Source: an uncultured Bacillota bacterium (GTDB lineage: Bacteria; Bacillota; Dethiobacteria; DTU022; UBA8154). From it: a DNA stretch of 58,659 nt. Positions 1-58,659 of the stretch are shown here, one piece after another. Positions within the stretch are counted from its first letter, which is position 1. The number at the start of each line of letters is the position of its first letter. Under the pieces are notes generated by a model that was not told the origin of the DNA, searched no databases, and was given only the letters and a program-made list of their open reading frames with translations. The stretch spans positions 1 to 58,659 of the forward strand of contig CALJJZ010000025.1 in the NCBI GenBank assembly GCA_937973635.1. The letters are read 5' to 3'. A program made the translations under genes and the position numbers.

Positions 1-569
1 TTTGTCCTGTCATAATTAATTATTTCTTTTACTTTTCCTTGCACAAGGAGGGGCATTTTCAGGGTCTTCATAACCTTACCCGCATACTCGACGCTTTTTT
101 GCCGGATACAAGATTGTTGTGCCCCTTCTTCCAAGGGTTCTTCTTTACAGTCGGCATAGCCTATATCATGGAGTAACACGGCAGCTATGATTACGATAGG
201 ATCCCCTTCCTTCTCCCTCTCCAGCAGGCGGGAGGCAATAGCTGCAGCTTCCAGGGTAAATTTAAAGCGCTCGCTCTCCCCAATAAAATAACGGCGCACT
301 TCTAACTCTAGGCGATCGCGCAGCGCCTCCGGCCTCTCTGTAAAAATACGGGAAACATCCCCCACACACTGCTCTGCATAGGCGCACCAGAGCGCACAGC
401 CCAGGTTAAAACGGGGATTTATAATCTGCTCGCCGCAATGGGGGCACTTTACCCTGGAATCTGTCTTCCAAAATTCAACCTCACCCTGACAGTAAGGACA
501 TTGGTGCTCAAATATATCTTCCGGTTTCCAGTTTCGCCGATCCTGCCCCGGGCACTTTGCCGAAAACAT
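1..569 (-). CDS. HD-domain phosphohydrolase with N-terminal zinc ribbon (partial)
   Basis: The frame starts at an ATG at 569 preceded by AAAGGAGG at good spacing and runs off the window edge, giving at least 189 residues. The N-terminus has two CxxC pairs (HQCPYCQG, then KCPHCGEQ) that look like a zinc ribbon. The middle is helical and carries LLHDIGYAD, the HD signature of metal-dependent phosphohydrolases. The natural substrate cannot be told; related HD proteins act on nucleotides or signalling nucleotides. It lies 125 bases downstream of hcp on the same strand and may share its transcript, which would suggest a role in redox or nitrosative stress, but that is inference from position only. 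The C-terminus is not visible. Confidence 0.8.
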   Translation of the reverse strand, partial: MFSAKCPGQDRRNWKPEDIFEHQCPYCQGEVEFWKTDSRVKCPHCGEQIINPRFNLGCALWCAYAEQCVGDVSRIFTERPEALRDRLELEVRRYFIGESERFKFTLEAAAIASRLLEREKEGDPIVIIAAVLLHDIGYADCKEEPLEEGAQQSCIRQKSVEYAGKVMKTLKMPLLVQGKVKEIINYDRT

Positions 570-650
570 CCTTAACCCCTCCTTTCTTTTGGCGACAGCC
601 GAAATTTTAAAAGTCTAAAGCTTTACTAGGAGCGTGCTGTGGAGATCTCA

Positions 651-677
651 GGGGTACGGCATCAGCTGCCGCACCCC
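651..677 (-). terminator. Hairpin between hcp and HD gene
   Basis: An 11-bp stem with one G-U pair (positions 651-661 and 667-677, five-base loop) sits directly after the hcp stop codon on the minus strand. No U-tract follows, so it could be an mRNA-stabilising or weakly terminating structure rather than a full intrinsic terminator. Confidence 0.4.
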
Positions 678-694
678 CTTGACCCCGCACAAAA

Positions 695-2329
695 CTATTG
701 CTTTAAAATCTTCACCAGGTCTTCATCCGGCGTGGAGATAGGCTTAATCTCAAAGGTCTTCACCAGGACATCCAGAATATTGGGCGTTATAAAAGCAGGC
801 AAGCTTGGTCCTAGGTGAATGTTTTTAACGCCCAGGTGGAAAAGGGATAAGAGGATGGCACAGGCCTTTTGTTCATACCAGGAAAGAACCAGGGTCAAAG
901 GCAGGTCGTTCACACCGCAATTGAAGGCGTTGGCCAGAGCCAAGGCAACCTGGATAGCCGAATAAGCATCATTGCACTGCCCCATATCCAGCAGGCGCGG
1001 AATGCCGCCGATATCACCCAGCTTTTTATCAAAGAACCTGAATTTACCGCAGGCAAGGGTGAGAACTACCGTATCAGCAGGCGCTTTTTCTACAAACTCG
1101 GTGTAATAGCTGCGGCCTGGCTTTGCCCCGTCACAGCCGCCCACCAGGAAGAAATGCTTGATTGCTCCTCCTTTTACGGCTTCGATTACTTTGTCGGCCA
1201 CGCTCAACACCGCATTGCGGGCAAATCCCACAAGAACGCTTCCCCTGTCCTCGTCCGCATCAAAACCCGGCATAGCCAGCGCTTTTTCAATGGCCGGGCC
1301 AAAATCGCCGCCCTGCAGGTGAACTGCTCCCGGCCAGCCAACCATGGCCGTGGTAAATATATTCCCCAGATATGATTCCTTTGGTTCCTGTATACAGTTG
1401 GTGGTCATAACGATGGCACCGGGGAACTGGGCAAATTCCTTTTTCTGGTTTTGCCAGGCTGTGCCGAAATGGCCGTAAAGATGGGGGTATTTTTTCAACC
1501 CGGGATAGCCATGGGCAGGCAGCATCTCCCCATGCGTATAAACGTAGATACCCTTTCCTGCCGTCTGTTCCAGGATTGCCTGCAAATCGGCGAGATCATG
1601 ACCCGACACGAGCAGGCATTTACCCTGCTTGTGTCCAAGAGGGACCTCCGTAGGCACTGGATGGCCAAACTTTTCCGTATTGCCTGCATCAAGGAGCGCC
1701 ATGGCCCGGAGGTTCATTTCTCCCACTTTTAATACCTGCTTAACCCATTCATCCAGATTAAGTTGTTTCTCCTGGGTCAGGGAGACAAGGGCGTCATAGA
1801 TAAAGGCATAAAGCCCGTCATCTTCCTGACCAAGGATTGCAGCATGATGGGTATAAGCAGCCAAACCTTTAAGCCCAAAGAGCATCGTTTGCTGTAAAGA
1901 CTGGATGTCAGGTGCCGCATTGCGGTCCCATGGTTGGCCGATCTCCTCGCCTTGTGCTATAAGCGTTTCCAGCTTGGAAGCAGGGACAAAGGAAGCAGCA
2001 GCCTCTACAAAGCTAACTTTTCCGCCTGCCGCCTTTACTTTTTCTTCCAGAACGGTGCGCAGAGTAAAGGCACGCTGAATAAAGTTAACAAACCTTTGCG
2101 GGTCAAAATTGACATTGGTAAGGGTGGAGAACAAACCCTCCGTCGTAAAACGATCCACTTCCCTGTCCATAACACCTACGCGACGCCCTTCCCCTGCCAC
2201 CAGGGAAAGCCCCTTCAAAGCATGTATTAAAAGGTCCTGCAGCGCCGCCACCTCCGGTGTTTTACCGCATACGCCCCTTACTGTGCAGCCAGTTCCTTTT
2301 GCCGTTTGTTCACATTGATGGCAAAACAT
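695..2329 (-). CDS. hcp: Hydroxylamine reductase / hybrid cluster protein
   Basis: A 544-residue protein of full family length. The N-terminal cysteines C3, C6, C15 and C21 have the Cx2Cx8Cx5C spacing of class I Hcp from strict anaerobes, which binds a 4Fe-4S cluster, rather than the Cx2Cx11Cx6C form of facultative bacteria. Hybrid-cluster ligand regions are visible: YTHGEMLPAHGYPG, TTNCIQEP, GGCDGAKPGRSYY, LACGKFRF and GQCNDAYSA. Hcp is a cytoplasmic enzyme shown to reduce hydroxylamine, and proposed as an NO reductase in nitrosative stress. The ATG at 2329 has GGAAGGAG eight bases upstream. The gene follows an Rrf2 regulator on the same strand, the usual arrangement for stress-induced control. 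Confidence 0.96.
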   Translation of the reverse strand: MFCHQCEQTAKGTGCTVRGVCGKTPEVAALQDLLIHALKGLSLVAGEGRRVGVMDREVDRFTTEGLFSTLTNVNFDPQRFVNFIQRAFTLRTVLEEKVKAAGGKVSFVEAAASFVPASKLETLIAQGEEIGQPWDRNAAPDIQSLQQTMLFGLKGLAAYTHHAAILGQEDDGLYAFIYDALVSLTQEKQLNLDEWVKQVLKVGEMNLRAMALLDAGNTEKFGHPVPTEVPLGHKQGKCLLVSGHDLADLQAILEQTAGKGIYVYTHGEMLPAHGYPGLKKYPHLYGHFGTAWQNQKKEFAQFPGAIVMTTNCIQEPKESYLGNIFTTAMVGWPGAVHLQGGDFGPAIEKALAMPGFDADEDRGSVLVGFARNAVLSVADKVIEAVKGGAIKHFFLVGGCDGAKPGRSYYTEFVEKAPADTVVLTLACGKFRFFDKKLGDIGGIPRLLDMGQCNDAYSAIQVALALANAFNCGVNDLPLTLVLSWYEQKACAILLSLFHLGVKNIHLGPSLPAFITPNILDVLVKTFEIKPISTPDEDLVKILKQ

Positions 2330-2444
2330 TTTTTTCTCTCCTTCCGGCTTTTATTTTTTTTTTGCCAAAAGCATTTTAAAATAACAAGGGTTAATTACAC
2401 ACCCCCTTTAAGGCTATGAAAAATTTTAAATTACTTTCTCTGCT

Positions 2445-2873
2445 TTAACAGGTTTTCTCCTGCTGTCCTTCATAGCCTATTACAAGGTCTGCAATGCTCT
2501 CCCGGCTTAACTCCGCCAGCATAGCAGCCTGGGTCCGTTGTAAAATACGGTGCACCTGGCATACCGGCCGGTTCGGGCAGTCATAGGTATCGGCCAAACA
2601 TACATTAAGAGCAGGGCGCCCCTCCACAGCCGTAATAATGTCGGCCACAGTGATTTTGTCTGTAGGGACAGCCAGGCGGATACCGCCATCTGTACCGCGC
2701 TGGGTAGAAATTAAGCCTGCATGAGCCAAGAGTTGAACCGTCTTCTTTAAAAAAACTTCCGGAATCCTCTGGTTGGTAGAGACAACTTTTGTGGGAACCA
2801 ATTTGCCTTGCTCAACTTTGGCCAGTTCAAGAATGGTGCGGATCGCATACTCAGTCTGGCGCGTAATTTGCAT
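2445..2873 (-). CDS. Rrf2-family transcriptional regulator
   Basis: A 142-residue Rrf2 protein. It has an N-terminal winged helix (MQITRQTEYAIRTILELA, then the recognition region RIPEVFLKKTVQLLAHAGLI) and the family wing RGTDGGIRLA. The effector region carries three cysteines (VCLADTYDC then PVC, spacing Cx6Cx5C), as expected for an Fe-S-sensing member such as NsrR, IscR or RsrR. Divergence of ligand spacing prevents a firm subtype call. Its position 115 bases upstream of hcp makes it the likely NO- or redox-responsive regulator of hcp and possibly of itself. The start has GGAAGAGG upstream. Confidence 0.9.
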   Translation of the reverse strand: MQITRQTEYAIRTILELAKVEQGKLVPTKVVSTNQRIPEVFLKKTVQLLAHAGLISTQRGTDGGIRLAVPTDKITVADIITAVEGRPALNVCLADTYDCPNRPVCQVHRILQRTQAAMLAELSRESIADLVIGYEGQQEKTC

Positions 2874-2984
2874 TGGAAATACCTCTTCCTTTCATTTTAA
2901 CAGCCCCTTATTTTAGAAAATTATCACCCATTTCCCCATTGCTACATATACAACTGTTCAATTTAAATTAAGGACTATTTATAT

Positions 2985-3001
2985 CCTATTTATCTTATAC
3001 G
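2985..3001. promoter_or_regulatory. 17-bp motif, copy 1 (upstream of rrf2-hcp)
   Basis: CCTATTTATCTTATACG matches the segment at 4005-4021 in 15 of 17 positions. Both copies lie in the same orientation, 110-160 bases upstream of a minus-strand gene (rrf2-hcp here, the cooS remnant there). A shared regulator site is an inference; no known operator was recognised. Confidence 0.35.
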
Positions 3002-3040
3002 CTATACTTTAAAAATATCCTGCTTGCTTGATTTAAAAAA

Positions 3041-3077
3041 CCAAAAAAAACAGGAAGGAAAGACAGCTTTCCTTCCG
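3041..3077 (-). terminator. Intrinsic terminator after the cooS/oxidoreductase remnant
   Basis: A perfect 10-bp stem (3053-3062 and 3067-3076, loop of four) is followed on the minus strand by a run of eight T at 3050-3043. It ends the transcript of the remnant locus and insulates rrf2-hcp. Confidence 0.85.
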
Positions 3078-3105
3078 GCAAACCTGACCCCATCCATGGG
3101 GCCTG

Positions 3106-3570
3106 CTAAGCCGGGAGAGAAAGGGATAAACTGCCGTCATGCAAAAAATTACCCAAATTAAGCTTTCCGTAAATAAACTTTTCTTTAAGATCCTCTGTTA
3201 CAGGCCTTTTTCTCCTGATTAAGGAGGCGGTAATTCCTGCCTGCCTGATCTCACCTACCAGGATCATGCCCACGGGTACATCATTTTTGAGCACAAGTTT
3301 GCGATAGATATTTTTTTGGGGCTGATGAAAAGTCAGAACTTCAAAGTTTTCCTCGGGGGACGGGTTGGTTATACCCACAGCGATGGCTGGAACCTCACGA
3401 AATTCCACTGCATTCTGCATGGCAATTTGGGCGCTGTATGGATACTCTCTCCCCACAAACCCTGCCCCGATAATGGTAATGCGGCGCGCCTCAGGCAGCT
3501 GTCGTAAAATTTGCTTTGCATCATCAATCGTCCTCAGCCCTACCACCCCTTCGCCCTTTAAGCCGGTGGC
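3106..3570 (-). pseudogene. Internally deleted pyridine nucleotide-disulfide oxidoreductase remnant
   Basis: The minus-strand frame resumes at about 3570 with ATGLKGEG, continues through VGLRTIDDAKQI and the NAD-binding dinucleotide motif ITIIGAGFVG, and then jumps to SAQIAMQNAV and the C-terminal domain of an NADH:rubredoxin-oxidoreductase or NirB-like flavoprotein. The N-terminal FAD domain is missing, and the stretch between GAGFVG and SAQIAMQNA is much too short, so there seem to be two deletions. Clostridial CODH loci often carry such a FAD/NAD oxidoreductase near cooS, which explains why it abuts the cooS fragment. The open part (from a GTG at 3546) encodes 146 residues, unlikely to fold into an active enzyme. 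Confidence 0.8.
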
Positions 3571-3844
3571 TGTAAGCTGCAGCCCCGTGTACAGCCAGTC
3601 TTACCATATTCCTGGCGACGATTGTGTCAGCAGTGGCGCCACAGATACCCCGTTTGGCCAGGTGGGTAATCCTGCAGGGCCCATGGCTGCATAATTGACA
3701 GCAGATCCCCTGCATACCAAAACCGCACTGGGGCTGCTGCGCTTGGTGGCGATCGAAAATGGTATCAAGTCCCAGTTCCTTTGCCCTGTTGTACATCTCG
3801 TTTGTACTGTCATGGGCAGAAAAGTTAACCATTACTTTGCTCAC
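3524..3844 (-). pseudogene. cooS: Truncated Ni-CO dehydrogenase catalytic subunit (5' fragment)
   Basis: The first 85-90 residues are clearly the N-terminus of CooS: TIFDRHQAQQPQCGFGMQG, GICCQLCSHGPCRI and KRGICGATADTIVARN carry the cysteines that hold the B and D Fe-S clusters. Intact CooS is about 630-670 residues; here homology stops near 3571, where the sequence passes out of frame into the oxidoreductase remnant and ends at a stop at 3524. The start is most likely the GTG at 3844 (AAGGAGG about nine bases upstream). The Ni-containing C-cluster domain is gone, so no CO dehydrogenase activity is possible. The surviving ribosome-binding site and open frame suggest a fairly recent deletion. 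Confidence 0.88.
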
Positions 3845-4004
3845 CAACAACAACCTCCTTAATCAGGATTTAATGATTTGTTTGCTCAACCCCTAACAAG
3901 AACAATGCCTCGCCGCCACAGGCACGCCTCCCGTCAGCTTCCTTTCTCTGGCATTTTGCATCCCTTCTAAATAAGATATTGTTCATCTTCTTTATCTTTA
4001 AGGT

Positions 4005-4021
4005 CTTATTTATCTTATTCG
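4005..4021. promoter_or_regulatory. 17-bp motif, copy 2 (upstream of cooS remnant)
   Basis: CTTATTTATCTTATTCG, near-identical to 2985-3001. Its core TATCTTAT at 4011-4018 forms an inverted repeat with ATAAGATA at 3971-3978. The rest of the 3854-4115 gap is AT-rich and shows no gene. Confidence 0.35.
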
Positions 4022-4115
4022 ACGGCGCTAAAAAAATTCCTTCTTTTTCTGAAAAATTTTTTATAAAAATTTTTAATTAATTTATTTGCTTATAGGTTGT
4101 TATGGTTAAAACTCC

Positions 4116-4144
4116 TTGACGTCGGCGGCGCCCTGTAATACGAT
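4116..4144 (+). promoter_or_regulatory. Sigma-A promoter for pgi
   Basis: TTGACG at 4116-4121 and TACGAT at 4139-4144 are separated by 17 bases, a near-consensus housekeeping promoter about 75 bases upstream of the pgi start. Confidence 0.65.
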
Positions 4145-4224
4145 ACTCTCAAATTAGAGGTTATTATATTTTCAGGCAGGTTGGGGGAAATTTAAACAAA
4201 AAGCAGGAGGTAAAACGAGGGTAA

Positions 4225-5541
4225 ATGAATGGTGAGATTAAATTTGCCTATGATAGCGGCGGTTTTGTGCAGGAACACGAATTGCAAGCCTTTGAAACAC
4301 AGGTGCGGGCCGCCCATGAAGTTCTACACAGCTACGAAGGCCTTGGGCGGGAATACCTGGGGTGGCTGGATTGGCCTCTGCACTGCAGCCGGGACGAAAT
4401 AGACAAAATCCTGCATGTTGCCGCAGAGATCAGGAAAAGGGCCGAAGTATTCGTCGTCATCGGTATAGGTGGCTCGTACCTGGGAGCCCGTTCCGCCCTG
4501 GAACTGCTCGGGCATACTTTTTTCAACAACCTTTCACAGGAAAAACGCCGTGGGCCGCAGATCTTTTTTGCGGGAAACAACCTTAGTTCAAGGTACCTGA
4601 CGCACCTCCTGGAGATTATCGGGGAAAAAGAGCTGGTCATTAATGTCATCTCCAAATCGGGAACCACCCTGGAACCAGCCCTGGCCTTTCGTTTTTTTAA
4701 GACTATCCTGGAAAAGCGTTATGGCAAAAGGAGAGCACGGGAACGGATTATCGCCACCACAGGGGAAAAGGGAGCACTGCGCAATCTGGCGCGCCAGGAA
4801 GGGTATGAAATATTCCCCGTACCTGGGGATATCGGCGGTCGCTATTCTGTCCTTACAGCAGTGGGTTTGCTGCCTCTGGCTGTGGCAGGCATTGATATTA
4901 TGGGAATTATGTCCGGGGCCAGGCGCGGCTGCCGCCTTTACAGTGAAGAACGCCCGGCAGATAACCCCGCTTACCGTTATGCCATGCTGCGGCAGATCCT
5001 TTACCGTAAGGGGAAAGTGATAGAACTGCTGGCCAGCTACGAACCATCGTTTTATTATTTTACTGAATGGTGGAAACAGCTTTTTGGCGAAAGCGAAGGC
5101 AAAGACCAAAAAGGGATCCTGCCCGCCGGATTAAATTTTACCACAGATTTACATTCTCTCGGCCAATTTGTCCAGGACGGATACCGCAACATTTTTGTCA
5201 CAACCCTCTGGCTGGAAAAAACACCGGAAGAACAGGAAATACCGCCGTTGGCGGAAGATATTGACGGGCTCAATTTCCTGGCCGGCAAAACTCTACAGTT
5301 CGTAAACAAAAACGCCTGTACAGGCACAATGAGAGCACACAGCGACGGTGGAGTGCCAAACCTAAAAATAACCATCCCGGAGCTAACACCCCGCGTGTAC
5401 GGTCAACTTGTTTATTTCTTTGAAAAGGCCTGTGCCATGAGCGGTTATCTGCTGGGGGTAAATCCCTTTGATCAGCCCGGGGTGGAAGCGTACAAAAAGA
5501 ATATGTTTGAGCTGTTGCGCAGCAACAACAGGGAGGGATAA
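4225..5541 (+). CDS. pgi: Glucose-6-phosphate isomerase
   Basis: A 438-residue Pgi of the short Gram-positive type. Family regions in order: FVVIGIGGSYLGARSALELL and VISKSGTTLEPAL (sugar-phosphate binding), GDIGGRYSVLTAVGLLP, FGESEGKDQKGILP, TTDLHSLGQFVQDG, and near the C-terminus GVPNLKITIPEL. It interconverts glucose 6-phosphate and fructose 6-phosphate in the cytoplasm. The ATG at 4225 is preceded by AGGAGG at 4205-4210 (rather far) and ACGAGGG (closer), so the start is slightly uncertain. An SDR gene follows after three bases and is probably co-transcribed. Confidence 0.96.
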   Translation: MNGEIKFAYDSGGFVQEHELQAFETQVRAAHEVLHSYEGLGREYLGWLDWPLHCSRDEIDKILHVAAEIRKRAEVFVVIGIGGSYLGARSALELLGHTFFNNLSQEKRRGPQIFFAGNNLSSRYLTHLLEIIGEKELVINVISKSGTTLEPALAFRFFKTILEKRYGKRRARERIIATTGEKGALRNLARQEGYEIFPVPGDIGGRYSVLTAVGLLPLAVAGIDIMGIMSGARRGCRLYSEERPADNPAYRYAMLRQILYRKGKVIELLASYEPSFYYFTEWWKQLFGESEGKDQKGILPAGLNFTTDLHSLGQFVQDGYRNIFVTTLWLEKTPEEQEIPPLAEDIDGLNFLAGKTLQFVNKNACTGTMRAHSDGGVPNLKITIPELTPRVYGQLVYFFEKACAMSGYLLGVNPFDQPGVEAYKKNMFELLRSNNREG

Positions 5542-5544
5542 TTT

Positions 5545-6309
5545 TTGCAAAACATCAGTTACAACCTGGAAGGGAAAGTGGCAGTGGTAACAGGTGGCAG
5601 TCGAGGCATCGGACTTGCCCTGGCCGGGGAATATTTACGGCAGGGGGCCCGGGTAGTTATTTGCGGGCGCAAACAGCAAAACCTGGAGGCGGCAAAAGAG
5701 GCGCTGCAAGGAGGAGACAACCTCCTGTTTATCCAGGCCCACATTGCCAACGAAACGGATGTGGACAACCTCTTTCAGGCTTGCCTGAGTAAGTTTGGCC
5801 AGATTGACATCCTGGTCAACAATGTGGGCATGAACTTGCTTACACCGACACTGGCTGACACGGAACCCGCCCTTTTTCAAAAAATAATCGATTCAAACCT
5901 GACTGGAACCTATCTTTGTTCTCGTAAAGCCGCTCAGGCCATGCGGGAACAAAAACAGGGCAAAATTATCAATATCTCGTCTATCGCCGCACGCAGAGCG
6001 GCACCAGGGATGGGCATCTATGGCATAGCTAAAGCAGGCATAGAAATGCTAACCAAAGTCCTGGCGGCAGAACTGGCTGCATACAACATCCAGGTTAACG
6101 CCGTAGCGCCCTGCATGGTACGGACAGATTTCAGCAAGCCTTTCTGGTCCGATCCCGAAAGATGCCGCCAGGCCGAGTCAAGGATCCCCTTTGGCCGCAT
6201 TGCCGAACCGGATGACGTGGTGCCGGCAGTCCTCTTTCTTTCCTCGGCCGGTTCCAATTTTATTACAGGGCAGGTAATAATTGTAGACGGCGGAGCTACT
6301 ATCGTTTAG
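5545..6309 (+). CDS. Short-chain dehydrogenase/reductase (SDR, FabG-like)
   Basis: A 254-residue classical SDR. It has the cofactor motif TGGSRGIG near the N-terminus, NNVG (variant of NNAG), catalytic Ser in NISSIAAR and YxxxK as YGIAK, and the C-terminal VDGGATIV. It starts with TTG at 5545, three bases after the pgi stop, with GGGAGGG inside the pgi 3' end. The family covers 3-oxoacyl-ACP reductase, gluconate 5-dehydrogenase and glucose dehydrogenases. Linkage to pgi hints at sugar metabolism but does not settle the substrate. It converges on proA with a five-base gap. Confidence 0.88.
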   Translation: MQNISYNLEGKVAVVTGGSRGIGLALAGEYLRQGARVVICGRKQQNLEAAKEALQGGDNLLFIQAHIANETDVDNLFQACLSKFGQIDILVNNVGMNLLTPTLADTEPALFQKIIDSNLTGTYLCSRKAAQAMREQKQGKIINISSIAARRAAPGMGIYGIAKAGIEMLTKVLAAELAAYNIQVNAVAPCMVRTDFSKPFWSDPERCRQAESRIPFGRIAEPDDVVPAVLFLSSAGSNFITGQVIIVDGGATIV

Positions 6310-6314
6310 CGACT

Positions 6315-7595
6315 TTATAATATCTTCCTGTGCTTGAAAGTCCTGGTATGATTGGCATAGTCTTCAACGATATGGCCGTTGCCGATCAATTTATATTTAT
6401 AAATAACCAGCCCATCCAGTCCTACTGGACCCCGGGCATGGATCTTGTTTGTGCTGATGCCCACTTCAGCGCCAAAACCATAACGGAAGCCATCGCTGAA
6501 ACGGGTGGAACAGTTCCAAAAAACATTGCCCGAGTCCACGTAATCCATAAAACGGGCGGCGTTATCACGGTCAGCCGTGATAATCGCATCAGTGTGTCCC
6601 GAACCAAACTCATTAATATGGTCAATGGCTTCCTCTAGAGTAGACACAACCCTTACTGACAACTTATAGTCCAGGTACTCTGTGCGCCAGTCTTCTGCCG
6701 TAGCCGGCGCAACATTAAGCAAAGCAACCGTTTTGGCACAGCCCCGCAGTTCCACCCCTTTTTTTTCCATTACCTCTTTTAATGCCGGCAGGAATTGGGG
6801 CGCCACCTTTTCGTGGACAAGAAGCGTTTCCATAGCATTACATACAGCCACGTACTGGGTTTTGGCATCAACCGCAATTCTCAGCGCCATGGCAAGATCC
6901 GCCTTCTCGTCCACATAGCAATGACAGATGCCGTCAGCGTGGCCCAGCACAGGAATACGTGAATTATCCATGATATAACGTACAAACTCGTTGGAGCCTC
7001 GGGGAATAAGCAGGTCAATATAGCGATCCATTTTTAGCATAATGTTTACATCGTCCCTCGTTTCCAAAAGGGCGGCCCACTGCGGCGGCAGGCCTGCAGC
7101 CGTTGCCGCCTGGATGATTATTTCCGCCAGGATCCGGTTTGTTTCCCTTGCTTCTGAGCCACCTTTGAGCAGGACCCCGTTGCCGCTTTTAAGGCAAAGG
7201 GTGGAAATCTGTACTAGGGCATCGGGCCGCGATTCAAAGATAACTCCGATTACCCCAATCGGACACGTTACCTTGTACAGCTCCAACCCTTCATCCAGCT
7301 CAGTAACTAGCATTGTTTTGCCTACGGGGTCTTCCAGCCCCATCAGGCTGCGGATACCGTCAATGACATCGGCAATCTTGGTTTGATCGAACTTTAACCG
7401 TTTTAAAAGAGGCGCAGCCAGCTTTTCTTTTTCGCTCCTGGCCATGTCTTCCTGGTTCGCCCTGATAATCTCTTCCCTACGCTCATAAAGCGAAGCGGCA
7501 ATCCGGCTCAACGCTTCGTTTTTCAACTCCGGTCCGGCCGCTGCCAGTTTAAGGGAAGAATCCTTAACCCGGCGCGCCAGTTCTTCCATCAGCAT
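6315..7595 (-). CDS. proA: Glutamate-5-semialdehyde dehydrogenase (gamma-glutamyl phosphate reductase)
   Basis: A 426-residue ProA, second step of proline synthesis: NADPH-dependent reduction of glutamyl 5-phosphate. Visible family features are CPIGVIGVIFESRPDALVQ, KSGNGVLLKGGSEA, IPRGSNEFVRYI, the catalytic cysteine in YVAVCNAMETLLVH, and the C-terminal EVGISTNKIHARGPVGLDGL. The ATG at 7595 lies seven bases after AAAGGAG; a second ATG follows two codons later. No proB is adjacent, so the pathway is split in this genome. Confidence 0.97.
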   Translation of the reverse strand: MLMEELARRVKDSSLKLAAAGPELKNEALSRIAASLYERREEIIRANQEDMARSEKEKLAAPLLKRLKFDQTKIADVIDGIRSLMGLEDPVGKTMLVTELDEGLELYKVTCPIGVIGVIFESRPDALVQISTLCLKSGNGVLLKGGSEARETNRILAEIIIQAATAAGLPPQWAALLETRDDVNIMLKMDRYIDLLIPRGSNEFVRYIMDNSRIPVLGHADGICHCYVDEKADLAMALRIAVDAKTQYVAVCNAMETLLVHEKVAPQFLPALKEVMEKKGVELRGCAKTVALLNVAPATAEDWRTEYLDYKLSVRVVSTLEEAIDHINEFGSGHTDAIITADRDNAARFMDYVDSGNVFWNCSTRFSDGFRYGFGAEVGISTNKIHARGPVGLDGLVIYKYKLIGNGHIVEDYANHTRTFKHRKIL

Positions 7596-7625
7596 AAAAA
7601 AACTCCTTTCGTTTATTGTTATTTA

Positions 7626-8576
7626 CTACAATACAGACGAGACATTCTTTCCCGTTATTTCTGCACCGCTTTTAATAACCCTGCTTTCCTTCAACAAACC
7701 CATGTTGGCCAGAACAAAAATAATCAGTGCCAGCCAGATAAAGCAAAAACTAAGTGTATGGTAAATGTAAAACTTTCTTTAAAAACAAAAATTCCCAGGA
7801 GCAAGCTGATTGTGGGCGCAATAAATTGCAAAAAACCCATCATAGAAAATTTATTTAGCTGAACACCCCTTGCATACCATAAAAGAGGCAAGGCCGTAAC
7901 GATGCCGGCGCCAGGAATAGCCCCGGAAGCAAAGGCATGGCCAAAAATGCACCCTTGCCGCTCATTTCCAGTTTTAAAATATAAATCAGAGCAAAGGGCA
8001 TCACAATAAAAGTTTCCAGGGCCAAACCGGTAATGGGTTCTACTCCTGCCAATTTTTTGCTCAAGCCATACAGGGCAAAGCTTACTGCCAAAATAAGGGC
8101 AATCCAGGGAGCTTTGCCATATTGTACAGTCATGGCCAGGACCCCCAGAACAGCAAGCACGAGGGAGATACCCTGCCAACGCATCAGTTTTTCTTTTAAA
8201 ACCACCACGCCCAGAAACACGACCACCAGCGGGTTAATATAGTACCCCATACTTGCCTCAATGACCTGCCCGGAATTAACGGCATAAATAAAAATAAACC
8301 AGTTCAAACTTATGATCACGCCACACAAAAAAATAAAAGTAGCTTTTTCCTATTAGCCATGACCTTTAAAAGGGTTTGGCGTCCGTCGGTTAAGAAAAGA
8401 AAAAGCGATGTAAAAACAAATGACCAGAAGATGCGGTGCACAAGTATCTCCGCAGCAGGAATCATCTCCAGGAGCTTCCAGTACATAGGTAATATCCCCC
8501 AGGTTGTATAAGCCAGGATGCCGTACCAAAACCCCGCCGCAGGCATATTTTTTTCTACGTTTGTTCCTACATGCAT
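7626..8576 (-). pseudogene. rarD: EamA/RarD family transporter, broken by three frameshifts
   Basis: Read across three frame changes, the minus strand encodes a full-length RarD-like drug/metabolite permease. It begins with FWYGILAYTTWGILPMYWK, continues with ISLNWFIFIYAVNSGQVIEA and YGLSKKLAGVEPITGLALET, then GIVTALPLLWYARGVQLNKF and GFLQFIAPT, and ends with FIWLALIIFVLANMG before a TAG at 7626. The changes lie at or near short T-runs of the coding strand: A7 at 8327-8333, A5 at 7943-7947, and around 7740. Each is explained by one missing base in a homopolymer. The rest is well conserved, so this is either a young pseudogene or a homopolymer sequencing artefact. The family has about ten membrane helices. 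Confidence 0.85.
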
Positions 8577-8596
8577 ATTAATAAATTCTCCGTTTC

Positions 8597-8631
8597 GTAA
8601 AGCGCTTTACAAATACCGGTATTATAATACC
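8597..8631. promoter_or_regulatory. Cluster of overlapping perfect palindromes
   Basis: Between divergent rarD and the lipoprotein gene lie three dyads: GTAAAGCGCTTTAC (8597-8610), AATACCGGTATT (8612-8623) and GGTATTATAATACC (8618-8631, sharing bases with the previous one). The first resembles a catabolite-response element (cre) but for its outermost bases. They are likely operators for one or both genes; the regulator is unknown. Confidence 0.45.
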
Positions 8632-8748
8632 ATAGGCCCTTCTGTAAAAACAGTTAATATCTTTTCTCACATTTCATAAAAGAATATGTGCAACAAAAAA
8701 CGATTTCCAGCGTCAATAATAACAGAAAGTTAAAAGGAGAGAGAGACA

Positions 8749-9498
8749 ATGAAACAGTTTTTCGGACAACTAACAGTATCACTGCTTTTCCTAATGCTGG
8801 CTGCAGGCATCTTTTTAAGCGGTTGCGCAGTGCCGGGCAAAGGCCCGGAAAATGTAAACGGGGGCACATCTCCCGGTGACAAACCGGCGGAGCCAGACGT
8901 GATCGTAAACTATGAGCTGATCGAGGAAAAGGATCTGGAAGAAACTTTACCCCTGGAAATACGGACCCATATCGCTGCTTTGCGGAAACATAAAGGCTAT
9001 TTTGTTTTTCCTCCCCAGGACGAGGAAACAGGAGACGTTGTTTATCTCATGGTTAGCGCCGGAGAAAAACCCACAGGAGGCTACGCCCTGGTCCTTGACT
9101 CTCTGGAAATTTTAAACGGGGTAATACATCTCCAGGTCAATGAAAAAGCTCCAGGCAAAGACGATCTGGTAATACAGGTGCTGACCTACCCTGTCCTGGT
9201 CTTTAAATTTGACCAGAAGTACGACAGCTATAAAGTGTCAGGCCCGGACAAACAACCTTACCCTTCCCTATCCTCTGATCTTTTACCCCGGCATATTGAA
9301 ACAGAGGGCGTCTATAACGGCCAAATCGACAACAACTTTATTGAAATCAGCGTCGGCAATATGGCAGGAGCTTATATGCTGCCCCGAGATCTTGCCTGGG
9401 TACTTACAGAAGTACTCAAAGAAGGAGATAAAGTTGTTTTTACGTATCTGGAAAACGAACACGGGCAGCGTATCCTTCTTAAAATTGATAAAGCGTAG
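8749..9498 (+). CDS. Secreted lipoprotein with PrcB-like domain
   Basis: A 249-residue protein starting at an ATG with AAAGGAGAG upstream. The N-terminus is a lipoprotein signal peptide: MKQFF, a hydrophobic segment and the lipobox LSGC, with the lipidated cysteine at about residue 26. The central region contains VSAGEKPTGGYALVL, the signature of the PrcB C-terminal-like domain, first noted in the trypsin-like-protease complex component PrcB. The C-terminal part (FIEISVGNMAGAYML to the end) appears to be a separate small beta domain that I do not recognise. Monocistronic: its own upstream region and a strong terminator at 9563. Function is otherwise unknown. Confidence 0.8.
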   Translation: MKQFFGQLTVSLLFLMLAAGIFLSGCAVPGKGPENVNGGTSPGDKPAEPDVIVNYELIEEKDLEETLPLEIRTHIAALRKHKGYFVFPPQDEETGDVVYLMVSAGEKPTGGYALVLDSLEILNGVIHLQVNEKAPGKDDLVIQVLTYPVLVFKFDQKYDSYKVSGPDKQPYPSLSSDLLPRHIETEGVYNGQIDNNFIEISVGNMAGAYMLPRDLAWVLTEVLKEGDKVVFTYLENEHGQRILLKIDKA

Positions 9499-9562
9499 CA
9501 GAGAAGATGAACAAAAATTTAAAGTAACCCGGGCCCGGGCTCATATCAAATGTTAATAGCTC

Positions 9563-9598
9563 ATAGCCTTCTTCCCCGAAGAAGGCTATAATTTTTTG
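9563..9598 (+). terminator. Intrinsic terminator after the lipoprotein gene
   Basis: A perfect 12-bp stem (9563-9574 and 9578-9589) with a CCC loop, followed by AATTTTTTG. Confidence 0.93.
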
Positions 9599-9701
9599 CT
9601 TGTCTGGATTCCCGAAAATCCTAAGGGTAATACTATACTTAGCTTAACAGGCATACTAAATGATGAACCCCCGCGCCGGGTGAAAGGAAAGAGATCAATC
9701 C

Positions 9702-10769
9702 ATGAAGATACTTAATGTGGGCATTATCGGTCTGGGGATGGCTTTTGAACAACTTCATTATCCTGCCTTCCAGGAACTTCAGGACCGTTATCGTCTCACA
9801 GCCATCTGTGATCTTGACCGGGATAAATTACAAAAATGGAAGACCAAGCTAAACCTTGCCGAGGGCGATATATATGAGGATTATAAGCTCATGTTACAGC
9901 GGGAAGACATTGATCTTTACGACATCATCGTCCCTATCTCCCTTAATTACACCATTACAGAGGAGGCAGCCCGCCATCTGTCAGACAGGGGAAAAGGTAT
10001 AATCTGCGAAAAGCCCGTAGCTGCTACCATGGAAGAAGCCAGAGCACACCGGGAACTGCCCCGTCGCTACAATGTTCCCATCCTCATAGCAGAAAATTAC
10101 CGGTACAATGAGGAAACAAATTTAATCCGGGAAATAGTGCAAAATAAAGAAATTGGAGATATCCATTATTTTATCTCCAACAGGTTTCTTGATTTTCCCG
10201 AGGAGCAACACCAGGCAGGAAAATTTGCTGCCAAAAAGTGGCGTCAGAAACCAGATTACGATGGCGGCGCCATTCTGGATCATGCCGTCCATGATCTCGC
10301 CGCCCTGCGTCATATCTTTGGCCCCATTGAACGTTTGCACGCTTTCGGGCGGCCACTGGAAGACAGTTTTTCACCTTATTATGTTATCAACACAAATATT
10401 TTAGCCAAAAACGGCATCACCGGGCAATTTTCTTTTTATTGTATCGGCAGAGAAACCCAGGCACCTTTTATCGGCCTGCGCATCTTTGGATCAAAGGGTA
10501 TGATTTACCTGGAAAACCGGGATTGCGGCATTATTAACCTCACTTACCACAACGGCACGCATAGGGAAATCCCTTACTCGCCACAACGGGGCTACTATAA
10601 CGAGCTGCTCAATTACTATAACTTCCATATATACAAGGAAAAGCTGCAGGTTACCCCCGAAATGGCTTACGGCGATGCCCGCACGGTCTTCTCCATTCTG
10701 CGCTCCATCCGGGAAAACAGCATAGTCCCGGTAGATGAAGAGAAAGAGCATGCCCTGACAACAGCATAA
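9702..10769 (+). CDS. Gfo/Idh/MocA family NAD(P)-dependent oxidoreductase
   Basis: A 355-residue protein with the N-terminal Rossmann start NVGIIGLGMAFEQLHYPAF, the family motif EKPVAATMEEA (Lys of EKP is catalytic or cofactor-binding) and AENYRYNEE. The C-terminal alpha/beta domain begins around residue 125 and includes DYDGGAILDHAVHDLAALRHIFG, with the typical GGAxxDxxxH substrate and catalytic signature. Members oxidise or reduce sugars, inositols or related polyols; the substrate here cannot be told. It stands alone between a terminator and a convergent FAH-family gene. Confidence 0.88.
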   Translation: MKILNVGIIGLGMAFEQLHYPAFQELQDRYRLTAICDLDRDKLQKWKTKLNLAEGDIYEDYKLMLQREDIDLYDIIVPISLNYTITEEAARHLSDRGKGIICEKPVAATMEEARAHRELPRRYNVPILIAENYRYNEETNLIREIVQNKEIGDIHYFISNRFLDFPEEQHQAGKFAAKKWRQKPDYDGGAILDHAVHDLAALRHIFGPIERLHAFGRPLEDSFSPYYVINTNILAKNGITGQFSFYCIGRETQAPFIGLRIFGSKGMIYLENRDCGIINLTYHNGTHREIPYSPQRGYYNELLNYYNFHIYKEKLQVTPEMAYGDARTVFSILRSIRENSIVPVDEEKEHALTTA

Positions 10770-10771
10770 TA

Positions 10772-11641
10772 TTAATAGCGGCCATTCCTGCCCGAGACAC
10801 ACCTGTTGGAAAGGACGCCTATTTTTTCAATTTCAACATCTACTCGATCACCCGGCTGCAGGATTATCTCCTTTCCATGACCACCCACCCCCACAGGGGT
10901 GCCCGTAGCAATAATGTCCCCGGGTTGCAAAGAAACACGACTGGAGATATAAGCAAGGAGGGCGGGTATCTTAAAAACCATAGCCGCGGTATTTTCATCC
11001 TGGACAATTTTCCCGTTTACCCTGGTTTGCAGATGAAGATTATGCGGGTCAGAGATCCCTTCTTTCAATACAATCCAGGGGCCAATAGGCGTACTGCTCT
11101 GTGCTGCTTTGCCGGAGAACCAATCAATAATGCGGCGATCCCCCAGCATCGTCCACTGTTTGTCTCTTGCCGTAATATCGTTGAAACAGGTATAGCCTCC
11201 CACATACTCCATTGCCTCTTCCTCTCTGAGGGCATAACCGCCTTTACCAATCATTACCGCCAGTTCACCCTCGTAATCCACCTGCTGCGCATAAGGGGGA
11301 AGAACAATATTGTCGTCGGGACCGATCATGCTGCGAAAGAATTTGTTAAAAATAATAGGATGTTCCGGCACTTTTACTCCCATTTCAGCGGCATGTTTCA
11401 TATAATTGGCGGCTACGGCAAAGACAACAGCATCAGGTCCAAGGGGTGCCTGTAAGCTGACGACGGCCCGGTTATAACGGCGCCCCTGCTCCAAGGCTTG
11501 CTGCAATAACATCTCCCTTTCCGCCGCTGAGAACAGATCCTTGAAGGAAGAAAAGACCCCTTCCAGACTAACAATCTCCTCCTCTGTTACTATCCCCAGC
11601 GCTGTCAGTCCGTCTGCTCTGCTAAAACGAACAATCTTCAT
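10772..11641 (-). CDS. Fumarylacetoacetate hydrolase (FAH) family protein
   Basis: A 289-residue single-domain FAH-family enzyme. It has the metal-binding signature VDYEGELAVMIGKGG, NDITARD (catalytic region), IGPWIVLKEGISDPHNL and, near the end, QPGDIIATGTPVGVG. Such proteins hydrolyse C-C bonds of acylpyruvates or decarboxylate oxaloacetate, or act on hydroxyhepta-dienedioate; no aromatic pathway is adjacent, so a housekeeping acylpyruvase or oxaloacetate decarboxylase role is more likely. It is eight bases downstream of the sirtuin gene and probably co-transcribed with it. Confidence 0.87.
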   Translation of the reverse strand: MKIVRFSRADGLTALGIVTEEEIVSLEGVFSSFKDLFSAAEREMLLQQALEQGRRYNRAVVSLQAPLGPDAVVFAVAANYMKHAAEMGVKVPEHPIIFNKFFRSMIGPDDNIVLPPYAQQVDYEGELAVMIGKGGYALREEEAMEYVGGYTCFNDITARDKQWTMLGDRRIIDWFSGKAAQSSTPIGPWIVLKEGISDPHNLHLQTRVNGKIVQDENTAAMVFKIPALLAYISSRVSLQPGDIIATGTPVGVGGHGKEIILQPGDRVDVEIEKIGVLSNRCVSGRNGRY

Positions 11642-11649
11642 TATTAACT

Positions 11650-12441
11650 TTAAACCCCTTTTAACTCTTTCACTTTATTTACCAGCGCAGTCATAACAGA
11701 ACCGGCCTCACCATGAAGAACAAGATCGGCAAGGCTGTCCAGGTTCGTCGGTTCACGGTTTATAATTGCCAGCTTCGCCCCCCGATCCTTTGCCATCTGC
11801 GGAAAAGACGCTGCCGGATAGACCACTAGGGAAGAGCCTATACAGATAAACAGATCGCTGTTAATAGTATGGCGTCTTGCTTCTTCCAAAAGATCCGCCG
11901 ACAAAGACTGCCCAAAAGATACCGTCGCAGGCTTGAGCAAGCCGCCACATAAACGGCATTGTTTAACCTCGCCGCCTTCTTCAAGTATTTGATAAATCTC
12001 TTCCCAGGGATAATCGGCGCCACAGGAGAGACAGCGGACTTTCCACATATTTCCGTGCAGCTCCAGGACCTTCTCCGGACTGCTGCCGCTTTGCTGGTGG
12101 AGCCCGTCGATATTCTGAGTAATCACAGCAGACAATAGGCCCAGCTGTTCTAACATGGCCACAGCATAATGGGCCGGGTTGGGACGGGCCTGCCGGGAAA
12201 GCTTCCAATTTTCCCGGTAAAAAGCCCAGTAATGACGGCGGCTCTTTTCACTGGAAACAAAGCGGGGAAAAGAAAGTTCATCGGGATCGAAGCGTTCCCA
12301 TAATCCCCCCGGACTGCGAAAATCTGGAATGCCCGATTCAGTGCTAATACCAGCGCCGCTGAAAACAACCGTTTTACCGGGTTTGACTTCCAGCAGCCAG
12401 CGAACCAGTAAGCTAATTTTTTCCTCAGTTGTATACTGCAT
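11650..12441 (-). CDS. cobB: NAD-dependent protein deacetylase (Sir2/CobB family)
   Basis: A sirtuin of about 263 residues. It shows GAGISTESGIPDFRSPGGLW (NAD binding), TQNIDGLHQQSG, the catalytic histidine in LELHGNMWKV, two CxxC zinc pairs (CLSC and CRLC), and GSSLVVYPAASFP. It removes acyl groups from protein lysines using NAD. The frame is open further upstream, but the ATG at 12441 is chosen because AAAGGAG lies eight bases before it; the next start upstream is a TTG without a site. Confidence 0.93.
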   Translation of the reverse strand: MQYTTEEKISLLVRWLLEVKPGKTVVFSGAGISTESGIPDFRSPGGLWERFDPDELSFPRFVSSEKSRRHYWAFYRENWKLSRQARPNPAHYAVAMLEQLGLLSAVITQNIDGLHQQSGSSPEKVLELHGNMWKVRCLSCGADYPWEEIYQILEEGGEVKQCRLCGGLLKPATVSFGQSLSADLLEEARRHTINSDLFICIGSSLVVYPAASFPQMAKDRGAKLAIINREPTNLDSLADLVLHGEAGSVMTALVNKVKELKGV

Positions 12442-12485
12442 GGCTTCTCCTTTCCAGAACAAAATACCTACTTGACAGCTATTAA

Positions 12486-12923
12486 TTAATGTGTTTCCTC
12501 TCCGCTTTCACTACCGCCGGAAAGAAAATCGCTGCAATCATAAGTAAATTCAACAAGCCGCAGCTGCATATAAATATCAGCCCCGCAACGCAGGGCCAGG
12601 GCAATAGCATCACTGGGCCTGGAATCTACGATAATAAGTCGATCCTGATAACGTAAATAAAGTTCGGCATAAAAGGTGCTGTCCCGAATATCTGTAATGA
12701 CTATCTGCTCCAGCTTTCCTCCCAAACTCTCAAGGATACTTTTCAGTAAATCATGGGTTATAGGACGGGGAAAGGTTTTACCCTGCAAGAAAGAGGCAAT
12801 AGACTGGGCTTCAAAGGGTCCAACTGAGATGGGTAAAACTTTTTTTTCTTCTTTATCTGTTAAAAGGACAAGAAACCCCCCGCTTTGGTCGACGGTTACC
12901 GCATGCACTTTCATTCCGATCAC
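12486..12923 (-). CDS. Bifunctional nuclease family protein (DUF151)
   Basis: A protein of about 145 residues matching the DUF151/BFN fold: MKVHAVTVDQSGGFLVLLTD, KKVLPISVGPFEAQSIASFL, PRPITHDLLKSILESLGG, and the signature RPSDAIALALRCGADIY. Members have been described as nucleases in plants and as small regulatory enzymes in bacteria; the exact role here is unknown. The start is uncertain: GTG at 12923 has GGAAAGGGG nine bases upstream, whereas the ATG at 12932 directly abuts that site. The frame is open further upstream without a better start. Confidence 0.85.
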   Translation of the reverse strand: MIGMKVHAVTVDQSGGFLVLLTDKEEKKVLPISVGPFEAQSIASFLQGKTFPRPITHDLLKSILESLGGKLEQIVITDIRDSTFYAELYLRYQDRLIIVDSRPSDAIALALRCGADIYMQLRLVEFTYDCSDFLSGGSESGEETH

Positions 12924-13147
12924 TGCGACCATCCCCTTTCCGCAGCAGAATGGGACTTGCAAGCATAAGGCCGGTGTTTGCAAAACACCATGCTGCCTGT
13001 TTTGTATTATCTTACCACAAGGTTTCTCACTTTAAAAGTATGCCCGAAGCAATAAAATAAATCGGAAAACAGCCCGGAAGCAGCCTGATAACAGGGATAG
13101 AAGAGGAATTTTTGCGAAGAATAAACTACAAGAAAGGAGGGATCGTC

Positions 13148-13315
13148 TTGGCAAAAAAACACAACAAAAGCAGAAAGCAAAAACCCAATTACAGCAAACG
13201 CGGCATGAACAATGTCAACCTAGAAGCTGGGACAGAGCTGGAACTGGGACAGGGAATTACAGATAAATCATGTTCCCGTAACGAAATCTCCTGCGAACGC
13301 CCTAAAAAAAGATAA
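13148..13315 (+). CDS. Small basic protein of unknown function
   Basis: A 55-residue frame starting at TTG 13148, eight bases after AAAGGAGG; the longer frame from 13112 lacks such a site. The product is rich in Lys, Asn, Ser and Arg at its start (AKKHNKSRKQKPNYSKRG) and acidic to neutral later. Small basic proteins like this are common among spore-core proteins of Bacillota, but I do not recognise a family. A clear terminator follows, supporting a real transcript. Confidence 0.6.
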   Translation: MAKKHNKSRKQKPNYSKRGMNNVNLEAGTELELGQGITDKSCSRNEISCERPKKR

Positions 13316-13330
13316 ATAATCCCAGAGCTA

Positions 13331-13365
13331 AAGGGGGCGTTTATGCCCCCTTCCCTTTTGTTTGT
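13331..13365 (+). terminator. Terminator between the small gene and cobT
   Basis: An 8-bp G/C-rich stem (13331-13338 and 13345-13352) followed by CCCTTTTGTTTG on the plus strand. It may also act on the convergent cobT transcript. Confidence 0.75.
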
Positions 13366-13396
13366 ATTGCTTTTTCTGCCCTTATTTGCTCTTCCC

Positions 13397-14455
13397 TTAT
13401 TGCAGGGAAGTTGAAACCCCGGCACCGGAGAAAGTGGCCATCTCGTTTAGTATTTTAAGCGACGCTTCAACAATCTGCATGGCCAGGGCAGCTCCTGTTC
13501 CTTCACCTAGACGCATCCTCATGTGCAAAACAGGTTTGATGCCGATTAAATCAAGCATCAGCCTGTGCCCCGGCTCTTCAGAGAGATGGGAAGCCAGCAT
13601 ATATTCACGTATGCCGGGATGCAGGCGCGTTGCCACCAGCGCCGCTGCTGCCGAAATAAAACCATCCACAATGGCCGGAATTCTGTTAACGGCACAGGCG
13701 ATAAAGACACCCACCAAGCCGGCTATCTCCAGGCCTCCCAGGGCAGCAAGAGCTTTCAGGGGGGCGTCAAGGGGCGGCTTGTGTAAGTGCAGCGCTTTTT
13801 CAATGGCACCAATCTTAAGCTTCAGCCTTTCATCGTCCACCCCCGTGCCCCTGCCTGTGACCTGCCTGACCGGCACACCAGCAAAGTGGACGAGCAGCGC
13901 TGTGCTTGCCGTAGTATTCCCGATACCCATTTCACCGGTGCCGATAAGATCGCTTCCCTGTTTAATAAAGTGTTCCGCCAAATCATAGCCGTTTTTAATC
14001 GCTGCAAGCGCCTGTTCTTCTGTCATCGCCGCTTCCCTGGCCATATTAGCTGTTCCATAGGCAACTTTTCTCTTCCAAAGAAGCGGGTGGTCGGGCAGAT
14101 CTGACGCTACACCCAGATCCATTACCGCCAGCTCTGCCCCAACATGACGGGCAAGGACATTTATAGCCGCTCCGCCATTCAAAAAATTTAATACCATCTG
14201 TGCCGTAACTTCAGCAGGATAAGCACTTACCCCTTCTTCCACCACCCCATGATCCGCTGCCATAAGTATAGAGGTCTTCTTTCGGATCTGTGGTTTTGCT
14301 TTACCGGTAATGCCGGCAACCAGCAAAGCAATTTCTTCCATAACCCCCAGACTGCCTGGTGGCTTGGTCAAATCAGCAAGGTGTAATTTTGTTTCTTCCA
14401 TCACAGCGCTATCCAGAGGTTTAATCTGCTGTAACTTTTCTTTTAAGTCAAACAT
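13397..14455 (-). CDS. cobT: Nicotinate-nucleotide--dimethylbenzimidazole phosphoribosyltransferase
   Basis: A 352-residue CobT with LTKPPGSLGVMEEIA at the N-terminus, MAADHGVVEEGVSAYPAEVT, MGIGNTTASTALL, RGTGVDDERLKLKI, and the C-terminal RLGEGTGAALAMQIVEA containing the catalytic glutamate. It makes alpha-ribazole phosphate for the lower ligand of cobalamin. No other cobalamin gene is adjacent. A cobalamin riboswitch and an intrinsic terminator precede it, so expression is expected to be switched off by B12. AAAGGAGG lies about 12 bases before the ATG. Confidence 0.97.
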   Translation of the reverse strand: MFDLKEKLQQIKPLDSAVMEETKLHLADLTKPPGSLGVMEEIALLVAGITGKAKPQIRKKTSILMAADHGVVEEGVSAYPAEVTAQMVLNFLNGGAAINVLARHVGAELAVMDLGVASDLPDHPLLWKRKVAYGTANMAREAAMTEEQALAAIKNGYDLAEHFIKQGSDLIGTGEMGIGNTTASTALLVHFAGVPVRQVTGRGTGVDDERLKLKIGAIEKALHLHKPPLDAPLKALAALGGLEIAGLVGVFIACAVNRIPAIVDGFISAAAALVATRLHPGIREYMLASHLSEEPGHRLMLDLIGIKPVLHMRMRLGEGTGAALAMQIVEASLKILNEMATFSGAGVSTSLQ

Positions 14456-14517
14456 CTGCCTTTTTTTCCTCCTTTGTTAATATAAATATTTTGGCGGCTA
14501 CAACTACCCTTTCGGGT

Positions 14518-14552
14518 AAAAAACAAGTCTCCGGCATAAATACCGGAGACTT
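14518..14552 (-). terminator. Riboswitch-controlled terminator before cobT
   Basis: A perfect 10-bp stem (14525-14534 and 14543-14552) followed on the minus strand by G and TTTTTT (14523-14518). It lies between the cobalamin aptamer and the cobT start and is the natural expression platform. Confidence 0.9.
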
Positions 14553-14582
14553 TTCCATCATCCCCATGGCTCTGGTTTTTGT

Positions 14583-14775
14583 GGGCAGTGCTGCAGGCAG
14601 GTCTCCTGGCTTCAGTTCATCGCGTAAAACCCCTTCCCGCCCTTTTTCCCCGCTTGCCGGGTTAAAGAACAGTGGTTTTTTGTTTTCCGCTCCCTGTCAC
14701 AGTGGCGGGACCGCACAGGATTTTAACCTGTTTCCCTATTCTCCGTCTTATACGGCACCTGCAACTGACCGTTTA
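14583..14775 (-). ncRNA. Cobalamin riboswitch
   Basis: On the minus strand the conserved parts occur in order: GGTGCC (near 14755-14760), AGGGAAACAGG, AAATCCTGTGCGGTCCCGCC followed by ACTGTGA, and the B12 box AGCCAGGAGACCTGCC at 14611-14596. This is the standard adenosylcobalamin-type aptamer; ends are approximate. Coupled to the terminator at 14518-14552 it is expected to act by premature termination. Confidence 0.96.
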
Positions 14776-14877
14776 TGCAATTTACAACTAAAATATATTT
14801 TATTTCTCTGCGCCTGTCAAGGGAATAATTAAAGCGCCCATTACAGAAAATAATCTTTAAAGCGAGGTGTATTTAAA

Positions 14878-15018
14878 ATGACCGAGGAAAGGGGCCCGGA
14901 AGCAACAAAGCTGCTCAGCTATGCCGCCATTCGTTATGGCACATGGCTGCTGGCGTTGCTTATTATCCTTTACTTCATCAGCCGCCATCTCTTTCCTTTT
15001 ATCCAGTCACTTTTTTAA
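14878..15018 (+). CDS. Small single-pass membrane protein
   Basis: A 46-residue frame with ATG at 14878 and GAGGTG about nine bases upstream. The N-terminus is polar (MTEERGPEATKLLSYAAIR). One strongly hydrophobic segment, TWLLALLIILYFI, is followed by a basic and aromatic end, SRHLFPFIQSLF. The codon pattern and start site look real; no family is recognised. Its last 20 bases overlap the 3' end of fprA on the other strand, a tail-to-tail overlap. Confidence 0.6.
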   Translation: MTEERGPEATKLLSYAAIRYGTWLLALLIILYFISRHLFPFIQSLF

Positions 15019-16195
15019 AGAGCAGAACATGGTTTTGTTTGATTTTTTCCGCCAGCTCCTCCAGGGCAGCAAAGTCTTCTGCCCTGGGGTACCCTTTTAT
15101 GACCACAGGCTCGAGGAGATCCGCTTTAAGGCTGCCAAGTAAACCGGAGAGCTGTTCCACCATTTTACTGCCCCAGCCATAGGAACCGATAATCGCCGCA
15201 AATTTCAGGCGGGGACGCAGGGCGGCAGCCAGAGAAACAGCAGCAGAAACTACCGGGTGTGGTCCGGCAAGGACGGCAGGAGAAGCAACTACTATGGTAG
15301 CCGCATCTACTAGGGCAACTGCCAGCTCCCCTGTATCTGTCACTGTAAGACGGAAAGGCTTTACGCCAATACCACGCTTGATTAAAGCCTCCGTCAGGAA
15401 AGAAACCATTTTTTCCGTACTGCCGTGCATGGATACATAGACGATCACAACCTCATCTTTTACCGCAGTTTCATCGCTCCAAACCCGATAGGCATCGAGG
15501 ATAAAGGAGGGATTGGCGTAGACAGGCCCATGACTTGGCGCAATCATCTCTATTGCCAGCCCTGCAAGTTTGGAGAGATTATTGCGGATGGGGGCCCGAA
15601 AAGGCATCATAATCTCGGCAAAAAAACGTTTGGCCGCCGGATAAACCTCCGCTTCGTCCTGGACGAACAGCTCCCCCGTTGCCAGGTGCGAGCTAAAGAA
15701 ATCACAACTAAAGAGGAGCTTTTCTTCCTGCAGGTAAGAGACCATGGTCTCCGGCCAGTGGACAAAGGGAGTAAAAATAAATTGCAGCGTTTTACCTCCC
15801 AGGGCGACAGTCTCTCCGTCTTCTACGACCCGGATCCTTGCTTCGGGGATGTGCAAAAGATCCTGCAACAGGGCACTTCCTTTGGTATTGGTAAGCACCT
15901 GGGCCCCAGGGAAAAGCTCAAGCAAAGCGGGTATAGAACCGGAATGATCTTGTTCACCATGGTGAGAGACAATGTAATCCAGCTTATCCACTTTAAGTTC
16001 GTTCAGGTGTTCACGTAAGTCAGCTTCTTTTGTGGGATCCACCGTATCTAGCAAGGCGACTTTTTCGCTCCCCCTGATCAGGTAGGCATTGTAACTTGTT
16101 CCCTGAGGCAAAGGAATAAGCTCATCAAAAAGGCGCCGATCCCAGTCTATGGCTCCCACAGCAAAAACATTATCTTTAATTTGTCGTATAGCCAT
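14999..16195 (-). CDS. fprA: A-type flavoprotein (FprA), flavodiiron NO/O2 reductase
   Basis: A 398-residue flavodiiron protein. The N-terminal metallo-beta-lactamase-like domain has the diiron ligands in SHHGEQDHSG and in SCDFFSSHLATG and PSHGP; the C-terminal flavodoxin domain starts near residue 250 with VVIVYVSMHGSTEKMV (FMN loop). It reduces O2 to water or NO to N2O in anaerobes. The gene lies directly downstream of the rubredoxin-fused flavin reductase that supplies its electrons, as in the Moorella fprA-hrb pair. Confidence 0.95.
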   Translation of the reverse strand: MAIRQIKDNVFAVGAIDWDRRLFDELIPLPQGTSYNAYLIRGSEKVALLDTVDPTKEADLREHLNELKVDKLDYIVSHHGEQDHSGSIPALLELFPGAQVLTNTKGSALLQDLLHIPEARIRVVEDGETVALGGKTLQFIFTPFVHWPETMVSYLQEEKLLFSCDFFSSHLATGELFVQDEAEVYPAAKRFFAEIMMPFRAPIRNNLSKLAGLAIEMIAPSHGPVYANPSFILDAYRVWSDETAVKDEVVIVYVSMHGSTEKMVSFLTEALIKRGIGVKPFRLTVTDTGELAVALVDAATIVVASPAVLAGPHPVVSAAVSLAAALRPRLKFAAIIGSYGWGSKMVEQLSGLLGSLKADLLEPVVIKGYPRAEDFAALEELAEKIKQNHVLLFKKVTG

Positions 16196-16203
16196 CTTAA
16201 TCT

Positions 16204-16914
16204 CTAAGCCTCCTTTACAAATTCATCTTTTGCAGCACCACAAAGAGGACAGACCCAATCAGAGGGTAATTTAGCAAAAGGCGTTCCCGCAGGTATGTCT
16301 CCCTCAGCATCGCCCTGCAACGGATCATAGATATAACCGCAAATGGTGCAGCGGTATTTAGTATAATCCTCCCCCGCAGAAGCTGCCGCAATATCTGCTT
16401 TCTCCTGTTTCTCTCCTATATAGGTTGGGGCGCTCCTGGGGGCACCGCCCTTTTTAACTGTCTGATAATAGGCATAGGTTAGAGGTTCACCTTTACCCAC
16501 AAGATCACAGTCTATAACCGTGGCACAAAAAAGCGTATGCGTTCCAACCTCCAGGCGGTCATGCACTTCCGCCTCAATAAAAGCAATACTGTGGTCAACC
16601 AGCAGGGGCACCCCCGTAACACCGCGATGAAAAGGAAGCTGGTCAAATTTCTTTATCTCCCGCCCGGATTTAAAACCAAACCTGGCAATCAACTCCATAG
16701 GCGTCTCCTGTTCCAGCACAGAAACAGCCAGAACCCCCGCTTGACTGATTATTTCATGGGTATAATTTTCCCGGTTAATACAAACGGCAATGCGCGGCGG
16801 CTCAGAAGTAACCTGAAAAACAGCATTGGCGATCTGTCCATTGTCCTGGTTCCCCAGAGTAGAACTAACCACATACAGACCATAACTGAGGCTGTGCAAG
16901 GCTTTTTTATCCAA
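16204..16914 (-). CDS. hrb: High-molecular-weight rubredoxin (flavin reductase-rubredoxin fusion)
   Basis: About 236 residues. The N-terminal flavin reductase-like domain ([34 protein letters not shown]) is followed by a linker and a C-terminal rubredoxin with both knuckles, [10 protein letters not shown] and [11 protein letters not shown]. It passes electrons from NADH to FprA. The frame is open upstream to an ATG at 16974 (AAAGGA upstream), but family members begin at the segment starting with TTG 16914 ([16 protein letters not shown]), which has GGAAGGGG ten bases before it. I prefer the TTG. Confidence 0.92.
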
Positions 16915-17130
16915 TTGCGGTCTACCCCTTCCGGCCTTTTTATATGCTATTACAAGATAGCATTTATTATCCATGTTATCCTTTCTTGGCACCAATGTCA
17001 ACATATCGGCCGTATTTATGACTATATTCTCCGTAGGATAATAAATGGAACAAGAGAAAAAAGCAGCCTTACGGCTACCCTTTTCACTTAATAAATTCTT
17101 ACCTTAATTTAACATTGCTTTATCCCTGTT

Positions 17131-17937
17131 TTACTTTAAAAAAGCTTTCTTCTTCTTGGCCAGTTGCTCCAGCAAGTAGGGGTTGAGCACTTTAATATAA
17201 GTCCCTTTCATGCCAAGGGAGCGGGACTCAATCACACCGGCACTCTCAAATTTCCGCAAAGCGTTTACAATAACAGAACGGGTAATGCCAAGCTGGTCGG
17301 CGATTTTACTGGCCACCAGCAGCCCCTCATCCCCGTCCAATTCTTCAAAAATATGTTCTACAGCTTCCAGTTCTGAATATGAGAGTGTTCCGATAGCAAG
17401 CTGCACCACCGCTTTGTTCCGGGCCTCTTCTTCGATTTTTTCCGCGCGAGCCCGCAGGATCTCCATACCTACCACTGTGGCACCCGTTTCCGCCAGGATC
17501 AGGTCTTCAGCCTCAAAAGATTCAGCAAAACGGGCCAGAAGCAATGTACCCAGCCGTTTGCCTCCGCCCAGAATAGGGACTATGGTCGTAAGCTTGTTGG
17601 TAAAAAGGCATTCCTCCGCTTCCAGGAATACACAATCACTGGTTTTTTGCGGCAGGTTCACCCTTGTTTCGTCATCCCTTAGCAGAAATTCATTGTACCT
17701 TTCCGGAAATTCCCCGCTCTTAAGTACCTGATTCACCATAATCTCACATTCAAACTCATCGACCAGGGCATATCCCAGGACTGTGCCATCGCGGTGTACG
17801 ATATAGACATTGGCGTGGATGACATTTTTCAGGACTTCAGCAACCTCAAAAAAGTCAACACGTTGGCCTGCCGTTTTTTGCAAAATTTTGTTAATGCGCC
17901 TGGTCTTTTCCAGTAATGGAGTAACAACCACCATCAT
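17131..17937 (-). CDS. codY: GTP-sensing global transcriptional regulator CodY
   Basis: About 268 residues, full CodY length. The N-terminal GAF domain ([34 protein letters not shown]) binds branched-chain amino acids; the linker [19 protein letters not shown] and the C-terminal winged helix ([40 protein letters not shown]) are highly conserved. It represses nutrient-limitation genes when GTP and branched-chain amino acids are high. The start is one of two adjacent ATG codons (17937 or 17934) after AGAGGTG. It ends the dprA-topA-trmFO-xerC-hslVU-codY gene string, though a short gap precedes it. Confidence 0.96.
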
Positions 17938-18000
17938 TTCACCTCTTTCACTTTTTTTCATCTATCTTAAATTAATAAATTTAAGATCCTCTGGAGCAAT

Positions 18001-19422
18001 TTACAAAATATACCTGCTTAAATCTTTATTCTTAACAATATCTTTAATTTTATGCTTTACATATTGCCTGTCAATTAGAATTTTTTCACCTTTAAGTTCA
18101 GGCGCGTTATAGGATATGTCCTCCAGCAGCTTTTCCATAATCGTATGGAGCCGGCGTGCACCGATGTTTTCCATTTCTTCGTTGAGATAATAGGCCGTAT
18201 CGGCAATTTCATCAATACCGTCCTCACAAAATACCAGTTCCACGCCCTCCGTCCCCAATAAGGCGGCATATTGCCTGGTTAGGGCATTTTCCGGCTCCGT
18301 AAGGATGCGGCGGAAATCTTCGCGGGAAAGGCTTTGCAGTTCGACTCTGACGGGGAAGCGCCCCTGTAGTTCCGGGATCAGGTCGGAAGGGCTGGCAACA
18401 TGGAAAGCACCGGCAGCAATAAAAAGTATATAATCGGTTTTAACGGGACCGTATTTAGTCATTACGGTAGAGCCTTCCACAATAGGAAGGATATCTCGCT
18501 GCACCCCCTCCCGGGAAACATCAGGACCCGCTCCCGCTTTCTCCCCCGTAACTTTGTCAATCTCATCAATAAAAACAATACCGGATTGTTCCGCACGCAT
18601 TATCGCTTCGTTAATCACATCATCCATATCAATCAGCTTTTCTCCTTCTTGCTGCTGTAAAATACGGCGGGCCTGCTTAACAGGTATCTTCTTTTTCTTT
18701 TTTTTGCGCTGGATTAAATTGCCAAATAACTCCTGCATATTTACGCCGACCTCTTCCATGCCAAAATTAGAGAATATATCCAGCATGGGAGGCATGCGTT
18801 CATCCAGCTCCATCTCTACCAGGGCTTCTTCCAGTTCCCCTGCTTTTAATTTTTGGGCCAGCTCCCAGCGTTTATTTTTATTTAACTCCAGTTCCGAAAG
18901 ATAGCTTTCATCTTCCATAGCCGGCAGATTTTCTGCCCCGCTGCGCGTATATTGAAAAATAAAATCCAGGGGATGGGGTGTTTTCTTCTCCTTTGCCGGA
19001 AGGGGAGCCAGTAAATCCAGTAATCTTTCCTCCGCCAGCTCGGCTGCCTTCGGTTCGCTGGCTTTCATCCTTTCCTCTTTGACCATACGCACTGAACACT
19101 CCATCAGTTCCCTGATAATGGAATCAACATCACGGCCCACATAACCCACTTCCGTAAACTTGGTCGCTTCTACCTTGACGAAGGGAGAATTAACTAGACG
19201 TGCCAGCCTGCGGGCAATTTCCGTTTTCCCGACGCCGGTAGGACCAATCATAATAATATTTTTGGGTATAATTTCTTCTTTAATCTTGCCCTCTAGGCTG
19301 CGGCGGCGAAAACGACTGCGCAGCGCGACAGCAACCATTTTTTTAGCTTCCTCCTGGCCCACGATAAACTTGTTTAATTCTGCTACTATTTCTTTTGGCG
19401 TTAGCTCGTCATGCAATGACAT
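18001..19422 (-). CDS. hslU: HslU ATPase subunit of the HslUV protease
   Basis: A 473-residue AAA+ unfoldase. Walker A GPTGVGKT lies at about residues 60-67, the pore-loop motif GYVG at about 91, the insertion (I) domain in the middle, Walker B as [10 protein letters not shown], and the conserved C-terminal region [20 protein letters not shown]. It unfolds substrates for HslV. It follows hslV by nine bases and is surely co-transcribed. Confidence 0.97.
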
Positions 19423-19431
19423 ATTGTCCCC

Positions 19432-19962
19432 TTATATCTCCTCAACACTGATATTGTTATTAGTATACACACATATTTGTGACGCAATAGTCAGAGCTTC
19501 GATGCCTATTTGTGCCGGGGAGAGGTCGGAATGACGTAAAAGGGCCCGGGCTGCAGCCAGGGCAAAGGGCCCTCCCGAGCCGATAGCGGCAATACCATCA
19601 TCGGGTTCAATTACATCGCCCGTTCCTGAAATAATCAGCAGCGCCTCGGGCGAAGCAACTACCAGTAACGCTTCCAGGCGGCGCAAATAACGATCTGTGC
19701 GCCATTCTTTGGCCAGCTCCACGGCAGCGCGCCGCAGATTTCCCTGGTAGCTCTCCAGCTGTTTCTCAAATTTTTCAAACAGGGTTATGGCATCGGCCAC
19801 AGCTCCGGCAAAACCGGCAAGGACTTTGTCCTGATAAAGACGGCGGATCTTGCGGGCCTGGTGTTTTACAATTACATTACCACCCATAGTTACCTGCCCA
19901 TCCCCGGCGATGGCTACTTTTTCGTTTTTTCTAACTGCCAGTATCGTCGTCGCCTTAAACAT
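19432..19962 (-). CDS. hslV: HslV proteolytic subunit of the HslUV protease
   Basis: A 176-residue HslV. The sequence begins [20 protein letters not shown]; the active N-terminal threonine should be T5 after removal of a four-residue leader. This differs from B. subtilis ClpQ (CodW), which uses serine. [28 protein letters not shown] and [16 protein letters not shown] are family regions. GAGGG precedes the ATG. A 98-base gap to xerC upstream contains an inverted repeat (19989-19996 and 20020-20027). Confidence 0.97.
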
Positions 19963-20060
19963 TGCACAAGTTACCCTCTAAAATATTCATCTATATAATA
20001 ATTAGGATAAATTACCAAAATATAGATAAACTTTAGACAATTTTTTTCACCCCCAGGCCC

Positions 20061-20957
20061 CTATGCCCTTGGGTGCGTTCTCAAATATGTCTTTTTCAGC
20101 TCATCCTTGGTCACATGGGTATAGATCTGGGTGGAAGAGAGGCTGGCATGGCCCAGCATCTCCTGCACAGCACGCAAATCCGCTCCCCTGTTGAGCAAAT
20201 GGGTGGCAAAAGAATGGCGCAATACATGGGGACTGATTGTCTGCCCCTGGTTGACCTGAAGACAATACGCCTTCACCAAACGACGTACACTTCTATCAGA
20301 CAACCTCGTGCCAAATTTGTTCAAAAAAAGAGCGCCTTCGTCAACTTTTTCCTTGTTGGCAGCCAACAATAAAGGACGGCTTTTTTCCAGGTAAGCGGCA
20401 AGGGCCTGCTGGGCATAGGCTCCCAGAGGAACAACCCGTTCCTTGCGGCCTTTACCCCGAATCAGTAAAAAACCCTCTTCCAGATTAACCGCAGGCAGGT
20501 TTAAGCTGGTTAGCTCGCTTACTCTAAGCCCTGATCCATAAAGCACCTCCAGAATGGCCCGGTCCCGGATACCTGCAGGGGTGCGCTGATCAGGCGAATC
20601 AAGCAGTGCTTCAACTTCATCAACATAAAGAAACTGGGGGAGTTTCTTCTCCCGTTTGGGTGTAGAAACTATTTCCCAGGTATTCTCTTTGAGCAGTTCT
20701 TCTCTTTTCAGATAACGTAAAAAGCTACGTACTGCAGCCAGTTTGCGTGCTACAGAACTGCGAGCATAATCATGCTCTTTAAGCATGGCAAGGTAACGGC
20801 GTAAGCACCGATAATCCACCTGCAAAAGTTCAAGCTTCTCCTTCTCCAGGAATCCGATAAATTGACGGATATCCTTTTCATAACTAACGGTCGTTTGAAT
20901 GGCCACATTTTTCTCTACCTGCAAGAAATCCAGGTATTTCTTTAAATAATTATGCAT
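20061..20957 (-). CDS. xerC: Tyrosine recombinase XerC (CodV)
   Basis: A 298-residue tyrosine recombinase. The N-terminal SAM-like DNA-binding domain is followed by the catalytic domain with R145 (GSGLRVSEL), K172 (GRKER), H244 and R247 (HVLRHSFATHLL), H270 (MLGHASLSSTQIY) and Y279. Together with XerD it resolves chromosome dimers at dif. Gene order with trmFO upstream and hslV downstream is that of the B. subtilis codV operon. Confidence 0.95.
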   Translation of the reverse strand: MHNYLKKYLDFLQVEKNVAIQTTVSYEKDIRQFIGFLEKEKLELLQVDYRCLRRYLAMLKEHDYARSSVARKLAAVRSFLRYLKREELLKENTWEIVSTPKREKKLPQFLYVDEVEALLDSPDQRTPAGIRDRAILEVLYGSGLRVSELTSLNLPAVNLEEGFLLIRGKGRKERVVPLGAYAQQALAAYLEKSRPLLLAANKEKVDEGALFLNKFGTRLSDRSVRRLVKAYCLQVNQGQTISPHVLRHSFATHLLNRGADLRAVQEMLGHASLSSTQIYTHVTKDELKKTYLRTHPRA

Positions 20958-20997
20958 AAGTCACAACCTTCTTAACAATATTAGCATAAGCCCAATG

Positions 20998-22326
20998 CTA
21001 ATGCAAGTAATGCTGGAATTTATTTCGAAAAATCGACAAAGTTTCCAAACCGCGCCTGGCCATAAGTTCTTTACGCTCCCTCTTTTTTGGGCCTTCTGGG
21101 AGAGGTGGCATCAGCCCAAAGTTCACGTTCATGGGCTGGAAGTGCTTTGGGTCTGCTGTCGAAATATAGTCAAGCAGGGAGCCAATTGCCGTCTCCCGAG
21201 GGAAAATTAGGGGCTCATCCCCCACTGCCCGACAGTAAGCGTTTATCCCGGCCACTAGGCCCATAGCCGCCGATTCTACATACCCTTCTACTCCGGTAAT
21301 CTGGCCGGCAAAAAAAATACCGGGGTATGCTTTTGCTTCCAGGGTAGCTTTCAATATTAAGGGAGAATTAATGAACGTATTGCGGTGTACAGCTCCATAC
21401 CGCACAAAAACAGCTTTTTCCAGCCCGGGTATGAGGCGAAAAACACGCTGCTGCTCCCCCCGCAGCAAGCGCGTTTGAAAGCCCACCATGTTATAAAGGG
21501 TACCCTCCCGGTTATCGCGGCGCAGCTGCACTACAGCATAAGGCTTCTCTCCCGTAGCGGGGTCCACCAGCCCTACAGGTTTGAGGGGGCCGTAGCGAAG
21601 GGTGTCAAAACCTCTGGCAGCTAAAACCTCTACCGGCATACAACCTTCAAAAAATATTTCCTTCTCAAAATCTTTGCCCCTATAAACAGCAGCATGGCAG
21701 AGCTCATGGTAAAATTTTGTGTACTCTTCTTTGTTTAAAGGACAATTTAAATAGTCCTGCCCACCTTTTTCATAACGGGAAGCATAAAAAGCCCTCTCCA
21801 GGTTAATAGAATCAAAAATTACAATGGGAGAAGCAGCATCATAAAAATAAAGGCTGTCCGCACCTGTTATGGCTGCAAGGGCCCGGGAAAAAGCAGGTGA
21901 GGTCAAAGGACCGGTAGCAATTACAAGGGGGCGAGCAGCAGGGATTTCCGTTACCTCAGAACGCACCACTTCCACCAGCGGGTGCGACTCAAGCTTTTCT
22001 GTAACAAGAGCCGCAAATTCCTCCCTGTCCACAGCCAGTGCTCCCCCCGCCGGCAGCCGAGTTTTGAAAGCACATGCCATCACCAGCGAGGAAAGCAGGC
22101 ACATCTCCTCTTTGAGCAATCCCACCGCGTTTTGCAGAGAAACCGCCCGCAGAGAATTACTGCAAACAAGTTCTGCAAAAAAGCCGCTGTGGTGCGCCGG
22201 GGTCATGCAAACGGGCCTCATTTCATAGAGCTTTACCTTTATTCCTCTGCGGGCAACCTGCCAGGCCGCTTCCGCCCCGGCCAGCCCCGCACCTATTATC
22301 GTTACCTCTTGTCCGATGGGGAACAC
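20998..22326 (-). CDS. trmFO: tRNA m5U54 methyltransferase (folate- and FAD-dependent)
   Basis: A 442-residue TrmFO with the FAD-binding start VTIIGAGLAGAEAAWQVARR, the conserved LYEMRP and ELVCSNSLRA, FEGCMPVEVLAARG, and the C-terminal FAGQITGVEGYVESAAMGL. It methylates uridine 54 in the T-loop of tRNA using methylenetetrahydrofolate. It lies 12 bases downstream of topA. Confidence 0.97.
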   Translation of the reverse strand: MFPIGQEVTIIGAGLAGAEAAWQVARRGIKVKLYEMRPVCMTPAHHSGFFAELVCSNSLRAVSLQNAVGLLKEEMCLLSSLVMACAFKTRLPAGGALAVDREEFAALVTEKLESHPLVEVVRSEVTEIPAARPLVIATGPLTSPAFSRALAAITGADSLYFYDAASPIVIFDSINLERAFYASRYEKGGQDYLNCPLNKEEYTKFYHELCHAAVYRGKDFEKEIFFEGCMPVEVLAARGFDTLRYGPLKPVGLVDPATGEKPYAVVQLRRDNREGTLYNMVGFQTRLLRGEQQRVFRLIPGLEKAVFVRYGAVHRNTFINSPLILKATLEAKAYPGIFFAGQITGVEGYVESAAMGLVAGINAYCRAVGDEPLIFPRETAIGSLLDYISTADPKHFQPMNVNFGLMPPLPEGPKKRERKELMARRGLETLSIFRNKFQHYLH

Positions 22327-22338
22327 CCCCAGATTTAA

Positions 22339-24426
22339 CTAATTCTTGGCTCCCTTTTCCTGCTTCTCTTGATAACCACATTCTTTATTGCTGCAACGCA
22401 CAGATACCGCAGACCCGCGAAAGGCCTTTTTCTCCACCAGATATGCTCCACAATGGGGACATGTTCCCTTAAGGGGTTTATCCCAGGAAATGAAAGCACA
22501 CCGGGGATAGTTGCCGCAGCCATAAAATACCTTCCCTTTTTTGCTGCGCCTCTCCATAATTTCGCCATCACATAAAGGACACCTTACCCCTGTCTCGGCC
22601 TGGGGTTGCTTGGTGAAACGGCATTGGGGGAACCCGGAACATGCATAAAAACTGCCAAAACGGCCAAATTTCTTCACCAGCTTGCGGGAGCATAAGGGAC
22701 ATGCTTCTTCGGTCTCGTCCTCCAGCGTTATTTTCTCCATCTCCCGCTTTGCGGTTTGCAGACGCTGCTGGAATGGCTGGTAAAAGCCCCTGAGCACTTC
22801 CAACCAGTGTATATCACCTGCCTCGATCATGTCAAGACGGTCTTCCATGTGCGCCGTAAAATCTATATCAATAATTTCTGGAAAAAAATTTTTAAGCTGG
22901 TCAACAACCACAAAACCAAGCTCCGTCGGCTTAAACACCTTCTCCTCCCGCACCACATAACCGCGGCTTTTAAGGGTCTCAATGGTGGGCGCATAAGTAC
23001 TGGGCCTGCCAATTCCCTTGTTCTCCATTGCTTTGACCAGGGAAGCCTCGGAATAACGTGGAGGGGGCTGGGTAAAATGTTGTGAAGGCTCTAGGGACAG
23101 GAGTTTAAGCGCCTGCCCTTCGTGCAATGAAGGGAGGATCTCTTCTTTGCCCACGGCACTTTCATCTTTATAAAAGGCCATAAAGCCCGGGAATTTAATG
23201 GTGGTGCCGCTGGCTTTAAAAATATACTCGCCACCTTTTATATCCACGCTCACCTGCTCCAGCAGAGCCGGAGACATTTGGCTGGCCAGAAAACGTTCCC
23301 AAATTAAAAGATAAAGCCGTAGCTGGTCCTTGCTCAATGTATTTTGCAAAGAAGCGGGATCCCAAAATACAGACGTGGGGCGGATCGCTTCATGGGCCTC
23401 CTGGGCCCCTTTTTTGCCCTTATAGACAGGCGGGGTTTTGGGTAGGTAATTTTTGCCGAAATGCTCCTCAATATAACGGCGTGCTTCTTCCTGAGAAGCG
23501 GTAGAGACACGGGTGGCATCGGTGCGTATATATGTAATAAGTCCGGTAGTTTCTTTATTTTCACCCACTTCCAACCCTTCATAAAGCTGCTGCGCCAGCA
23601 TCATCGTTTTTTTAGCAGTAAAACCAAGCCGCCGGGAAGCCTCCTGCTGCAATGTACTCGTGGTAAAGGGAGGAGAAGGGTTCCTTTTCCGTTCTTTGAC
23701 CTGGATCCTTTGCACGGCGTAGCCCTTGCCTTGCAGTTCTTGCAGGATCTCCTTTGTCTCCGTCTCCCGGGAAAGGGTAATCCTTTTACCAGTACGGCCA
23801 AAAAAACGCGCCTTAAAAGGCTCGTTTTCTCCCGCAGTCTGGAATTTTGCTTCAATAGACCAATACTCTTCCTTTTTAAAATCCTGGATCTCCCGCTCCC
23901 GGTCACAAATAAGCCGCAGCGCCGCCGATTGCACCCTCCCCGCGCTGAGACCCTTTTGCACTTTCTCCCAAAGAAGCGGGCTGATCATGTAACCCACCAG
24001 ACGATCCAGGATACGCCTGGCCTGCTGCGCATCCACTCTGTTAAGATCAATGTTGCGGGGATGGGCAAAGGCATTTTTAATCGCCTCTTTGGTGATCTCG
24101 TTAAAGACAACGCGGCAGGGCTCTCCCTCTCCGATGCCCAGGGCATTTCCCAGATGCCAGCTAATAGCCTCTCCCTCCCGATCATGGTCAGAAGCCAGAT
24201 AAATACGGTTGGCTTTACGCGCCGCCTCTTTTAGCTCCTGTAGAATTTTCCCTTTACCCCGGATGGTAATATATTTCGGTTTAAAATCGTTTTCCAGATC
24301 CACCCCCAGCTGACTTTTGGGCAGGTCCACAAGGTGCCCCATGGAGGCCTTGACCTGGTACTGGCGGCCCAGAAACTTACGTATGGTTTTTGCTTTGGCA
24401 GGGGATTCCACAATCACAAGGTTCAT
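22339..24426 (-). CDS. topA: DNA topoisomerase I
   Basis: About 695 residues. The N-terminal Toprim domain begins MNLVIVESPAKAKTI and includes SDHDREGEAISWHL (acidic metal site). The active-site tyrosine lies in TGLITYIRTDATRVS. Three C-terminal zinc ribbons follow (CPLCSRKL with CSGFPQC; CPLCDGEI with CGNYPRC; CPHCGAYL with CSNKEC). It relaxes negative supercoils. The frame extends 16 codons upstream, but ATG 24426 is preceded by GGAGGG at six bases and matches the family start. Confidence 0.97.
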   Translation of the reverse strand: MNLVIVESPAKAKTIRKFLGRQYQVKASMGHLVDLPKSQLGVDLENDFKPKYITIRGKGKILQELKEAARKANRIYLASDHDREGEAISWHLGNALGIGEGEPCRVVFNEITKEAIKNAFAHPRNIDLNRVDAQQARRILDRLVGYMISPLLWEKVQKGLSAGRVQSAALRLICDREREIQDFKKEEYWSIEAKFQTAGENEPFKARFFGRTGKRITLSRETETKEILQELQGKGYAVQRIQVKERKRNPSPPFTTSTLQQEASRRLGFTAKKTMMLAQQLYEGLEVGENKETTGLITYIRTDATRVSTASQEEARRYIEEHFGKNYLPKTPPVYKGKKGAQEAHEAIRPTSVFWDPASLQNTLSKDQLRLYLLIWERFLASQMSPALLEQVSVDIKGGEYIFKASGTTIKFPGFMAFYKDESAVGKEEILPSLHEGQALKLLSLEPSQHFTQPPPRYSEASLVKAMENKGIGRPSTYAPTIETLKSRGYVVREEKVFKPTELGFVVVDQLKNFFPEIIDIDFTAHMEDRLDMIEAGDIHWLEVLRGFYQPFQQRLQTAKREMEKITLEDETEEACPLCSRKLVKKFGRFGSFYACSGFPQCRFTKQPQAETGVRCPLCDGEIMERRSKKGKVFYGCGNYPRCAFISWDKPLKGTCPHCGAYLVEKKAFRGSAVSVRCSNKECGYQEKQEKGAKN

Positions 24427-24483
24427 TTTTTTCCCTCCAGCAGGGTTGTTTAGCAAATATTGTTGCTTAACCATTGCTATGTA

Positions 24484-25386
24484 TTATATATTCGCCTTTA
24501 AATGATTAATATACGTATGGGGTAGCTCCTCCAGGATGGACTCGACACTGTCCACAAGTTTGGCTCCATCCCTGAGCAACAGATGGCAACCGCGGCTGAA
24601 GGGACTGGCTATGCTGCCTGGGACAGCAAAAACTTCTCTGCCCTGTTCAAGGGCAAAGGAGGCGGTAATTAAAGCACCGCTTTTTTCCCCGGCTTCAACA
24701 ACCAGGGCGCCGAGAGAGATGCCGCTGATTAAACGGTTGCGTCTGGGAAAATGGGCGGGCAAGGGCTCACTGCCGGGAGGAAATTCACTTAATACCACGC
24801 CACCCCGCTGTTGAACAGCTTGCCTCAGCATACGGTTTTCCGGAGGATAGCAGAAGTCAAGGCCACAACCTAAAACTGCCGCCGTAGCACCTTTGACTGC
24901 AAGGGCACCCCGGTGCGCCCACGTATCAATACCGCGGGCCAGGCCACTGACAACAGTAAAGCCGAGGGCGGCGAGGCGTGCAGCAAACTTGTAGGCGATC
25001 TCTCTGCCGTATGCCGTATGGCGCCGGCTCCCCACCACAGCCAGGCAGCTTTGATGCAATACCTCCAGGTTTCCCTCATAATAAAGGAGCAGCGGCGGAT
25101 CGTATATCTCCCGCAGCAACGGAGGATAACCGGGCTCATGTTGCAGTACGGCATGATAACCGGCGGTACAAACCCGTTGCCAGGATGTTTCAGGATTTAT
25201 GGCACTACGTGCCCTGGCAACCTGCGCGGCCAGTTTTAGGCCAAACCCTTCAACCTCTGCCAGTGCACTTTCCGGTGCCTGCCATATTTCCCGGGCAGAG
25301 CCAAAGGCCTTAAGCAAACGGCTGCTGCGGACAGGGCCCAGCTGAGGGATTAAGTTTAAGGCATGATAATAAGCCTTTTCTTCCAT
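24484..25386 (-). CDS. dprA: DNA-processing protein DprA
   Basis: A 300-residue DprA/Smf. It has an N-terminal helix-hairpin-helix-like region, then the Rossmann-type domain with VGSRRHTAYGREIAYKFA, VVSGLARGIDTWAHRGAL, VLGCGLDFCYPPENR, LSEFPPGSEPLPAHFPRRNR and VVEAGEKSGALITASFAL. It loads RecA on incoming single-stranded DNA in natural transformation. There is no obvious C-terminal winged helix. First gene of the string that runs to codY; GAGGTG precedes the ATG. Confidence 0.95.
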   Translation of the reverse strand: MEEKAYYHALNLIPQLGPVRSSRLLKAFGSAREIWQAPESALAEVEGFGLKLAAQVARARSAINPETSWQRVCTAGYHAVLQHEPGYPPLLREIYDPPLLLYYEGNLEVLHQSCLAVVGSRRHTAYGREIAYKFAARLAALGFTVVSGLARGIDTWAHRGALAVKGATAAVLGCGLDFCYPPENRMLRQAVQQRGGVVLSEFPPGSEPLPAHFPRRNRLISGISLGALVVEAGEKSGALITASFALEQGREVFAVPGSIASPFSRGCHLLLRDGAKLVDSVESILEELPHTYINHLKANI

Positions 25387-25415
25387 TTTAAGTAATTTTC
25401 ACCTCTCAACAACAC

Positions 25416-25443
25416 ACAGAAACCATGAGCGCTTAACTCATGG
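25416..25443 (-). terminator. Weak terminator after the aminomutase gene
   Basis: A 7-bp stem (CCATGAG 25423-25429 and CTCATGG 25437-25443), followed on the minus strand by TTTCTGTGTGTT. It separates the aminomutase gene from dprA. Confidence 0.5.
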
Positions 25444-25508
25444 CCGCCGCAATTTAGATCATCCTTTTGCGTTTCCCATGCCGCCCCGGTTTCCAGCAAC
25501 AAACGATC

Positions 25509-26732
25509 TCACTCTTCGCTGTTTTCATATTCCATGATACGGTTTTCCCAGGTACGAATTACGACCTTGTTCTTACCAAGGGAAATAAGGTATTCAGCCA
25601 GCATCGGGGTTTTGCCATACCCGTGGGGCGCGTTGACAATATATGTAGGGATAGCAAGGCCCGAAGTGTAACCACGTAATTTTTCCATAATTTCAATACC
25701 TTCTTCTACCCTGGTACGGAAATGGCTTGTCCCCTGGACATTTTTAGCATGAAAAATATAATAAGGACGGACCATAATACGCAAGAGCTCCTGGTTTAGC
25801 TTGCGCATAACCATGGGATCATTATTTATACCCTTGAGCAGAACCGCCTGGTTACCCAGATTAATCCCGCAGCGGGCAAGGTCTAAACAGGCTTCCTGGG
25901 CATCGGGCGTTATCTCCAGCGGATGATTAAAGTGGGTATTTACATAAAGGGGCAGATGTTTGCTGAGCATCCGGCAAAGATTTCTCGTTACCCGATAAGG
26001 GAGGGATACAGGGACACGGGTCCCCAGGCGCTTTATCTCTACATGGGGGATCTTATCCAACTCACTGAGCAGCCATTCCAGCGTATCATCGGATAACATC
26101 AGGGCATCGCCCCCTGTCAGCAACACATCGCGGATTTCCGGATTGCCGGCTACATACTCCAGGGCTACTTTTAAATCACTGCGTCCGGTATGGCGATCCA
26201 CCTCGCCAATATTGCGCCGGCGCTGACAATGGCGGCAGTACATGGGACACTGGTTGGTAACATTGATAATCAGACGGTCCGGGTAGCGGCGGGTAATGGC
26301 CGGGGCCGGAGAGGTTAGCTCTTCGTCCATGGGATCCAGCTCACCGGTGCAGTCATAATATTCACGGGCCGAAGGGATAGATTGGAGGCGCACGGGGTCC
26401 TTTTCATCATCGGGGTCAATTAAGCTGAGGTAATAAGGGACAATGCCCCAACGGAACTTGCTGCCTGTCAGCTTTATCTCTTCCAGCTCGCGGGGGCTGA
26501 GGTTGATAACCCGGGCAAGCATCTCTCCATCATTAATTCTATGACGGATCTGCCAGCGCCAATTAAACCAATCCTTCTCCGACGCTCCAAGCAGTTCCCT
26601 GATTTTCTCCTGCCTTTCCCGGATTTTTCCCCACCGGGAAAAGCCTGTGGCAATTGTATCCTTTATGGCAAGATAATCAGCAATAGTTTTTTTTAGTTCC
26701 TCCGCACGTTTTAATGCAGTAGTTCTATCCAT
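25509..26732 (-). CDS. eam: Glutamate 2,3-aminomutase (radical SAM, PLP)
   Basis: A 407-residue member of the lysine 2,3-aminomutase family. The radical-SAM cysteines are C162, C166 and C169 (NQCPMYCRHCQRRRNIG) and the PLP lysine is K374 (APHGYGKTP). In lysine 2,3-aminomutase two aspartates bind the substrate side chain (in CDLSMG and VVDAPGGGGK). Here they are K330 (HAKNVQG) and N367 (IVNAPHG), the changes reported for glutamate 2,3-aminomutase of Clostridium difficile. The enzyme would convert L-glutamate to beta-glutamate, a compatible solute. The gene has its own promoter and no lysine-fermentation neighbours, which agrees. Confidence 0.88.
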   Translation of the reverse strand: MDRTTALKRAEELKKTIADYLAIKDTIATGFSRWGKIRERQEKIRELLGASEKDWFNWRWQIRHRINDGEMLARVINLSPRELEEIKLTGSKFRWGIVPYYLSLIDPDDEKDPVRLQSIPSAREYYDCTGELDPMDEELTSPAPAITRRYPDRLIINVTNQCPMYCRHCQRRRNIGEVDRHTGRSDLKVALEYVAGNPEIRDVLLTGGDALMLSDDTLEWLLSELDKIPHVEIKRLGTRVPVSLPYRVTRNLCRMLSKHLPLYVNTHFNHPLEITPDAQEACLDLARCGINLGNQAVLLKGINNDPMVMRKLNQELLRIMVRPYYIFHAKNVQGTSHFRTRVEEGIEIMEKLRGYTSGLAIPTYIVNAPHGYGKTPMLAEYLISLGKNKVVIRTWENRIMEYENSEE

Positions 26733-26840
26733 AGGGCTGCCTCTTTTTATTCCAGGAAGAAATAAAAAAATAATACCCTTTCCCTAAAAGGAAAACAATT
26801 CCTTCCTGAAAAATTGTGTTACTAGCGGGTTACAAAGAAC

Positions 26841-26869
26841 ATTGTAACACATATTTGAAAGATTGTAAA
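26841..26869 (-). promoter_or_regulatory. Sigma-A promoter for the aminomutase gene
   Basis: On the minus strand TTTACA (26869-26864), 17 bases, then TACAAT (26846-26841). About 110 bases upstream of the start. A small hairpin with a T-rich tail lies between promoter and gene (around 26770-26800). Confidence 0.65.
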
Positions 26870-26884
26870 TAATTTATAAATACT

Positions 26885-27280
26885 TTAGAAGTAATTTTGC
26901 TCGAAGACACCGGCCGGTTCTTCATCAACAACCTGGGTAATCTTGTTATTTTCGTCCACAAAAACGACACGCGGCCGGAAAGAGGAGAGCTCCTCCCGGC
27001 TATATTGGGCGTAACTAATAATGATCACCGTATCCCCCGGCTGAACCAGGCGGGCGGCAGCTCCGTTCAGGCAGATTTCCCCGCTCCCCCGTTCACCAAC
27101 AATAGTATAAGTTTCCAGGCGAGCACCGTTGTTGTTGTTAACAACCTGTACTTTTTCGTAAGGAAGTATATCCGCTTGTTCCAGCAGTTCTGCGTCAATG
27201 GTAATGCTGCCCACGTAATTCAGATTGGCACCGGTAACAGTAGCACGGTGTATTTTTGATTTACACATGGTTCGCCACAA
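26885..27280 (-). CDS. panD: Aspartate 1-decarboxylase proenzyme
   Basis: 131 residues. The self-cleavage site is YVG-SITID, with G24 and S25; Ser25 becomes the pyruvoyl cofactor. Other family parts: [10 protein letters not shown] at the start, [22 protein letters not shown] and VIIISYAQ. It makes beta-alanine from aspartate for pantothenate. The start is taken as TTG 27280, six bases after GGAGGTG; this matches the usual N-terminus (LRTMMKSKIHRA in relatives). It is the last gene of the DUF2520-panB-panC-panD operon. Confidence 0.96.
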
Positions 27281-27310
27281 GGTAAACACCTCCGACATTA
27301 AATATACAGG

Positions 27311-28168
27311 TCATTGCCCCTCAACATTGACGATGATATTATCAATAAGACGGGTGCCCCCCAATCTTACGGCCAGGGCAAGGAGACAGCTGCCAGTCAG
27401 CCGCTCCAAGGGCCTGAGCATCTGCGTATCCACAATCTCGATATAGTCCACCACTGTCTCCGGCACAGCGCTGATGCGGCTCCGCATGGCCGCTTTCAAC
27501 GCAGCCGCGTCCCTTTCACCGGCACGGATGAGCGCTTCAGCCTGCTGCAGGCTCTGGTAAAGTACCGGCGCCACCGCCCGCTGCCCGGGATTAAGGTATT
27601 TGTTGCGTGAGCTCATAGCCACACCGTCGGCCTCCCTTACTGTGGGCATAATATGCAAGTTGATGGCATAGTTCAGGTCCTGCAGCATCTTTTTAACCAC
27701 AAGGCACTGCTGCGCGTCTTTCTGGCCAAAATAAGTATTGTCCGGAGAAACTAGGTTAAAAAGCTTGGCCAGGACCGTAGTTACACCCCGAAAATGGCCC
27801 GGACGGGCAGCGCCACACAGACCTTCCGAAATACTGCCCTCCACCTCCACAAACGTAGCATAGCCAGGCGGGTAAAAAACCTGCGCCTCCGGTGAAAAAA
27901 TAAGGTCGCAGCCTGCCGCTTCAGCCAGGCGGCTATCATTTTCCAAGTCACGGGGATAATCCTCATAATCCTCATTCTGGCCAAACTGCAGGGGATTTAC
28001 AAAAATACTGACGACAACAAAATCATTTTGTTCCTTCGCCGCCCGGATCAGGGAAAGGTGCCCCTCATGCAAAAAACCCATCGTGGGCACAAAACCGATA
28101 CTTTTGCCCTGGCGTCTGATCTCGGACAACCTCTGGCGTAAAATAAGCGGATCTACAACAAGCTCCAT
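27311..28168 (-). CDS. panC: Pantothenate synthetase
   Basis: About 285 residues. The nucleotidyl-transferase motifs are visible: VPTMGFLHEGHLSLI (HxGH-type), FVNPLQFGQNEDYEDYPR, FGQKDAQQCLVVKKM and MSSRNKYL. It joins pantoate and beta-alanine with ATP. ATG 28168 is chosen over upstream alternatives because GAGGTG lies eight bases before it and the family starts at this point. Confidence 0.96.
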   Translation of the reverse strand: MELVVDPLILRQRLSEIRRQGKSIGFVPTMGFLHEGHLSLIRAAKEQNDFVVVSIFVNPLQFGQNEDYEDYPRDLENDSRLAEAAGCDLIFSPEAQVFYPPGYATFVEVEGSISEGLCGAARPGHFRGVTTVLAKLFNLVSPDNTYFGQKDAQQCLVVKKMLQDLNYAINLHIMPTVREADGVAMSSRNKYLNPGQRAVAPVLYQSLQQAEALIRAGERDAAALKAAMRSRISAVPETVVDYIEIVDTQMLRPLERLTGSCLLALAVRLGGTRLIDNIIVNVEGQ

Positions 28169-28222
28169 ACCCATCTCACCTCGTCCAAGGGAAGCTCCTA
28201 AAACATTCTGATCTGCGGACAA

Positions 28223-29062
28223 TTAGCTGGTAATCTGCGCCAGCACCTCTGCCGGCATCGTAAAGGTATGTTCCTCCCCAGGGAAAGCAACTTTTCGTAC
28301 CGCCTCCAGGTAGCTGTTTACGCCGCGCAGCATCTCCCTGCGGGCATCAGCAAACTGCTGCACGAACTTGGGCCGTTTACCCGTGTAAAGCCCCATCACG
28401 TCATGGTACACCAGGACCTGGCCGTCGCAATATTTTCCGGCACCGATGCCAATTACAGGAATAGACAGCTTCTGCGTAATTACCTGTGCCAGCTGCCAGG
28501 GAACACACTCCAGCACGAGCATAAAAGCCCCCGCTTCTTCCAGCACCAGCGCATCCTCAATCATCTTGCGGGCCGCTTGTACATCCCGTCCCTGGACCTT
28601 AAAGCCGCCCAGCTGGCCTGCCGACTGGGGGGTAAGACCGAGGTGCCCCACCAGGGGAATGCCGGCCTGGGTAATCTTGCGTACAGCCTCGGCAATCTCA
28701 ATACCGCCTTCCAGTTTTACCCCCTGGGCCCCCGTTTGTTGAATGACCCGCCCCGCATTGCGCAGTGCCTCTTCACTATTTACCTGGTAAGTAAGAAAGG
28801 GCATATCCATAATTACAAATGCCCGCTTGCTGCCGCGCACCACAGCCTTACCGTGGTGGATCATTTCATCCAGGGTCACAGAGAGGGTATCGGCATAACC
28901 CAGCACGACCATGCCCAAAGAATCCCCTACCAGGATTGTCTCCACCCCTGCTTCATCCACTAATTCGGCTGTGGGGTAGTCATAGGCAGTGATCATCGTA
29001 ATCTTTTCTTTTTTCCGCTTCATCTCCCGCAAGTCCAGAGTCGCTAAACGCGTCGCACTCAT
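28223..29062 (-). CDS. panB: 3-methyl-2-oxobutanoate hydroxymethyltransferase
   Basis: A 279-residue PanB: ITAYDYPTAELVDEAGVE, ILVGDSLGMVVLGY, MPFLTYQVNSEEALRNAGR, VKLEGG, GHLGLTPQS and GIGAGKYCDGQVLVYHD are family signatures, including metal ligands. It makes ketopantoate from 2-ketoisovalerate. The start ATG overlaps the upstream DUF2520 stop by four bases (ATGA), with AGGAGG nine bases before it, showing tight co-translation. Confidence 0.97.
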   Translation of the reverse strand: MSATRLATLDLREMKRKKEKITMITAYDYPTAELVDEAGVETILVGDSLGMVVLGYADTLSVTLDEMIHHGKAVVRGSKRAFVIMDMPFLTYQVNSEEALRNAGRVIQQTGAQGVKLEGGIEIAEAVRKITQAGIPLVGHLGLTPQSAGQLGGFKVQGRDVQAARKMIEDALVLEEAGAFMLVLECVPWQLAQVITQKLSIPVIGIGAGKYCDGQVLVYHDVMGLYTGKRPKFVQQFADARREMLRGVNSYLEAVRKVAFPGEEHTFTMPAEVLAQITS

Positions 29063-29934
29063 CTTGCCTGACCTCCTAACAGTTGTTTTAGCTCACCAGC
29101 TTCTTTTTCCCCCAGGGTCCCCTTGCGCAGGGCTAGTTCCACCGTATAAAGCCCCAATGCACTGTAAAGGGGCAAAAGTTCAGGGCTCTTAAGAGCCATA
29201 TTCTCTAGATGACAGGAAATGGTGGGTACATCTCCCCGGGCGATAGGGCCGGTTAAAGCCTGTTCAGAGCCAAGGGAAGCAATATTGCGCAGCGTTCCCT
29301 GGATCAGGGGCGCTAGGGCTTCCATGGCCTCGGCAGCGGGAATCTCCATTAGCTCATACATTTTTAAGGCCACATCCAGCAGGGAAGCAAGGTAATTGCA
29401 GGCTACGCAGGCAGCGGCATGATAAAGGGGTTTCATCTCCGTAGGGATATTAAGCATCTTTCCCTCAAGGGCATCTACCATCGCTTTGGCCACAGGTAAG
29501 GCTGCCGTATCACCTTCAACGGTGAAAAAGGTCCCTGGCAGCGACTGCAACCCCACCTCCAGCCCTGGAAAGGTCTGTAGCGGGTGAAAGGAAAGGACGT
29601 AAGCACCCTGCTCCCGGGCAGCGGCTAATATTTCCGAGCTATGCGCCCCGCTCGTATGCAACACAAGCTGGCCAGCGCGGAACCCCCCCCCTGCTGCGAT
29701 CCTTGAACAGACCTCGCCAATTACCCGGTCCGGCGTAGTAATGAAAACAATATCTCCCTCCCTGGCTGTTTGTGCCATATCATCGAAGACGGGACATGCC
29801 AGTATCCGCGCAGCGGTAAGGCGCGTATTATCCGTACGGCAGTAAGCCGCAGCGAGGGGATAACCCTTTGCTTTTAAAGCAAAACCAAGGACCTTGCCCA
29901 CATTACCCGCTCCCACAATGGCAATGCGCTCCAT
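29059..29934 (-). CDS. Rossmann-fold oxidoreductase with DUF2520 domain (candidate ketopantoate reductase)
   Basis: About 291 residues. The N-terminal NAD(P)-binding motif is IAIVGAGNVGKVLGFAL; LSFHPLQTFPGLEVGLQSLPGTFF and the helical C-terminal domain (HAAACVACNYLASLLDVALKM) are typical of the DUF2520 family, related to ProC/PanE-type 6-phosphogluconate-like reductases. It is the first gene of an operon that otherwise has panB, panC and panD, and no panE is present, so ketopantoate reduction is the obvious missing step; this is inference. ATG 29934 is chosen because GGAGG lies eight bases upstream; an ATG 15 bases earlier is possible. Confidence 0.85.
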   Translation of the reverse strand: MERIAIVGAGNVGKVLGFALKAKGYPLAAAYCRTDNTRLTAARILACPVFDDMAQTAREGDIVFITTPDRVIGEVCSRIAAGGGFRAGQLVLHTSGAHSSEILAAAREQGAYVLSFHPLQTFPGLEVGLQSLPGTFFTVEGDTAALPVAKAMVDALEGKMLNIPTEMKPLYHAAACVACNYLASLLDVALKMYELMEIPAAEAMEALAPLIQGTLRNIASLGSEQALTGPIARGDVPTISCHLENMALKSPELLPLYSALGLYTVELALRKGTLGEKEAGELKQLLGGQAR

Positions 29935-30073
29935 TTCCCCCGCCTCCATAAAATATAAACGCCCCCCTGTGAACAGGAAGGCACAACAGTTTACCACCCA
30001 TGCACCCTGTCCCGGTCCACAACGGCTCCAGGCAGCTTGACATCAAACTATAAGACTTTACAATGGAAGTGAA

Positions 30074-30101
30074 GTTATAAAGATGGTGCAGAGTCCCTCA
30101 A
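30074..30101 (-). promoter_or_regulatory. Promoter for the pantothenate operon
   Basis: Minus-strand TTGAGG (30101-30096), 16 bases, TATAAC (30079-30074), about 140 bases upstream of the DUF2520 start. Nothing else is seen in the 29998-30161 gap. Confidence 0.5.
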
Positions 30102-30161
30102 GATCCCCGCCCACGACATTTTAGCATTTCCCCCTAATTAATGCAAGGCTTAATTTTAGCA

Positions 30162-31160
30162 TTACCACTCTGCCTGCAACAAAGCCAGCAAGAGCAAGAC
30201 ACCGTTTTCCAGGTCGTTGCGGTCGATCATCTCGCCCGGAGTATGTATATAACGGCAGGGTATGGAGAGGGCACCTGTGGGCACGCCGGCCCGGGCAAGG
30301 TGGATGGCGCCCGCGTCTGTGCTGCCCTGTTCTAGAACTTCAATCTGGTGCGGCAGCTGCTTTTCTTCTACCACACGGCGCATCAGCGCCGTAACACGGG
30401 GATGGCAGATCACAGACCTGTCCTTAATTTTAATCGCCGGCCCTTTACCCAGGGAAATGGGAGTTTTATAGTACGGCTCAGGCGTATCGCCGCTGCGCGT
30501 AACATCCACCGCCAGGCCAAAGTGGGGGTTGACGCGGTAAGAAACAGCCTGGGCACCGCGCAGGCCCACCTCCTCCTGCACGGTAAAAGCAAAACAGACA
30601 GCCTGGGGCAGATCGTCTGGCAGCCTTTTCAATGTCTCCACAAGGAGAGCGCACCCGGCACGATTATCCATGGCCCCGGCAACCAGGCGGTCACCCTCCG
30701 CCACCAACGGCGCGGCAAAAACTGCCGTATCACCGATTTGCACATATTGCTGCGCCTCTTTAGCGTTTGCCGCACCGAAATCAAGATAAAGTTTGGAGAA
30801 ATCAAGGTCCTTCTGCTCCTTGATTTTCTCCTGACCGATTACCCCCGTTAACCCCCCGCGAAAACGCAGCCGCTTGCCTGGCAGCGTGGACGCCTGGACT
30901 CCCCCGATGGGCGTAAAACGTAAAAACCCGTTTTCCTCAATCGAAGTAAGCATAAAACCAATAGTGTCCATGTGCGCCGTAACCAGAATCTTCTTCTGCG
31001 TTGCTTTTCCCCGGAAGACGATCAAGTTGCCCAGTTCGTCCGTTATCGACTCGCATTGGCCCGCTTGTTCCAGTTCCTGCTGCAAGAGGGCCCGTATCTC
31101 CTCTTCACGGCCCGCAGGGCCGAAAGCGCCGGTTAAACGGGCAAGTAATTCCTTCATCAT
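30162..31160 (-). CDS. M42 family metallo-aminopeptidase (copy 1)
   Basis: 332 residues. The dinuclear metal site is visible: TAHMDTIGFML, AGAMDNRAGCALL, TVQEEVGLRGAQAV (catalytic Glu pair), AVDVTRSGDTP and the late histidine in CRYIHTPGEMID. M42 enzymes form large tetrahedral dodecamers that trim peptides in the cytoplasm. It is the third gene in a run of three paralogues; its ATG overlaps the end of copy 2. Confidence 0.93.
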   Translation of the reverse strand: MMKELLARLTGAFGPAGREEEIRALLQQELEQAGQCESITDELGNLIVFRGKATQKKILVTAHMDTIGFMLTSIEENGFLRFTPIGGVQASTLPGKRLRFRGGLTGVIGQEKIKEQKDLDFSKLYLDFGAANAKEAQQYVQIGDTAVFAAPLVAEGDRLVAGAMDNRAGCALLVETLKRLPDDLPQAVCFAFTVQEEVGLRGAQAVSYRVNPHFGLAVDVTRSGDTPEPYYKTPISLGKGPAIKIKDRSVICHPRVTALMRRVVEEKQLPHQIEVLEQGSTDAGAIHLARAGVPTGALSIPCRYIHTPGEMIDRNDLENGVLLLLALLQAEW

Positions 31161-32186
31161 TTACAACCCCTTTGCCATTACTGTTCTGATAAACTCGTCT
31201 ACCACCTCTATCACTTTTCGCCAGTCCTCCAGGTTAATCAGGGAGGCAGGGCCATGCAGGTAGCGACAGGGCGTAGAAATCACGCCGGTGGGCACCCCCT
31301 CATGGGCACAGGAAATAGGCCCACCATCGGTAAAGTTACCGGCAAAACGGCGAAACTGGTAAGGGATACCCTGTTCCTGGGCCACAGCTACCAGCCGCTC
31401 CAGGACACGGGGGTGGGCAATAAGCGAACCGTCCTGCAGGGTAAAAGCAGGACCTTTACCCAGTGCCGTAACCTGGTCTTTTTCCTTAATTTCAGGCAAA
31501 TCCGCAGCAATGGTTGTCTCCACCACAAGCGCCGTCTTTGGATTGAGGCGGTAAGCAGCCACCCTGGCGCCGCGCCCGCCAATCTCCTCTTGAACCGTAA
31601 AGACGGCAACAAAGGAGGCCGCAAAGTCCCGCTGCAGAATCTCCAGCAGAGCAGCACAGCCGGCACGGTTATCCAGAGCCTTGCCACGGAAACATTCCCC
31701 CAATTGGGCTGCTTCCGCCGCGAAAGTAACATAGTCACCGATTTTAACCGCCCTAGCCGCATCATCCTTATCTTTGGCTCCAATATCAATATAAAGGTTA
31801 TCGACCTCCAAGGGTTTTTCGCGTTCTGCCTTTTTCTGCAGGTGTATGGCTTTTGCGCCTATAACCCCTGGGACGGCATTACTCCCCACGACGACAGGTT
31901 TTGACACGAGGAAACTTTCATCAATCCCGCCCACTTTATAAAAACGCAGGTGCCCACTCTTCTCAATACTTGACACCATCAGGCCCACTTCATCCATATG
32001 GGCGGCAAGCATCAATTCCCGTTTCTTCTCTGTTTTTTTGCTCCCACTTTTATAAGCGTAGAGGTTGCCCAGGCTGTCACAAGCATGTTCGATCTTCCAG
32101 GCCGTCAATTTGTCTCGGATAAAATCGCGCACTCGTCCCTCGTCACCGGAGACGCCGGAAATCTCGCTTAACTCCTTTAAAAACAT
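31161..32186 (-). CDS. M42 family metallo-aminopeptidase (copy 2)
   Basis: 341 residues with the same metal site: AAHMDEVGLMVSSIEKSGH, GKALDNRAGCAALLEIL, TVQEEIGGRGARVAAY, VVETTIAADLPE and CRYLHGPASLI. Substitutions near the active site (VVETT for AVDVT, FTDGGPISCAHEG) suggest a substrate preference unlike copies 1 and 3. It overlaps copy 3 by ten bases. Confidence 0.93.
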   Translation of the reverse strand: MFLKELSEISGVSGDEGRVRDFIRDKLTAWKIEHACDSLGNLYAYKSGSKKTEKKRELMLAAHMDEVGLMVSSIEKSGHLRFYKVGGIDESFLVSKPVVVGSNAVPGVIGAKAIHLQKKAEREKPLEVDNLYIDIGAKDKDDAARAVKIGDYVTFAAEAAQLGECFRGKALDNRAGCAALLEILQRDFAASFVAVFTVQEEIGGRGARVAAYRLNPKTALVVETTIAADLPEIKEKDQVTALGKGPAFTLQDGSLIAHPRVLERLVAVAQEQGIPYQFRRFAGNFTDGGPISCAHEGVPTGVISTPCRYLHGPASLINLEDWRKVIEVVDEFIRTVMAKGL

Positions 32187-33271
32187 GCTAATCCCTCCAC
32201 AAAGGCACGGTCAAGGCTTGCCGTGAAAAAAGCCAGCAGGCGGCCACCTGCTTTTAGATCATCCAGGTCCAGGAGTTCCACCGACGTATGCATATAGCGC
32301 AAAGGCACAGAGAGCAAAGCGGCAGGGACGCCGTCCCGGCTCACCTGGATAGCCCGGGCATCCGTCCCCGTAGGGCCGGGGGAGACATCTATCTCACAGG
32401 GAAGGTGGTAATCCTTCGCCACCTCCTGCAACCGTGCAAAGAGGCGGGGATGGATATTGGGACCGCTGGTAATAACCGGACCTTTTCCTAAAGGTGAAAC
32501 CTCGTGTTCCAGTGCCCCAGGAAAATCACCGTGGCAGACATCCACAGCTACCCCCAGCTCCGGCGCCAACCCGTATGTAGAAACAACGGCACCCCGCGTC
32601 CCTACCTCTTCCTGCACCGTGGCTACCAGATAAACATGGGCTGTATGCTCCAGCCTGCTTAGTTCCCGGGCGCATTGCCATAAAAGGGCTACACCGGCAC
32701 GGTCATCAAAAGCTTTCCCGGCACAGCAGCCGTTTCTTAGCGTAAGGAAATCCCTGCGCAAGGCCGCCACCGTCCCCACCTCCACCACGTTATGTACTTT
32801 CTCTTCCGTCAGGCCCGTATCAATAAAGAGGTCGTCAATTTTGGGGGCCCTGTTCTTTTCCTCACCCGTACGCATATACTGGGGAATAGCCCCAATTACA
32901 CCAGCAATTTTTTCCCTGCCTAAAAGGATAACTTCCTGACCGGGAAGAGTGCGGGGGTCAAAGCCTCCTAGCGTAGAAAAACGTAGAAAACCCCGCTCCT
33001 CTATTCCAGTGACGATAAGCCCAATTTCATCCATGTGGGCACAAAACATGACGCGGGGCGCATTTTCCTCTTTTCCTTTTTTATAAAAGATAAGATTTCC
33101 CAGGTTATCCAGGCGTATTTCATCCACATAAGGGGCAAAGGACCGGGCAATCAGACTACTGATGTTTTTCTCAAAGCCGGCAACGCCGTAGGCCTCTGAT
33201 ATCTCCTTCAAGAAACTCTCCAGATCCGATTTGGAACTATAATCATGCAAAAACGCTGCGCCTCCCCTCAT
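32177..33271 (-). CDS. M42 family metallo-aminopeptidase (copy 3)
   Basis: Up to 364 residues. Metal and catalytic motifs are CAHMDEIGLIVTGI, GKAFDDRAGVALLW, TVQEEVGTRGAVVSTY, AVDVCHGDFPGA and LRYMHTSVELL. First gene of the tandem run. The start is uncertain: ATG 33271 has only a weak AAAGAG site, while an in-frame TTG nine codons later has GGGGAGG ten bases upstream. The three copies are diverged, so the duplication is old. Confidence 0.92.
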   Translation of the reverse strand: MRGGAAFLHDYSSKSDLESFLKEISEAYGVAGFEKNISSLIARSFAPYVDEIRLDNLGNLIFYKKGKEENAPRVMFCAHMDEIGLIVTGIEERGFLRFSTLGGFDPRTLPGQEVILLGREKIAGVIGAIPQYMRTGEEKNRAPKIDDLFIDTGLTEEKVHNVVEVGTVAALRRDFLTLRNGCCAGKAFDDRAGVALLWQCARELSRLEHTAHVYLVATVQEEVGTRGAVVSTYGLAPELGVAVDVCHGDFPGALEHEVSPLGKGPVITSGPNIHPRLFARLQEVAKDYHLPCEIDVSPGPTGTDARAIQVSRDGVPAALLSVPLRYMHTSVELLDLDDLKAGGRLLAFFTASLDRAFVEGLACF

Positions 33272-33302
33272 ATCTCTTTGAAATGTCTTTGTCTTTCGCC
33301 TT

Positions 33303-34415
33303 TTACTCGTCCGCTAGCCGCTGCCTCAACCCCTCGGTAAGCGTATAAACCCGTTCAGCCTGAGCCTGATTCAGGGTAGCCGTACCGCAACTGGGTGTCA
33401 GGAGATATTGTTCCCGCAAACGCTTCTCGCTAACCCCTGCCTTTGCCAGGCGTCCAACGCCCTGGTTAAATTTCTGCAGCAGCGAGATCTCATTTTCTGT
33501 TTCCACCTCCGGGGAAGTTGGTACCAGCCCCCAGGCCAAACAACCGCCCCGATGCAAGAAAGATTCTAGTTCGGCACTGTACACTAGCATAGAATCAAAA
33601 TAACTGTAAGCATCGAAATTAACCACCTGCAAGGGCAGGTCAAACAGGATAGACCAATCCACACCGGAACAACAGTGAACACCGGCATAGGCTCCTTCCC
33701 CCGTAATGGCAACGACTATCTCCTCCAAGCAGGCTAAAATATCCTCCCGCGAAAGGGAAACATAGGCCGACTGCCCGTAAGCGAGCAGCGCCGGTTCATC
33801 GATAAAAATAAGCACAGGAAGGGAAAAACGCTTGAGGTCGCGTACCTGCCGGCGCACACTGAAAGAGAGGGTGCGGGTAATCAGCTCGCGCAATGTGCTG
33901 TGGTAAAAGGCAGCAGTGCCGTCGGCGGCCCGTAGCTGCAACCCCAGGGAAAGGGGGCCGCTGATCTGGCCTTTAATATAACGGGTCAGGGGCCCGGGCA
34001 AAGTAACCCCCTTTTCCCCAAGCAAGGCGTAAAACCCTGCAGCGGCTTCCGTAGGCAGGGCGAAGGGCTGCAGGGCTCTGTCGTCTTCCTGTTCTTGCTC
34101 TGCCTGCAGGCAGAATCTATAAAAGCTTTCTAGCCTTTCAGGCCAACTGCCTTCTTGATCACAAAAAACGGGGGAATCCCCCGTGCTATGGAGCAGCTGC
34201 ATCTTCTCCAGGAGGCTGAGATGCTGGCGGACAAAACCTTCCGCCGAACCACGCCCCGGCAACTGAGGCCAGTGAGGCCCCAAAGGCAGTGTCTGCCTGA
34301 TCAAACTTAGAGCTGCCCGCGCATCGGTATAAGGCATGCTGCCTATCCCCGTAGCTGTGCCATAGAGAAAATCGGCGCTCTCCGGCGTTGCCTCATACCC
34401 CGTCATCACTTTCAC
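33303..34415 (-). CDS. MetE-like (UROD/MetE superfamily) protein
   Basis: A 370-residue protein resembling the C-terminal catalytic half of cobalamin-independent methionine synthase. It keeps [14 protein letters not shown] at the start, [31 protein letters not shown] (the His-x-Cys-type zinc site) and [11 protein letters not shown] (third zinc cysteine). The folate-binding N-terminal half of MetE is absent, as in the folate-independent core-MetE enzymes that take methyl groups from corrinoid proteins. Function is therefore plausible methyl transfer, not proven. It overlaps cimA by four bases (ATGA), so the two are translationally coupled. Confidence 0.8.
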
Positions 34416-36097
34416 CCCCGCAGTGTGGGATACTGTTCCGCCGGCTCCCGCAAATCGCCAGCATATTCCAGCTGTTCCTCCTCCCAGGGGAGCTCGTCGA
34501 GGGCTTTCTTCAGGTCATCCAGAGACGGGCTGTTTTCATAAAGGAGCCCGTATTCGATACTATCCACCAGGGCAATCCAGCTCGCTTCGATAATATTTTC
34601 AGAAACGCCAACAGTGCCCCAGCGTTTATCTCCATTCTGGGAAATAATTAAAACGCGTACTCGCGCTGCGGTACCGTCCCGGCCTTCCAGCACGCGCACC
34701 TTATAATCTACCAGGCGAATATTCTTTAATTTGGGATAAAATTCTTCCAAGGCTTTACGCAGGGCGTTATCCATGGCGTTTACCGGGCCGTTACCTTCGG
34801 CAGCCGTATGCATAATACGGTTCCCCACCTTTACTTTAATCGTTGCTTCTACATAAAGGTCGTCACCACGCCTCTGTTTGTCAACAATAACCCGAAAACC
34901 TTCCAGCTTGAAAAGGGGTTTATGCGTATGCAACGTCTTCCAGATCATCAACTCGAAAGAGCCGTCTGCACCTTCGAACTGGTAGCCCTCGTGTTCCATT
35001 TTTTTGATTTTCTTTAACACTTCCTTTGCTTCTGGAAACTGCTTAAAGGGGGCCAGCTGTTTCTCCTGCAGTTTAAAAAGAATGTTACTTTTCCCAGCCA
35101 GCTCAGAAATAAGGATGCGCCGTTTATTGCCCACCTCTTCAGGATTGGCGTGCTCATAGGTACGCGATTGTTTAAACACCGCATCCACATGAATACCGCC
35201 CTTGTGCGTAAAGGCGTTACGCCCCACGTACGGCTGGCTTACCAGGGGCCGTACATTTGCCAGCTCAGCAATTGTATTGGAAATAGAGGTGAGCTTTTTC
35301 ATCTGCTCGGGACTGAACTTTTTTAGCTTCAGCTTTAAGTGTATATTAGCCATAATAGCACAGAGATCAGCGTTGCCGCACCGCTCTCCATAGCCGTTGA
35401 TTGTCCCCTGTACATGGCTGGCACCGCTCTGCAGCGCTATAATGGAATTTGCTACAGCCATCCCGGCATCGTTATGGGCATGAATACCCAGGCGTGCATG
35501 AATCTTTTCCTTAACCCTGAAAATTATTTCACGCATTTCCAGCGGCATAGTGCCGCCGTTGGTATCGCAAAGCACAAGCGTATCGGCACCTCCCCGGGTC
35601 GCCGCTTCCAGGGTGGCAATAGCATAATCAGGGTTTTCTTTATAACCGTCAAAGAAATGTTCCGCATCATAGATTACCTCCAGCCCTTTACCTTTCAGGT
35701 AAGAGACCGTATCCACAATCATGGCAAGGTTTTCTTCAAGGGTTGTATCAAGGGCATGGTAAACATGAAAATCCCAGCTTTTACCTACCACCGTTACAAC
35801 CGGTGTGCCCGCTTCCAAGAGCGCGCACACGTGCTGGTCGGTCTGCACATCGGCATGGGCGTGGCGCGTGCTGCCAAAGGCTACGATCTTGCTGTGTTTT
35901 AGCCCCAGCTCGGTGCGGGCCCGGGCAAAAAATTCCATGTCCTTGGGGTTGGACCCCGGCCAACCGCCTTCAATATAGTCAACGCCCAATTCGTCCAGCA
36001 ACCGGGCAATCTGCAGCTTGTCGTTGACAGAAAAAGAAATACCCTCCCGCTGTGAACCGTCCCGCAGCGTTGTGTCATAAACCTGCAAACCAGTCAT
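34412..36097 (-). CDS. cimA: Citramalate synthase
   Basis: About 561 residues. The HMGL-like TIM barrel has [38 protein letters not shown] and the metal-binding HxH in [15 protein letters not shown]. The C-terminal LeuA-type regulatory domain follows (about residues 400-530). The sequence is of the CimA branch: it makes citramalate from pyruvate and acetyl-CoA for isoleucine synthesis. ATG 36097 follows GGGAGG by six bases. Confidence 0.93.
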
Positions 36098-36165
36098 CAC
36101 AAGCCTCCCAGAAATGTAATCTAATCAAAGTAAAAAAAAAAAATAAATAATTAGTTAGTGGAACC

Positions 36166-36195
36166 ATTATACTATAGGCTCTTCCGGCGTGTCTA
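36166..36195 (-). promoter_or_regulatory. Sigma-A promoter for cimA
   Basis: Minus-strand TAGACA (36195-36190), 18 bases, TATAAT (36171-36166), about 70 bases upstream of the start. An A-rich stretch lies between promoter and gene. Confidence 0.6.
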
Positions 36196-36228
36196 TAGCT
36201 GCCGGCCAGTAACTGTGTTTGCTTGTTC

Positions 36229-36579
36229 CTATTCGGGCAGGAAAAGCCTGCCCAGTTTCGTCGTCCCCTCGCGTAAGGCCACGAGTTTTTCTTCAGAAAA
36301 GAAAAACCGCTGATCTTCCGTGGCCTGGACAACACCGGCGCTGATTAAAAACTGCAGCATCTGAGGTTTATAATCCCGTTTCCTGAACAAGATATGCTGC
36401 TTGCTGATACCCAAATCCGCAGCGCCAACGGCCCTTGCGGCGTTAAATGCTTTCTGCCGACGGAACGCCCTAACAAGGGATTTCAAGGCTTTGCTCTGCA
36501 TAAAAAAAGACAGCATTAAAGTTAAAAAGAGCATTGCTAAAAAAAAGAGTATGGTAAGAAAAATAGTGATACTCTGCAA
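36229..36579 (-). CDS. Membrane-anchored protein of unknown function
   Basis: 116 residues. The first 27 form a strongly hydrophobic transmembrane segment (ITIFLTILFFLAMLFLTLML). The cytoplasmic part is basic, then has a compact region (MLQFLISAGVVQATEDQRFFFSEEKLVAL) that looks like a small winged-helix fold. I do not recognise the family. It starts with TTG 36579, with GGAGGTG about eight bases upstream. It stands between a LysM hydrolase gene and cimA, without clear functional linkage. Confidence 0.7.
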   Translation of the reverse strand: MQSITIFLTILFFLAMLFLTLMLSFFMQSKALKSLVRAFRRQKAFNAARAVGAADLGISKQHILFRKRDYKPQMLQFLISAGVVQATEDQRFFFSEEKLVALREGTTKLGRLFLPE

Positions 36580-36681
36580 AAAAAAACACCTCCCATCCCT
36601 TTGCTCAATATATATGTACCCCCATCAATTGTCAATAAAATGCCTCCGGAAGCCTTTTGCCACTGTCACTGGGAAGAGAAC

Positions 36682-36718
36682 AAAATAAAAATGGCGGGGG
36701 TCTGGCGAACTCCCGCCA
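36682..36718 (-). terminator. Intrinsic terminator after the LysM-SleB gene
   Basis: TGGCGGG/CCCGCCA stem (36692-36698 and 36712-36718), followed on the minus strand by TTTTTATTTTG. Confidence 0.85.
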
Positions 36719-36762
36719 CCTGGATTGGTTAAAACCAAGTCTGTTACAGTTACAGCCAGCAT

Positions 36763-37563
36763 CTATCTAAAAAATACATGGTTACCGATAACTTTTGTAA
36801 CCACTTGCTGACGCACCCATTGGTTGCTGGTTTTTTGGGGATTGTAAAAGCCGGTGGCGCCGCCTGAAGGATCCCAACCTCCGAGGGCATCGTAAACAGC
36901 CTGGTAGGCAATGCTGTTGGCAGGCAGATTTATCCTGCCGTCCAAAACAGGCGAGTACTGGTAATAGCCGTAAGCCACCTCATAGATCACGCCGCGCAGC
37001 GTGCTGGGGTAAAGGGGGCTTTTAAGCCTGTTTAAGACAGAAGCGGCAACAGCCACCTGGCCGATATAAGGTTCTCCGGCTGCCTCGGCATGGACAAGAC
37101 GGGCAAACAGATCAATATCCTGCTGCGGATAAATGCTGCGCCCCGCCCGGGAAGCCAACGGCGGAGCAGCAGCAGAAAGGTCCTCCCTGTTCGCTGCCGG
37201 GATTATAACCTTTTGACCCGGATAAATATTATCAGGCGAAAGATGCGGATTAGCAGCAAGGAGGGCCGAAAGCAAAACACCATACTTTTGGGCAATTAAA
37301 AACATCGTCTCTCCCTGAACAACCTTATGCTCCCTGACAGGGATATAAAGAACCTGCCCGGGGTAGATGGTCGTCCCGTTTAACCTGTTAATACCTGTTA
37401 GGGCGGAAACGGTGGTATTATACCTTTGCGAGATCAGCCAGAGGGTATCGCCGGGCACAACCTGGTGGGATACGGCGGTTTGTCCTACTTGCGCAACAGC
37501 CAGAATACAAAATGCTGTTACCAGCGACAGGAGCAAATGGCCCGTTCTCCACTTTTTCAACAT
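36763..37563 (-). CDS. LysM-containing cell wall hydrolase (SleB-type)
   Basis: About 266 residues. A signal peptide (MLKKWRTGHLLLSLVTAFCILAVA) is followed by two LysM modules (VVPGDTLWLISQRYNTTVSAL and VVQGETMFLIAQKYGVLLSAL), a short linker, and a C-terminal hydrolase_2/SleB domain (DLFARLVHAEAAGEPYIGQVAVAASVLNRLK, WDPSGGATGFYNP), with the catalytic Glu in HAEAAGEP. SleB-type enzymes cleave peptidoglycan in germination or cortex remodelling. ATG 37563 follows GGGAGG by about seven bases; the frame is open five codons further. Confidence 0.92.
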   Translation of the reverse strand: MLKKWRTGHLLLSLVTAFCILAVAQVGQTAVSHQVVPGDTLWLISQRYNTTVSALTGINRLNGTTIYPGQVLYIPVREHKVVQGETMFLIAQKYGVLLSALLAANPHLSPDNIYPGQKVIIPAANREDLSAAAPPLASRAGRSIYPQQDIDLFARLVHAEAAGEPYIGQVAVAASVLNRLKSPLYPSTLRGVIYEVAYGYYQYSPVLDGRINLPANSIAYQAVYDALGGWDPSGGATGFYNPQKTSNQWVRQQVVTKVIGNHVFFR

Positions 37564-37809
37564 TATGTAACCTCCCATATTTTTTTGAACAGGAGATAAA
37601 TTCTTTTTGGAGCTCGATCTTAACAGTCTCCGCTTTTCTCCTGTGCAAATAATTTATGTTAACCTATATTTTATAAATAACCATAATTTATGCAACCTTG
37701 TCTATCCGGCCCTATCCTGAATTATCAAGGATGAACTAACATTTTTTTACCTATACATCTTTTTCATCAAAAGTAGATCCTGATGGCATAATATGCTAAA
37801 GTTCTAAAA

Positions 37810-37838
37810 GGACGATATGCCGGACGATATGATATAAT
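37810..37838 (+). promoter_or_regulatory. Promoter with direct repeats upstream of the histidine kinase
   Basis: GGACGATATG occurs twice (37810-37819 and 37822-37831), 12 bases apart, directly before TATAAT at 37833-37838. There is no good -35, so the repeats could bind an activator. The remainder of the 37579-37860 gap shows no gene. Confidence 0.45.
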
Positions 37839-37860
37839 ACTGACAGCATACCAGAGACGG

Positions 37861-39474
37861 ATGGTTATCATGGCAAAAAAGCAGAAACAAAATAAAAATA
37901 AAAACCGGGAGATCGATGAGCTAAACAAGCAGAACAAGCGGCTGGCCATCATAAACCTGGTGGCAAAAAGCATTAACGTGCAGATGAGCTATGAGGATAT
38001 CATTGACCAGCTGGCGGACTTATTGCACCAGGTTATCTCCTATGACCTTTTAAGTTTTTGTCTACTGGAAAACGGCATTCTGGTAATCAAGTCAGGTATC
38101 CCCAAAGACCAGCAGATCCTGGGCGTGGGCACGGTGCTGCACAAAGAAAACTCCGCCCCCTGGCAGGCAATTTTACAGAAGCAGTGTTTCCTGCGCCAGG
38201 ATATCCCCAATGATACCCACCCTTTCAAGGAAGACCCCGACCTCTCGAAAATAGGCATACAATCGGCGATCATGGCTCCTATGCTGGTAAACAACGAAGC
38301 CATCGGCACGTTGAACCTGGGGAGCAAGCAGGCCTTTGCCTATACGGAGCAGGATTTTCTCTTCGTGCAGCAGCTAGCAGACCAGCTTGCCGTCTGCATC
38401 CAAAACATGCACCTTTACGCCGAAGTCTACCAGGGAAAGAAAGAATGGGAAGAAACCTTCAAAGCCGTCCAGGATCAGATCTACCTGCTGGACCGGGAGA
38501 GAATAGTTCTGCGGGTAAACAACGCAGGGGAGGGGAAAAACGCCGCCGAACTTACGGGGAAAAGCTGCCGGGAAACCTTTTCCTTCTGCGACGCCCGTTG
38601 CAGCTCCTGCCTGATCGCCGCGTCTTACCAGACGGGAGAAAGCGCCTCGCAGGAGGTCTCCCTGGCCGACCAGGGGAAAATATATAACATCTTCACCTAC
38701 CCCGTCTTTAATGAAATGGCAGAACTCTACAGCATGGTGGTTTACATCAAAGACGTAACAGCAAAACGCAAGCTGGAGACACAGCTTTTCCAATCGGCCA
38801 AACTGGCCGCCGTAGGGGAGATGGCGGCAGGCGTCGCCCATGAGCTGAACAGCCCTCTTACAGCAGTAATCGGCAATGCGGGCCTGCTGCTGCGCAAAAC
38901 CGGCGCCGACGATATGGCCCACAAAATGCTCCAGGATATCCAGAACTGCGGCATCCGCTGCAAAAAGATTATCGAAAATCTCCTTACTTTTGCCCGTCAG
39001 GACAGCTACGCCTTTGCTCCCGTACAGCTAAACCAGGTTGTGGAAAACAGCCTGGCCCTTATTGCCTATCAAATTGCCAAAAACAATATTATCATTGAAA
39101 AAAATTATGCCCGTAACCTGCCGCCCGTTCCCGGCAGCGAACAGCAGCTGGAGCAAATTGTCATCAACCTGCTGCTCAATGCCCGGGATGCCCTTGATGA
39201 AAAACCAGGCGGTAAAATTACCATCTCTACCAGGATAGAAGATTATGAAGGCAAACCCGCCCTCTGCATGGAGGTGGCCGACACGGGAAAAGGCATCGCC
39301 AAGCAGGATCTGGAGCAGATCTTCAACCCCTTCTTTACCACAAAGGGAAGCAGCAAAGGTACTGGGTTGGGTCTGCCTGTCAGCCTGGGCATCGCCCAAT
39401 CCCACGGCGGTACGATCAAAGCCTGGAGCGAAGCGGGGAAAGGCAGCTGTTTTAAACTGATTCTGCCCCTTTAA
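37861..39474 (+). CDS. Sensor histidine kinase (GAF-PAS-HisKA-HATPase)
   Basis: A 537-residue cytoplasmic kinase without transmembrane segments. Order: a basic coiled start, a GAF domain (about 30-190), a PAS domain (about 195-300) with a cysteine group C243, C247, C250 (FCDARCSSC) that could bind a cofactor, the H-box with H327 (AAGVAHELNSPL), then the ATPase domain: INLLLNARDALDE, VADTGKGIA and GTGLGLPVSLGIAQSHGG. It should phosphorylate the sigma-54 activator encoded next. Its start may be ATG 37861 or 37870; neither has a strong site. Confidence 0.92.
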   Translation: MVIMAKKQKQNKNKNREIDELNKQNKRLAIINLVAKSINVQMSYEDIIDQLADLLHQVISYDLLSFCLLENGILVIKSGIPKDQQILGVGTVLHKENSAPWQAILQKQCFLRQDIPNDTHPFKEDPDLSKIGIQSAIMAPMLVNNEAIGTLNLGSKQAFAYTEQDFLFVQQLADQLAVCIQNMHLYAEVYQGKKEWEETFKAVQDQIYLLDRERIVLRVNNAGEGKNAAELTGKSCRETFSFCDARCSSCLIAASYQTGESASQEVSLADQGKIYNIFTYPVFNEMAELYSMVVYIKDVTAKRKLETQLFQSAKLAAVGEMAAGVAHELNSPLTAVIGNAGLLLRKTGADDMAHKMLQDIQNCGIRCKKIIENLLTFARQDSYAFAPVQLNQVVENSLALIAYQIAKNNIIIEKNYARNLPPVPGSEQQLEQIVINLLLNARDALDEKPGGKITISTRIEDYEGKPALCMEVADTGKGIAKQDLEQIFNPFFTTKGSSKGTGLGLPVSLGIAQSHGGTIKAWSEAGKGSCFKLILPL

Positions 39475-39511
39475 GGTTAAGGATTGAAAATGCCGACCCG
39501 GAGGAATGCCC

Positions 39512-40963
39512 ATGTTTAAACCGGAGATCCTGGTCATTGACGACGAACAAGAGGTCTGCAACTTTTTCCGTTATCTGCTGGAAGGGGAAAAAGGTTATGC
39601 CGTAACTGCGGCAGTAACGGGAAAAGAAGCCCAAAAATGGCTTGGGCAAAAAAAATTTCACCTTGCCCTCGTGGATCTGAAGCTGCCCGATGCAGACGGC
39701 ATCACTTTGCTGAAAGAGATTAAAAAAGAACAACCCGATTGCCAGGTAATCATCATTACAGGTTACAGCACCCTCAAATCGGCAGTGGAAGCAATCCGGC
39801 TGGGGGCCTTCGACTACCTGGAAAAACCCTTTCCCGTACTGGAAGAACTGGAGCAGGTCATTGCACAGGCCCTGGCCTGCCATAAAGCTGAGCTGCCTCC
39901 CGGCAGAGACGCAGAGCTGGAGCAGCTGGCCCGGCAGTTTGGCATTATCCTGAGCAGTGCCAGCCCGCTTTGGCATATCCTGGCGATCTGCCGCAAGATC
40001 GGGCCCAAGCATATAAACGTGCTTATCCAGGGAGAAACGGGTACAGGCAAGGAGCTGCTGGCACGCTTTCTGCATTTCTGCAGCGCCCGGGAAGAAAAGC
40101 CTTTTTTTACAGTCAACTGCGGCACACTTACGGAAACGCTGCTGGAAAGCGAGCTCTTTGGCCACGAAAAAGGAGCATTTACCGGAGCAGCGGGTCTGCG
40201 CCGCGGCATCTTTGAGCTTGCCGACGGAGGCACTCTTTTCCTCGACGAAATCGGTGAGGCAAGCCCCGCCATTCAAGTCAAGCTCCTGCGCATTCTGGAA
40301 ACAGGCGAATTCATGCGTGTGGGCGGCGAGAACATACATAAGACCAACACGCGCATCCTGGCAGCCACTAATAAAGATTTAAGCCGTGCCGTGCAGGAGG
40401 GCAGCTTCCGCGAAGACCTCTTTTACCGCCTGGATGTCGTTACCTTGCGCCTTCCGCCGCTGCGTGAGCGCCCCGCCGATATCCCCCTGCTTCTTGACCA
40501 CTTTGTTGCCAGAAACAGGGGAGAAAAGGAGCCAAAAGTCAGTTTCAGCCCGCTGGCGCTGGAACTGCTAAAAGCTTATCACTGGCCGGGCAATGTAAGG
40601 GAGCTGGCCAACGTGGTCACCAGGGCTGTAGCTCTGTGCAGCGGCGATCTCATTGGAGTAGAGCTGCTTCCTGAAAGAATAACGGGCCTGCCCGCCCATC
40701 TGGCTGAAAGCAAACCGCCGGAGAAACTGGAGCTGCCGACCCTTTTACGCTGGTGGGGGGATCTCCTGCCCCCTTTGCTGCAAGACAGGCCTGGACTTAA
40801 CCTGGCAGAGCTGCAGCAGGCCCTCAGAGAGACAGAAATCCGGATTTTACGCCGTTTGATTAAAACCGCGCGGGGGAAAAACGGATTTAGCACCGAGAAG
40901 GACCTTGCCGCCGCCCTTGGTGTCTCGGTACGCACGCTGCGTTACCTGGAGCATGGAAAATAG
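39512..40963 (+). CDS. Sigma-54-dependent response regulator (NtrC family)
   Basis: About 483 residues. A receiver domain with phosphoacceptor D55 ([12 protein letters not shown]) is followed by an AAA+ domain with Walker A GETGTGKE and the sigma-54 contact loop GAFTGA ([11 protein letters not shown]), and a C-terminal DNA-binding domain whose last helices ([20 protein letters not shown]) resemble a Fis-type HTH. ATG 39512 is chosen because GGAGG lies about seven bases upstream; another ATG is six bases earlier. Target: most likely the molybdenum hydroxylase operon downstream. Confidence 0.94.
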
Positions 40964-41006
40964 CTGCTCCCACCGGCAGCGGCAGTTTACAAAATTTCGG
41001 CACCAG

Positions 41007-41051
41007 AGAAGGTTCCTTGACAAAAAATTGTCAGGGAACCTTCTATTTTTT
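41007..41051 (+). terminator. Strong terminator after the response regulator
   Basis: A long stem: 10 bp (41007-41016 and 41035-41044) extended inward by TTGACA/TGTCAG, then ATTTTTT at 41045-41051. It separates the regulators from the hydroxylase operon, so the latter needs its own promoter. Confidence 0.92.
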
Positions 41052-41079
41052 GTATCTATACCTGTCCTTGCCACGGCAT

Positions 41080-41121
41080 CTGCAGGGGCTTCTGCCGATT
41101 TTTTAAAAAACTGCAGGAGCT
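41080..41121 (+). repeat. Direct repeat CTGCAGGRGCT at the sigma-54 promoter
   Basis: CTGCAGGGGCT (41080-41090) and CTGCAGGAGCT (41111-41121) are 31 bases apart, about three helical turns. The first lies inside an inverted repeat CGGCA/TGCCG. They could bind the sigma-54 activator, although the second touches the -24 element. Confidence 0.35.
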
Positions 41122-41136
41122 GGCATGGAGATTGCA
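41121..41136 (+). promoter_or_regulatory. Sigma-54 (-24/-12) promoter of the molybdenum hydroxylase operon
   Basis: TGGCATGGAGATTGCA matches TGGCAC-N5-TTGCA with the exact GG-to-GC spacing of ten bases. About 70 bases upstream of the operon start and directly downstream of a sigma-54 activator gene, which makes the assignment strong. Confidence 0.85.
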
Positions 41137-41206
41137 GTTGAAGTAATGCTGGCGGGGAAAAACAATGATCTTCAAACATGGAAAATTCAAAGAAGGAGGT
41201 TGTAAA

Positions 41207-42079
41207 ATGCTGAAAGATTACCTGTTACCCGCATCTGTCGATGAGGCCTTACAGCACCTGCAGGCGTATTCCGGTAAAGCGGCCATTATTGCCGGCGGTA
41301 CCGACATCATGGTAAATATGGCCGAAAAAAAGATCAGCCCTGAGGCCCTGATCGATATCAGCCGCATCGGGGGATTTAAGCAGATCGAAGAAGATGGGGA
41401 GTTTATTAAAGTGGGAGCCGGGGTAACCCACACACAGGCGGCGAGATCGCCCCTACTTAAAGAAAAGGCCCCCGTACTCGCCCAGGCCTGCCGGGAGGTC
41501 GGTTCCCTGCAGATCCGCAATATGGGTACTCTGGTAGGAAATATTGTCAGCGCCCAGCCCGCTGCCGATGCGGCGGTGGCCCTGGTAGCCCTGGGAGCCG
41601 TAGCCGAGATCGCGGACCTGCAGGGCAAGCGGGAAGAGTCCGTAGAGGAGCTTTACGCCGGGATCGGCGCTTGCAAGGTGGATTGCCGCAGCCAGCTGGT
41701 TACAGCCCTGCGTTTTAAAGCTCTGGGGCTAAATCAGGGTTCGGCTTTCAAACGGCTGGCCAAACGCAAGGCCCTGGCCCTGCCCATGTTAAACGTTGCC
41801 GTAGTCCTTTCTTTAAAAGAAGGCGCCTTTGAATGGGTGCGTATTGTCATGGCTCCTGTCGGTCCCGGCCCGGTACGGGCCGCTACCAGTGAAAGCATTC
41901 TGATCGGCGCTCCTGTAAGCCATGAGGTTATAGAAAAAGCAGCCGCCGCAGCCAGGGAGCAGGCGGCGCCCCGGGACAGCGCCCTGCGCGGCTCTGCGGC
42001 GTACCGCCGTGATGTGCTCAAAGTCCTGGTCAGACGTGCCCTGGAGGATGCAGTCTCCCAGGCAGGCGGGAGCTTATAA
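41207..42079 (+). CDS. Molybdenum hydroxylase FAD-binding subunit (XdhB/CoxM-like)
   Basis: About 290 residues with the FAD motifs AAIIAGGTDIMVNMAEK and GSLQIRNMGTLVGNIVSAQPAADAAVAL and the C-terminal RRDVLKVLVRRALEDA. ATG 41207 follows AGAAGGAGG by seven bases; the frame is open upstream without such a site. It carries electrons from the Fe-S subunit to an acceptor. First gene of a three-gene operon in the order FAD, Fe-S, Mo. Confidence 0.93.
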   Translation: MLKDYLLPASVDEALQHLQAYSGKAAIIAGGTDIMVNMAEKKISPEALIDISRIGGFKQIEEDGEFIKVGAGVTHTQAARSPLLKEKAPVLAQACREVGSLQIRNMGTLVGNIVSAQPAADAAVALVALGAVAEIADLQGKREESVEELYAGIGACKVDCRSQLVTALRFKALGLNQGSAFKRLAKRKALALPMLNVAVVLSLKEGAFEWVRIVMAPVGPGPVRAATSESILIGAPVSHEVIEKAAAAAREQAAPRDSALRGSAAYRRDVLKVLVRRALEDAVSQAGGSL

Positions 42080-42102
42080 ATAAGCAAAGGAGGTTTAAGC
42101 AA

Positions 42103-42579
42103 ATGCATAAGCTAAGTGTGGCTTTTCAGTTAAACAATAAAAGCGTATCTTTGAGCGTCGACCCCAATGACACCCTTTTAGACGTCTTGCGCAACCAGCT
42201 GAATCTAACAGGGACAAAAAAAGGCTGCGGCAAGGGCGAATGCGGCGCCTGCACAGTCATCCTTGACGGAGAAGCAGTTAATGCCTGCCTCGTCCCCATC
42301 ATGAAAGTGATGGGCTGCAGCGTGCAGACAATCGAAGGCATCGGTGATGCAGAACATCTCCACCCTCTGCAGGAAGCATTTATCGACAAAGGAGCCATCC
42401 AGTGCGGTTATTGCACGCCGGGCATGATTATGTCCTCCAAGGCCCTGCTGGACAAAAACAAGACGCCTAACCAGGCGGAGATCAGGGAAGCTATCGCCGG
42501 CAACATCTGCCGCTGCACCGGCTATGTAAAAATTGAGGAAGCAGTTCAGGCAGCTGCAGAAAAGATGAGGGAACGTTAA
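42103..42579 (+). CDS. Molybdenum hydroxylase 2Fe-2S subunit (XdhC/CoxS-like)
   Basis: 158 residues with two 2Fe-2S clusters: plant-ferredoxin type in GCGKGECGACTVILDGEAVNAC, split here as GCGKGECGACTV and NACLVP, and the helical cluster with CGYCTPGMIM and CRCTGYV. It transfers electrons from the Mo centre to FAD. AAAGGAGG precedes the ATG. Confidence 0.96.
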   Translation: MHKLSVAFQLNNKSVSLSVDPNDTLLDVLRNQLNLTGTKKGCGKGECGACTVILDGEAVNACLVPIMKVMGCSVQTIEGIGDAEHLHPLQEAFIDKGAIQCGYCTPGMIMSSKALLDKNKTPNQAEIREAIAGNICRCTGYVKIEEAVQAAAEKMRER

Positions 42580-42612
42580 GACCAATAAATTAATAAAGGA
42601 GGGATCATCCCC

Positions 42613-44901
42613 ATGAAGGAATATCAAGTTGTGGGTAAAAGTGTACGGCGCCTGGATGCCCTGGAAAAAGCCACCGGCATGGGAACCTTCACCACAGACC
42701 TCGTCCTGCCGGGCATGTTGTATGCAAAGGTGCTGCGCAGCCCCCATGCCCATGCCCGCATTGTCAGGATCGATACAAGCCGGGCCGAACAGCTTCCCGG
42801 CGTGGAAGCGGTGGCCTGTTTTAAAAATACGACCCGTAAAAGATTTAACCACTCCGCAACCATGACCTTTACCGTGCCCCCCATGGAGGCTGTGCTGGAC
42901 GAATGCATCTATGACGACGTGGTACGCTATGTAGGCGACGAAGTAGCCGCCGTTGCGGCGGTAAGTGAGCGCATAGCCGAAGAGGCCCTGGCCCTGATCG
43001 ACGTGGAGTATGAGCTTCTGCCCGCCGTCTTTGACCCCGTAAAAGCCATGGAACCCAATGCCCCCGATATTCACACCAGGAAGGCCGGTTGCTTCCTCTG
43101 CGGCAAAAATATTCCGGGAGAGAAAATTCACCTGGCCCTGGGCAATGTGGAAGAAGGCTTTAAAGAAAGCGATGTAATTATTGAAGAAACTTTCTATTTG
43201 CCCGTACAGAAACAGGCCCAGCTGGAAACACAGGCTGCCCTGGCAACGGTTTCCCATAACGGAGACATTACCGTCTGGAGCACCACTCAGACCCCCCACC
43301 CTACGCGGCAGATTTTATCCCATATCTTTGAAATATCCCAGAGCAAAATCAGAGTCCTTAACCCGCCTTATATCGGCGGAGGTTTTGGTGTGCGTATCGG
43401 TCTGAGCGCCAAGGCCGAGCCCATTGCCGTGGACTTGGCGATGAAAACAAAGAAGCCTGTGAAGATCGTCTACGACCGCAAAGAAGACTTTACCTCCACC
43501 GATACCCGCCATTCAGGCATCGTTACAGTAAAACTGGGCGCCAAAAAAGACGGCACTTTCCAGGCGCTGCAGCTCAAAGGGCTGCTCAACACAGGGGCAT
43601 ATTGCAGTTTCGGTGCCGAGACTATCGGCGTCTTAGGGGCAATGGGCCTTTCCGTTTACCGGGCGCCGCACATGCTTTATACCGGCAACAGCGTCTATAC
43701 CAATATCACGCCTGCCGGGGCTTTCAGGGGTTTTGGCAATCCCCAGGCCATGTTTGCCATCGAGAGTGTGGTGGATATGATGGCGGAGCAGCTGGGAATG
43801 GACGCCAAGGAGCTGCGCCTGAAAAATATTATTAAACCGGGGGATCCGTGGATCCTTCCTTACAGCTGCCAGAGCACCGGGCTCACCGAGTGCATTGAGA
43901 AAGGAGCAAAGGAAATCGGCTGGGAGCGCAGAGGCAAGCTGAATAAACCGGGTGACAGGTTACGCCGGGGGATTGGCATGGCCGTGGGCACCCACGTCAG
44001 CGACGCCTGGCCCTTCTGCGGCGATTTTTCCAATGCCTATGTAACCATCCAGGCCGACGGTTCCGTGCATGTGGCCAGCGGTGTTCCCGACATGGGCACA
44101 GGCACACGTACCACCCTGGGGCAATTTGCCGCCGAAGTTATCGGCGTGGGCATGGAGCATATCTCCGTCACCATAGCCGATACCCAGTCCACACCTTTTG
44201 ATATCGGCAGCCACGCCAGCCGCACCTGCTATGTGGCCGGCCAGGCAGTGATGCAAGCAGCAGCGGAGGCCCGCAGCTATGCCCTGACTTATGCGGCAAA
44301 GATGCTCAACGAGCCCCTGGAAAACCTCACCATCCAGAACGCCGCTGTTTACTGCCGGGGAGAGAGGAAACTAACGCTGGCCGAAGTGGCCCGCCATGCT
44401 CACCTGCACAACGAGCAGTTTATCGGCGTAGGCAAAGTAATCCCGCAAAATGCCCCGCCCTGGCTCGCCCATTTCGCCGAAGTTGAAGTCGATACGGAGA
44501 CAGGCCAGGTGAGGCTGCTCAAACTGGTGGCCGCCCACGACGTGGGCAAAGCAATCAACCCCGTCATCGTGGAAGGGCAGCTGCAGGGCGGCGTGGTTCA
44601 GGGCATGGGCTACGCCCTCAGCGAAGAAGTCCTCTTCGACCGTGACGGCAGATCCCAGCATGACGCTTACCACAAATACATGCTGCTCACCGCAGAAGAT
44701 ATGCCGGAGATCAAGGCAATCATTGTAGAAGCAGAAGATCCCACCGGCCCCTGCGGTGCCAAAGGGGTTGGCGAAACGGGGCAGGTAGCTACAGCACCGG
44801 CCATTGCCAACGCCATTTATGATGCTGTAGGCGTGCGCCTGAAACAACTGCCCATGACAGAGGAACGGGTCTTTCAGGCGCTGCAAAATCAATTAAATTA
44901 A
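42613..44901 (+). CDS. Molybdenum hydroxylase catalytic subunit (XdhA/CoxL-like)
   Basis: 762 residues. Visible are KATGMGTFTTDLVLPGML, LRSPHAHARIV, YVGDEVAAVAA, GGGFGVRIG, GAFRGFGNPQAMFAIES (xanthine dehydrogenase-type, with the arginine that orients the substrate), and CGAKGVGETG with the catalytic glutamate. The CO dehydrogenase active loop (AYRCSFR) is absent, so this is not CoxL. The substrate could be a purine, nicotinate, an aldehyde or an aromatic; the sequence does not decide. No cofactor-insertion gene is adjacent. Confidence 0.93.
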   Translation: MKEYQVVGKSVRRLDALEKATGMGTFTTDLVLPGMLYAKVLRSPHAHARIVRIDTSRAEQLPGVEAVACFKNTTRKRFNHSATMTFTVPPMEAVLDECIYDDVVRYVGDEVAAVAAVSERIAEEALALIDVEYELLPAVFDPVKAMEPNAPDIHTRKAGCFLCGKNIPGEKIHLALGNVEEGFKESDVIIEETFYLPVQKQAQLETQAALATVSHNGDITVWSTTQTPHPTRQILSHIFEISQSKIRVLNPPYIGGGFGVRIGLSAKAEPIAVDLAMKTKKPVKIVYDRKEDFTSTDTRHSGIVTVKLGAKKDGTFQALQLKGLLNTGAYCSFGAETIGVLGAMGLSVYRAPHMLYTGNSVYTNITPAGAFRGFGNPQAMFAIESVVDMMAEQLGMDAKELRLKNIIKPGDPWILPYSCQSTGLTECIEKGAKEIGWERRGKLNKPGDRLRRGIGMAVGTHVSDAWPFCGDFSNAYVTIQADGSVHVASGVPDMGTGTRTTLGQFAAEVIGVGMEHISVTIADTQSTPFDIGSHASRTCYVAGQAVMQAAAEARSYALTYAAKMLNEPLENLTIQNAAVYCRGERKLTLAEVARHAHLHNEQFIGVGKVIPQNAPPWLAHFAEVEVDTETGQVRLLKLVAAHDVGKAINPVIVEGQLQGGVVQGMGYALSEEVLFDRDGRSQHDAYHKYMLLTAEDMPEIKAIIVEAEDPTGPCGAKGVGETGQVATAPAIANAIYDAVGVRLKQLPMTEERVFQALQNQLN

Positions 44902-44929
44902 ATAATAAACACAATAAACACATCTATAA

Positions 44930-44980
44930 AAACGGGGAAGGCTGCATAATTTGCCGTCAGGACTTCCCCGTTTAAATTTG
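44930..44980 (+). terminator. Terminator after the hydroxylase operon
   Basis: An 11-bp stem (44930-44940 and 44963-44973) followed by AAATTTG; the opposite strand has TTTT, so it may work in both directions. Confidence 0.7.
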
Positions 44981-45021
44981 TGGAAAAGTTTAATTTTGCA
45001 ACACTGCCAGTGATAACTGCA

Positions 45022-45049
45022 AAGGTGACAGACTGCTGCCTGTCACCTT
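45022..45049 (-). terminator. Hairpin downstream of the tRNA operon
   Basis: A perfect 10-bp stem (45022-45031 and 45040-45049) with an eight-base loop lies six bases after the CCA end of tRNA-Val. It lacks a U-tract; probably a 3' processing or termination structure. Confidence 0.5.
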
Positions 45050-45054
45050 CTGAC

Positions 45055-45129
45055 TGGTGGGCGAAGACGGATTTGAACCGCCGACCCCCTGCTTGTAAGG
45101 CAGGTGCTCCCCCGCTGAGCTATTCGCCC
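45055..45129 (-). tRNA. tRNA-Val (anticodon TAC)
   Basis: Cloverleaf on the minus strand with acceptor GGGCGAA/TTCGCCC, D-loop AGCTCAGCGGG, anticodon stem CTGCC/GGCAG-type around CTTACAA, T-loop GGTTCAAATCC and encoded CCA. Last gene of a four-tRNA unit. Confidence 0.97.
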
Positions 45130-45139
45130 AAAAATAAAT

Positions 45140-45215
45140 TGGTGACCCCTAGGGGATTCGAACCCCTGCTGCCAGCTTGAAAGGCTGGTGTCCTAACCGA
45201 TTAGACGAAGGGGCC
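45140..45215 (-). tRNA. tRNA-Glu (anticodon TTC)
   Basis: Acceptor GGCCCCT pairs with AGGGGTC (one G-U); anticodon loop CTTTCAA between CCAGC and GCTGG; T-loop GGTTCGAATCC; encoded CCA. Confidence 0.97.
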
Positions 45216-45222
45216 ATATCTC

Positions 45223-45297
45223 TGGTGGGCCCACTAGGATTCGAACCTAGAACCGACCGGTTATGAGCCGGGAGCTCTGCCGTTGAGCTATGGGCCC
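45223..45297 (-). tRNA. tRNA-Met (anticodon CAT; possibly tRNA-Ile2)
   Basis: Acceptor GGGCCCA/TGGGCCC, anticodon loop CTCATAA, T-loop GGTTCGAATCC and encoded CCA. It lacks initiator features. A CAT anticodon can also belong to lysidine-modified tRNA-Ile2, which sequence reading alone does not exclude. Confidence 0.93.
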
Positions 45298-45305
45298 AGA
45301 TAAAA

Positions 45306-45380
45306 TGGCTCCCCAGGCAGGATTCGAACCTGCAACCTACCGGTTAACAGCCGGTTGCTCTACCGTTGAGCTACTGAGGA
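45306..45380 (-). tRNA. tRNA-Asn (anticodon GTT)
   Basis: Acceptor TCCTCAG/CTGGGGA, anticodon loop CTGTTAA between CCGG and CCGG, T-loop GGTTCGAATCC, discriminator G and encoded CCA. First gene of the tRNA unit. Confidence 0.97.
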
Positions 45381-45405
45381 AGGCCAGCAAAATACGGCAA
45401 TTCAT

Positions 45406-45434
45406 ATTATAACGGAACGGACTGCCGTAGTCAA
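45406..45434 (-). promoter_or_regulatory. Strong promoter of the tRNA operon
   Basis: Minus-strand TTGACT (45434-45429), 17 bases, TATAAT (45411-45406), 26 bases before tRNA-Asn: almost perfect consensus. Confidence 0.9.
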
Positions 45435-45458
45435 GGTCTTCAGGCAGATAATCTTTTC

Positions 45459-46562
45459 CTAATCAAGATAATCTTTAAGGCGTTTGCTGCGCATGGGATG
45501 GCGCAGTTTACGCAGGGCTTTGGCTTCGATCTGGCGGATACGTTCCCGTGTCACCCCAAAGACCTGCCCCACTTCCTCCAGTGTACGCGTCCGCCCGTCA
45601 TCCAGGCCAAAACGCAGGCGCAATACCTTCTGCTCCCGCGGCGTCAGCGTATCGAGCACGTCTTCCAGCTGCTCTTTAAGCAGCTCAAAAGCAGCGGCCT
45701 CTGCAGGTGCCTGCACCTCCTGATCCTCGATGAAATCCCCCAGGTGGCTGTCGTCCTCTTCCCCGATGGGCGTCTCCAGGGAAACGGGCTCCTGGGCGAT
45801 CTTGAGGATCTCCCGCACCCGGTCCACGCTTACGTCCATCTCCAGGGCGATCTCCTCCGGTGTGGGCTCGCGCCCCAACTCCTGCACCAGCTGGCGCGAA
45901 ATACGGATCAGCTTATTAATTGTCTCCACCATATGCACGGGAATACGGATGGTGCGTGCCTGGTCTGCAATGGCCCGGGTAATGGCCTGGCGGATCCACC
46001 AGGTGGCGTAGGTGCTGAATTTGTAGCCCTTACGGTAATCAAACTTCTCCACAGCCTTAATCAACCCCAGGTTGCCTTCCTGGATCAGGTCTAGAAAAAG
46101 CATGCCCCGGCCTACATATTTTTTGGCAATACTCACCACCAGGCGCAGGTTGGCCTCGGCCAGGCGCCTTTTAGCCTCCTCGCTGCCTTGCTCCATATCC
46201 TGGGCCAGTTGTATTTCTTCCTCAGGAGTAAGAAGAGGAATCTTGCCAATCTCCTTGAGATACATGCGTACAGGGTCGTTGACACTAACTCCCTCGGGGA
46301 TTAGCGCTTCCAGCTCTCCCTCGGCAATATTCTTCAGGGATTCTTCTTCGATCAATTCCACATCAACAATTTCGTCGATGACCTCCACACCCTGCCGGGA
46401 AAGCTCTTCATAAAAGTCATCGATGGCCTCGCTGCTCAGGTTAAAATCCTGCAGAGATTCAATTATTTCTTTATAACTGATATTTCCCCGCTTTTTACCC
46501 TTTTGCAGCAGGGACTGCTGAATCTCCTGCAGAGACATTTTTTTCTCAACCTCTTTAGCCAT
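45459..46562 (-). CDS. rpoD: Primary RNA polymerase sigma factor (SigA)
   Basis: A 367-residue sigma-70 group 1 protein: region 1.2 ([11 protein letters not shown]), 2 ([37 protein letters not shown], with [14 protein letters not shown]), 3, and 4.2 ([27 protein letters not shown]). GGAAGGAG precedes the ATG inside the 3' end of dnaG, which it overlaps by eight bases. The dnaG-rpoD pair matches the macromolecular synthesis operon of Bacillota. Confidence 0.98.
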
Positions 46563-48378
46563 CAGAATTCTCTCCTTCCCCAGACCGATAAAGCTCCTCT
46601 TCCCACCGTTTTAATTCCTGTATTCTCTGTAATTTAAGCGTAACCTCTTCAGCCTTTACGTTTTCATTAAGGGATTTGATCAACTGCTTCCTTTCTTCGC
46701 CCCAGCAGATCACCTTGTATCTTTTCAGGCAGCTTTTAAGCGCTTTTGCGGCCAGAGCTTCATCATACGCCATCCGGGAACCAAATAACAGTTCTATTAA
46801 TATTTTATGCAATTCCCCTTCAGAAAAGTAACTTAAAAGCGTCGCCGCCTCTAAGGGCACCCCCTGTATAAACAGCTCATACATTTTGCTGGCGATCTCC
46901 CGGAACGGAAGATGGCTAAACCCGTCAGGGAGAACCTCCTGCCAGGCTTCCCCCGCAAGATGGGGAAATTGCAGGATACTGGCAAGGATTTCTTTTTCTA
47001 GGAGCGCCCGGGGTCCAAGCTTGGCCTCCTCTTTTTTCTTTGTTTCTTCCCCAACATTGACATTTTGTACCGGAATTCCCTGTATTATCTTCTCCAAATC
47101 ACTGCGTAATACCTCTAGGGGAGAACCAATTTCTGCAGCAATTTTTTTAAGCTGAGCCTCCCGCTCTACCACCTCGCTGCATTTGGCCAGTAAGACCCGC
47201 CCTTTCTGCCAGTAAACAAGCCGCTCCGTTTCATTTTGCAGGTTTAATTCTTTTTTCAAGAGGTACAGCCGGTACTGCAGCGGTGTTAGCGCTCCGGCCA
47301 ATATTTCCCGGGACAGGTATTCCCGGCCCCGTTTTTGCAGCAGGTCGGCAGGATCTGTGCCTGCAGGGAAGACCGCCACGGCTATACGGCAACCTTCCTT
47401 CTCCAGTATTTCCAGGCTGCGCTGGGTTGCCTTTTCTCCTCCTGCATCTCCATCAAAAGCAAGGATTACCTTTTCCATGCGCGCCCGCAGCAACGCCACC
47501 TGCTTTGTAGTAAGAGCTGTGCCCAAGGGGGCCACAGCATAATTAAATCCATGCTGGTGCAGCAAAATTACGTCCAGATAACCTTCCACCAGCAACACTT
47601 CTTTTTCCCGGCGGATCGCCGGCAAGGCCTGGGGCAGCCCGTAGAGGAGCCCCCCCTTGCTAAAGAGGAGCGTCTCCGGCGTGTTCAGGTAGCGGGGCTC
47701 ACCTTCTTTAAGGAGGCGTCCGCCAAAACCGAGCGTTTCACCCTGCCCATTTTCAATGGGGAAAATAATGCGCTCGCGGAAGAGATCGTAGTACTGCCCC
47801 GGTTCCCTGGCAGCCAACAACCCCGCTTTTACCCCCAGCATGCCGTCGTAGCCGCGCCGGGCCAGCTCTGCCGTCAGATGCTGCCACCCCCCCGGCGCAT
47901 AACCCAGCTTAAAAAGCTTAACCGTCTGCAGATCCATCCCCCGCTGTAACAGGTATTGTAATGCCTGCTTGCCGGCGGCTGTTTGCCAGAGCTGGCTTTG
48001 AAAGTAATCCCGGGCTACGTTATTTATTTGTAAAAGAAGCGTCCGCAACCGGGCTTTCTTCTGCCCGGACGGGTCAACTGATGTATTTTCCACCATAATC
48101 CCGGCTTTTTTTGCCAGGTGCCGCACAGCATCGGGGAAAGAAAGCCCTTCCATTTCCATAATAAAATCAAAGAGCGTTCCCCCCTTCTGACAGCCAAAAC
48201 AATGAAAGAGCTGTTTTTCCGGGGAGACGGTAAATGAAGGTGTTTTTTCGGCATGGAAAGGGCATAACCCTATATAATTACGGCCTGCTCTTTTCAGTTC
48301 TATATAGGAAGAGACCACTTCCACAAGGTCAAAGTGATTTCTTATCTCCTCAATTTTATGGGCAGGTATCTGTGTCAT
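46555..48378 (-). CDS. dnaG: DNA primase
   Basis: A 607-residue primase. The zinc finger is C39-H42-C60-C63 ([22 protein letters not shown]); the Toprim core has [12 protein letters not shown] and [11 protein letters not shown]; the C-terminal part binds the helicase. The ATG at 48378 follows GGAGG by nine bases. Only about 20 bases upstream ends a T-run of a terminator, so expression must pass through that structure. Confidence 0.97.
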
Positions 48379-48398
48379 CCCCTGCTCCCTCCGTTAAC

Positions 48399-48431
48399 AA
48401 AAAAACCTCATCTGGCAAACAGAGACGAGGT
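48399..48431 (-). terminator. Intrinsic terminator in the dnaG leader
   Basis: A 9-bp stem with one G-U (48423-48431 and 48405-48413, nine-base loop) followed by seven T (48405-48399) on the minus strand, only 20 bases before the dnaG start. The descending arm can instead pair upstream with ACGAGG near 48479-48484. Confidence 0.85.
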
Positions 48432-48560
48432 ACCCGGCACACGACTCGACTTCACCGGAAGAACCCGATGGGATAATGCCTCGTACTAAAGTTCCCCCTC
48501 TCACGTTCCTTAAGAAGCTTTGCTCCTTAACCTATTTGAAAAATAGGGTTTAAAAATCTT
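48432..48560 (-). ncRNA. Structured leader RNA of dnaG-rpoD (class not recognised)
   Basis: Between the dgt stop and the terminator the minus strand folds into several helices: CCTATTT/AAATAGG (48549-48533), TTAAGGAG/CTTCTTAA (around 48530-48510), and a segment with GTACGAGG that could pair with the CCTCGT terminator arm (six bp), giving mutually exclusive anti-terminator and terminator. I see no match to the cobalamin, SAM, TPP, purine, glycine, lysine, T-box, c-di-GMP, c-di-AMP or ykkC consensus. Ends are approximate. Confidence 0.5.
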
Positions 48561-48625
48561 TATTTACCATAATTCGATGGGGCACTGAAATATTCCTGCT
48601 AAGATAAAAAATTTTATTCAAACCT

Positions 48626-48644
48626 ATTATACAATGATATTATA
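48626..48644 (-). promoter_or_regulatory. Tandem -10 elements upstream of the dnaG leader
   Basis: Two TATAAT boxes on the minus strand (48644-48639 and 48631-48626) in a very AT-rich stretch, both preceded by TG. A clear -35 at the right distance is missing. Confidence 0.45.
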
Positions 48645-48668
48645 CACTGAATTGTAATATTTATTCTT

Positions 48669-49670
48669 TTAGCTTTGCCATGGCCGCGGCAGGAAAATTT
48701 TTTCAAAAACACTGATAATATAGCGGTCGGTCATGCCGGCAAGATAATCGGCCACACGCCGCTCCACTGCATCTTCGTCATACTCTCTTGCCGGCAGACC
48801 GCCATCCACCTCCTGTGGGTGCTTAATATAATATTGAAAGAGCATTTTGATAATATTCTTGGCTTTCTGCTCTTCGCTTTTGGCCGCCGAACCCACGTAA
48901 ACATTGGCAAACATGAAGGTGCGCAGGCTGTCCATAACGGCCTTCATCTCTTTGCTGGTAGTAATACGCGGTGCATTAAAGCTGTTTTGAATAAGATCGC
49001 GGACCATCGTATTAATGCGCCGCGAACCCGTCCAGCCCAGGTAATCCATTTCCCGCCGCGGCAGATCTTCCAGCCGTAATATGCCCCCGCGCAGGGCATC
49101 GTCAATATCGTGGTTGATATAGGCGATGCGGTCGCAGATGCGCACAAGCTGCCCCTCCAGGGTAGCAGGTTCTTCCGGGCCCGTATGTTTGTGAATCCCG
49201 TCACGCACTTCCCAGGTAAGGTTGAGCCCCCCTTCTCCCTCCAGATATGCCACAACACGCAGGCTTTGCTCGTTATGCCTGAACCCCCCCGGCAACAGGT
49301 CGTTTAACACTGCTTCGCCGGCATGGCCGAAGGGCGTGTGGCCAAGATCGTGGCCCAGAGCAACGGCTTCAGTGAGGTCCTCGTTGAGGCGCAGCGCCCG
49401 CGCCGCCGTACGGGCGATTTGGGAGACCTCCAGGGTATGTGTGAGGCGCGTGCGGTAATGGTCCCCCTCGGGGGCGATGAAAACCTGGGTCTTGTGCTTG
49501 AGGCGGCGAAAGGCCTTGCAATGGATAATGCGATCCCGGTCCCGCTGGAAGGCAGTGCGGAAATCGCACTCTGCCTCGGCGCGCTCGCGGCCTCGGCTGC
49601 AGCCGCTGCGGGCGGCACGGGGCGAAAGCATTGTCTCTTCCAGCTCTTCCAGCTGCCGGCGCAACAGCAC
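48669..49670 (-). CDS. dgt: Deoxyguanosinetriphosphate triphosphohydrolase-like protein
   Basis: About 333 residues. The HD-domain metal site is seen in TRLTHTLEVSQIARTAAR, GHDLGHTPFGHAGE and RICDRIAYINHDIDDAL; FRRLKHKTQVF is a family motif. It hydrolyses dNTPs to deoxynucleoside and triphosphate. The start is uncertain: GTG 49670 (GGGGGGTG about seven bases upstream) fits relatives, while the frame is open to an ATG at 49721. It lies upstream of dnaG-rpoD, as in many Bacillota. Confidence 0.92.
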   Translation of the reverse strand: MLLRRQLEELEETMLSPRAARSGCSRGRERAEAECDFRTAFQRDRDRIIHCKAFRRLKHKTQVFIAPEGDHYRTRLTHTLEVSQIARTAARALRLNEDLTEAVALGHDLGHTPFGHAGEAVLNDLLPGGFRHNEQSLRVVAYLEGEGGLNLTWEVRDGIHKHTGPEEPATLEGQLVRICDRIAYINHDIDDALRGGILRLEDLPRREMDYLGWTGSRRINTMVRDLIQNSFNAPRITTSKEMKAVMDSLRTFMFANVYVGSAAKSEEQKAKNIIKMLFQYYIKHPQEVDGGLPAREYDEDAVERRVADYLAGMTDRYIISVFEKIFLPRPWQS

Positions 49671-49753
49671 CAAAGCACACCCCCCATCGCCGAATCTGTA
49701 ACTAAATTTGCTGTTCTTCAATTCGCTTCAACACGCCATATTCCTGCCGGGGC

Positions 49754-49790
49754 AAAAAAAATAGCTGTCCCTAACCTTAAATCCGGGACG
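49754..49790 (-). terminator. Terminator between sortase gene and dgt
   Basis: GTCCC/GGGAC stem (49767-49771 and 49785-49789) with an A/T-rich loop, then a T-run of eight on the minus strand (49761-49754). Stem is short. Confidence 0.6.
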
Positions 49791-49825
49791 GACTTTTCTT
49801 AAAGAATAATCTACAATATATTCCC

Positions 49826-50440
49826 TTATTCCATGCTGGCTGTAACTACTAGACGGTAGGACGGATCCCGGCTGTAGAGGGGATGGCAGGTGACCAGGGC
49901 CAGGCAGTAGCCGCTCTCCCCGGCGCGGGGCAGGGATACCTCCTCGGGCCTGGCAATTTTCTTCTCTTTTACGGCGTAGCGGTATACCCCATCCCGCGTC
50001 CGCAGCAGGACCTCGTCCCCCTCCGCCAGCTCGTCCAGGCGGTTGAACTGCATGCCGTAGTTGTGGCTGCGGTGGGCGGTGATCACTGCCCAGCCCGCCT
50101 CCCCCGGAAGTGCCCACCCCGGTAGCAGGGCCGCGCTCCGGCGCAGGTTGGCCCGGGTTGCCCCCATATAGACGGGGATCTCCAGGTCGATGGGGAGGAT
50201 CAGCAACACAGCCAGGGGCTCCGCTCCACCCGGGGCGGGCCGCTTTGCTCCTTCTGCCGCCCACCGCTCCGAAAGCGGGGAAGAAAGAGCCTCCATTTCC
50301 GCCGCCTCTTCCGCCGGGAAGGAGGCCACCCACTGCTCCAGGACGGCCGCCTGCCGCTGCATATAATATAGGCGCTGCGCCTGGGGATAGAAGATTGCCA
50401 GCACCTCCAGTAGGAGGAGCAGCAAGGACAATATACGCAT
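49826..50440 (-). CDS. Sortase
   Basis: 204 residues. A hydrophobic N-terminal anchor (LSLLLLLLEVLAIFYP) is followed by the sortase barrel with catalytic H123 (ITAHRSHNYG), C185 (LVTCHPL) and R196 (SYRLVV). It has one N-terminal membrane segment and none at the C-terminus, so it is not a typical class C pilus sortase; the class is unresolved. Its neighbour upstream carries an LPRTG sorting signal and is the obvious substrate. It would join that protein to peptidoglycan or to fibre subunits outside the membrane. Confidence 0.9.
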   Translation of the reverse strand: MRILSLLLLLLEVLAIFYPQAQRLYYMQRQAAVLEQWVASFPAEEAAEMEALSSPLSERWAAEGAKRPAPGGAEPLAVLLILPIDLEIPVYMGATRANLRRSAALLPGWALPGEAGWAVITAHRSHNYGMQFNRLDELAEGDEVLLRTRDGVYRYAVKEKKIARPEEVSLPRAGESGYCLALVTCHPLYSRDPSYRLVVTASME

Positions 50441-50450
50441 TTTCTATCCC

Positions 50451-51569
50451 TTACCTTTTTGGCACCTTTCCCGTTCCCCTGCTCTTTAAGCCCAGCAGCA
50501 TTCCCGCCAGCAGTAGCAGCGCGCCAGCGCCGTAGTAGTAATAAGGGGGCAGCTCGCCGGTGCGGGGCAGGCCGGGCACCGCCGGCGCCGCCGGCTCCAC
50601 GGTAAGCTCTTCCTCACCGGGAGGCGGGGGTAGCCCAGGCAGCCCGGGAGGCACAGTCGGCACCTCCACCAGCCCCTCTTCCTGCCGGTTGCCGAAATAT
50701 ATACTCTTGCTCTCGCCTGCGGCCAGCACCAGCGTCAGCTCTGCCGGCGTGGTGGGCTCCCACCCTTCCCGCAGGGCTTCGGCCACGGTGTAAAGGCCGG
50801 GATCAACCAACAGGTTGTTGACGGGCGTGGCGTACTCCCGGCCGTTGATCAGCACCACCCAGCCGGCAATCTCCGGCTCGCCCGCATCCCAGAGGCCTTC
50901 GCCGTTTAAGTCATGGAACTTGTGCACGCTGAGCGCAGCGCTGGCAGTAAAGGTGGGCACATCCGGCTGCTCCGTTGCCTCCTCCTCCGTGCCCGGCGGC
51001 GGGGTGCAGCTGCTGCGGAACTTGAAGACGACGCTTACGGAGGCGCCCTGGTACGCGTTGCCCACAGCAGGGCCGTCGAGATGAGCAATGACATCGATGC
51101 GCTGCTGGGCGTTGCCGGCCAGCGCACCCATGTTTAATTCGCTGAACTGGGAGAGGAAGCCGTCGAATAAGACCTGGTTATCGCGCCTGACAGTGAGCTG
51201 CAGCACTTCCTCCAGGAAATGGCCCGGCTGCTCCCGGTAAGAGCCGCGGGTACGGCTTACGATCTCGATGTCCATCCAGTAATTAAGGGGCGCCTCCTTG
51301 ATGTTTCTGGCGATAAGGTAGGAGGACTTGTTGTCGCCGGGGTTGAGGTTGCCCGTGTGCACCGGCTCGTCCGAAACCTCCACCACCAGGCCGCAGTTGC
51401 TGCTGTCCACCACCACGGCAAAGGAGCCGCGCGCCCCCGTAAGCAGGAGCAGCGTCACAGTAAGCAGTGTTACCAGGACAGTAAACAAGGATACGGCTCC
51501 CTGCAGTAGAATATTTTTTTGACTTTTAGACCGCCCTGCGCGGCGTTCTGTTCCTTCGTTCCTGTCCAT
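50451..51569 (-). CDS. LPXTG-anchored surface protein with TasA-like and SdrD B-like domains
   Basis: 372 residues. An N-terminal membrane segment (about 22-45) is followed by a TasA/CalY-like beta domain (HTGNLNPGDNKSSYLIARN, NYWMDIEIVSRTRG; about 55-185), a Thr/Pro linker, an SdrD B-like repeat (VHKFHDLNGEGLWDAGEPEI, GWVVLINGREYATPV), a Pro-rich stretch, LPRTG at 334-338, a membrane segment and a basic tail. This is the standard layout for sortase attachment. It links a TasA-type module to the cell wall, a plausible anchor for a matrix fibre. Upstream site is AAAGGAG at about 14 bases. Confidence 0.9.
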   Translation of the reverse strand: MDRNEGTERRAGRSKSQKNILLQGAVSLFTVLVTLLTVTLLLLTGARGSFAVVVDSSNCGLVVEVSDEPVHTGNLNPGDNKSSYLIARNIKEAPLNYWMDIEIVSRTRGSYREQPGHFLEEVLQLTVRRDNQVLFDGFLSQFSELNMGALAGNAQQRIDVIAHLDGPAVGNAYQGASVSVVFKFRSSCTPPPGTEEEATEQPDVPTFTASAALSVHKFHDLNGEGLWDAGEPEIAGWVVLINGREYATPVNNLLVDPGLYTVAEALREGWEPTTPAELTLVLAAGESKSIYFGNRQEEGLVEVPTVPPGLPGLPPPPGEEELTVEPAAPAVPGLPRTGELPPYYYYGAGALLLLAGMLLGLKSRGTGKVPKR

Positions 51570-51611
51570 CTTTAATGGCCCAGCTCCTTTGCGCTATGTT
51601 TCTATTTAAAC

Positions 51612-51711
51612 CCGTCCAGGTTGCTGTCAAATTTAGGCTTAAAAGCCCTGGAGCTCCGGGAAATACTTTGCAGGGGCGAGGATTATTGCCGCCCCCGCGC
51701 AGCTTAAAAGA
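51612..51711 (-). ncRNA. Possible degenerate c-di-GMP-I-like RNA upstream of the LPXTG gene
   Basis: On the minus strand CTGCAAAGTA, CAGGGCTTTTAAGCC, and TTTGACAGCAACCTGG resemble the second half of the clear riboswitch at 53855-53940 (CGCAAAGCTA, CAGGGCC, GACAGCCTGG) in order and spacing. The first half (AGGGCAAACC) is not recognisable. It could be a decayed copy or a different structure. Confidence 0.35.
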
Positions 51712-52938
51712 TTAAGGGCTGTTGGGATACCCCTGCCAGTTAAACACCGGATCCTGGTAGGCGTTGTTGGAGGCCTGGATAGCCTCTACCTCGGCACTGA
51801 GCAAAAAAGGTGCCGCCTGATATTCGTTCCCCGTCTCCAGGCCGCTCAGGCAGACCAGCACGCAGAGAGGCGGCGTGGTCTCGCCGGGGGCCAGCACGCC
51901 CTTGTAATAGAAAACGTTGCCTATCCTCTGCCAGTGAGCATTTTCCGGATCGCCGCTGCAGAGTTTGAAGCTCACTACAGAGGCATCCTGCTCCCCGTCC
52001 CAGGCGCCGCTCAGGACAATGCGCACGTACTGGCTCTTGGTGCCTGTGTTGCGGGCGCGGTAACGGGCCATATCGCAGTCGCCGGGGTTCCAGTTGTTCT
52101 GGTAGTTGGAAGCCAGGTCTCCGAACATCTTGTCGCTCTTATAAAACCAGGTCCTGTTTCCGGTAGCAGGATCCACCGTGTACCAGTTATAATCCCGCGT
52201 GACCGTCCCATAGAGCACCCCGTCGGCGCCAAAAGCGAGCTGCATGTTTTTGGCAGTTCCCGACGTTTCTGTATAAACCCCCGTGTAGACGTTGTAGGTG
52301 AAGAAGATCTGGGGGCCGGAGAAGGTGCTGCCGTAGATGACCCCGTCGCGCATATCCAGGGCGATGTCGCCGAACTGGAAGCTGCGCTTATAATTGCCGG
52401 TAAAATCCTGACGGTGCAGGCTCACCTGGTCGATGGTCCCGTCGGCTTTAAAACTGATCTTGTAGAGATCGTCGGTGCCTTCTCTGACAAACCAGTAATG
52501 GCCCAGGCCGAAGGTGGAGTTCCATATACTGGTATTAGCGGCAAAAACTTCTCCCGCATAATTGTTCCCTGTGCCGTTGTTGAAGTCGTAGAAATACAGG
52601 CGTCCAATGCCGTCAGCGTAGTAAAAGCACCTGTTTTTGCAGTCAAAGGCTAGGGCATTGAGGTCATTTTTGCCGGTGTCGAACAATTTGGCGTAGCTCA
52701 CCACCCCGTTCTCGATAAAGATTTCGTAGAGGGGGCGGGGGAGATGGGCGTTTACACCTTCAAAGAACTCCACGCCGTAGATCACGGTGCCGCTGCCTTC
52801 CACCAACACAGTCCCGCCGGTGAATTCTGCCTGCCCGGCCGTGCCGCCGGAGGTAAACCAGGCCATGGTGGCCCCGCCAACCAGGGAGGCGGCGAGCGCC
52901 ACCACCAGCGTCGCTCATTTTATTCTCCTTATCAGCAT
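51712..52938 (-). pseudogene. TasA-like secreted protein with inserted beta-propeller; in-frame stop near the start
   Basis: From ATG 52938 (AAAGGAGG nine bases upstream) the frame reads MLIRRIK, TGA (52917-52915), then ATLVVALAASLVGGATMAWFTS, the SipW-type signal peptide seen in its paralogue. Past the stop it is open for about 400 codons. A first TasA strand is followed by about 190 residues with repeated propeller-like units (LAFDCKNRCFYYADGIGRLYFY, DIALDMRDGVIYGSTF, FGADGVLYGTVTRDYNWYTV), then the second half of the TasA fold (NWNPGDCDMARYRARNTGT, LAPGETTPPLCVLVCL). One C-to-T change of CGA would create the stop. Alternatively translation begins at a GTG at 52905 without a good site, giving a shortened signal peptide. 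Confidence 0.7.
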
Positions 52939-53021
52939 CTCCGCAAACCTCCTTTCCTGGAGAATCAGCGCACGCCCGCCTACTGCGGCAGGCGCACGCC
53001 AATTAAACATTTTAAACATTT

Positions 53022-53789
53022 TTAGGGCATCGCCTGTTTGTTAAGCTGAGCGACCAGCCAGTTATAGTGCCAGTTTCCAAAATTCTCCTTGAAGTCGTTG
53101 AGGGCATCGACGTTAACCTGGGTTGCATCGACGGTAAAGCTGAGCTGAACGGGGCTGGCCTTGTCGCCCTGATAGTCGTTATCGGTACCCTTGTAGAAGC
53201 CGAACTGCACCGTAAGTTTGTACTTGTAGCCCGGCTTTAAAGCGCCCATATGCTCATAGGGAGGGGCGACGCCCATGCCGTTATTGTCAAGCCAATGGCG
53301 GAGCTGGACAACGGGGAAAGGAAGCTGGGCCGCCAGAAAATCGTACCAATCCAGATAAAGGCCGGAGCCTACGCCGTTCGTAATAAACTGATCCATTGGT
53401 TCCCAGTCTGCACCTTGCGGGCTTTTGAATTCCATTTTCATCATGTGGATATAGATGCCGTCAAGCAATTTATCATTCTTCTCTCCGTCTAGAAGTGTGG
53501 CCTCCCAGTTGCCAAACCAGGCCAGGTTTTTGGTCCCTGTGTTTTCGATGATAATTTCAATTTCGTCATAGACATCGCCGGGGGTCATGTTGCCGTGTTT
53601 GGACGCATCAGGCAACAAATCTTGGAAAGTCTGCAACCCTTTGCTCACATCCACAACCAAAGTCCCCGCCGTAAAGACAGCCGGCCCACCGGCAGTGTCC
53701 TGACTTGTAAACCACGCCATCGTGGCGCCGCCGATCACCGCGGCCACCAGGGCGATCACCAGCATGCTGAGCATCATCCTGCTTTTCAT
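53022..53789 (-). CDS. TasA-like secreted protein (SipW-dependent signal peptide)
   Basis: 255 residues, intact. The signal peptide (MKSRMMLSMLVIALVAAVIGGATMAWFTS) has the AWFTS-type SipW recognition region; the mature part follows the TasA/CalY plan: FTAGTLVVDVSKG, NMTPGDVYDEIEIIIENTGTKN, the loops, and VQLSFTVDATQVNVDALND. TasA proteins form amyloid-like matrix fibres. GGAGG precedes the ATG, and a c-di-GMP-I riboswitch lies directly upstream. Confidence 0.88.
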   Translation of the reverse strand: MKSRMMLSMLVIALVAAVIGGATMAWFTSQDTAGGPAVFTAGTLVVDVSKGLQTFQDLLPDASKHGNMTPGDVYDEIEIIIENTGTKNLAWFGNWEATLLDGEKNDKLLDGIYIHMMKMEFKSPQGADWEPMDQFITNGVGSGLYLDWYDFLAAQLPFPVVQLRHWLDNNGMGVAPPYEHMGALKPGYKYKLTVQFGFYKGTDNDYQGDKASPVQLSFTVDATQVNVDALNDFKENFGNWHYNWLVAQLNKQAMP

Positions 53790-53854
53790 TTGCTTAAACC
53801 TCCTGCTGATCTTTTAATTTTAATCGGGATAATATTTTCAGGAAATCTACCCCT

Positions 53855-53940
53855 CTGCGGCGGCCAGGCTGTCTTATTTAAAAGGCCCTGTAGCTTTGCG
53901 TCGCCGGCTTGCGCCGGGTTTGCCCTTCGCGCATGACCTG
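53855..53940 (-). ncRNA. c-di-GMP-I (GEMM) riboswitch
   Basis: The minus strand contains the class I core in order: GGTCATGCGCGAAGGGCAAACC, a hairpin GGCGCAAGCC, GACGCAAAGC, CAGGGCC, and GACAGCCTGGCCGCC. It lies about 65 bases before the TasA-like gene at 53789. After the aptamer GGGGTA and TATCCC could pair, but there is no U-tract, so control may be translational. Boundaries are approximate. The remaining 53941-54036 has no other feature. Confidence 0.9.
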
Positions 53941-54036
53941 CACCATCTTCTGGGCATCTAGGCGGCTATGCTGTTTTGTCGGGCACCAACTCCTTTTTAT
54001 ATTAATCTTTTAACCAAAAATTGCCGCGCAAAAAAT

Positions 54037-55062
54037 CTAGAAACCCTGCAGGCAGGGGAGATTTTCTCCCCAGTAATTGCGCACCGCCTCCGGCAGGGCC
54101 TGCACCCCTTCTGCGGAAAGCCGCACCGTGTAGAAGCCGGCCTTCTGCGGGCAGCCGGTGAGGCAGAGCTTTACCTCCTGCCCCGGCGCCACGGGCGTGC
54201 GGCAGTAGTACCAGTAGCCGTCGGCCGCATTGTACTCCCAGGCAAAGGCGCAGTCGCACGGGGACCAGCTTACCCCCGCCTCTGCGGCCGCAGGCCCCTC
54301 TCCCACCACTATGGCGTGGGCAGCGAGGTAAAGCGTAGAGGCGCCGGCCCAGTCGTAGCTGCGCCCTTTAAGGGCCCCGGCCGGGTACATCCCTTGCAGG
54401 GGGAGGGCAAAGGTGTACGTATCCAGCAGCGGGTCGAGCCCGGCGGTAAAGGGGAAGCGCCCCGACACGGGCTGCCCGCCCGGCGTTTGGGGAATGAGGG
54501 TCAAAGCGTCGGCCACAGCCAGGTGGAGCTCGGCCATCTGTCACCCGCCGCCGGTGGAGTAGCGGACGAAGAGAGAGGGGATGGAGCCGCTTAGGCCCTC
54601 CCAGACCTCCACCCTCCCCGCCTCAATGTGCTGCCCGACCAGCAGGCGCACGCACAGGGGGTTGTTTTCGCCGTAACTGCCCTTTCCTTTGGGGCAGGTA
54701 AAATACATGGCCCAGCTGCTTTGGCTGCCGACGAAGGGCGTCTCTTCGCCCCGGGCCGACTCAGCGGGACCGGTCTCCTGCAGGGTTTCCACCAGTTTGG
54801 CGCGCAGGAAGAGGCGTTTAGTACCGGTATTTTTCATCACCCAGCTAAAATCGCGGCAGCCTTCCTCCCCGCCGATTTCCCATTGGTATGCAGCGGGATC
54901 GGCCTCTTCCCCTGTGATCGCCAGGTCGAGGGTGCCCACGCGGAAAGCGGTTGTCTCCGGCAGCGTCTGCCGGGCGGTAAACCAGGCTGCAGTAGTGCCA
55001 ACAATGACCAGGATGGCAACCAGAAAAAGAGTAAACAGGGCGGCGGCTATTCTCAGTTTCAT
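54037..55062 (-). pseudogene. TasA-like secreted protein split by an in-frame TGA
   Basis: ATG 55062 (GAGGAGG upstream) opens a 173-codon frame: signal peptide MKLRIAAALFTLFLVAILVIVGTTAAWFT, then a TasA-like domain (DFSWVMKNTGTKRLFLRAKLV), ending at TGA 54543-54541 after VRYSTGGG. The same frame continues directly as QMAELHLAVADALTLIPQT and runs 166 more codons to 54037, with DTYTFALPL and LYLAAHAIVV. The junction GGG-stop-QMAELHLAV falls inside one domain where relatives carry GGW followed by a helix, so TGG to TGA is likely. No new ribosome-binding site precedes the second half. Confidence 0.8.
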
Positions 55063-55068
55063 TGCACA

Positions 55069-55848
55069 TCATGCCTCCTCGGAAAAGGATTCGCCCTTTG
55101 CTTTCAGCTTGCGTCCTTTCTCCTCTTCCCACTGGGCGGCCAGGCGGAAAAGGTTGCGCAGCTCAAAAACTAGAATTAATACCCCCGGAATAAAAACCAG
55201 GGTGATAATGCCCGTTTTGCTCTGACCGAAGCTCAGGAGGTAGCCGGCATAGGGAATGGTATAGACAACCTGCCCCACAATGTTTTCCGGGTAAACAGCC
55301 TGGTGATCATCAACCTGGTTGGCGTCGCCCCGGGTGGTGAAGCTGAGCGCCTCCCCGTAGCCATGCACAGCCATGACATGGTGGGTAGTAAGGTTGGCAC
55401 TGCCCCCTACGGAGCGGTAGGTAATAATATCCCCCGCAGTCACCTTTGCCGGATCTACAGGCCTGAGCAAAGCCAAGCTGCCCGCCTCGAAGGTCGGGGT
55501 CATGCTGCCGCCCTGCACGATGTACAACTGGTAACCGGCCAGGGAAGGCGACTCACCCGTAAAGCGGCTCTGCACCATGGTAAAAACAAGGAATACCATG
55601 GCACCTAGCAGCAGTGCAAAAAGGGTATTGCCCAGGAAGTTGGCCAGTCTCCTCAGCAAAGCAGTTTTTTTTCTTTCTGCCGCTTTGGCTGCCGCCGCCC
55701 CCTGCCGCCGGAGTTCCCAGCATTCCCCGCCGTTGTTTGCTGCAGATGCCGGAAGCCCGTTGTCGGCGCCTGCGTCTGTGCTCTTTTCCCTCACCGGGCA
55801 ACCTGGCTTTGCTTCACGCTTTATTGCTTCCATTTCCCGCACCTTCAT
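55069..55848 (-). CDS. sipW: Signal peptidase I, SipW type
   Basis: 259 residues. A long polar N-terminal extension (about 70 residues) precedes a membrane segment (LFALLLGAMVFLVFTMV), the catalytic serine in GGSMTPTF, and the histidine of the ER/archaeal type (TTHHVMAVHG) in place of the usual lysine; a second membrane segment follows (IITLVFIPGVLILVFELRNLF). SipW removes signal peptides of TasA and TapA in B. subtilis. Gene order, between a secreted protein and a TasA-like gene, copies tapA-sipW-tasA. Start may be ATG 55848 or 55833. Confidence 0.93.
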   Translation of the reverse strand: MKVREMEAIKREAKPGCPVREKSTDAGADNGLPASAANNGGECWELRRQGAAAAKAAERKKTALLRRLANFLGNTLFALLLGAMVFLVFTMVQSRFTGESPSLAGYQLYIVQGGSMTPTFEAGSLALLRPVDPAKVTAGDIITYRSVGGSANLTTHHVMAVHGYGEALSFTTRGDANQVDDHQAVYPENIVGQVVYTIPYAGYLLSFGQSKTGIITLVFIPGVLILVFELRNLFRLAAQWEEEKGRKLKAKGESFSEEA

Positions 55849-55852
55849 TCAG

Positions 55853-57181
55853 TTAATCAACTCCCGTGGGCTTCTCTGCCCCCGCAGTGTCTTCTGCTCC
55901 CCTTTCCCCGCAGTCGCCAGCTCCAGGAACTTTGCCGCCATCGCCATCGTCCCCGTCGTCTTCATCCCGGGAAACGCTTTCTTCCGCCCCTTTGTCTTCC
56001 TCTTCTTCCTCCTTGCCGGAGGCCAGAGCTTCCAGATGGGGCGGCGCTGCTGCAGTTTCAGCCGTTTCAGCACAGGAGTTTTCATCCATTCCCCCCGTGT
56101 CGCAGTTTTCCCCATCTTTTGCAGCTAACGGGGGCGTAGGCCCGGCTGTTGCCTGACCAGCCTGGCTCCCTCCATCCTCCTGCGCATCACCTTCCTCTCC
56201 GGGCAGGGGGACAGTAATTTCAAGCTGCGGACAGGGCTGGATATCAATCTCCCTGGCACCTGTAAGCAGGCGGCCCCGGTTTTCCACGCTAGCCTGCAAA
56301 AGTACTCTTTCGCCCACAGCCTGATACTCGGCCTGCACTTCACCCGTTTGTTCGTCTACGCTGACGCCGGCAGGGGCGCCATCCAGGGACCAGCTTGCCT
56401 CTGCCAGTATTTCGCCGTCCTCGTCTACAGCTATATATTTATGGCTTGCCATTTCTCCGGGAGCGACAAAAATAATAGCGGGGCCCACAATCGTTACCGT
56501 CTGCCGTACCGTATGCTTATGTTCCCATTCATTTTTCCCCATCAGATTAATATCCGTTTCACCGCTGAAAGCAAAGACAGTGCCGTCTTCCCTGTACCCT
56601 TCGCCGGAAACAGCCAGGGTAATATAAGGAGAAAGGGCAGGAGAAGCTTGGAACCAGCTCCAGATGGGCAGCAGCTCAAAAGAGGCCGCCAGGATTGCAC
56701 CGTCTCTTACTCCCTGCAGGGCAAAGATAAAACGGTCACCGTAATGCAGCTTTACAGAAGGAATAAAAAATTCTTCTACACGGAAATCCCTATCTTAAAT
56801 GACAATCAGGGCCTCCACGGTCTCCCCGGGCAGGGGTAAAGGCAGACCGCCTGAAAAAACGCCGTCGCCGCCATCCTGGGAGGTCTGCGCCGTTAGCCCT
56901 GTTCCACTGTCAGCATCAGAAGACGGCATTACTTCAACGGATACCCCTTCCTCTCGCTCCTGTTCCTCAAAAAGAAAGGGCCTGCTGAAAGAAAGACCAG
57001 CCGCAACGCTGCGCACTTCATCTTTCTGAAAAATGAAGAAAGTAAGGCCGGCCGACTCTCGGGGGCTTTCTGTAGCAAAATAGGCAAGGATCTGGGGCAC
57101 CCTGCCAACAACAACGAGCAGTAAAAAAGTAAGCAGCAGGGCCGCAAGTTTCCAGGCCAGCTTACGAATAATTTTTTTCAT
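55853..57181 (-). pseudogene. Large secreted protein in tapA position, split by an in-frame TAA
   Basis: ATG 57181 (AAGGAGGGAG upstream) starts MKKIIRKLAWKLAALLLTF with a signal peptide (GRVPQILAYFATES) and reads to TAA 56797-56795 after VEALIVI. The frame then continues without break as DRDFRVEEFFIPSVKLHYG through an Ig-like bacterial domain (VAPGEMASHKYIAVDEDGE, WSLDGAPAGVSVDEQTGEVQ) to a very acidic, low-complexity C-terminus at 55853. VEALIVI-stop-DRDFRVEE reads as one strand pair. The total would be about 442 residues. It sits where TapA is in B. subtilis, upstream of sipW, but does not resemble TapA closely. Confidence 0.7.
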
Positions 57182-57274
57182 TCTCTCCCTCCTTGCCCGT
57201 ATGCGCCGGTGCCGGCACAGGCGACGCTGCAGTTTCGTCATCTTCTCCACCTTATTCAGCCTTTATTTAGCCTT

Positions 57275-57547
57275 TTAAGCCTCTACACAATCGGCATGCC
57301 TTTGGTCTGACTTTTTTCCCCGTTCACCTTGCCAGGAGCGGGCAAGCTGGTCGGCCTCGGGCATCCCCGCCTCCTCCAGCGCCGCCTGGATAAGCATAAG
57401 CAGTTCCAGGCAACTCCGGAAGACCTTTTTCTTATCCCCCGCAAGCCAGTGGAGCTCGCCCTGCCAGCTGCTATGCTAGCAGAAAAGGATCTTGAGGTAA
57501 AAATCCTGGCTGCGCCCTCTCAAGGCGTTATAATTGCTCTCTTTCAT
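57275..57547 (-). pseudogene. Small unknown protein with an in-frame TAG
   Basis: From ATG 57547 the frame reads MKESNYNALRGRSQDFYLKILFC, TAG (57478-57476), then HSSWQGELHWLAGDKKKV, FRSCLELLMLIQAALEEAGM, PEADQLARSWQGERG, to a TAA at 57275. The second part has the composition of a helical protein. The frame is also open upstream to a TGA near 57628. No family is recognised and no strong ribosome-binding site is seen, so it may be a decayed gene. Confidence 0.4.
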
Positions 57548-57656
57548 CTGCCCAATCAGTCTTTTTCCCCGGCGGTAAGATCCAACAGCCGGTGTCAAAA
57601 GCTGGCTCGATCATATCACCACGTGAGTACAACGCCGTTTCATTGCTATTTCAGCT

Positions 57657-57685
57657 GCGTTACAACTGTATGATTATTTTGTCAA
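57657..57685 (-). promoter_or_regulatory. Possible promoter in the 57548-57745 gap
   Basis: A perfect TTGACA on the minus strand (57685-57680) has, at 17 bases, only TAACGC as -10. Weak; the gap holds no other recognised element. Confidence 0.25.
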
Positions 57686-57745
57686 TTTGTGTCGGCAGAC
57701 TCTCGCACACTGTGGATAAAATTTTGTGCAACGCCGCGGCAAAGT

Positions 57746-57777
57746 ACATAAAAAGCCGCCGCTTTTTTGGGCGGCGG
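57746..57777 (-). terminator. Intrinsic terminator after the BTAD regulator
   Basis: CCGCCGC/GCGGCGG stem (57771-57777 and 57756-57762), followed on the minus strand by CTTTTTATG. Confidence 0.85.
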
Positions 57778-57801
57778 TCCTTTGCCGTCGGGGAAAAGAT
57801 C

Positions 57802-58659
57802 TCAAGCAATTTCCAGCGGTAAACCGGGAAGGATACTGGCGCGCAGGTCCGTCCCCTTTTGCTGCTGCTCCCGTCTGTAGCGCTCACGGATCCTTTGCAG
57901 CATCTTTTTCATCTGGATGGTGCTCATACCCACAAGCAAAAGGACAAACTGGCTTTCTCCCAGCTTGCAGACTACGTCTCCCCGGCGCAAGTTGGCTAAA
58001 AGAATCTGCTCGAGCTGACCCGCCAGTTTTTGCCGTTCTGCCAGCGGCAGCAGCAGTAATCCATTTGTCGCCGGCATCAACATGACCACATGCACGCCTT
58101 TGTCCGATCTTTCCGCCCGCCGCAGTTCCAGCTTGTAAATAAACCGAAAGAAATCGGCTTCACAGTAAAAGGCCCCTCCGGCTTCGTCCGTTTCTTCCAG
58201 CAGCTGCCGTAGTCCGGTAAAGTCCGGGCAGGCGCTTTCGTCCGCCCTTGTGATGGCCAGGTAAACCTGTCGCAGGGCAAAGGATGGCCTGACACCGACC
58301 TCCCGGTAAAGGACCAGCGTGATGTATTCGTAATGGGCGCGTGCCTGGGCTGCCCTGTTCAGCTTAAACAGTGCCTCCAGGTAACGGAGGTGCAGTTCTT
58401 CTTCATACGGCTCGATCAGGAAAGCCTGTTCCAGTACATTGATAAGCTCGCTATAGCCGCCGGTAATGTCTTAAAATGTCTGTAAAAAGTAAAATAAGGC
58501 TTGGGCTTCAAAGGTGGCAATATCCCATAAACCACCGCCCCTGTAACGAAGGGACAGAAAGGAGCCCAGACCTATGTCCAGGATACCACCAAGTGCCCGT
58601 ATTGCACAAGCTATTTCAGACTTTTTTACTAACGGGATTAGTGAAAACAATGATGTAAA
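57802..58659 (-). pseudogene. BTAD-domain regulator with degenerate GGDEF-like end (partial, in-frame stop)
   Basis: The minus strand is open from the window edge to TAA 58473-58471 (62 codons, ending ALFYFLQTF) and then in the same frame for 222 codons to 57802. The second part has the bacterial transcriptional activator domain (NVLEQAFLIEPYEEELHLRY, ARAHYEYITLVLYREVGVRPSF), a linker, and about 95 residues (RRGDVVCKLGESQFVLLLVG) like a degenerate GGDEF domain. The expected N-terminal OmpR-type HTH would be beyond the window or missing. It probably controls the matrix cluster downstream. Whether the 62-codon upstream part belongs to the same protein is uncertain. Confidence 0.6.

Follow-up and report, generated by a model that had tools for sequence, protein, structure and literature searches.

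In an uncultured environmental bacterium, a gene cluster for a SipW-dependent biofilm matrix has probably undergone recent pseudogenization, with disruption of its conserved regulator by an insertion sequence. Here, we report the analysis of a 58,659-nucleotide window that covers contig C25 in full, one of the 98 contigs of a 2.56-Mb draft genome (2.5% contamination). Recent loss is the best reading because an insertion sequence truncates the regulator and four other genes carry nonsense codons, and it is the best supported of the options named in the original prediction, as relatives are intact and the stops occur only in this cluster within the sampled genome. It would be a clear case of matrix loss in such an organism, with the broken genes still recognizable and some neighbors intact, and one of ordinary gene loss, not of an unusual genetic code.

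Four nonsense codons and one insertion-sequence junction

All five stop codons of the original prediction (52915, 54541, 56795, 57476, and 58471) are present on the minus strand at those positions. They had been taken as equal, which is wrong; there are two kinds, namely, four in-frame nonsense codons within single genes and one insertion-sequence junction (58471). The frames, described as open on both sides of every stop, are open and homologous on both sides at 52915, 54541, 56795, and 57476; coding continuity fails at 58471, where the upstream side is the end of the insertion sequence. Origin by a single transition is possible, though conjectural, at 52915 and 56795 and does not apply to 58471. 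The chance of open frames so long on both sides was 4e-8, 1e-6, and 5e-9 at three sites and 0.012 (only weakly unlikely) at 57476, where the nonsense call rests on homology. At all four nonsense sites, the stop is premature where intact homologues in relatives have sense codons and continue, and the halves are not separate proteins in those relatives.

The gene at 51712..52938 (minus strand) encodes a protein with a SipW-type signal peptide and a propeller-like domain, and its TGA (52915..52917) is codon 8, inside the signal peptide. Intact homologues in G070 (same order; PWGO01000174, MAG T1Sed10_174R1; 431 amino acids [aa]) and G003 (same genus, the closest relative with the cluster in a scan of public genomes that also yielded G070; SLRC01000038, Syntrophomonadaceae MAG CSSed165cm_560; about 450 aa) align through the stop in a single open frame, with a sense codon at the site (the G003 proteins in the alignment have Leu or Phe). 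The start is the ATG at 52938, which has a strong ribosome-binding sequence upstream (AAAGGAGG) and yields a signal peptide of the usual length. A frameshift reading, starting from an ATG with its own AAGGAG that overlaps the TGA (ATGA), was rejected, as it leaves the signal peptide about six residues too short. Propeller-type proteins of the relatives score above the cut-off of TIGR04088; the structure model (pLDDT 64, modest confidence) supports only a propeller-like fold at most. The propeller-like domain lies within a secreted SipW-type matrix-type protein both in the window (51712-52905) and at L188 3698-4990.

The gene for a BsaA-like SipW-dependent protein (54037..55062, minus strand) is broken by TGA at 54541..54543, and its intact homologues in G003 (53% identical), G070 (44%), and G066 (39%), the three closest, have a single open frame through the site with Trp in place of the stop. 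The protein scored 24.1 bits against the BsaA family TIGR04090, below the curated cut-off of 60 bits. A TAG in the G070 homologue, suspected to mirror 54541, was set aside, as it lies at the very C terminus and trims about two residues only.

Upstream of sipW, TAA at 56795..56797 interrupts a gene (55853..57250, minus strand; likely start, ATG at 57241) whose product is of unknown family and is either secreted or in the membrane. Homologues in G012 (intact, 684 aa) and G096 are each a single open frame through the site and have Glu there; farther homologues have Lys or Gln. The fourth broken gene (57278..57547, minus strand; start, ATG at 57547) encodes a small protein that neighbors a BTAD regulator across the class, and its TAG (57476..57478) aligns within a single open frame in 37 homologues, mostly at Gln but also at Lys, Arg, Glu, Cys, and others. 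Of 98 genomes of the class, 32 carry this small-protein family (motif SWQGxIQWLxGxKxxxFRSxLE), which often occurs in tandem and beside a BTAD regulator and matched no Pfam or NCBIfam family. Stops flagged in the small proteins of relatives fell outside genes in the readable cases.

The truncated regulator and its insertion sequence

The left end of an IS256/Mutator-type insertion sequence occupies 58460..58659 (plus strand) and includes the TAA at 58471-58473. Three other contigs of the same genome hold copies of this repeat, which share a start point within a few bases: C43 (90%) and C49 (98% over 61 bp) at the contig end, and C46 (77%) internally. The transposase starts at ATG 58574 on the plus strand, reads MSRIPPSARIAQAISDFFTNGISENNDV, and belongs to the Mutator family. 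Likeness to IS256/Mutator elements lies in the match of the C43 copy to the Transposase_mut profile (PF00872; E=1.1e-26); the C46 copy has a candidate, imperfect terminal inverted repeat (21-bp inverted end pair at 90%). The window holds the first 200 bases of the element, and neither its right end nor a target duplication was seen. Short-read assemblies break inside repeats, and C25, C43, and C49 all terminate within this one. The TAA at 58471 thus belongs to the end of the insertion sequence, and what stays open upstream of this stop is not regulator sequence; a blast alignment to L015 that appeared to carry the BTAD protein across 58471 had run into insertion-sequence DNA and was discarded as spurious. 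Such apparent stops are a trap when raw contigs are read near their ends.

The BTAD-type regulator (PF03704 and PF00990) is represented by a C-terminal half with a degenerate GGDEF-like end (57802..58459, minus strand), compared with about 400 to 450 aa in intact homologues. The missing N-terminal half was sought in the rest of the assembly and was not found, the profile search returning weak hits of 15 to 24 bits only. As the contig ends inside the repeat, no more than the C-terminal half of the regulator is left here. The C-terminal domain (57802-58100) resembles GGDEF and carries a degenerate motif (GESQF; homologues have similar ones); its sequence suggests a c-di-GMP-linked but inactive domain.

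The regulator and the small protein adjoin in 30 of 33 contigs of relatives, and 10 contigs with either or both also hold matrix-type genes; the regulator is therefore plausibly the cluster's own. In relatives, this BTAD-type protein and its small partner stand beside sipW and secreted matrix-type substrates, and we infer that the regulator activates the cluster. Here, the IS256/Mutator-type insertion has cut it in two, leaving only the C-terminal half in the assembly, and the nonsense codons end translation early in four further genes. Regulator loss may have relaxed selection on the rest of the cluster, and the cell would make the complete matrix in small amounts or not at all.

Insertion sequences also occur naturally in the sipW operon of Clostridium perfringens SM101, a precedent in which far less BsaA is made (PMC7395162). 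The sipW-bsaABCRSD operon of C. perfringens likewise combines SipW with BsaA-type secreted matrix proteins, but its regulator is a two-component system, whereas the linked regulator here is BTAD-type (PMC7395162). The present cluster differs further in having the insertion sequence in the regulator and nonsense codons in four genes and in falling below the BsaA family cut-off.

Intact genes and a riboswitch

As originally described, four genes are intact, namely, those for the SipW peptidase, one TasA-like protein, the LPXTG protein, and the sortase. All are on the minus strand: the sortase at 49826..50440 (PF04203; E=1e-24), the LPXTG-anchored surface protein at 50451..51569 (LPRTG near the C terminus; G003 and G070 have homologues, with the cluster order preserved), the TasA-like SipW-dependent protein at 53022..53789 (PF12389; TIGR04088 above cut-off), and the SipW-type signal peptidase I at 55069..55848 (TIGR02228 above cut-off; NF046067 E=6e-39, below the curated cut-off). 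The SipW-type peptidase adjoins substrates with SipW-type signal peptides, which identifies the locus as a SipW-dependent matrix cluster, and G070 has an intact cluster in the order found here (sipW, BsaA-like, TasA-like, propeller-type, LPXTG, and sortase). The tapA-sipW-tasA operon of Bacillus subtilis likewise pairs a SipW-type signal peptidase with a TasA-like substrate bearing a SipW-type signal peptide; unlike that operon, no TapA was identified here, propeller-type, LPXTG, and sortase genes are added, and the TasA-like protein reached only 18.6 bits against the TasA equivalog NF046066 (curated cut-off, 450 bits), over residues 1 to 48 only.

The intact TasA-like gene is preceded, at a distance of 66 bases, by a c-di-GMP-I riboswitch aptamer (53855..53934, minus strand; RF01051, 51.9 bits, cut-off 35; RF03167, 54.3 bits, cut-off 59). 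The riboswitch, in its GGC variant, occurs at the equivalent position in G003 (L009 1687-1768) and G070 (L071 2536-2612), as well as on two matrix contigs (L160 and L161); a literature search found no paper tying a c-di-GMP-I riboswitch to TasA-like genes. Together, the riboswitch ahead of the TasA-like gene and the pair formed by the regulator and the small protein point toward a circuit that controls the matrix. With a riboswitch of its own, the TasA-like gene may still be in use; it, sipW, the LPXTG gene, and the sortase gene look usable, and part of the surface structure may remain.

Weighing the explanations

To place the stops in the wider genome, 400 kb from contigs C2, C17, C29, and C35 was scanned for coding potential together with the window (about 450 kb in total), and sites were judged partly by profile search and partly by family recognition. 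A strict rule returned 30 same-frame stop sites, including two in the cluster (54541 and 56795) and one that is the normal boundary between sipW and the BsaA-like gene; the remainder were normal gene ends or adjacent gene pairs, bar one probable selenocysteine TGA. The scan is insensitive to short genes, as 57476 passes only a looser version and 52915 is invisible to it. No other gene broken by a terminating stop was seen in the roughly 450 kb, and the stops are limited to this cluster within the sampled genome.

This concentration bears on the possibility that the assembly, which is of metagenome type, contains consensus errors or mixed strains at the four nonsense sites and that the genes are intact in the cell. 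The genome is a multicontig draft with 2.5% contamination, the cluster lies near a contig end, and all four changes are substitutions without indels, like short-read consensus errors. However, random error would hardly place four stops in about 5 kb and none in the rest of the sample, the stops extend 5.7 kb inward from the contig end, and the insertion-sequence disruption is an independent sign of damage; we regard error or strain mixture as unlikely. That each stop marks a genuine gene boundary, with the halves being separate proteins with their own starts, is very unlikely. An ATG directly after 54541 (TGA CAG ATG) could permit reinitiation, but homologues are single proteins through every site, the downstream halves at 54541 and 56795 would be without an N-terminal signal or membrane segment, and 56795 and 57476 have no start soon after the stop.

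Conservation at the protein level continues past each stop, as it would if a suppressor tRNA, selenocysteine insertion, or leaky termination yielded full-length matrix proteins, and the genome encodes a tRNA-Sec (UCA) on C27. Against this stand the use of three different stop codons, each of which also terminates normal genes, both in the window and in the sampled contigs, and the sense codons of relatives at the sites, so that the stops are not common to them. The check for suppressor tRNAs put forward with the original prediction found, among 42 tRNAs, none with a UAA- or UAG-reading anticodon, the sole UGA reader being tRNA-Sec. A selenoprotein at 54541 was rejected, since the closest homologues have Trp, not Cys or Sec, and no unusual hairpin follows the site (fold z=-0.41). 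Nonsense suppression is left unsupported, and we consider stop codon read-through in any form highly improbable. Even harder to credit is the idea that the stops are maintained and regulated in this species, with leaky termination in a particular state gating full-length matrix production.

Recent loss, the preferred reading, has points against it as well. Four neighboring genes are still intact. The inactivating changes comprise four nonsense codons and zero frameshifts; neutral decay normally yields frameshifts too (general mutation spectra), and their lack, somewhat unexpected, speaks against neutral decay. Four nonsense events should also come with about 90 to 160 substitutions, an expectation that only a close relative would allow to be checked. 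Counts of unique changes in broken versus intact homologues (36 versus 34 for the 54541 protein and 38 versus 63 for the 52915 protein) suggest that the broken proteins are not accelerated, which is consistent with recent loss. The test is a rough guide only and reflects paralogue choice as well as rate, as the intact TasA-like protein has more unique changes (44 versus 13).

Two further TGA codons came to light elsewhere in the sampled contigs. A URO-D family gene (G000:C29:24624; L172 3679-4758) has an in-frame TGA at a conserved Cys (LAPG*DMP) that is probably selenocysteine, with the tRNA-Sec at C27:43265. At G000:C35:295-1833 (L175), Cas4 and Csa1 domains lie in one frame through a TGA and were read as adjacent genes.
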